Origin: a virus
DNA length: 22,344 nucleotides
IMG/VR virus record: IMGVR_UViG_3300034152_000544
Coordinates: 1-22,344 of that record
Reading direction: 5' to 3' (one strand)
The notes beneath the pieces are model-generated. The model worked only from the letters and a program-made list of their open reading frames with translations. It did not search any database and was not told the origin of the DNA. The position numbers were made by a program, and so were the translations under genes. Below, piece after piece: positions 1 through 22,344 of the stretch; the first letter of the stretch is position 1, and each line of letters begins with the position of its first letter.

Positions 1-784
1 ACGCCTCCATGTAGGCAATAGCCTCATCTGGGTCCGTAATCAGTTCACACCCTTCTCGATCCAAGGGCTTAGGGAGCTTCTTCCCCAACTTCGCCACACA
101 CCTAGCCAAATCATACAAAAACAGATTCTTATCCGCTGGACTGTATTGGTCCTTCTCTCGTGCCAAATAGAAACTGGGCTTGTGAGCACCACCCACCCAG
201 CATCCATACTCATGATATGGCAACACCTGCCCATGCATCAGCTGTGTATTGAACTTCACCTTCTTCAGGTGCTGAGGACGCAACACAGATTTGATGGCAG
301 GAGTCCCCAAGCAGATGATAAGCTGAGGGTTGACAATTCGAATGTCTTCCAGGAGCCTGCCACGGCACGCCTTCATCTGCGTCTCTGTGGGCTCCTTCTC
401 CATGTATGCATTTTTCATTCCTGGGAAGCAACCCACCACGCTGGTGCGAACACAGTCCCGGTCTAAACTAATGCCTAGCTGCCGTAATGAGGATCTCAAC
501 AGATCCCCATCATTCCCCATGAACGTCACGCCATCCCTATCGTCTATACGACTGGGGGCCGTACTGATGATAAGAATACCCTTCTCTCCCTTGCCAAACC
601 TCTTGATCTTCGGAGACTGGCACGATTGATACAGCTTGCATGTTTCACAGTTGTACACTTTAGCCTTAGTCGAAGATGCCTTCCTAGCTCCTCTCTTCGC
701 TCTAGTCAAAGCCTTCCCAGTATCATTCTTCAACTCTGCTGAGAAGTCATCTGGAAAAAAGAATGCCTTTTGCTTTCTTACCAT
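1..784 (-). CDS. UDG-fold domain fused to DNA polymerase (N-terminal part, runs off window)
   Basis: This frame stays open to the left edge, so only the first 261 codons are visible. Residues about 44-230 resemble a family 4/5 uracil-DNA glycosylase fold: a Cys cluster (C46, C49, C55) suited to an iron-sulphur site, a modified active-site loop (STAPSRIDDRDGVTFMGNDG), a later Cys in KACRGRLLEDI, the hydrophobic strand before LGTPAIKSVL, and a second motif AHKPSFYL in place of HPSxxL. The end, CELITDPDEAIAYMEA, looks like the start of a 3'-5' exonuclease domain. Phage family A polymerases with such an N-terminal domain are known, so I infer a polymerase fusion. The usual GExPG loop is not preserved, so glycosylase activity is uncertain; the domain may be structural. 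ATG 784 lies 10 bases after the clamp stop with GAGGGA upstream, so clamp and polymerase are co-transcribed. A stand-alone UDG is the alternative. Confidence 0.7.
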   Translation of the reverse strand, partial: MVRKQKAFFFPDDFSAELKNDTGKALTRAKRGARKASSTKAKVYNCETCKLYQSCQSPKIKRFGKGEKGILIISTAPSRIDDRDGVTFMGNDGDLLRSSLRQLGISLDRDCVRTSVVGCFPGMKNAYMEKEPTETQMKACRGRLLEDIRIVNPQLIICLGTPAIKSVLRPQHLKKVKFNTQLMHGQVLPYHEYGCWVGGAHKPSFYLAREKDQYSPADKNLFLYDLARCVAKLGKKLPKPLDREGCELITDPDEAIAYMEA

Positions 785-794
785 CTCTATTCCC

Positions 795-1805
795 TCATTC
801 TTCCCTCGTCCGAATAAGATATGATGCTGGACCAAAAATGAGCATCACCACGCCATCATCCTCATAGAAATCGAAAGAAGTGCATGTCTTTTCTACGCCC
901 TCAAACAGCGCCGGGTTCACGAAAAACCCCAATTCCTCCTCTCCAAAATCAGCATCAATTTCCACCTCTTCCTTCAGCGTTCCCAAATCTCCCTCAGACA
1001 GGATAGTACACTTGGTTCCTGTTATCATGAATTCCAATTCCTGATCTCCCAAACTCACCCCGCTCTGATACATCCTATGCTTTTCTAAAGAAGACACGAT
1101 GGGCTTCCCTCCAAAGGAGATCTTCACAGGATCAGACTTAGGAAACATGTGAGACAGATCTGGATATGCGCCCTTCAGTAAACTGGATGTGATGATTGCT
1201 CCATCATTGCTGACAAAGGTCAAACGAGAAGAACAATACAATCGGCCCCCATTCTTTCCCAGCCTCTTTATGGCCTTGACAAAGGGAACAGGAATAGACT
1301 TATGTAAATCCACCTCCTCACTCAGCTCATACCTCACAATGCGAAACTTATCACATGCATAGACATACTTGCCAGCCACACACACACCACACAGAACACC
1401 ATCCAGCTCATCCTTCGATGCACCCACCATGCACGTGGTCATGCCGAAAACTAGCCCAGACAAGTCTTCCACCTCAATAGACTCTCCAGACGCTGTGGGC
1501 ATGTCTGTCACTGAATCTGTACTAATGTGAAGCTTTGCCTCCATCCCACCCGATGTGACCTTCAGTGTCCTCCTGCGGGACTCCAGCCCCACCTCATCAT
1601 CGCTGACACACTTCAACAGATCCAGCAAAGGCTTCCCCGGTACGCTGCAATGCAACTCCAAAAGGCCGGGAAGAGGCACCTCAATCTGAAGCATTCCAGA
1701 ACTAGCTCTCACACTGTTGCCCATGAAATGAAAACTATCACCAGACTTCAACGCCGGAAGCAGTGCCGTCAAACACTGAATCAGTTCCTCACGATTCACG
1801 TTCAT
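795..1805 (-). CDS. DNA polymerase sliding clamp (beta/DnaN-like)
   Basis: This 336-residue protein is slightly shorter than cellular DnaN (about 366). It should form the ring that tethers the polymerase encoded just downstream. Visible DnaN-like features are a central segment LCGVCVAGKYVYACDKFRIV, matching the second-domain signature in which a strand is followed by a (T/C)D.(H/F)R turn, repeated beta-rich segments, and a C-terminal end (VMLIFGPASYLIRTREE) resembling the DnaN tail. Identity is clearly remote from bacterial DnaN. ATG 1805 has SD AGAGG about 8 bases upstream and lies inside the end of the methyltransferase gene (17-base overlap), which suggests translational coupling. Its place between primase/methyltransferase and polymerase supports the call. 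Confidence 0.8.
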   Translation of the reverse strand: MNVNREELIQCLTALLPALKSGDSFHFMGNSVRASSGMLQIEVPLPGLLELHCSVPGKPLLDLLKCVSDDEVGLESRRRTLKVTSGGMEAKLHISTDSVTDMPTASGESIEVEDLSGLVFGMTTCMVGASKDELDGVLCGVCVAGKYVYACDKFRIVRYELSEEVDLHKSIPVPFVKAIKRLGKNGGRLYCSSRLTFVSNDGAIITSSLLKGAYPDLSHMFPKSDPVKISFGGKPIVSSLEKHRMYQSGVSLGDQELEFMITGTKCTILSEGDLGTLKEEVEIDADFGEEELGFFVNPALFEGVEKTCTSFDFYEDDGVVMLIFGPASYLIRTREE

Positions 1806-2520
1806 CTTCGTCCTCTTTCAAAATGTTCCGAACATATTGCTCAGAAACCTCAATGCTGATACTATCTCTCCCCAATCTCTTGCAGACACGATGCACGGTC
1901 CCACTGCCTGCAAATAAGTCGATCACCAAATCATCCGGATTGGTGCTCATCAACACCATCCGCTCAATCAATGCCTTTGGATGCTGATTCGGAATCCACT
2001 TACGTCTCTCTTTGAATGTTCCACACACCCTGGAGAATTCCCACACATCATCCGGAACCTTGCCCGCAGTATTCGCTCGCTTGTCCTTGTACTTCTTCTG
2101 CCTATCCGACTTAACCCGAATACAATCCGTATTCCACACCGTTCCAGGAACGCTGTACCGCATCAGAGGACGATACCCATTCCCGCAATCCGTGTTCCTA
2201 TGCTGCCCAAACTTGAATCGCCAAAACAGCAGGCGATAGTCATACGGATTCTCAAGGTAGGAACCTCTCAGCCCATCCACCATTCGTTCCATGGTGGCAC
2301 GATGCGTATGGTACACACTCCACCACACCACATCTGCATGTCCCAATGCTGGAAGCAATCGATCCGACAACCAGCAGTAGTATGCCTGTGGAGTCGCCCA
2401 CTTATCATCAAACCCTGCATAGGACATGCCTAGATTGTCCGGAGGATCAGCAAAGATCATACGCGCCTTCGGCAATCTGGGAAGAACATCCTTACAGTCT
2501 CCTGGCATCACGATATTCAT
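1789..2520 (-). CDS. Beta-class DNA methyltransferase (N4-cytosine or N6-adenine)
   Basis: A 243-residue protein starting at ATG 2520, where AGGAG is well placed; an extra nine upstream codons have no SD. The catalytic motif IV is near the N terminus (ADPPD, residues 24-28) and the SAM-binding motif I near the C terminus (DLFAGSGT). This IV-then-I order defines the beta class of amino-methyltransferases. The middle part, about residues 90-170, is rich in Arg/Lys and aromatic residues and presumably holds target recognition. No restriction endonuclease is next to it, so an orphan methylase protecting or marking phage DNA is most likely. It shares an ATGA overlap with the read-through frame of the primase. 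The last position of DPPD differs from the common DPP(Y/F/W). Confidence 0.87.
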   Translation of the reverse strand: MNIVMPGDCKDVLPRLPKARMIFADPPDNLGMSYAGFDDKWATPQAYYCWLSDRLLPALGHADVVWWSVYHTHRATMERMVDGLRGSYLENPYDYRLLFWRFKFGQHRNTDCGNGYRPLMRYSVPGTVWNTDCIRVKSDRQKKYKDKRANTAGKVPDDVWEFSRVCGTFKERRKWIPNQHPKALIERMVLMSTNPDDLVIDLFAGSGTVHRVCKRLGRDSISIEVSEQYVRNILKEDEDERES

Positions 2521-2606
2521 TCGATCTCCTCTCGGATCAAGTCCCACATCTCATCGTGCCCAAAGCTATCCGGATATTCTCCATTCGGAAGATGTAGCAC
2601 ATGCAC
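2517..2606 (-). other. Conserved-looking primase extension after in-frame TAG
   Basis: Directly after the amber codon the same frame encodes VHVLHLPNGEYPDSFGHDEM and nine further residues, then TGA at 2519-2517. The stretch L-P-x-G-x-x-P-D resembles the conserved end of Toprim primase domains (LPxGxDPD). Its stop forms an exact ATGA overlap with the methyltransferase start at 2520, the junction type used throughout the window. Without read-through there is an 86-base gap between these genes, unusual here. A GAG or AAG codon mutated to TAG is the simplest origin. Confidence 0.75.
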
Positions 2607-3467
2607 CTATGGAATGAAGGGCCGGAAGTAGTCTGCTGCATCTCTCGCCTTCCAGTATGCATCCCCATCCCACCCAAACACCAACTGCTGAATCTTACTA
2701 TCGATGATCCTTGTCTGCTGCTTCTCTGTCAAGGAAGCGCCGAATGTACACACCGCACACTCTCTCACCCGCCACTGGTCCATCAAACCCTCAGTCAAGA
2801 TCATGAGCCCACCCTCTTGGATATCATCCAACCCATACAGGTAGTCCATGTCATTGTCTGAGTTTTTGTACTTGACCTGCGCCCTCCCTGTCATGTCCGC
2901 TGCCTGGAACGCCACCAACTCCCCACCCTCATAGACAGGAATGATGAGTCGATTCATGAACTTGCCAGTGCGGCAAATCCCACATCCACGCTCAGTCAGA
3001 TCCTCTATATACAGATCCCTTCTCTCAAGGTAATCATCGATCAGAGGGAAATCTGTGTCATGCTCCACCAACTCGAACTGACGAGGGAGGCCCTGAAATT
3101 CGTTTTTCTCTTCTTGCGTTGCCTTGATATCATCGCCACGAATCATCCGGCGAACCTGTTCCACCGGATCATCCTCCAAGACCACACCCATATCCTGAAT
3201 GAGTCTCTCACAGTATTCAATCTTCGTGTGAGTCAGAACCGCCAAAAGGAACGCCAACGTGCCCTTCTTATTACATCTCCAACAGTTGAACTTCAATGTC
3301 TCCTTGAAAATGCCACAGTGATTACTGGGATCTGGACCTAAAGGCCCGTCTATGGCGCAGAACGGGCAGTTGACGTTAATGGTATCCGCACTAACGTTCT
3401 TGCCCTCTGTCCAAAACTCTATGTCAGCCTCGGACAGCACATCAATAATCACACGCTCATAATTCAT
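2607..3467 (-). CDS. DnaG-like DNA primase, ending at an in-frame amber codon
   Basis: The 286-residue product combines an N-terminal zinc-binding module (C34PFC37, H50/C51, C62WRC65) with a Toprim domain: the acidic motif ILTEGLMD and the later GWDGDA (DxD). This is the arrangement of phage DnaG-type primases that lack a helicase domain and lay RNA primers for the polymerase. ATG 3467 overlaps the preceding stop (TGATG); a GTG one codon earlier is possible. The frame stops at TAG 2609-2607 in the last part of the Toprim fold, yet continues open and looks conserved for 29 more codons (separate entry). The real product could therefore be 316 residues in relatives, or by read-through. Confidence 0.85.
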   Translation of the reverse strand: MNYERVIIDVLSEADIEFWTEGKNVSADTINVNCPFCAIDGPLGPDPSNHCGIFKETLKFNCWRCNKKGTLAFLLAVLTHTKIEYCERLIQDMGVVLEDDPVEQVRRMIRGDDIKATQEEKNEFQGLPRQFELVEHDTDFPLIDDYLERRDLYIEDLTERGCGICRTGKFMNRLIIPVYEGGELVAFQAADMTGRAQVKYKNSDNDMDYLYGLDDIQEGGLMILTEGLMDQWRVRECAVCTFGASLTEKQQTRIIDSKIQQLVFGWDGDAYWKARDAADYFRPFIP

Positions 3468-3706
3468 CACCGCACTATTGGAGGTGGTATGAGTTTCTCA
3501 TAACGAGTGCTATGGGATGCCCGCCCCTCAAACATATAGATCATCTCCTTTCCCCATCCCACATCTCTTAACTTCTCCCGAAACTCCCGCATTCTCTCCT
3601 CTATCCCGCCCACTATCAGATCATGGAAGTTCAACATGTCTCTAATATGCTGCACAATCGCTCGTTCATCCAGTAGATTCACCTGAGCAGGATCAGGAAA
3701 ATTCAT
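3467..3706 (-). CDS. Small hypothetical protein (79 aa) upstream of primase
   Basis: I do not recognise this family. The product is charged and largely helical in appearance (LLDERAIVQHIRDML, then EERMREFREKLRDVG). It lacks cysteine pairs and membrane segments and has a Pro-rich tail ending PPPIVR. ATG 3706 has a good SD (AGGAG, about 7 bases). Its stop TGA overlaps the primase ATG (TGATG), so the two are likely translated together and it may be a replication accessory. The 109 bases between it and the RNA ligase stop hold nothing I can identify. Confidence 0.7.
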   Translation of the reverse strand: MNFPDPAQVNLLDERAIVQHIRDMLNFHDLIVGGIEERMREFREKLRDVGWGKEMIYMFEGRASHSTRYEKLIPPPIVR

Positions 3707-3815
3707 GTGTCATCTCCTATTAGTTGTACTCTACGTCACCAATACCCTTCTCACGCCGCTCATTCAAACAGTCTAATACCATCTTTTGACTATGCTCATT
3801 CTCCCTTTCCTCTCA

Positions 3816-6164
3816 TTATAATCCATCCTCCACGTCCCCTATCTCTTTCTCCCTCAATCCATCTTCAAACAATAAGAATTCCGAACTCTTCAGCTTGAGA
3901 CAATTCCAGCCCCCATTGCCATCCTCAAACCAAACCACCACACCCTCCAAAAGTGTGCTTGCATCAATGGTGGACTTACCCCTGGTGGCTTCCTTCAAGC
4001 CCTCAAATGTCATATGATCATGGTGGTATCTCCACAGAGCATCACCAAACCGAGAGAACACACCCGGATCAGAATAGAACGCTGCAATACCCATGAGAGG
4101 CGGCGACTCCAGGCCAAGCTCGTAGGCCCGACGATACACCGCATCCCTAGACAGGTCCACACAATGACCATCCGGTGTAGTGATTGTCACGCGATAGAGC
4201 GCCACACGGTACTGTCCACCAGCACAGCCATATGAGAAACCAGACTGAATCTCGGCACCCGTCTTCGAATGCCCGTAGATCTCATAGTACAGCTGCTCAC
4301 CCTTCCGAAGATGTGGAGCCACCTTCTCCTCGACCTCTTGACGTGCCGCATGAAGATGTGCCCGGATGCTATCCACCCGACGAGTACCACTGACCACACG
4401 CCACTCCTCAGTAACCTTGGGAGCCCAGAACTTCCACCACGGGCGCTGGACCTTGAACAGAACACGTCCAGTACGCGCAGATGAATTATGAATCAACATT
4501 CCATCAGCCAAATAATTACCAACACCAGTCTCTATATCCCATTTACTAGAATATTGTAAATCCTGACTACTTTTCTCTTCAATACAATCAATACATGTCT
4601 CGCGCAGCTTATAGGAATATTCGACCTTCTGACTAAACAATTCATCAAAATATCCACGATGATATTCTGGCAATTTATACTGCATACACTCAGGAACATA
4701 GGACCTTATCAAACAAAAAAATCTCTCAGCATCATCTGCATTCAATCTAATTCGATTATACCCATCATATTTGCAGACTTTAATTTGAATTCCAAACCTG
4801 TCAAATAATTGAATAAATTTCTCACAATCATCATCACTATAACGACACACAGCAAAGCATGCTCGATCTCTTTGCTTTTCAGTGTGTGACAAGTTTCCAT
4901 CATCCATATACCAAATTGCAAGTGATAAAGGTGTAACAGCATCAAGGCAATTCACCCCTCGATCCTCTTTAAACACACTCTCTATAATCTCCTTAATAGA
5001 TTCGCTGTTCTTGGTATTCATCCGAAACATAGTTGTGCCATAACCACTTTCCCTAACATCAACATTCTGAGTGACACAATCACCCAAAACATGACATGTC
5101 CAATCAAAATACTCCTTCTGCTTATTCCCATGAGAAAAATTTATTTGATTCAGATTACCATAACTAAATGATCCATCACCCAACAACTTCCCAATCAACA
5201 CACTCCGCTGCACCTCACTCAACCCCAAATATGGAACTGAAAAATAAACACTATCTCCCACATCCAAATCCGCAGCCTGCTTATAACACATGCCATCTGT
5301 TAATATCTCATGGTTTTCAGTGCAGAATAAATGCCCATTTCTATCTCCCAAAAACTTACCACATCGTGTATACCCAATTCTTAACCAAGAACATGTCTTA
5401 CCATTACGAAAAATATTCTTTACCTCTGTATGAATCATTTTGTGCTTAGCAAAATCATATCCCCAAACAACATCCCCCACCTCAACAGAAGATATTTTCT
5501 TCTGTGTGCCATCCCCCATTCTAATTCGCGTATTAGATGGAACGCAACCATGGATCTTCTCTTCGATGTAGACGAGGCCATCTGTCAGACGCCCCTTCTC
5601 TCGGAGAAGATGCTTTGTGTCCCAGTGCTTCCAGAACATCTCTGACACAGGCTCCTTCACTCTCTTCTTTCGAGACCCAGGGGCACCTGAAGTATTGCAA
5701 GGGATCACATACTTCTCACAAATCTTCACACCATCCACATGCGTGAATTCATCTCCCACACTGAGATAAGACATCGTTCCCGTTGCCGCGATATCAGAGA
5801 CTGATTGCTGCACCCCTGATATAGTTCTCTGAATAGACAGGATGTCTGCCACATACCCATTCGACATCTCTCCACGAAATCGCTGCGCCCGAACACGACC
5901 AGTCTTACCAAAGTAGCCCTTGGCCTCAGGATCAGCATTCATCTCCGGATTCGAATACAGGTTGTTGTGGTGCAAGTACTCCGGAGACAGCCGAAGATTT
6001 GATGAAAAATAAATGATCACATCTCCATCTTTCATGTCCGGACCCACCACAACCTGCTCCCCCAACACCGTAGCCAGCTTCAGACGATCAGCTCCAGGGT
6101 GTTTTCTCACATTCTCCAACGTAGTCACTATCGCGTTGTTCCCATCTGATGAAATTGTCAACAT
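3816..6164 (-). CDS. RNA ligase (DraRnl/naRNL-like) interrupted by an intein
   Basis: The 782-residue precursor has an N-terminal OB-like half (about residues 1-150: ATVLGEQVVVGPDMKDGD, EYLHHNNLYSN, GRVRAQRFRGEMSNGY, GDEFTHVDGVKICEKY), typical of the Deinococcus-type RNA ligase family, and a nucleotidyltransferase half. The AMP-accepting motif I is EEKIHG (Lys203), normally followed by (T/S)SA. Here a 354-residue intein (C207-N560) lies directly after the Gly, and the host sequence resumes with SSARTGRVLF. Later motifs include YYEIYG (603-650 region) and LLEGVVVWFEDG/LKLKS (motifs IV/V) near the C terminus. Splicing would give 428 residues. It probably repairs nicked RNA, such as tRNAs cut by host defence nucleases, which fits the tRNA cluster. 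ATG 6164 has GGGAG upstream. Confidence 0.87.
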   Translation of the reverse strand: MLTISSDGNNAIVTTLENVRKHPGADRLKLATVLGEQVVVGPDMKDGDVIIYFSSNLRLSPEYLHHNNLYSNPEMNADPEAKGYFGKTGRVRAQRFRGEMSNGYVADILSIQRTISGVQQSVSDIAATGTMSYLSVGDEFTHVDGVKICEKYVIPCNTSGAPGSRKKRVKEPVSEMFWKHWDTKHLLREKGRLTDGLVYIEEKIHGCVPSNTRIRMGDGTQKKISSVEVGDVVWGYDFAKHKMIHTEVKNIFRNGKTCSWLRIGYTRCGKFLGDRNGHLFCTENHEILTDGMCYKQAADLDVGDSVYFSVPYLGLSEVQRSVLIGKLLGDGSFSYGNLNQINFSHGNKQKEYFDWTCHVLGDCVTQNVDVRESGYGTTMFRMNTKNSESIKEIIESVFKEDRGVNCLDAVTPLSLAIWYMDDGNLSHTEKQRDRACFAVCRYSDDDCEKFIQLFDRFGIQIKVCKYDGYNRIRLNADDAERFFCLIRSYVPECMQYKLPEYHRGYFDELFSQKVEYSYKLRETCIDCIEEKSSQDLQYSSKWDIETGVGNYLADGMLIHNSSARTGRVLFKVQRPWWKFWAPKVTEEWRVVSGTRRVDSIRAHLHAARQEVEEKVAPHLRKGEQLYYEIYGHSKTGAEIQSGFSYGCAGGQYRVALYRVTITTPDGHCVDLSRDAVYRRAYELGLESPPLMGIAAFYSDPGVFSRFGDALWRYHHDHMTFEGLKEATRGKSTIDASTLLEGVVVWFEDGNGGWNCLKLKSSEFLLFEDGLREKEIGDVEDGL
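4485..5546 (-). mobile_element. Intein with LAGLIDADG homing endonuclease domain
   Basis: Residues 207-560 of the RNA ligase precursor carry the full intein signature. Block A is CVPSNTRIRMGDGTQKKISS. Block B is T282-E-N-H285. Two LAGLIDADG helices are present: LIGKLLGDGS (about 323-332) and LAIWYMDDGN (about 415-424). Block F is WDIETGVGNYLADG, and block G is L-I-H559-N560 followed by Ser561 as the extein nucleophile. All splicing residues are in place, so it should be active. Base composition differs sharply: a 60-base sample inside (4501-4560) is 33% G+C and one in the flanking ligase (4201-4260) is 57%, a sign of separate origin. Confidence 0.95.
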
Positions 6165-6166
6165 CT

Positions 6167-6280
6167 CATTTCTCCCACTTCACATCTTCTATCAATGCCT
6201 TCTACAAACTCATCAATGGGCTTTTCCTTTCCACACTTAGAACACGTCAACTTACCATCAATGATCTCCTTACGTCTCAA
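6167..6280 (-). CDS. Tiny zinc-knuckle protein (37 aa), TTG start
   Basis: Short frame with TTG 6280 as the likeliest start, because AGGAG lies 7 bases upstream; an ATG at 6337 in the same frame has no SD. The product contains LTCSKCGKEKPIDEF and a third Cys (GIDRRC), a layout seen in small phage CxxC treble-clef or knuckle proteins. Its TGA lies 3 bases before the RNA ligase ATG, so it could be coupled to the ligase. Function unknown; the start is uncertain. Confidence 0.5.
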
Positions 6281-6290
6281 CCCTTCTCTC

Positions 6291-6473
6291 CTACTTCTCC
6301 CCTGATCTGCCCTGCAAGAGATCCATACGCGCGTCATTGAACTCGCAGATCTCTACCAGCCCCTCAACTGCCTCCACCAGCTTCACATACTCCAGCGGAG
6401 CCTTCTCCAGTCCCTTCGCCTTCTCCAGTTTCGTCCGCATCCCCTTCAGCTTCTGAGCCACTTCTGTCGCCAT
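6291..6473 (-). CDS. Small helical hypothetical protein (60 aa), overlaps its upstream neighbour
   Basis: The product is Lys/Glu/Leu-rich and probably coiled-coil (AQKLKGMRTKLEKAKGLEKA, then KLVEAVEGLVEI). The second ATG (6473) is preferred because GGAGG lies 9 bases upstream; the first ATG at 6482 abuts that SD. The first 110 bases overlap the end of the preceding gene in another reading frame. It ends with TAG, whose bases merge into the SD of the next small gene. No family recognised. Confidence 0.55.
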   Translation of the reverse strand: MATEVAQKLKGMRTKLEKAKGLEKAPLEYVKLVEAVEGLVEICEFNDARMDLLQGRSGEK

Positions 6474-6696
6474 CTTCTTCATCCTCCACTGCCAAACCTT
6501 CGATTAGCGCTTCCATGTACGCGATACGCTCTTCACGATCCGGAAACGCACGATTGATGCCCACTACCAGATTCTGGTAGATCTTCATCTCTTCGGCCAT
6601 CTCTTCCTGAGCCACCTTTTTGGGGAACGTAGCTGCCCGATCAAAAGGTCTACGCATTTTGCACTTCGGTCCACGTCTCTTCTGCTTCTTAGTCAT
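6364..6696 (-). CDS. Hypothetical basic protein (110 aa) with low-complexity acidic tail
   Basis: ATG 6696 overlaps the SNF2 helicase stop (TAATG). Residues 1-72 look like a folded small protein: a basic start (MTKKQKRRGPKCKMRRPFDR) and then helices (AEEMKIYQNLVVGINRAF, REERIAYMEALIEGL). From about residue 73 the sequence becomes Glu/Gly/Asp/Ser-rich and overlaps the next gene out of frame for 110 bases. The tail may be a by-product of that overlap, or a frameshift may join the two frames. Function unknown. Confidence 0.55.
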   Translation of the reverse strand: MTKKQKRRGPKCKMRRPFDRAATFPKKVAQEEMAEEMKIYQNLVVGINRAFPDREERIAYMEALIEGLAVEDEEDGDRSGSEAEGDADETGEGEGTGEGSAGVCEAGGGS

Positions 6697-8147
6697 TACG
6701 TTCCTCCATAGTCAACCATGTATTCATTGAACTCTTTCTGTAGGTCGGCACGAGGCCCCTGATTCTCCTTCGCCCGCTCATCAAAGGTATCACGCATGAC
6801 CAACTCAATCACCGTTGTCTCTTTCTCCTGCCCATCCCGAAACATCCTACCAATGCACTGCTTACGAACTGTAGGAGATGTCACTATGTCATAGAACACC
6901 ACAAGACCTGCTGAGTAACCTTCCCAGCTCTCACCACCACACTTCGTGTTGCACACGCACACTTGAACGCTGGGATCATGAAGGAAAGCCTTCTCTGCCA
7001 CTCGGCGTTTCTTTGGTCCCTGCCCTCCCTTGATCGTTACGTATGACACCTTCGCCCTGTCCAAGGCTTTCTGTATGATGGAATCAGCCCCATCGTACAT
7101 GTAGAATACAATAATCTTCACCGGATGGTCCTCGATAATCTCCATCAGACTGGAAATTTTGGGACTTTTCTTCAGGAACTTGATGTGCCTTTCGTCACAA
7201 TCGGCATCATCGTAATAGATGTACCCGCCCAAGAGCTGCTTGTACTTCGAAGACTTCTGTGTGGGGAGCTTCAGATCTACAGGACATCCATCGATCTTGA
7301 TCTCTTTGTTCGTCAGAATCCGAGACTCCCACTTACGGAACTCTGGACTCGGATCTACATACCACACCACCTCATTGCACGCTGGCAAGTCATTACACTC
7401 TGATCTCTCAAAGAGCAATGTCACTGGAGCCACCCTATCGAAGATTGCCATCTCAGCGCCTTCACGCTCCTCCCAGTCATAGAAGCCCTTCTTGAAGTAA
7501 TCCAACCTGAACCGGAAGAAATTACTCCCCAAGCACTGCCCCTGATCAATCGCCTTGTACACATTGAACAGCTCCAGGAGATTCTTGTCAAACGGAGTCC
7601 CTGATAGACCAATCACATGCTTCGCTCTCCGACTCAGTTCACAACAGATCTGAGACTGCAATGAAGAGTACGACTTGCACCGATGCGCCTCATCAAAGAT
7701 GATGCCTTCGAAGTTATCCACAAATGACCGTGTGTCGATGCTCCATTTGTTCTTCTTACCCACCTTGAACTTGCGTCCATAGACGTACTTCAGTCCCTCG
7801 TAATTGATCACGTACACATTGTGATCCTCCTCCAGCTTCTGAGCCCGCTCCTCAGCCGTTCCAGACAGAATCACCCCATCGTAGTCCGTCCACTGGAGAT
7901 TCGTCTCCCACGCCCCGAATGAGGACGTAGGACCCACCACTAAAATGCGGGGACACTTCCAGATGTGCTCCATCACATAATACCCAGTGGCCGTCTTACC
8001 ACTACCGATGGGATGCCAGAACGCTACCCTATCCCTAGGAGCCGCAAAGACCATAGAAACCTTCTGATGCCAACGGGGAGCGCGCTTGAAATTGCACCCC
8101 TCCAAGGCCCAGTCTAGCTTCCATTCCGGTATGGTCTTAAAATTCAC
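6696..8147 (-). CDS. SNF2-family DNA helicase/translocase
   Basis: The 483-residue protein is a superfamily 2 ATPase of the SNF2 type. Visible motifs are Walker A HPIGSGKTATG (GSGKT at 48-52), motif Ia VVGPTSSFGAW, DEAH box IFDEAHRCKS (152-155), motif III GLSGTPF (about 181-186), and the C-terminal motif V/VI region with QCIGRMFRDGQEKETTVIEL (from residue 430), diagnostic for SNF2 enzymes. It is short for the family and has no chromodomain or nuclease domain, as usual in phages, where these proteins accompany replication or recombination genes. The start appears to be GTG 8147, overlapping the previous gene by 11 bases with only a weak SD, so coupling is likely. Role inferred: remodelling DNA-bound proteins during replication or repair. 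Confidence 0.9.
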   Translation of the reverse strand: MNFKTIPEWKLDWALEGCNFKRAPRWHQKVSMVFAAPRDRVAFWHPIGSGKTATGYYVMEHIWKCPRILVVGPTSSFGAWETNLQWTDYDGVILSGTAEERAQKLEEDHNVYVINYEGLKYVYGRKFKVGKKNKWSIDTRSFVDNFEGIIFDEAHRCKSYSSLQSQICCELSRRAKHVIGLSGTPFDKNLLELFNVYKAIDQGQCLGSNFFRFRLDYFKKGFYDWEEREGAEMAIFDRVAPVTLLFERSECNDLPACNEVVWYVDPSPEFRKWESRILTNKEIKIDGCPVDLKLPTQKSSKYKQLLGGYIYYDDADCDERHIKFLKKSPKISSLMEIIEDHPVKIIVFYMYDGADSIIQKALDRAKVSYVTIKGGQGPKKRRVAEKAFLHDPSVQVCVCNTKCGGESWEGYSAGLVVFYDIVTSPTVRKQCIGRMFRDGQEKETTVIELVMRDTFDERAKENQGPRADLQKEFNEYMVDYGGT

Positions 8148-8355
8148 TATGATTCGCCCACCGCTTGTCTGTCCATGTCATGTTGTATGTGTTCTTCCAC
8201 ACACGTGCCATCTTCGGCTCCAATGTGTAACCTACTTCCTTCCACACGAAGAGATGCTTCTCTTGGAGATAGAACACCTCAAGCTTGTCGCTGTAGACGA
8301 TCCTCTTCTCCGGTTTCTCTCCCATCTGAATTGCCACTACCCTTGTGCCCTTCAT
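8137..8355 (-). CDS. Small hypothetical protein (72 aa)
   Basis: Start chosen at ATG 8355 because AGGAGG lies 6 bases upstream; an in-frame start further upstream (8427) gives an implausible N terminus. The product MKGTRVVAIQMGEKP... has alternating beta-like segments (RIVYSDKLEVFYL, KHLFVWKEVGYTLE) and many aromatic residues (W, Y). It overlaps the gene before it by 77 bases and the helicase start by 11. No known family recognised. Confidence 0.6.
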   Translation of the reverse strand: MKGTRVVAIQMGEKPEKRIVYSDKLEVFYLQEKHLFVWKEVGYTLEPKMARVWKNTYNMTWTDKRWANHSEF

Positions 8356-8467
8356 CGTTTTCCTCCTCACAATACTGACAAATGCCGAACTCACCACACT
8401 GCCCAGTCTGATGCAGAGTCCACGCATCCATTTCCATCTCAGTCAAGTAGTCAGCCATATCTCCCAT
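8279..8467 (-). CDS. Small Cys-containing hypothetical protein (62 aa)
   Basis: ATG 8467 follows AAGGA and lies 2 bases past the DnaB-like helicase stop. The core DYLTEMEMDAWTLHQTGQCG followed by ICQYCEEEN has three cysteines suited to metal binding (C..C near residues 31-35). The C-terminal third is charged and low in complexity, and overlaps the next gene in another frame, so the true functional part may be residues 1-42. Function unknown. Confidence 0.6.
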   Translation of the reverse strand: MGDMADYLTEMEMDAWTLHQTGQCGEFGICQYCEEENDEGHKGSGNSDGRETGEEDRLQRQA

Positions 8468-8468
8468 G

Positions 8469-9836
8469 TCAGTCCTTACTCTTCATCGGCCATGTCTTGT
8501 AACAGAACTGCCCAATGTCCAAATTCTGGGCGAACAAACACCCTACGCACTGAGGACCGTGACGGTTCGCTAAAACTGTTGCACACATACGATTTCCTCC
8601 CTCTCCCACCTGAGCAATGCCCAGCGCCAAGTCCACATTCCCGATCTTCCGAATGTCCTCAGCTGAATCACCCTGGCGCAGCTTCGCGCGCTTCAACGCA
8701 TCTCTAGTAACCTGACTCGCAATGATCATGAGGAACTTCTTCTCGTCCGCAAGACCCTTGGACTCCAGGTAGATGTCATTGATCACATCGTTCCGCTTCT
8801 CCGTCTGAGGAAGCTTCATCTTTTCTGGATAATCGTTGATCACCACATCCGGGATGAATCCCTCATACATCTCCAGGTACTCGATGTAACGCCGCAACTC
8901 ACCCATCGTGCAGGTTCCCATCGGGTACTTCTTGATGATCAGCTCACCACCGAACCGTGACGCCTTCTTACGCACTGCCCGCACATCCTCCAGGTTCTTC
9001 GTGCAACCCGGATGCAACCTACGGACCTGCATCACGTTCCCATCGTCATCGATCTCCTCGAACTCCACACCTTCTGTCGCCAGCTCCTGATCCTTGACCA
9101 GACCACCAAGGCCCTGATAGTACCGCTCCTCCGTGTCCTCCAGAGACAACTCGTGCGACACATGCAGAACCTTCAGCCCGCGCATCAGAGCCCGAATCCC
9201 AAAGTAGACAAGTGAGAACGATTTCTTGCCCTTGAACCCACCGAACACACACACCAAATCCGTCCGTGACATGGGACGGCGCAGGATACTGTCCAACGTA
9301 TCCAGGCCCAGCGGGAGGATCGACTCATTCGAACGCTCCGGCAACAGATATGAGGGTAGATCCACATCGAAAAACTTGTGGCCCGCCTCCTCCTTCTCCA
9401 CACCCACACGCAATGAGGACTGCATTGTCTCACGAGCCAAATCCAACTTACCCATCTGCGCCAGCTTCATGCTCTTGACCACGCCCAACTCGAACTCACG
9501 TGCCTGCACGAACGCATTGATCCGTGAAATCACATACGCCGTGTTCGGGACCTCCATCTCATTGATCCGGCCCATATAGGTCAAGATATGATGCCGCTTG
9601 TCCTCATCCTTCGTTTCCAGGAGGGAAGTCAACTCGTCATGGAAATGCTGATTCGGTGCCTCACCAAACTGCTGGAAATAACCATAACACAGCTGCACCA
9701 ACTCCTTCGTAATCGAAGACGAGAAGTACTCCGGCTTGATAGCCGAATGTGCCATTTTCAGGAAGTCAATGTTGGTGATACACAGGTACAGAAACGAGTC
9801 TTGAATCCTCTGACTCAGAACATCATCCTTCTTCAT
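8469..9836 (-). CDS. DnaB-like replicative helicase with variant Walker A
   Basis: The 455-residue protein has an N-terminal helical domain (about 1-150) and a RecA-fold ATPase domain (about 170-440), as in DnaB-family hexameric helicases. Recognisable parts: LGLDTLDSILRRPMSRTDL leading to the P-loop, strand LKVLHVSHELS with its conserved E (H2 position), Walker B PDVVINDYPEKM, and the Q/S-x-V-T-R sensor segment MIIASQVTRDALKR. The P-loop reads GGFKGKKS (199-206), with Lys in place of the last Gly of GxxxxGK(S/T). It should unwind the phage fork with the primase encoded 5 kb downstream. ATG 9836 has AAGGAG upstream. DnaB-like ATPase is secure; motor activity is less so. Confidence 0.85.
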   Translation of the reverse strand: MKKDDVLSQRIQDSFLYLCITNIDFLKMAHSAIKPEYFSSSITKELVQLCYGYFQQFGEAPNQHFHDELTSLLETKDEDKRHHILTYMGRINEMEVPNTAYVISRINAFVQAREFELGVVKSMKLAQMGKLDLARETMQSSLRVGVEKEEAGHKFFDVDLPSYLLPERSNESILPLGLDTLDSILRRPMSRTDLVCVFGGFKGKKSFSLVYFGIRALMRGLKVLHVSHELSLEDTEERYYQGLGGLVKDQELATEGVEFEEIDDDGNVMQVRRLHPGCTKNLEDVRAVRKKASRFGGELIIKKYPMGTCTMGELRRYIEYLEMYEGFIPDVVINDYPEKMKLPQTEKRNDVINDIYLESKGLADEKKFLMIIASQVTRDALKRAKLRQGDSAEDIRKIGNVDLALGIAQVGEGGNRMCATVLANRHGPQCVGCLFAQNLDIGQFCYKTWPMKSKD

Positions 9837-9854
9837 CCTTCTTCTCCTTCACTC

Positions 9855-9989
9855 CTACCACAGATACTTGATCAGCGCCACCATCCCTAAAGCCCACAGT
9901 ATGATCTTTCCGCACCCAATGAGAAACATCTCCCAACTAAATGGATTCAATGCCCGATCCAAGGCTCTCAACTTCTCAGGGTCCAACAT
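9855..9989 (-). CDS. Small single-pass membrane protein (44 aa)
   Basis: Start ATG 9989 is set by a strong SD (AGGAGGAG). After a charged N terminus (MLDPEKLRALDRALNPFSWE) comes one hydrophobic segment of about 20 residues (MFLIGCGKIILWALGMVALI) ending KYLW. A longer in-frame start would cover the upstream gene and lacks an SD. Its place between the initiator-linked genes and the helicase gives no direct clue; membrane peptides of this size are common in phages. Confidence 0.65.
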   Translation of the reverse strand: MLDPEKLRALDRALNPFSWEMFLIGCGKIILWALGMVALIKYLW

Positions 9990-9997
9990 ATCTCCTC

Positions 9998-10228
9998 CTA
10001 CGCCACAAAATTGATCATCGGTGGAATGTCCGCATGCGCCATCCTGCACGCGCTGTTCCACCTCCTGATCATCGCCTGATGTTTCGGAGACTTCATGTGC
10101 ATATCCCTTGCGTGCTCTCCATAGAACTTGCAATGGCACGCATTACACAAGCTCACCCACTGCTGCTTCTCTCCACCGTCCACCTGTGCGTAGTACGGCA
10201 AAATCCAATCTGCTGGTATCCTGCTCAT
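9998..10228 (-). CDS. Small protein with U1/matrin-like C2H2 zinc finger (76 aa)
   Basis: The spacing C-x2-C-x12-H-x5-H is present: CNAC, then HCKFYGEHARDM, then HMKSPKH. This is the spacing of U1/matrin-type nucleic-acid-binding zinc fingers, best known in eukaryotes. It is flanked by basic and aromatic residues (QAMIRRWNSACRMAH). An HNH-like or recombination-associated small protein is an alternative, since the N part (PADWILPYYAQVDGGEKQQW) resembles the edge of such folds. ATG 10228 has AAGGAG upstream and overlaps the previous stop (ATGA). It ends with TAG, directly followed by GAGGAG, the SD of the next gene. Confidence 0.6.
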   Translation of the reverse strand: MSRIPADWILPYYAQVDGGEKQQWVSLCNACHCKFYGEHARDMHMKSPKHQAMIRRWNSACRMAHADIPPMINFVA

Positions 10229-10305
10229 CCTTCAGCTCCTTGCATTTCCATCTCACAGTGCAGACGCAACGGGACCTCCACACCTTCCATATCCTTCCAG
10301 CTCAT
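10225..10305 (-). CDS. Very small protein (26 aa) between initiator and zinc-finger genes
   Basis: ATG 10305 overlaps the initiator stop (TGATG) with AGGAG 8 bases upstream, and its TGA overlaps the next ATG at 10228 (ATGA). Perfect junctions at both ends make translation likely despite the length. Product: MSWKDMEGVEVPLRLHCEME plus six residues. No family can be assigned. Confidence 0.55.
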   Translation of the reverse strand: MSWKDMEGVEVPLRLHCEMEMQGAEG

Positions 10306-11447
10306 CACAAGGCTCCTATCACAGTTTCTAGATATTGTGGCATGATCACATCCCACGTGTAGTCACTCTTCATGTTTCCAGGATGAACCATCTCGCCCTT
10401 CTCACGATACGCCTCCTGCAAGGCGCTCTTCAGGTAGCCGATCAACTCATCGACGGTCAACCCTCTATCGTTATGGAGATCGATGAACGCTATAACGCGC
10501 TCTGCCGCCTCGATGAACTTCGGCATCTGTCCCTTGTGAGGCTTCCACTGCGAATTATTGATCAGCCAACCGTAGGCTGCTATGATCTTTTCAGTGATCT
10601 CTGGATGATCGTCTGGTTCCCTAAACCTCCCACAAGAGCCACCGTCCATCTGGTTCTTCAGGGTCTCAAACTGCTTCCGGAACTTCCCACCGGATAGAAT
10701 CTGGCCCTGCCAGAATTCGTCCTTTTGACACCACTTCAAAACCTCTACAGCTTCGTCATAGTCTCTGGCATCTCGCGTGAGTAGCAGATCGAAATCCTTT
10801 GCCCACCGACGCAACGACTTTTCCTCTTTTTCTGGTGTGAAATGTTTGGCTATTCTACTGTAGAACTTTTTGTTCTTCCTGATCAATGCTAACAGGGCGC
10901 TGGCCAGGATGTATCCGTCTGTCTCAGCTTCTACCTGGACCTCGTCAGAGGTGGTTGCAACCTTGACTACATCTTCTTGATAATCTTTCTGATAGTCTTC
11001 CTCTATATAGGATTGATCTATAGGTAAACGCGCGTTTACCTCTGAGTCAACACCCTTTGATCTATAGGTAAACGCGCTCTTATCACTTTTACCTATAGTA
11101 CACGTCGCTTTTTCGTCCATTATACAGGTTTCTGGTGTACACCATATTCTACGATGTGTACATCCATTAATGTTCTTTCTCTTTATGTAGATAAACTTAG
11201 CCGTCTCTAATTCAGATAGTAGACGTGAGATGTAGGTCTTCTTTTTTCCCATTTTGTCCGCAAAAAACTCATTGGTTTTTTGGCAAAACCCAGCATCTTG
11301 ATCATTCTCACCCCATGATACAGATTTATGTTCTGCATCTACACGTTTGGAACAAATCCAGACATAGAGCAGTTTTGCTGCATTTGACAGTTCCCTATGT
11401 GATAGTACACTGCTGTGTGCTATCATGTTGAATTCGCATTTGCTCAT
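10305..11447 (-). CDS. Replication initiator protein (winged-helix N terminus), contains origin-like repeats
   Basis: A 380-residue protein. ATG 11447 is chosen because it forms an ATGA overlap with the previous stop and has AAGGA upstream. Residues about 1-110 look like a winged helix-turn-helix of the DnaD/lambda O/helix_turn_helix_36 kind: MIAHSSVLSHRELSNAAKLL, then KTNEFFADKMGKKKTYISRL and LSELETAKFIYIKRKN. A low-complexity linker (about 140-190) follows, then a C-terminal helical domain (about 200-380) that likely contacts the helicase. The linker DNA carries direct repeats and a palindrome resembling an origin (separate entry), the arrangement of lambda O. The call rests on domain style, repeats and the helicase downstream; a plain transcription regulator is less likely. 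Confidence 0.72.
   Translation of the reverse strand: MSKCEFNMIAHSSVLSHRELSNAAKLLYVWICSKRVDAEHKSVSWGENDQDAGFCQKTNEFFADKMGKKKTYISRLLSELETAKFIYIKRKNINGCTHRRIWCTPETCIMDEKATCTIGKSDKSAFTYRSKGVDSEVNARLPIDQSYIEEDYQKDYQEDVVKVATTSDEVQVEAETDGYILASALLALIRKNKKFYSRIAKHFTPEKEEKSLRRWAKDFDLLLTRDARDYDEAVEVLKWCQKDEFWQGQILSGGKFRKQFETLKNQMDGGSCGRFREPDDHPEITEKIIAAYGWLINNSQWKPHKGQMPKFIEAAERVIAFIDLHNDRGLTVDELIGYLKSALQEAYREKGEMVHPGNMKSDYTWDVIMPQYLETVIGAL
11013..11098. repeat. Iteron-like repeat cluster, probable replication origin
   Basis: A 21-base sequence (TTGATCTATAGGTAAACGCG plus C) occurs identically at 11013-11033 and 11057-11077, 44 bases apart (about four helical turns). The first copy runs into a perfect 18-base palindrome GGTAAACGCGCGTTTACC (11023-11040). 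An 11-base inverted partial copy, TTTACCTATAG, lies at 11088-11098. The two copies are translated in different frames of the initiator gene, so protein constraint cannot explain the identity. Flanks are A+T-rich. Confidence 0.75.
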
Positions 11448-11878
11448 AATGAGTCCTTCACTGCTGATATTTGTTCTTGATATGTTGATCGTATTTCTTT
11501 GATGTCCTGTTGATCTAATCGAAACCATTCACCTTTTACTCGCTTTGATTCAAATTTCTTATGTAGTTCCAGTTCCATTTGATGGCGGTTTGAAGCTTTG
11601 AGAATTGCTATTACTTTGGTGTAGGGACTAAACCCTGGAGAATGAAGACGCGCCATCCAATCAACAGACTTACCTATTTTGTAGAATCCGTGTCCATCTG
11701 CAAACACATACACATATCCAGATTTATCTTTCTTGTCATGTTTTTGTTTAACATTTTGAAATCGATTACATTCTTCATGCATCAGATAGCTTGCCATCTT
11801 TAATGGAAATGTCCTATAACAGGTATTACACCATACTTTATCTCCTTTCCTTGTAAGCTGTAATTGATGTGTTTTCAT
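11444..11878 (-). CDS. T5orf172/MUG113-type GIY-YIG-like protein
   Basis: The 144-residue product has an N-terminal zinc module (C17NTC20, later H/C in LMHEEC) and then a T5orf172 domain, a GIY-YIG relative: GYVYVFADGHGFYKIGKSVD (about 54-73), then FSPYTKVIAIL and ELELHKKFESKRVKGEWFRL. Such proteins are often mobile endonuclease-like genes of phages. ATG 11878 has GGAGGAG upstream and overlaps the previous stop (ATGA). A 60-base sample (11521-11580) is about 33% G+C, well below most neighbours, which suggests recent arrival. A decayed relative lies directly upstream. Endonuclease activity is not proven by sequence alone. Confidence 0.72.
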   Translation of the reverse strand: MKTHQLQLTRKGDKVWCNTCYRTFPLKMASYLMHEECNRFQNVKQKHDKKDKSGYVYVFADGHGFYKIGKSVDWMARLHSPGFSPYTKVIAILKASNRHQMELELHKKFESKRVKGEWFRLDQQDIKEIRSTYQEQISAVKDSL

Positions 11879-12490
11879 TCTTCTCCTCCTATGATGAATG
11901 GATCATCGATCAGATCCGACAATGCTCTGTAATCCTCGTACTTCTCTCCAGTCCAGACCATCAAGATCATAGCGGTCCTACCTCTGGGCCGCTCCTCGTA
12001 GAAATAGTCTAAGATGCCCTTCTCATGTAGCTTGAGGAATCGAGCCCTCATCTCTGATAGCATCATCTGATTCTGCCACTAACAGAATCCTTGAAGCTGG
12101 ACTGAAATCCCCAGTGAATCTACGCTTCCAATTTGTGGTCCGACCTATCTTGATGTGGCCCATGCCATCGGAAATCAGATAGATGAATCCTTTTCTGTTT
12201 TTCCCCTGTCTTCTCCGCTCTATCCGCTCCTTCACACTTGGTTCCATGTAGGAGAAGTCGCCACTCTTCAAGAGACGCTGTAACCGTCTCTATGCAGTCA
12301 ATGCATAACATTCTGTGCCTTTTCTCACGCCTCTCTAGAGCATTACGTGCCCAACCTGAATATGTTCGTTCCATTCTCCAGGATCGGTGGCTTCTTTCCA
12401 GATGCGACCACGAATCATGTAATCTCCAGACTCAGAGGTATCTACACCGCAATCAATACACTGAAATCCCTTGATTAAGTCTCTCCTCAT
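11875..12490 (-). pseudogene. Scrambled chimera: zinc-knuckle + T5orf172 + duplicated C-terminal domain, several frame breaks
   Basis: Read in one order this region encodes parts of one protein in shifting frames. It starts at ATG 12490 (SD GGAGA): MRRDLIKGFQCIDCGVDTSE and on to residue 51, then TAG 12335. A second frame (about 12360-12280) gives RREKRHRMLCIDCIE. The first frame resumes with RLQRLLKSGDFSYMEPSVKE and a T5orf172 core (GFIYLISDGMGHIKIGRTTN, 12190-12090). A third frame (12066-11875) gives a 60-residue end closely matching the C terminus of the next upstream gene (TAMILMVWTGEKYEDYRALS versus TAMILMVWNGEQYVDYREIS). The last frame still ends with an ATGA overlap to the 11878 start. 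It is either a decayed gene fusion or sequence error; smaller pieces may be translated. Confidence 0.6.
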
Positions 12491-12492
12491 GT

Positions 12493-12894
12493 TCATTCTC
12501 CATCAATAATAAACGGATCGTCTATGATGTCGCTGATCTCCCTGTAGTCCACGTACTGCTCACCATTCCACACCATGAGGATCATGGCAGTCTTGGTGAA
12601 TGCCTCGTCCGGAGGGCGGTTCTCCTGATGAAACTCTAGAATGCCCTGCTCGAATAGTGCGTAGAACCTGCTCCGGATCTCGTCCTCTCCGAACTTGGCT
12701 ATGGTGGTCTTACACCATGCTTTCAGTTGCTCGAAGTAATGATCTGCTGCACAAGCCGAAATGGACTGCACACCTCTGCCGAACTTGCCTTGAATCGCCC
12801 GTTGAAATATGGTCTCCGGAGGCTTCTTTCCAGAAAAGCCCAAAGTGGAAAACAGGTGTATGATGTCATCGAACTCTACCATTTGTTTATCCAT
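12493..12894 (-). CDS. Hypothetical protein (133 aa), source copy of a duplicated domain
   Basis: ATG 12894 sits 8 bases inside the preceding gene, with GAGG upstream. The first half is helical (VEFDDIIHLFSTLGFSGKKP, then AADHYFEQLKAWCKTTIAKF). The second half (EIRSRFYALFEQGILEFHQE, then TAMILMVWNGEQYVDYREIS and DIIDDPFIIDGE) is repeated, about 60% identical, at 11875-12066. No catalytic motif or known family is recognised. It is the intact member of the pair, and its stop lies 3 bases before the ATG of the chimeric region. Confidence 0.7.
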   Translation of the reverse strand: MDKQMVEFDDIIHLFSTLGFSGKKPPETIFQRAIQGKFGRGVQSISACAADHYFEQLKAWCKTTIAKFGEDEIRSRFYALFEQGILEFHQENRPPDEAFTKTAMILMVWNGEQYVDYREISDIIDDPFIIDGE

Positions 12895-13324
12895 GCTGCG
12901 CCCTCATGTAGTCCAAGATTGCCCGCTTCTCTTGCTCCACTTTGTTCAGGTCGATGTCGAAGAACTCGGCCAGCAACTTTTCTGTGGGGATATCCACTGG
13001 CATCATCTTGTACAGCCCATCCCACTCACAAAGTTGAAGTGCCTTCTCTTCCTGAAGCCACTCTAGAAACTCTCCAATGGCCTGAGATCTGTCCTTGACC
13101 TTTTGCATCTTCTCACATTCCGGACATGCTGGCTCAGTATTCGGATTTGTCTTCATTTCTGTTCCTCCAGCTCTTCGTAAGTGACGTATCTGCCCACATG
13201 TGGGGCACTTGACATTGTAACAGTCCGCACCACCACGAGGACCGGAGAGCAATGTCTCCGTCTTGCAATGATGGCACACGCAATTGACATGAACACTCTT
13301 GAATGCCTCTTGTTGGTTCAGCAC
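12887..13324 (-). CDS. Double zinc-ribbon hypothetical protein (145 aa; internal start possible)
   Basis: GTG 13324 has AAGGAG 8 bases upstream and overlaps the preceding stop. Residues 1-55 carry one Cys-rich ribbon (CVCHHCKTETLL, CYNVKCPTCGQ). From residue 57 (MKTNPNTEPACPECEKM) a second ribbon plus helical body begins: SQAIGEFLEWLQEEKALQLC, EKLLAEFFDIDLNKVEQEKR. That second part alone resembles a small protein seen widely in phages, and its Met (ATG 13156) has its own GGAGG 7 bases upstream. Two products from one frame are therefore likely: a long form and an 89-residue form. Function unknown. Confidence 0.7.
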   Translation of the reverse strand: MLNQQEAFKSVHVNCVCHHCKTETLLSGPRGGADCYNVKCPTCGQIRHLRRAGGTEMKTNPNTEPACPECEKMQKVKDRSQAIGEFLEWLQEEKALQLCEWDGLYKMMPVDIPTEKLLAEFFDIDLNKVEQEKRAILDYMRAQHG

Positions 13325-13825
13325 CGTCCGAACTCCTTAGCCAGTGTGTTGGCGAACACACTACGTTCCACCCGATCAAAGTGATGAATGATCGTCGGTG
13401 CCGGAGCCAGCTCACCCAGAGTCTGGAAGGCCTTCTGCATCTCCTGACCTTCGGCGTACTGCACCTCTCTGATCATGGCATTCTTCAGAGCCATGTTCTT
13501 GCCAGTGAAGTGGTTGTACTTGTCCTCAGGATTCTGGCGGGCAACACCTTACTACCTCGAATCACTACTTTCCACCTTGCTTGGGTGGTTTTGTTGGTGG
13601 AGGCGTTATGCGATTCTGTGGGGTCACTGGCAGCCTGCTCTTCTGGCTGTTCTCTGTTATGCGCTTTCCTGATCTGCTCTCTCCGGTGGTTTTGCCGCCT
13701 TCCGGCTTCTCGCCCCACTTGAAGATCTTGCAGATTGTCTGAATGGTGGTCTTTCCCCGCTTCCACTTCTCAACGGCCTTGATGAACTGAACTCGGTACG
13801 TGTCATTGTGCAGTTTCACGATCAT
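13318..13825 (-). pseudogene. Frame-broken hypothetical gene (two single-base shifts)
   Basis: ATG 13825 (SD AAGGAG) begins MIVKLHNDTYRVQFIKAVEK and a Pro/Lys-rich linker, then meets TAG-TGA at 13567-13562. A neighbouring frame reads KVVIRGSK across this point, and the remaining frame (13552-13318) reads GVARQNPEDKYNHFTGKNMA then ALKNAM and a helical end LAKEFGRC with TGA 13320. Adding one A to the AAA run near 13566 and one G to the GG near 13549 joins all three into one protein, GGKVVIRGSKGVARQNPEDK. The joined protein resembles a small phage family with a V-R-V-x-F start and a C/N-P-x-D-x-(Y/F)-N-x-x-x-G-(R/K)-x-x-A-L signature. Function unknown. Confidence 0.7.
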
Positions 13826-13836
13826 GTCTTCTCTCC

Positions 13837-14013
13837 TTATACGTCCTGTGCTTCTTCTTGTTCGCCTTCACCTTTCATTTTGGACCAGTCGTCCCGGTAT
13901 GCGCTCACAAAGTCCGGAACTTCTTCCAGCTCCAGATCCAGAATGCTTGCTAGTGCCGCCTGGAAACAGTTGCCCCTGCCCTCACCATATCGTGTCTGGA
14001 ATACAGGCTTCAT
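13837..14013 (-). CDS. Short protein with NCFQAALAS motif (58 aa), probably truncated family member
   Basis: ATG 14013 overlaps the preceding stop (ATGA). The N terminus MKPVFQTRYGEGRGNCFQAA and continuation LASILDLELEEVPDFV match a phage protein family in which a Cys followed by a helix suggests a papain-like fold. Family members I know are about twice as long; here the protein ends after 58 residues in an acidic tail (GEGEQEEAQDV). The catalytic His/Asp region would be missing. The gene ends 12 bases before the next ATG. Confidence 0.6.
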   Translation of the reverse strand: MKPVFQTRYGEGRGNCFQAALASILDLELEEVPDFVSAYRDDWSKMKGEGEQEEAQDV

Positions 14014-14255
14014 TCTTCACCCAGAATGCTCAACGTCATTCGATCCAGATATGGTCCCACCTGCTCTTCCCACCATTCTGAGTACGTGTCATACTCTGGA
14101 TGATCGACCAGCTCAAACCCACCAAGGAATCCTGTGCAGATGATCTTGAACCCTTGTTGCTTGGATTCCTGCTTGAAATAGTCATGACATCCCCAGCCAC
14201 GTAGAACGAGTGTCTTGCCGGATTGGATGTGACCTATTGCTTCTTCGAATGTCAT
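14010..14255 (-). CDS. Hypothetical protein (81 aa)
   Basis: ATG 14255 has GGAGG 5-6 bases upstream and overlaps the previous gene (ATGA). The sequence begins MTFEEAIGHIQSGKTLVLRG and continues with WGCHDYFKQESKQQGFKI and a Trp/Glu/Tyr-rich end (EWWEEQVGPYLDRM). The start resembles the small phage DUF2829-like group (MxFxEAIxxLxxGKxVxRxGW), whose role is unknown. No metal-binding cluster or membrane segment. Confidence 0.65.
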   Translation of the reverse strand: MTFEEAIGHIQSGKTLVLRGWGCHDYFKQESKQQGFKIICTGFLGGFELVDHPEYDTYSEWWEEQVGPYLDRMTLSILGEE

Positions 14256-14479
14256 AATCCCTCCACGTTTATCATCAACTGTCTCCGGTTATCAGGGTCA
14301 AGCCGTGTCCCTGGAGGACACTCGCAGTCACGCCGTGCCCTCACTCGCTTGATGAATGCGGCCAGCCCAGCAGAGTCCATCCAGTCACACTCGCAGTATT
14401 CGATCTCGCCACACTTCTTGCATCGAAACTGTGTGGGCCACAGACTCTCATCCCAGTCATGTCCGTACTTCTTCATCAT
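14252..14479 (-). CDS. Small zinc-binding hypothetical protein (75 aa)
   Basis: The cluster FRCKKCGEIEYCECDW (residues about 18-33) gives two close Cys pairs, and a further pair is in DCECPPGT. An HDW near the start may contribute a ligand. The ATG pair at 14479/14476 follows AGGTGA and overlaps the lipoprotein stop (ATGA). Many such proteins surround it, so it probably belongs to the pool of small phage regulators or host-modifying factors; no specific role can be given. Confidence 0.65.
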   Translation of the reverse strand: MMKKYGHDWDESLWPTQFRCKKCGEIEYCECDWMDSAGLAAFIKRVRARRDCECPPGTRLDPDNRRQLMINVEGL

Positions 14480-14634
14480 ATCACCTGCACCATGACGATA
14501 TCGGCCATCTTGAAGTGGAAGTACTGATAGTCCCCCATGGTGAATCCCATTCTTTCTTCATTCGGCTCTTTTTCTTTGCAGCCCACCAACAGCATGGACA
14601 TCACGATGATCACCGCCAACATCAACTGTCTCAT
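14476..14634 (-). CDS. Small lipoprotein (52 aa)
   Basis: The frame begins MRQLMLAVIIVMSMLLVGCK: a short charged start, a hydrophobic core and a lipobox L-V-G-C19, so signal peptidase II processing would leave a 34-residue lipid-anchored peptide (KEKEPNEERMGFTMGDYQYF and on). ATG 14634 has GGGAG 7 bases upstream and ATGA overlaps at both ends. Phage lipoproteins of this size can be superinfection-exclusion factors or outer spanins; no lysis genes are nearby, so exclusion or surface change is the weaker-based guess. Confidence 0.7.
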   Translation of the reverse strand: MRQLMLAVIIVMSMLLVGCKEKEPNEERMGFTMGDYQYFHFKMADIVMVQVI

Positions 14635-14918
14635 GACAACACTCCCAAATTGATCAGCACCCTCATGAACTCTGCCTGGAATTGTGACTTGAATTTCTCG
14701 TGTTTCAAGTCAAACCAGATCGTTCCCAGTGTCACTACGCCAAACGCATAGCGGAATCGGCACCTCACGTCGTCCCCACCGAACCACCGCACCTCCAAAG
14801 CCACCACTGGATGACTCATGTTGTTGAAAAAGAGCCGATGACCCAAATCATCCGTGATTTCCGTGTACAAACAGTAGTCACGAGTCGCCATCAAATCCAA
14901 AACTTGCTGTCTGTCCAT
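14631..14918 (-). CDS. Hypothetical protein (95 aa)
   Basis: ATG 14918 follows GAGGGGGA. The product has beta-like strands (HPVVALEVRWFGGDDVRCRF, AFGVVTLGTIWFDL) and a helical C terminus (QFQAEFMRVLINLGVL). Its stop overlaps the lipoprotein start (ATGA). I do not recognise the family; no catalytic residues stand out. Confidence 0.65.
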   Translation of the reverse strand: MDRQQVLDLMATRDYCLYTEITDDLGHRLFFNNMSHPVVALEVRWFGGDDVRCRFRYAFGVVTLGTIWFDLKHEKFKSQFQAEFMRVLINLGVLS

Positions 14919-14927
14919 AATTCCCCC

Positions 14928-15872
14928 TCAATAATCCGTCGTTATGGTCAAATGGAATGGCGTTGTCGGCAAACTGCGCTGCGTGTAGAGATATTCATCC
15001 ACATCAGACGCCGAAACGTTCGCTGTCAAGGCCAATTTCCGACAAATCTTGGCCGAATTCGCCCGAATCATCACTTCTTCCTTCGATCCCTTCGGAATAA
15101 GCTGCCCATGCTCGATTTTCATCTCCAAAGCCTGCGAATACTTCAGCAAACCAAGGTTCCGGAGTACATTTGGGATGTGATAGTCAATCGGAACCGGCAA
15201 ATCGACCACTTCGGTCCCAAATAGGTCCATCCTACCCAGTGCTCGACGGCATTTGAACAAATCCAGGAAGAACAGTGACGCTCTCTTGAGGAACATGTCC
15301 GACACATAGCCCGGAAAGCTCTGCTCCAGCATGTTCATCAGCGTCGAAAGCTCATTATCCGCGCTGCCATCAGACTCACCGACACGTTCACCCTTCTTGA
15401 TGATCTCAATCATGAACCGGATGAAGTGCGTCCTCGGTTTTCCCATCTCCTCCAGGTGATGAATCCGCTCTTCCAGCATCGGCATACGAGCAAAGCGAAT
15501 CGCATGCCGGAACTTGTCCAGCACTGCCGTGTACAGGTCCTCCGGACACCCATAGCCCTTGGTCGCTTCGATTTCTTTGATCAGAATGTTAGACACCATG
15601 CTTGCTCTGGAGCCATTCGGACGGATCTTATCCCATCCGTACCAGTAGCAGTAGTTGATAGAATTCATGAGCAAGGCATACACCACGTACTCTTCCACAT
15701 TCGAAATACCAGTAGGGAACGGATGTGTCCTACCGGGATTTGTTCCCACCCAGCGTAGAAATTCACCAGACCTTTGCTCCCAGACACGTTTGTCCGGATT
15801 GATCCAGACGCCCCTGCCCAAGTCGCAGACATCGTCCACTATCCTCCACATTATCTCATATGCCTTGTGCAT
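14928..15872 (-). CDS. Queuosine-salvage (DUF2419/Qng1-like) protein
   Basis: This 314-residue protein matches the layout of the queuosine 5'-phosphate N-glycosylase family (HhH-GPD-like fold). It has an N-terminal NSINYCYWYGWDKIRP block like the family's LNFxFW segment, a middle FLKRASLFFLDLFKCRRAL, and the signature PVPIDYHIPNVLRNLGLLKY (family form (A/T)DYRVPQVLRxxGxLxYS). In that last block Asp lies at the expected catalytic position. The end follows the family too: LIPKGSKEEVMIRANSAKIC and DVDEYLYTQ. Known members release queuine for insertion into GUN-anticodon tRNAs. A phage copy could salvage Q for phage or host tRNAs or act on a related 7-deazapurine nucleotide. ATG 15872 has GGGAGG upstream and a 17-base overlap with the gene before. 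The call rests on remembered motifs. Confidence 0.65.
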   Translation of the reverse strand: MHKAYEIMWRIVDDVCDLGRGVWINPDKRVWEQRSGEFLRWVGTNPGRTHPFPTGISNVEEYVVYALLMNSINYCYWYGWDKIRPNGSRASMVSNILIKEIEATKGYGCPEDLYTAVLDKFRHAIRFARMPMLEERIHHLEEMGKPRTHFIRFMIEIIKKGERVGESDGSADNELSTLMNMLEQSFPGYVSDMFLKRASLFFLDLFKCRRALGRMDLFGTEVVDLPVPIDYHIPNVLRNLGLLKYSQALEMKIEHGQLIPKGSKEEVMIRANSAKICRKLALTANVSASDVDEYLYTQRSLPTTPFHLTITTDY

Positions 15873-16041
15873 CAGAACATCCTCCCACGAAATCTACACC
15901 AATCATGATGGCATGGCTAATCACTTCCCATCCCAAAGCGGACAACAACACGCCACAGAATGCCCTTCCAGGAACCCTCCCATCATTGATTCTCCTAGCA
16001 ATACCCGTCCTCACCGGGACCAGCCCACTCTTCGCCATCAT
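15856..16041 (-). CDS. Hypothetical small hydrophobic protein (about 61 aa)
   Basis: Begins at one of two adjacent ATGs (16041/16038) directly after GGAGG; a longer GTG form from 16080 has no SD. The product MAKSGLVPVRTGIARRINDG then a hydrophobic region (AFCGVLLSALGWEVISHAIM, GVDFVGG) could be membrane-associated, although E and H interrupt it. It overlaps the previous gene by about 45 bases and the Q-salvage gene by 17. Start and reality are uncertain. Confidence 0.45.
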   Translation of the reverse strand: MMAKSGLVPVRTGIARRINDGRVPGRAFCGVLLSALGWEVISHAIMIGVDFVGGCSDAQGI

Positions 16042-16249
16042 CCTCCACGTCCACGCCGAACTGCTCCTTGAGTACTCCACCCGCTAACGCATTCTGCTCC
16101 GCGATAGCCTGAGCAATCAGAAGGTTGGAACGTGCCACTGCCAGAGTCGCCTCCACTTGAGCCGAAGAGCGCACGTGCAACGTGCTGGCCTCCTCTATGA
16201 CTCCGATGATTTGCCGCTCTTGTGCGATTTTCTCAATGACGCTCTTCAT
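15995..16249 (-). CDS. Hypothetical helical protein (84 aa)
   Basis: ATG 16249 has GGGAG 7 bases upstream and overlaps the previous gene's TAA. An Ala/Glu-rich helical body (IEEASTLHVRSSAQVEATLA, ARSNLLIAQAIAEQNALAGG) leads into an acidic tail (VDVEDDGEEW). It resembles a short coiled coil. No family recognised. Confidence 0.6.
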   Translation of the reverse strand: MKSVIEKIAQERQIIGVIEEASTLHVRSSAQVEATLAVARSNLLIAQAIAEQNALAGGVLKEQFGVDVEDDGEEWAGPGEDGYC

Positions 16250-16250
16250 G

Positions 16251-16529
16251 TTAGATCTCCCTTGAAAGTGCTCTCAGGTTCTGCCACAATGTCTCGCTGC
16301 CTACGATAGCAGCGTTCAAATGTTCGTGCTTCTTGCCTTTGGTTGTCGCCTCTTGAGCCTCACCCAACTGCTTCCCAATGACGCTCAGGATATGCCGGAG
16401 CTGCTTGTACCGATCTGGCCTTTCCTCTGTCTTGGGACCATTCGCTGTATTCGGGGCGCTAGACGATGTTCTTTCCGTCTTGGCTCTCCGCTTCGTCACT
16501 CTCTTCTTGGCCTTCTTACGCTTTGCCAT
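16251..16529 (-). CDS. Hypothetical protein with Lys/Arg-rich N terminus (92 aa)
   Basis: ATG 16529 has GAGGAG upstream. The first 20 residues are strongly basic (MAKRKKAKKRVTKRRAKTER), followed by a Ser/Pro/Asn linker and a helical domain (RYKQLRHILSVIGKQLGEAQ, ETLWQNLRALSREI). The basic arm suggests nucleic-acid binding. It overlaps the gene upstream by 14 bases. Confidence 0.6.
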   Translation of the reverse strand: MAKRKKAKKRVTKRRAKTERTSSSAPNTANGPKTEERPDRYKQLRHILSVIGKQLGEAQEATTKGKKHEHLNAAIVGSETLWQNLRALSREI

Positions 16530-16677
16530 TCCGTCTCCTCTCTCGCAGCTTCTTCTCTAGGTCCAGGAACAGCTTTTCCTTGTTCCAGGACCCATGACGA
16601 CAAAGCCACTCATGGTCCAGTTTCTGGATCAGCGTACTCACTAACTCCGTCCGTCGATCTGGACTCATGCGCTTCAT
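16516..16677 (-). CDS. Small basic hypothetical protein (53 aa)
   Basis: Start ATG 16677 chosen because GGAGG lies 6 bases upstream; a longer in-frame start lacks an SD. The product MKRMSPDRRTELVSTLIQKL then DHEWLCRHGSWNKEKLFLDL ends in a very basic tail (KKLRERRRNGKA). The first part overlaps the preceding zinc-ribbon gene by 68 bases in another frame. Function unknown. Confidence 0.55.
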   Translation of the reverse strand: MKRMSPDRRTELVSTLIQKLDHEWLCRHGSWNKEKLFLDLEKKLRERRRNGKA

Positions 16678-16795
16678 TGACTTCCTCCAGAATACATTGC
16701 CATGCAAAATGCTCCTGCCCACACAACAGGCAAACGTACTTACCGTTTGCTCGCGTCACCACCGCATCACATCGACAGCAATGCGGGATGATCAT
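16610..16795 (-). CDS. Small zinc-ribbon protein (61 aa)
   Basis: A classic zinc ribbon: HCCRCDAVV, then YVCLLCGQEHF (two CxxC knuckles 14 residues apart), with the remainder acidic. ATG 16795 follows AAGGTGA and overlaps the end of the previous gene by 4 bases. Such ribbons bind nucleic acid or partner proteins; no specific role can be assigned. Confidence 0.65.
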   Translation of the reverse strand: MIIPHCCRCDAVVTRANGKYVCLLCGQEHFAWQCILEEVNEAHESRSTDGVSEYADPETGP

Positions 16796-17196
16796 TTCTT
16801 CACCTTTCGAATGGAGATGGACGGAGCGCCCTCTTTCCTCATCTCAAGAATCTCTTTGTGAGCCTTAGCGAACCCCAGCAACTGCTGACTGTTCCAGGAG
16901 GTTTTCCCCTTGGACCAGACCGCCTGAAGATCCTCACCCTTAACGGATTCACCGAGCAAGAGCACCTTATCTTTGACCTGCTCCACCTGATCATCCACCT
17001 GCTCCTGGTAGATATCAATCTGATCCTGGATGGCATCCCGGCGTTCCTTGGCATCCGGATTCGCCTCAAAGAGTGCATCGATCAGCTCAGTCATGAACCG
17101 CTTCTGCTCAGCCACAGATGCCTGAAGCTCAGCCAGCATTTCCAGGCCAGACTTGATCTCTTTCACTGTCGGAAGTTTCTTTTCTTCGTCTGCCAT
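16792..17196 (-). CDS. Coiled-coil protein (134 aa) with SVKGEDLQAVWSKGK C-terminal motif
   Basis: First gene after a clear promoter (17228-17255), with SD AGGAG before ATG 17196. The N-terminal two thirds are a charged coiled coil (AELQASVAEQKRFMTELIDA, QDQIDIYQEQVDDQVEQVKD). The C terminus has a conserved-looking block: SVKGEDLQAVWSKGKTSWNS, then HKEILEMRKEGAPSISIRKV. I know this C-terminal pattern from many phage proteins of unknown role. It recalls, but does not prove, a link to Gam-type nuclease inhibitors, which share a coiled coil followed by a small beta domain. Confidence 0.65.
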   Translation of the reverse strand: MADEEKKLPTVKEIKSGLEMLAELQASVAEQKRFMTELIDALFEANPDAKERRDAIQDQIDIYQEQVDDQVEQVKDKVLLLGESVKGEDLQAVWSKGKTSWNSQQLLGFAKAHKEILEMRKEGAPSISIRKVKK

Positions 17197-17227
17197 ACTG
17201 TCTCCTAAAAAATGAGTCTACACTTAC

Positions 17228-17255
17228 AGTATACAACATTTTTGGAAATGTGCAA
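17228..17255 (-). promoter_or_regulatory. Leftward promoter TTGCAC-N16-TATACT
   Basis: On the minus strand TTGCAC (17255-17250) and TATACT (17233-17228) are 16 bases apart, in an A+T-rich gap about 30 bases before the ATG of the 134-aa gene. Its shape matches the other promoters at 19459, 19575, 21224 and 22045. It would drive the leftward small-gene operon. Confidence 0.7.
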
Positions 17256-17296
17256 ATAAATTTGCCAGAAATGATTGGGACCGGAAGGGAATTAAA

Positions 17297-17369
17297 CTGG
17301 GCTGAGAGGACTCGAACCTCCAACACTGGGATTAGAAATACCATGCTCTTCCAATTGAGCTACAGCCCA
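17297..17369 (-). tRNA. tRNA-Arg (anticodon UCU)
   Basis: A full 73-base cloverleaf: acceptor TGGGCTG/CAGCCCA, D-arm GCTC...GAGC, anticodon arm TGGTA-TTTCTAA-TCCCA (one T/C mismatch), T-arm GGAGG-TTCGAGT-CCTCT, and G73. Anticodon UCU reads AGA/AGG. It lies alone between the DNA ligase and the 134-aa gene promoter. CCA is not encoded. Confidence 0.88.
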
Positions 17370-17408
17370 GTCACCTCAAACACACTACCACAGTATTTGC
17401 AAATCTTC

Positions 17409-18296
17409 TTACTCATAATCTCGCACTGTCACGCCAATCGGAAACCGGGGAATGCCATCGTCCGTCAACTCCTGATACCGCACCGTGAGCATCTTTCCGA
17501 AGTACTGCACACGATTCTGCCATGCCTCTCTGCGCCACTCATAGGTTCCCATGGGACGAGCCTTGAACGTTCTCTCATCATCATGAGCCATGCGGCACAC
17601 CCAGATCAGAGTCCCTTTGTCTTTGCCCTTGCCCTCGATGGCTCCCACTATCTGAAACTCAGCATCCAGGAACTTCTTCAGCTTAAGCAAATCACGACCA
17701 CTACGCCCATGCTTGTAGATACCACTTGGATTCCGATAGATCAGACCCTCGTATCCTTCATTGATGAACCGATCCAAGCTCTCCCACAGTGTCTTACTGT
17801 CACACACGTCCAACGTCAAGACAGGCTCCTCTGCTACCTGTGCCAACAAAGACCGCACCGTGATCAGTCGTTCCGTGAATGGCACGTTGGGACGGCCCTC
17901 AAAGTAGCAGTCATACACGTGATACTGGAGCATGTCACTGGAGACATATGCCAGATCTTCTTCAGTGATCACGTAGTTCGGATCAGGATCTTCAGGCTCT
18001 GGCAATGGTGCTGGATCTACCTTAGCTGGGTATTCCTTCTTCACCACTGAGACAGTCTTCTGAAATGTCCATGGCGCAGGAAGCATCAACTCACCATCGA
18101 ACACAAGCCCACCAGTCAGCATCGAATACCGCTCCTGGAGCATCCTCAGGATATGAGGCTTGTGATCTTTCAGATTCCGTGTCCACGCTTGCTTTCCATC
18201 AAACAGACATCGCACCCCATCCAACTTCGGTTGCACCAAACAGGGAAACGTAGCCTTCTTGTCCTCAAACTTGTTCGCCAACATCGGCTTCTGCAT
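17409..18296 (-). CDS. ATP-dependent DNA ligase
   Basis: A 295-residue minimal ligase. Motif I is VQPKLDGVRCLF (catalytic Lys in KLDGVR, about residues 22-30). Motif III-like is YHVYDCYF, motif IV EGYEGLIYRNP, motif V LLKLKKF, and a C-terminal OB-type domain follows (FQIVGAIEGKGKDKGTLIWV, MLTVRYQELTDDGIPRFP). It seals nicks in phage DNA after replication and recombination. ATG 18296 is chosen over the TTG one codon upstream because GAGGAG is 8 bases before it, and it overlaps the stop of a preceding small frame (TGATG). Length is typical of phage ATP ligases. Confidence 0.92.
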   Translation of the reverse strand: MQKPMLANKFEDKKATFPCLVQPKLDGVRCLFDGKQAWTRNLKDHKPHILRMLQERYSMLTGGLVFDGELMLPAPWTFQKTVSVVKKEYPAKVDPAPLPEPEDPDPNYVITEEDLAYVSSDMLQYHVYDCYFEGRPNVPFTERLITVRSLLAQVAEEPVLTLDVCDSKTLWESLDRFINEGYEGLIYRNPSGIYKHGRSGRDLLKLKKFLDAEFQIVGAIEGKGKDKGTLIWVCRMAHDDERTFKARPMGTYEWRREAWQNRVQYFGKMLTVRYQELTDDGIPRFPIGVTVRDYE

Positions 18297-18445
18297 CAAT
18301 TGCTCTCCTCAATCTCGATCTCTTCACCACACTCTGAACATATGTACCATGACGTCCAGGACTCAGTACCACTTGGAAGATGACGATGCGGAGTCGAACG
18401 CACACAGTTGAGAGCCGCAATGCCAGCTGAGGGTAACGATCCCAC
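18296..18445 (-). CDS. Possible small zinc-binding protein (up to 49 aa)
   Basis: The end of this frame, ESWTSWYICSECGEEIEIEE-SN, looks protein-like with a CSEC knuckle, and its TGA overlaps the DNA ligase ATG (TGATG). The start is unclear: GTG 18445 has AAAGGAG 5 bases upstream but lies inside the tRNA-Tyr-like element, while GTG 18403 has no SD and gives 35 residues. The N-terminal half may be tRNA-derived sequence. Confidence 0.4.
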   Translation of the reverse strand: MGSLPSAGIAALNCVRSTPHRHLPSGTESWTSWYICSECGEEIEIEESN

Positions 18446-18506
18446 TCGGCTCCTTTCGGAGATCAGGTTTACAGCCTGAGCCGCCTCCTTAACGGTCTAC
18501 GCTGGC
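18421..18506 (-). tRNA. tRNA-Tyr-like gene (anticodon GUA), odd T-loop
   Basis: An 86-base element, the right length for bacterial tRNA-Tyr. Acceptor GCCAGC/GCTGGC (six pairs plus a G-A), anticodon arm TCAGG-CTGTAAA-CCTGA, long variable arm CTCC-GAAA-GGAG, and A73. The T-arm GTGGG-ATCGTTA-CCCTC departs from TTCGAAN (T54 and A58 are exchanged), and the D-stem is weak. It may be functional, or decaying. Confidence 0.6.
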
Positions 18507-18646
18507 CGAAGCTTTGAATCTGCATTGCTGTGCCCTTAGCGCGCTCTGAGCACAACCTGTTCTCTGCCTCTGGTAAATAAGCAATCGCAAGCTCGTCAGC
18601 TTTCGTGGATTACCAGAACCACCACTTCAAATGGTCTCCAAAGCAA

Positions 18647-18721
18647 TAACCCCGGTAGGATTTTTGAACCTACACTGAACTGGTTCTAAGCCAGTCGCCT
18701 CTGCCGTTGGGCTACGGGGCC
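18647..18721 (-). tRNA. tRNA-Leu by anticodon (UAG), short variable loop and long T-loop
   Basis: Acceptor GGCCCCG/CGGGGTT with two G-T pairs at the tip, D-arm GCC...GGC with GG in the loop, anticodon arm ACTGG-CTTAGAA-CCAGT, T-stem GTAGG/CCTAC with a 9-base loop TTCAAAAAT, and A73. Anticodon UAG reads CUA/CUG. Cellular tRNA-Leu has a long variable arm; this has five bases. It does not read the UAG stop codon (that needs CUA). Confidence 0.75.
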
Positions 18722-18725
18722 AAGA

Positions 18726-18822
18726 TTCGCCTGTTTGGCGGTCCAGCCGAATCGAACGGTCTCTCCTCCCGCCGCCAAGACAAGGAGGCACACCAACCAG
18801 ATGCTTCTCTGGAACAGGCGAA
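18726..18822 (-). other. tRNA-like structured element between tRNA-Leu and tRNA-Phe
   Basis: A 97-base element closed by a perfect 10-base inverted repeat (TTCGCCTGTT at 18726-18735, AACAGGCGAA at 18813-18822). On the minus strand it contains a hairpin CCAGA-gaagca-TCTGG, a CCTCC...GGAGG pairing, a T-loop-like GTTCGATTC, and a nested 7-base stem TTGGCGG/CCGCCAA. It does not fold into a normal cloverleaf with a readable anticodon. A rearranged class II tRNA is the best explanation. Confidence 0.5.
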
Positions 18823-18823
18823 A

Positions 18824-18896
18824 TGGGAACGGTAGGATTCGAACCTACGGCGCTTGGTACTTCACACCAACGCTCTTCCAACTGAGCTACGTTCCC
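18824..18896 (-). tRNA. tRNA-Phe (anticodon GAA)
   Basis: A clean 73-base cloverleaf: acceptor GGGAACG/CGTTCCC, D-arm GCTC-AGTTGGAA-GAGC, anticodon arm TTGGT-GTGAAGT-ACCAA, T-arm GTAGG-TTCGAAT-CCTAC, and A73. No encoded CCA. It is the best-formed tRNA of the cluster. Confidence 0.92.
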
Positions 18897-18900
18897 TTAG

Positions 18901-18948
18901 TGGACCATGGCGGGATTCGAACCTGCAACCTCCCGCGCTTTGTGGTCC
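18901..18948 (-). pseudogene. tRNA remnant (acceptor tips and T-arm only)
   Basis: On the minus strand GGACCA and TGGTCC pair around GCAGG-TTCGAAT-CCCGC, a T-arm with the standard GTTCGAATC core. The space between the 5' acceptor strand and the T-arm is only about 19 bases and has no loop with U33, so D and anticodon arms are missing. It looks like an internal deletion of a tRNA gene. Confidence 0.5.
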
Positions 18949-18981
18949 GTCTGGCTCATAACTTCGTCCATATCCAGGCCA

Positions 18982-19054
18982 ATGGGATGGAAGGAATCAA
19001 ACCTTCAACCGTCCGATTAAGAGTCGGATGCTCTGCCAATTGAGCTACATCCCC
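18982..19054 (-). tRNA. tRNA-Lys (anticodon CUU)
   Basis: A 73-base cloverleaf: acceptor GGGGATG/CATCCCA with a G1-A72 mismatch, D-arm GCTC-AATTGGCA-GAGC, anticodon arm TCCGA-CTCTTAA-TCGGA, T-arm GAAGG-TTTGATT-CCTTC (T instead of C at 56), and T73. Reads AAG. The odd end pair, T56 and discriminator suggest relaxed selection, but the core is intact. Confidence 0.82.
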
Positions 19055-19058
19055 ATCC

Positions 19059-19232
19059 TCAGGTCTGAGCCTGAGTCACATGATCTTTTTCTACAAAAAT
19101 ACGCTGAAGCGTCCGAGCCTTAATAGCAAAGGGTTCAATGTGATCATACTGCTTCAGATACTCCTCCACTTCTTTCGATTTCGGCCCATGACAATGCATC
19201 AAAACTGTGAGCCCATTGATGATATCCTGCAT
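19059..19232 (-). CDS. Small hypothetical protein (57 aa) just upstream of the tRNA cluster
   Basis: ATG 19232 follows directly after the TAG of the previous gene with AAGGAG 5 bases upstream. Product MQDIINGLTVLMHCHGPKSK, then EVEEYLKQYDHIEPFAIKAR, mixed helical/beta, no motif recognised. It ends 4 bases before the tRNA-Lys gene, so the tRNAs probably lie in the same transcript. Confidence 0.65.
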   Translation of the reverse strand: MQDIINGLTVLMHCHGPKSKEVEEYLKQYDHIEPFAIKARTLQRIFVEKDHVTQAQT

Positions 19233-19424
19233 CTATTCTCCTTCGAAACTAACCAAGTCAATATCACCGCCCCACGTTTTGGCGGCTTCTCTGTCTGCAT
19301 CATATTGAGGATGCGTCTTCTCCTGCAACATCTTCGCAGCCTCACGGTAGCATTGGGCGATTCCAGCGGCATCCAACTTTCCCAAAGCAATCTGCCCAGC
19401 CAGTACATCCTTCTCTCTAAGCAT
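19233..19424 (-). CDS. Small hypothetical protein (63 aa), first gene of the leftward transcript
   Basis: ATG 19424 has GGAGG 6 bases upstream and lies about 35 bases after the leftward promoter at 19459-19487. The product is helical (LAGQIALGKLDAAGIAQCYR, EAAKMLQEKTHPQYDADREA) with an acidic end. No family recognised. It ends in TAG with the next ATG adjacent and in the same frame. Confidence 0.65.
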   Translation of the reverse strand: MLREKDVLAGQIALGKLDAAGIAQCYREAAKMLQEKTHPQYDADREAAKTWGGDIDLVSFEGE

Positions 19425-19458
19425 AGAAATCCTCCAATTTCATCACTTCGTTTCCCAA

Positions 19459-19487
19459 AGTATACACCAAACTCAAACAGAATGCAA
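19459..19487 (-). promoter_or_regulatory. Leftward promoter TTGCAT-N17-TATACT
   Basis: Minus-strand TTGCAT (19487-19482) and TATACT (19464-19459) with 17 bases between; preceded by AT. It starts the leftward block of two small genes and the tRNA cluster. Same hexamers as the four other promoters, with one extra spacer base. Confidence 0.65.
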
Positions 19488-19574
19488 ATCTTCATACCAA
19501 TATTTTCCTGCCACTAATACACATGCCTCATCACATTTGTTCAAGCAAAAATCCAAAATCGGAAAATTTTCATT

Positions 19575-19602
19575 TTGCATCTCGCTGGATCTGTTGTATG
19601 CT
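19575..19602 (+). promoter_or_regulatory. Rightward promoter TTGCAT-N16-TATGCT
   Basis: TTGCAT (19575-19580), 16 bases, TATGCT (19597-19602), then TTGG as at 21252. It lies back to back with the leftward promoter and should start the leader and the rightward genes. Confidence 0.65.
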
Positions 19603-19644
19603 TTGGATGTGCATTGAGTCAACTGTGATTTAGATGCTTAGATG

Positions 19645-19667
19645 AAAGGAGGCCCAAGATGCGGTAG
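19645..19667 (+). other. SD-equipped minigene ATG CGG TAG in the leader
   Basis: AAAGGAGG (19645-19652), six bases, then ATG CGG TAG (19659-19667). The SD is the strongest in this stretch and its spacing is ideal, yet the frame is Met-Arg-stop. It could act as a leader peptide controlling the hairpin 30 bases on, or as a peptidyl-tRNA drop-off minigene. The alternative is that the SD serves no start here. Confidence 0.4.
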
Positions 19668-19694
19668 GCACTGTGACGAAACCAGTGTTCGTGG

Positions 19695-19727
19695 GGAGCC
19701 GCCGGAGATTCCGCAACGGCTCCTTTT
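19695..19727 (+). terminator. Terminator/attenuator-like hairpin
   Basis: GGAGCCG (19695-19701) pairs with CGGCTCC (19717-19723), with an inner CGGA-gat-TCCG stem, followed by TTTT (19724-19727). It sits about 90 bases after the promoter and 25 bases before the first rightward gene, so it could attenuate the operon or define a short leader RNA. The T-run is short, so efficiency is uncertain. Confidence 0.55.
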
Positions 19728-19751
19728 CGTATTCATCTTTATAGGAATGCT

Positions 19752-19964
19752 ATGAGAAAGTTCACCGACAATGAGATCAATGTGCTTCGTTCCGTAGACG
19801 AGGCCCAGAACGTCATCCGATGTGCCTGCGACAACAAGCCGTGCGCTGGACTCTGTCGGAACAAGAACCTAACCCGGAAGAGGGAAGATGGGGCTCCGTG
19901 TCCCGCCGCCTTCATTCCTCAGAGGAAGCGTGTTCGCCGGGAGAGACGACACCATGAAGACTGA
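19752..19964 (+). CDS. Small Cys-rich hypothetical protein (70 aa)
   Basis: ATG 19752 follows AGGAA. The N-terminal part (MRKFTDNEINVLRSVDEAQN) is helical; then come C24, C26, C31, C35 (CACDNKPCAGLC), a compact Cys cluster suited to a metal, and a basic tail (PQRKRVRRERRHHED). DNA or RNA binding is plausible but not shown. It overlaps the next gene by 11 bases. Confidence 0.6.
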   Translation: MRKFTDNEINVLRSVDEAQNVIRCACDNKPCAGLCRNKNLTRKREDGAPCPAAFIPQRKRVRRERRHHED

Positions 19965-20442
19965 TCCATACAAGCTCATCAATGCCTCCATCACCATCTC
20001 TGAGGCACATTGCACAGGTAGTGATGAGAAGGACTATGTGAGCATCGAAATACAGGATGAGGATTCCGGCTGTCGCATTATCGCACTGGAGATGGATCAT
20101 CAAAGCTTCGCACGTGCACTCTTCTCTCATGCACTCACTGAGTGCCGAAAAGCCAAACTCCTGAGAAACCTCTCCAGGGTGGGCAAGAAGCATGAGTACA
20201 AGAGTGAGATGGTGGGAATTCACATGCCGAAATCCGTCCTGTCACTGAATGAAACTTATCACGATCATTCAAACCTCATCAGAAAAGCTGTGAAGCCTTT
20301 TGAGGTAGATGGGTGGAAGGCGCGGATCAATGATGCTCTCAATCACCACAACTATCGGTTCACCGATCAGACTTCTGCTGACGGAAGCCGAACTTCTCAT
20401 TTCCTCATCGGCTTTGATAGATGGGTAGACAAGGAGTCTTGA
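19954..20442 (+). CDS. Hypothetical protein (162 aa)
   Basis: Start ATG 19954 (GGGAG upstream) is preferred to an in-frame ATG at 19888 that would overlap the previous gene widely. Beta-rich N-terminal half (LINASITISEAHCTGSDEKD, YVSIEIQDEDSGCRIIALEM) with phage-type MDHQSFARALFSHALTECR, then a basic region and an end SADGSRTSHFLIGFDRWVDK. I do not recognise a named family. The overlap and spacing indicate one operon with its neighbours. Confidence 0.65.
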   Translation: MKTDPYKLINASITISEAHCTGSDEKDYVSIEIQDEDSGCRIIALEMDHQSFARALFSHALTECRKAKLLRNLSRVGKKHEYKSEMVGIHMPKSVLSLNETYHDHSNLIRKAVKPFEVDGWKARINDALNHHNYRFTDQTSADGSRTSHFLIGFDRWVDKES

Positions 20443-20448
20443 TGCATT

Positions 20449-20733
20449 ATGGATCAGGTGCGGCAATATGGTCCACCACCCAATCCGGCGAAAATCACCG
20501 ACAGCCGAAGTGGTGACTACATCACTCGATTCGGCACGGAGTCATGGGAGCTGGATGCACTGGACCCTCAAGTCCTAGATGATCTGATCCGGGAGCATGT
20601 GGAAGATCTGACAAACCCAGACCTGCGCTGGGTGCAGAAGGTCAGACAGCGGGAATTCAAAAGAACCTTCGAAGCTGCCTTCAGCCGTTGGGAAAAAGTT
20701 GCCGAATTTCTAAGGAGTGACAATGACGAATGA
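20449..20733 (+). CDS. Hypothetical protein (94 aa) with WELDALDP motif
   Basis: ATG 20449, six bases past the preceding stop, with AAGGAG about 12 bases upstream (a little far). The block ITRFGTESWELDALDPQVLD followed by LIREHVEDL is a pattern I know from many phage proteins with W-E-(L/V)-D-A-L-(E/D)-P, usually at the end of small proteins of unknown role. The C terminus is helical and charged (RWVQKVRQREFKRTFEAAFS). It overlaps the sigma-like gene by 11 bases. Confidence 0.65.
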   Translation: MDQVRQYGPPPNPAKITDSRSGDYITRFGTESWELDALDPQVLDDLIREHVEDLTNPDLRWVQKVRQREFKRTFEAAFSRWEKVAEFLRSDNDE

Positions 20734-21217
20734 TGAGATCCAACGCATCTTGGAAGAACATCATGAGATGATCTCGTACATGGCTTGGATAGCCTACCAC
20801 AAGCTACGAAAGCCAACGTATCTGAGACAAGAGGATCTGATTCAAGAGGCCAACCTTGCGTGCTGCAAGCATCTCCACACTTACGCGCCACACAAGGGCG
20901 CTTCCATTCGATCCTTCCTATTCGTATGCACACTTCGCGTTCTGACTAACATCGTCCGGGCCTCCTGGACCGTCAAAGAAGACCGGGACGGATTCTATCA
21001 GGACCTCCATCCCAGAGTAGGTCATTCTCCTCTCAGTGACATCGTAGTCCAGGAGTTTCTTGAGTCCCTGGACGAGGAGGAGTCCTATTATGTGCAGGAA
21101 TCCCTAGCCAAGCCCAACTCCTACTCCGCACACATCCGGAGAGATATGGGAATCACTCGTCATGAGGAACTGAAGCTCCGAAAACGTATCCGAGAAAAAT
21201 CTGCACCAATTCTCTGA
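20723..21217 (+). CDS. Sigma-70-region-2-like protein (possible phage sigma factor)
   Basis: The 164-residue product starts at ATG 20723 (SD AAGGAG). Residues about 30-80 match sigma region 2: LRQEDLIQEANLACCKHLHT, then APHKGASIRSFLFVCTLRVL and TNIVRA (the DLIQEA..A..K....Y.P..G motif is typical). The C-terminal part (EESYYVQESLAKPNSYSAHI, RRDMGITRHEELKLRKRIRE) could be a region 4-like helix-turn-helix, which would place it near small ECF-type sigma factors. It may direct host RNA polymerase to phage promoters; one of the conserved promoters follows 6 bases after its end. A divergent DNA-binding protein is the alternative. Confidence 0.7.
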   Translation: MTNDEIQRILEEHHEMISYMAWIAYHKLRKPTYLRQEDLIQEANLACCKHLHTYAPHKGASIRSFLFVCTLRVLTNIVRASWTVKEDRDGFYQDLHPRVGHSPLSDIVVQEFLESLDEEESYYVQESLAKPNSYSAHIRRDMGITRHEELKLRKRIREKSAPIL

Positions 21218-21223
21218 TTCCAT

Positions 21224-21251
21224 TTGCACTCTCTCCTGTATGGGTTATACT
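21224..21251 (+). promoter_or_regulatory. Rightward promoter TTGCAC-N16-TATACT
   Basis: TTGCAC (21224-21229), 16 bases, TATACT (21246-21251). The spacer end TATGGGT is identical to that of the promoter at 22045. It directly precedes the SD (AAGGAG) of the gene at 21273. Confidence 0.75.
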
Positions 21252-21272
21252 TTGGTTAGAAAGGAGAGCCAA

Positions 21273-21464
21273 ATGAGCCAAGAACGACAAGACATCCTGA
21301 ACCGAATCGCGGACCTCCATACGGAGATCAGCATCACCGGCACCCAGATGGATCGTATCGCCCGCGAGAACTGGGATGAGAAGTCTTGGCTCGAAGGATG
21401 CTACAGTGAACTCCTGGAGAACGTCACTGAATGCAACAGCGAAATCGCGGTTCTTGGAGGATAG
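21273..21464 (+). CDS. Small coiled-coil hypothetical protein (63 aa)
   Basis: ATG 21273 has AAGGAG 7 bases upstream; the earlier in-frame ATG lies inside the promoter and is rejected. Helical product: MSQERQDILNRIADLHTEIS, then NWDEKSWLEGCYSELLENVT. First gene after its own promoter. No family recognised; ends in TAG. Confidence 0.65.
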   Translation: MSQERQDILNRIADLHTEISITGTQMDRIARENWDEKSWLEGCYSELLENVTECNSEIAVLGG

Positions 21465-21468
21465 CTCG

Positions 21469-21558
21469 ATGAAGCGACTGCTGAACCTGTGGCCGTCTGA
21501 TTTCTGGACCAAAGAACTGTGGTTCTGTCTGGCTGGCGTAACTGCCGCCCTCATGTAG
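21469..21558 (+). CDS. Tiny membrane peptide (29 aa)
   Basis: ATG 21469 has GGAGG 8 bases upstream. Product MKRLLNLWPSDFWTKELWFC then LAGVTAALM: a basic start and a short hydrophobic C-terminal half with three Trp, likely membrane-bound. Stop TAG 21556-21558 is followed at once by the SD of the next gene. Small inhibitory phage peptides often look like this, but function is unknown. Confidence 0.5.
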   Translation: MKRLLNLWPSDFWTKELWFCLAGVTAALM

Positions 21559-21567
21559 GAGATGATC

Positions 21568-21834
21568 ATGGACAACACACTCGCATATCGTGATCTTATC
21601 GGCTTCCAGATGGAAGAGGAACTGGCTTCTCGGACGGATGAGATTGGTGAGTCCTGCAATGGTGACTACGAGCGCTACGTCGTTCGCCGCATCCTCAAGC
21701 TTCGCATCACCCTCACTGAGGATGATCCCATGCATCGCTACGAAGTCTGGAAGCACATCTCCAGTCGCGTCCCCAGACTTATCGGACAGTACCAGACGCT
21801 GACCAGCGCTGTCGATTCCTTCAACAACTGCTAG
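21568..21834 (+). CDS. Hypothetical protein (88 aa)
   Basis: Start ATG 21568 chosen because AGGAG is 6 bases upstream; an ATG two codons earlier abuts the SD. Helical product: MDNTLAYRDLIGFQMEEELA, then RYVVRRILKLRITLTEDDPM and LIGQYQTLTSAVDSFNNC. No family recognised. TAG stop overlaps the SD of the next frame. Confidence 0.6.
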   Translation: MDNTLAYRDLIGFQMEEELASRTDEIGESCNGDYERYVVRRILKLRITLTEDDPMHRYEVWKHISSRVPRLIGQYQTLTSAVDSFNNC

Positions 21835-21842
21835 GAGAAGAG

Positions 21843-22030
21843 ATGACCTGGAAGAGATCAAGCAAGCCATCCGCTACATCAAGGAAGCTGACACCGTAGA
21901 ACAGTTCAATCAGCGGAAGTGGAACCTCATGCTCCGGTTCATCACCGTCATTGCCGATGGACATGAGCAGCATCCGGACAAGGCTCGAATGATCAAGGAG
22001 GCTATGTTGTTGCCTGAAGATTGTGCCTAA
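21843..22030 (+). pseudogene. Small gene with apparent one-base loss right after its start
   Basis: ATG 21843 has AGGAG 5 bases upstream, but its frame stops after 18 codons. The neighbouring frame from 21846 is open and protein-like: DLEEIKQAIRYIKEADTVEQ, then FNQRKWNLMLRFITVIADGH and a helical end to TAA 22028-22030. Adding one G after ATG (ATGGACCTGG) restores a 62-residue protein from the good SD. So either one G was lost, or this is a sequence error. Function unknown. Confidence 0.6.
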
Positions 22031-22044
22031 TCTGATCTTTTTAT

Positions 22045-22072
22045 TTGCATCCTCTCAGATATGGGTTATACT
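22045..22072 (+). promoter_or_regulatory. Rightward promoter TTGCAT-N16-TATACT
   Basis: TTGCAT (22045-22050), 16 bases, TATACT (22067-22072), followed by TTAGG. The block from the spacer end through the -10 (ATATGGGTTATACTTT) is nearly identical to that at 21224. It drives the DUF932 gene. Confidence 0.75.
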
Positions 22073-22119
22073 TTAGGTAGTTGAGAACGACACCTGAAAC
22101 CTTTTGAGGAGACAGACAC

Positions 22120-22344
22120 ATGGCACACGAAGTTGAGACGATGTTTTCGGCACGCGAAGTTCCGTGGCACAAGCTTGGCAAGATCGTTGACACTGAGCTG
22201 ACCGCCAAAGAAGCCATCATCGCTGGTGGGATGGACTGGAGATGCGAAGAGCATCCTCTGTACCTCCGTGGGCAGGTTGAAGTGGATGGCATCCCGGTCA
22301 TCGGCCAGAGTGCTCCTGAGCACAAAGCCATCGTTCGTGCCACC
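22120..22344 (+). CDS. DUF932 (TIGR03299-type) phage protein, N-terminal part
   Basis: ATG 22120 has GAGGAG 8 bases upstream; the frame is open to the window edge (75 codons). The start MAHEVETMFSAREVPWHKLG followed by KIVDTELTAKEAIIAGGMDW matches the N terminus of the DUF932/TIGR03299 phage- and plasmid-like family (W-H-x-L-G, then T-x-x-E-A-(I/L)-x-x-(A/G)-x-(L/M)-D-W). Full members are about 300-400 residues, so most is missing. The family often accompanies phage DNA metabolism genes; its biochemical role is not settled. Confidence 0.82.
   Translation, partial: MAHEVETMFSAREVPWHKLGKIVDTELTAKEAIIAGGMDWRCEEHPLYLRGQVEVDGIPVIGQSAPEHKAIVRAT

Follow-up and report, generated by a model that had tools for sequence, protein, structure and literature searches.

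Inteins are known to favour active-site codons. Among the described systems, the Mtu RecA intein and the RecA/UvsX inteins combine a Hint fold, class 1 chemistry and a LAGLIDADG endonuclease in the same way as the insert described here, but they reside in another host gene and form a separate clade (100/99). I-SceI shares the fold of the endonuclease half of the insert (phmmer E 0.0065; 21% identity), although it is a free intron-encoded enzyme, whereas the endonuclease considered here is part of an intein. One precedent is gp164 of Pseudaeromonas phage KLEP7 (OM654377), which is annotated as 'intein-containing RNA ligase' and likewise carries a LAGLIDADG intein, but in another ligase family (phrog_548), at another site (GEWAG/C...HN/SNIQK) and with 28% identity to the present intein, outside whose clade it falls. 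A preliminary description of the present locus regarded an intein at this site of an RNA ligase as new, which is not supported in view of this annotation and of the motif I alleles given below. The intein papers that could be searched for RNA ligase hosts, with most subscription papers, InBase and similar lists outside the search, do not describe the allele at motif I, and the word 'ligase' is absent from the main text of the 2016 mycobacteriophage intein survey.

The window, i.e. the whole stretch of viral DNA analysed (22,344 nucleotides, IMG/VR record IMGVR_UViG_3300034152_000544), contains a phage RNA ligase gene with an intein at its adenylylation motif. The features of this gene are as follows.

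3816-6164, minus strand: intein-containing RNA ligase precursor of 782 aa, an open reading frame with ATG start (phrog_968)
5547-6164, minus strand: N-extein, residues 1-206, with an OB-fold-like N-terminal domain (PF21189) and motif I K203-I-H-G
5547-5558, minus strand: motif I codons Lys-Ile-His-Gly with the presumed AMP-accepting Lys203, directly preceding the insertion
4485-5546, minus strand: intein of 354 aa, class 1 by sequence, with a LAGLIDADG homing endonuclease
5544-5546, minus strand: Cys1, block A, predicted first splicing nucleophile, C in 11/11 inteins
5310-5321, minus strand: block B, T76-x-x-H79, invariant in 11 inteins
5172-5198, minus strand: first LAGLIDADG motif, LIGKLLGDG (117-125), with catalytic acid D124, D in 9 of the 10 others
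4896-4922, minus strand: second LAGLIDADG motif, LAIWYMDDG (209-217), with catalytic acid D216, invariant
4485-4538, minus strand: blocks F and G, DIETGVGNYLADGMLIHN, with D337 (F:4), Gly343 (F:13) and the terminal His353-Asn354
3819-4484, minus strand: C-extein, precursor residues 561-782, starting at Ser+1
within 3819-4484, minus strand: C-extein motifs III (YYEIYG), IV (EG) and V (LKLK), from the ligase alignment

The phrog_968 RNA ligase profile matches the precursor in two stretches (5.7e-38, 131.9 bits). In-silico excision of residues 207-560, which correspond exactly to 4485-5546, leaves a 428-aa ligase, and the joined exteins match the profile in a single stretch (4.1e-44, 152.1 bits) that places residues 10-415 of 428 on profile positions 10-394 of 398. 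The fusion of two matches into one continuous match of higher score upon removal of the intein counts for an insertion. Nucleotidyltransferase motifs I, III, IV and V are all present in this PHROG 968-type ligase: K203, H205 and G206 are identical in 19/19 aligned ligases, E628 and G631 of motif III are invariant in the same 19, E740-G741 of motif IV and K757 are kept in every row reaching them, and the K-x-K of motif V (K757/K759 in the precursor) has one exception among the aligned rows. From the established knowledge of covalent nucleotidyltransferases, we take Lys203 to be the AMP acceptor. Similarity of the N-terminal domain to the PHA02142 OB fold and to the beginning of the DRB0094 RNA ligase model was noted, in both cases with scores below the curated cut-offs; the PF21189 match of the N-extein (3e-4) is under the Pfam cut-off. 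The ligase was not filed as a DRB0094 equivalog (TIGR02306) because its 27.6 bits are far under the curated cut-off of 151.15; this match is also limited to residues 16-108. Given its family, and given what has been reported for RNA ligases of phages (PMC3706429, PMC7824862), the enzyme may have a role in RNA repair. An RNA element or intron in the ligase gene was ruled out, as an Rfam search of 3700-6300 returned no match.

The insert sits immediately 3' of motif I, with junctions LVYIEEKIHG / CVPSNTRIRMGDGTQ ... YLADGMLIHN / SSARTGRV. The preliminary description had placed an intein at 4485-5546, directly after the catalytic KxHG, and both the coordinates and the description are right; in the junction EEKIHG/C, the intein begins directly after K203-x-H-G of the PHROG 968 ligase. 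In an alignment of the window intein with ten other phage inteins (11 rows), Cys1, T76, H79, D216, D337, His353 and Asn354 are present in all rows and D124 in 10/11, and the terminal His353-Asn354 is followed by Ser+1. Judged by sequence, the insert belongs to the class 1 inteins, and neither of its endonuclease acids is lost. The statement that all intein blocks are present needs one correction: it holds for Cys1, the TxxH of block B, the block F Asp (Asp337, F:4), the two LAGLIDADG motifs, His-Asn and Ser+1, but the block F His at F:13 is replaced by Gly343, where the ten compared inteins all have His. This His assists Asn cyclisation (PMC10663303), and its replacement by Gly means that splicing could be slow or impaired. 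A decaying intein, in which the loss has impaired splicing and left the ligase partly or wholly inactive in the phage, is nevertheless unlikely: no further splicing residue and neither endonuclease acid has been lost, the reading frame is uninterrupted, every ligase motif is retained, and F:4 and F:13 are described as assisting positions of lower conservation (PMC4031507).

Profile searches gave a LAGLIDADG_2 match (PF03161) of 2e-21, above cut-off, and a match of 2.4e-22 to PHROG 11023 (homing endonuclease with LAGLIDADG motif); the Intein_splicing match (2.7e-5) is below the curated cut-off, and Hint is likewise below its own. The AlphaFold2 model of the intein (pLDDT 90.5) has a Hint fold in the splicing domain and a LAGLIDADG fold in the endonuclease half. 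The splicing half of the model superposes on the Mtu RecA intein with Z 21.4 and rmsd 1.5 A over 134 residues, and the endonuclease half on I-SceI with Z 22.3 and rmsd 2.1 A over 188 residues; Foldseek, also run on the model, gave matches to intein and I-SceI structures. The model of the full precursor (pLDDT 69, pTM 0.50) is of low confidence and was left out of the conclusions. Weak phmmer matches of residues 93-144 to haemagglutinin chains were dismissed as chance.

Homologous ligases with an empty site are found in close relatives. On the IMG/VR contigs L029 and L031, the ligases are 70% identical to the window ligase and read KIHG/TSARTG across the site. The gene order on L031 equals that of the window, with a DnaB-like helicase (81% identity), a second helicase (77-80% in the two sisters, 77% on L031), the ligase, a primase (83%), a methyltransferase (67%) and a clamp (50%). 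Ligases of 70% identity with an empty site in syntenic sisters indicate an insertion and not a ligase domain. The preliminary description had named, as the finding that would speak against an intein, homologues bearing the 354 residues as a true ligase domain; this comparison was run and its outcome favours the intein. An accessory ligase domain, in favour of which there is only the open reading frame, has a negligible probability and is ruled out by the homologues that are empty at the same codon, in agreement with the intact junction residues and the modelled Hint and LAGLIDADG folds. The window and its sisters thereby provide a clean comparison of occupied and empty sites, in syntenic surroundings, for an RNA ligase whose adenylylation codon has received an intein. 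A megablast of the window among named phages found no close DNA relative.

The base composition agrees with this reading. The intein has a G+C content of 36.8%, against 51.4% in the ligase parts and 49.3% in the whole window, and at third positions the values are 31.6% in the intein and 54.8% in the ligase parts; the intein is approximately the 1062-base stretch of lowest G+C in the window. It is thus much poorer in G+C than its host gene, as first noticed, and the proposed recent arrival is supported by this contrast together with the empty sites in the syntenic L029 and L031. A second stretch of low G+C (<42%) lies at 10650-12350, where it overlaps a DnaD-like gene and the open reading frame 11444-11878, which has a weak homing-endonuclease match.

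The same insertion site, hereafter site A, is occupied in further genomes. A tblastn search with the precursor gave one continuous match over 97% of the query in six Omegavirus (cluster J) mycobacteriophages: Dallas (MN062701), Beem (MZ622169), Phoebus (MK524529), KashFlow (MW314846), Hannaconda (MN586029) and Bobby (MK524516). Their gene family is that of the window and the LAGLIDADG intein spans the whole query; in Dallas and Hannaconda the codon (KLHG/C...HN/SS) and the clade were checked and are also those of the window. The Omegavirus inteins differ from ours in that they are about 33% identical to it, keep the block F His and have a G+C content like that of their host (60 vs 58%). The genes are annotated as RNA ligase, except that of Hannaconda, which is annotated as HNH endonuclease, and the region annotations of two of these mycobacteriophage records do not mention an intein. 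Hannaconda gp150 (L021:2929-5331), recorded as HNH endonuclease, is actually an RNA ligase interrupted by a LAGLIDADG intein. These mycobacteriophage genes, filed under the names given, are therefore intein precursors, and the window intein is a further member of an allele that public mycobacteriophage genomes contain without comment. Site and clade are also shared by two IMG/VR phages and by a contig of a Ruminococcus MAG.

L085, IMG/VR phage: junction RKYHG/C, +1 residue Cys; intein 34% identical to that of the window
L086, IMG/VR phage: junction EKIHG/C, +1 residue Ser; intein 39% identical to that of the window
L156, Ruminococcus-MAG contig: junction LKMHG/C, +1 residue Thr

A related insert is thus found at the K-x-H-G codon in nine other ligase genes (six mycobacteriophages, two IMG/VR phages, one MAG contig), and the supposition that the site is new does not hold. 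The recurrence of the insert at one codon, alongside sisters which lack it, is far beyond chance.

The site-A inteins of the window, Dallas, Hannaconda, L085 and L086 group in a single clade (100/99), which is kept after adding L156. The hosts of the L085, L086 and L156 inteins are diverged from that of the window: for L086, the inteins are 39% identical (230 bits) and the exteins 27% over 200 aa (41 bits), and the ligases nearest to the window's are intein-free. Inteins which are more alike than their host ligases point to lateral movement, and the pattern is in keeping with a mobile element that is specific for its site and passes between diverged ligases. The divergence of site-A inteins and host genes is too great for the direction or date of transfers to be read, and the tree has no settled branching order inside the clade. 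A closer comparison is offered by Lucky2013, a close relative of Dallas with an empty ligase site: the N-flank DNA of the two is 97% identical and the first 60 bases past the site 72%, a drop which would fit co-conversion during homing.

Considering what is read directly from the sequences, namely the insertion, the residues for splicing and cleavage (complete but for the block F His), the empty sisters and the single site-specific clade, it is very likely that the phage RNA ligase has been invaded at its adenylylation-site codon by a class 1 homing intein, and the intein is probably mobile and splicing-competent. Splicing, cutting, homing and RNA repair by the ligase are predicted, and the best-supported course of events, an ordinary one, would be as follows. 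The 782-aa precursor would be translated first; Cys1 would attack the Gly206-Cys207 bond, the N-extein would be transferred to Ser561 (+1), and cyclisation of Asn560 would seal the 428-aa ligase with motif I intact (KIHG-SS). The I-SceI-like LAGLIDADG endonuclease of the freed intein could then cut empty ligase genes at the motif I codon in co-infecting phages, and repair of the cut gene would copy the intein in. The site may suit such a parasite in offering an invariant K-x-H-G, found in 18/18 aligned ligase relatives, and next to it a natural Thr or Ser that would serve as +1 nucleophile. The +1 residue is Thr in 13/18 relatives and Thr, Ser or Cys in 17/18; the remaining row (L086) shows Asn, which is attributed to an alignment shift, since the junction of L086 itself reads HN/SN. 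As Thr or Ser is usual at +1, a splicing nucleophile is available at the site before any intein arrives.

The unspliced precursor would very probably be incapable of adenylylation, as had been anticipated, because the intein parts motif I from motifs III-V by 354 residues. From this requirement for prior splicing, the preliminary description went on to regard splicing as a switch for RNA repair. Such a switch would have splicing await an infection or damage cue and then free the active ligase. Conditional splicing is known in other inteins (PMC10663303), phage inteins are tuned by natural differences at a splicing residue (PMC5050341), and only the window copy lacks the block F His. However, no sensor or conditional feature was found in the sequence, the block F His is conserved in relatives of the allele, and the ligase occurs without the intein in close relatives of the same gene order and in Lucky2013 beside Dallas. 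As the ligase of the sister phages has no intein, the switch is unsupported and we regard it as highly improbable. With the active-site codon itself occupied, a single assay could report on both splicing and adenylylation, so that intein regulation is easily put to a direct test in the invaded ligase.

Motif I is also occupied in other ligases. The PF09414 RNA ligase at L087:3989-6025 has an intein immediately after motif I KIDG, and the ATP-dependent DNA ligase at L098:3722-6205 (PF01068 7e-14) has a LAGLIDADG intein immediately after motif I KMDG. The codon is equivalent to that of the window, but the ligase families are different, and a common origin of these two inteins with site A is neither shown nor rejected (AU p 0.205). 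Motif I inteins recurring in three ligase families support the rule that inteins prefer active-site codons. A broader proposal would make the window intein, through its motif I placement and lost block F His, a slow, cue-dependent splicer that delays RNA repair, and motif I of RNA and DNA ligases (KxHG/KxDG) a general intein landing site that tunes the onset of ligase activity; this is a long shot. A second recurrent intein site in phage RNA ligases lies near motif III (GEAYGG/GEWCG/GEWAG), in the following genes.

L089:3839-5797: RNA ligase with intein near motif III
L091:3602-5746: RNA ligase with intein near motif III
L024:2111-4234: RNA ligase with intein near motif III

At L088:2070-2375, the reading frame of an RNA ligase ends after the first 17 residues of what looks like an intein, GCLCCRTPILLTDGSKM, although the tblastn match continues; the stop would be a frameshift, a broken intein or an assembly error.

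Elsewhere in the window, a queuosine salvage protein is encoded at 14928-15872 (PF10343 2e-22; no PHROG match). Five minus-strand tRNA genes (Arg, Tyr, Leu, Phe, Lys) lie at 17296-19054, and beside this cluster is an ATP-dependent DNA ligase gene (17409-18299).
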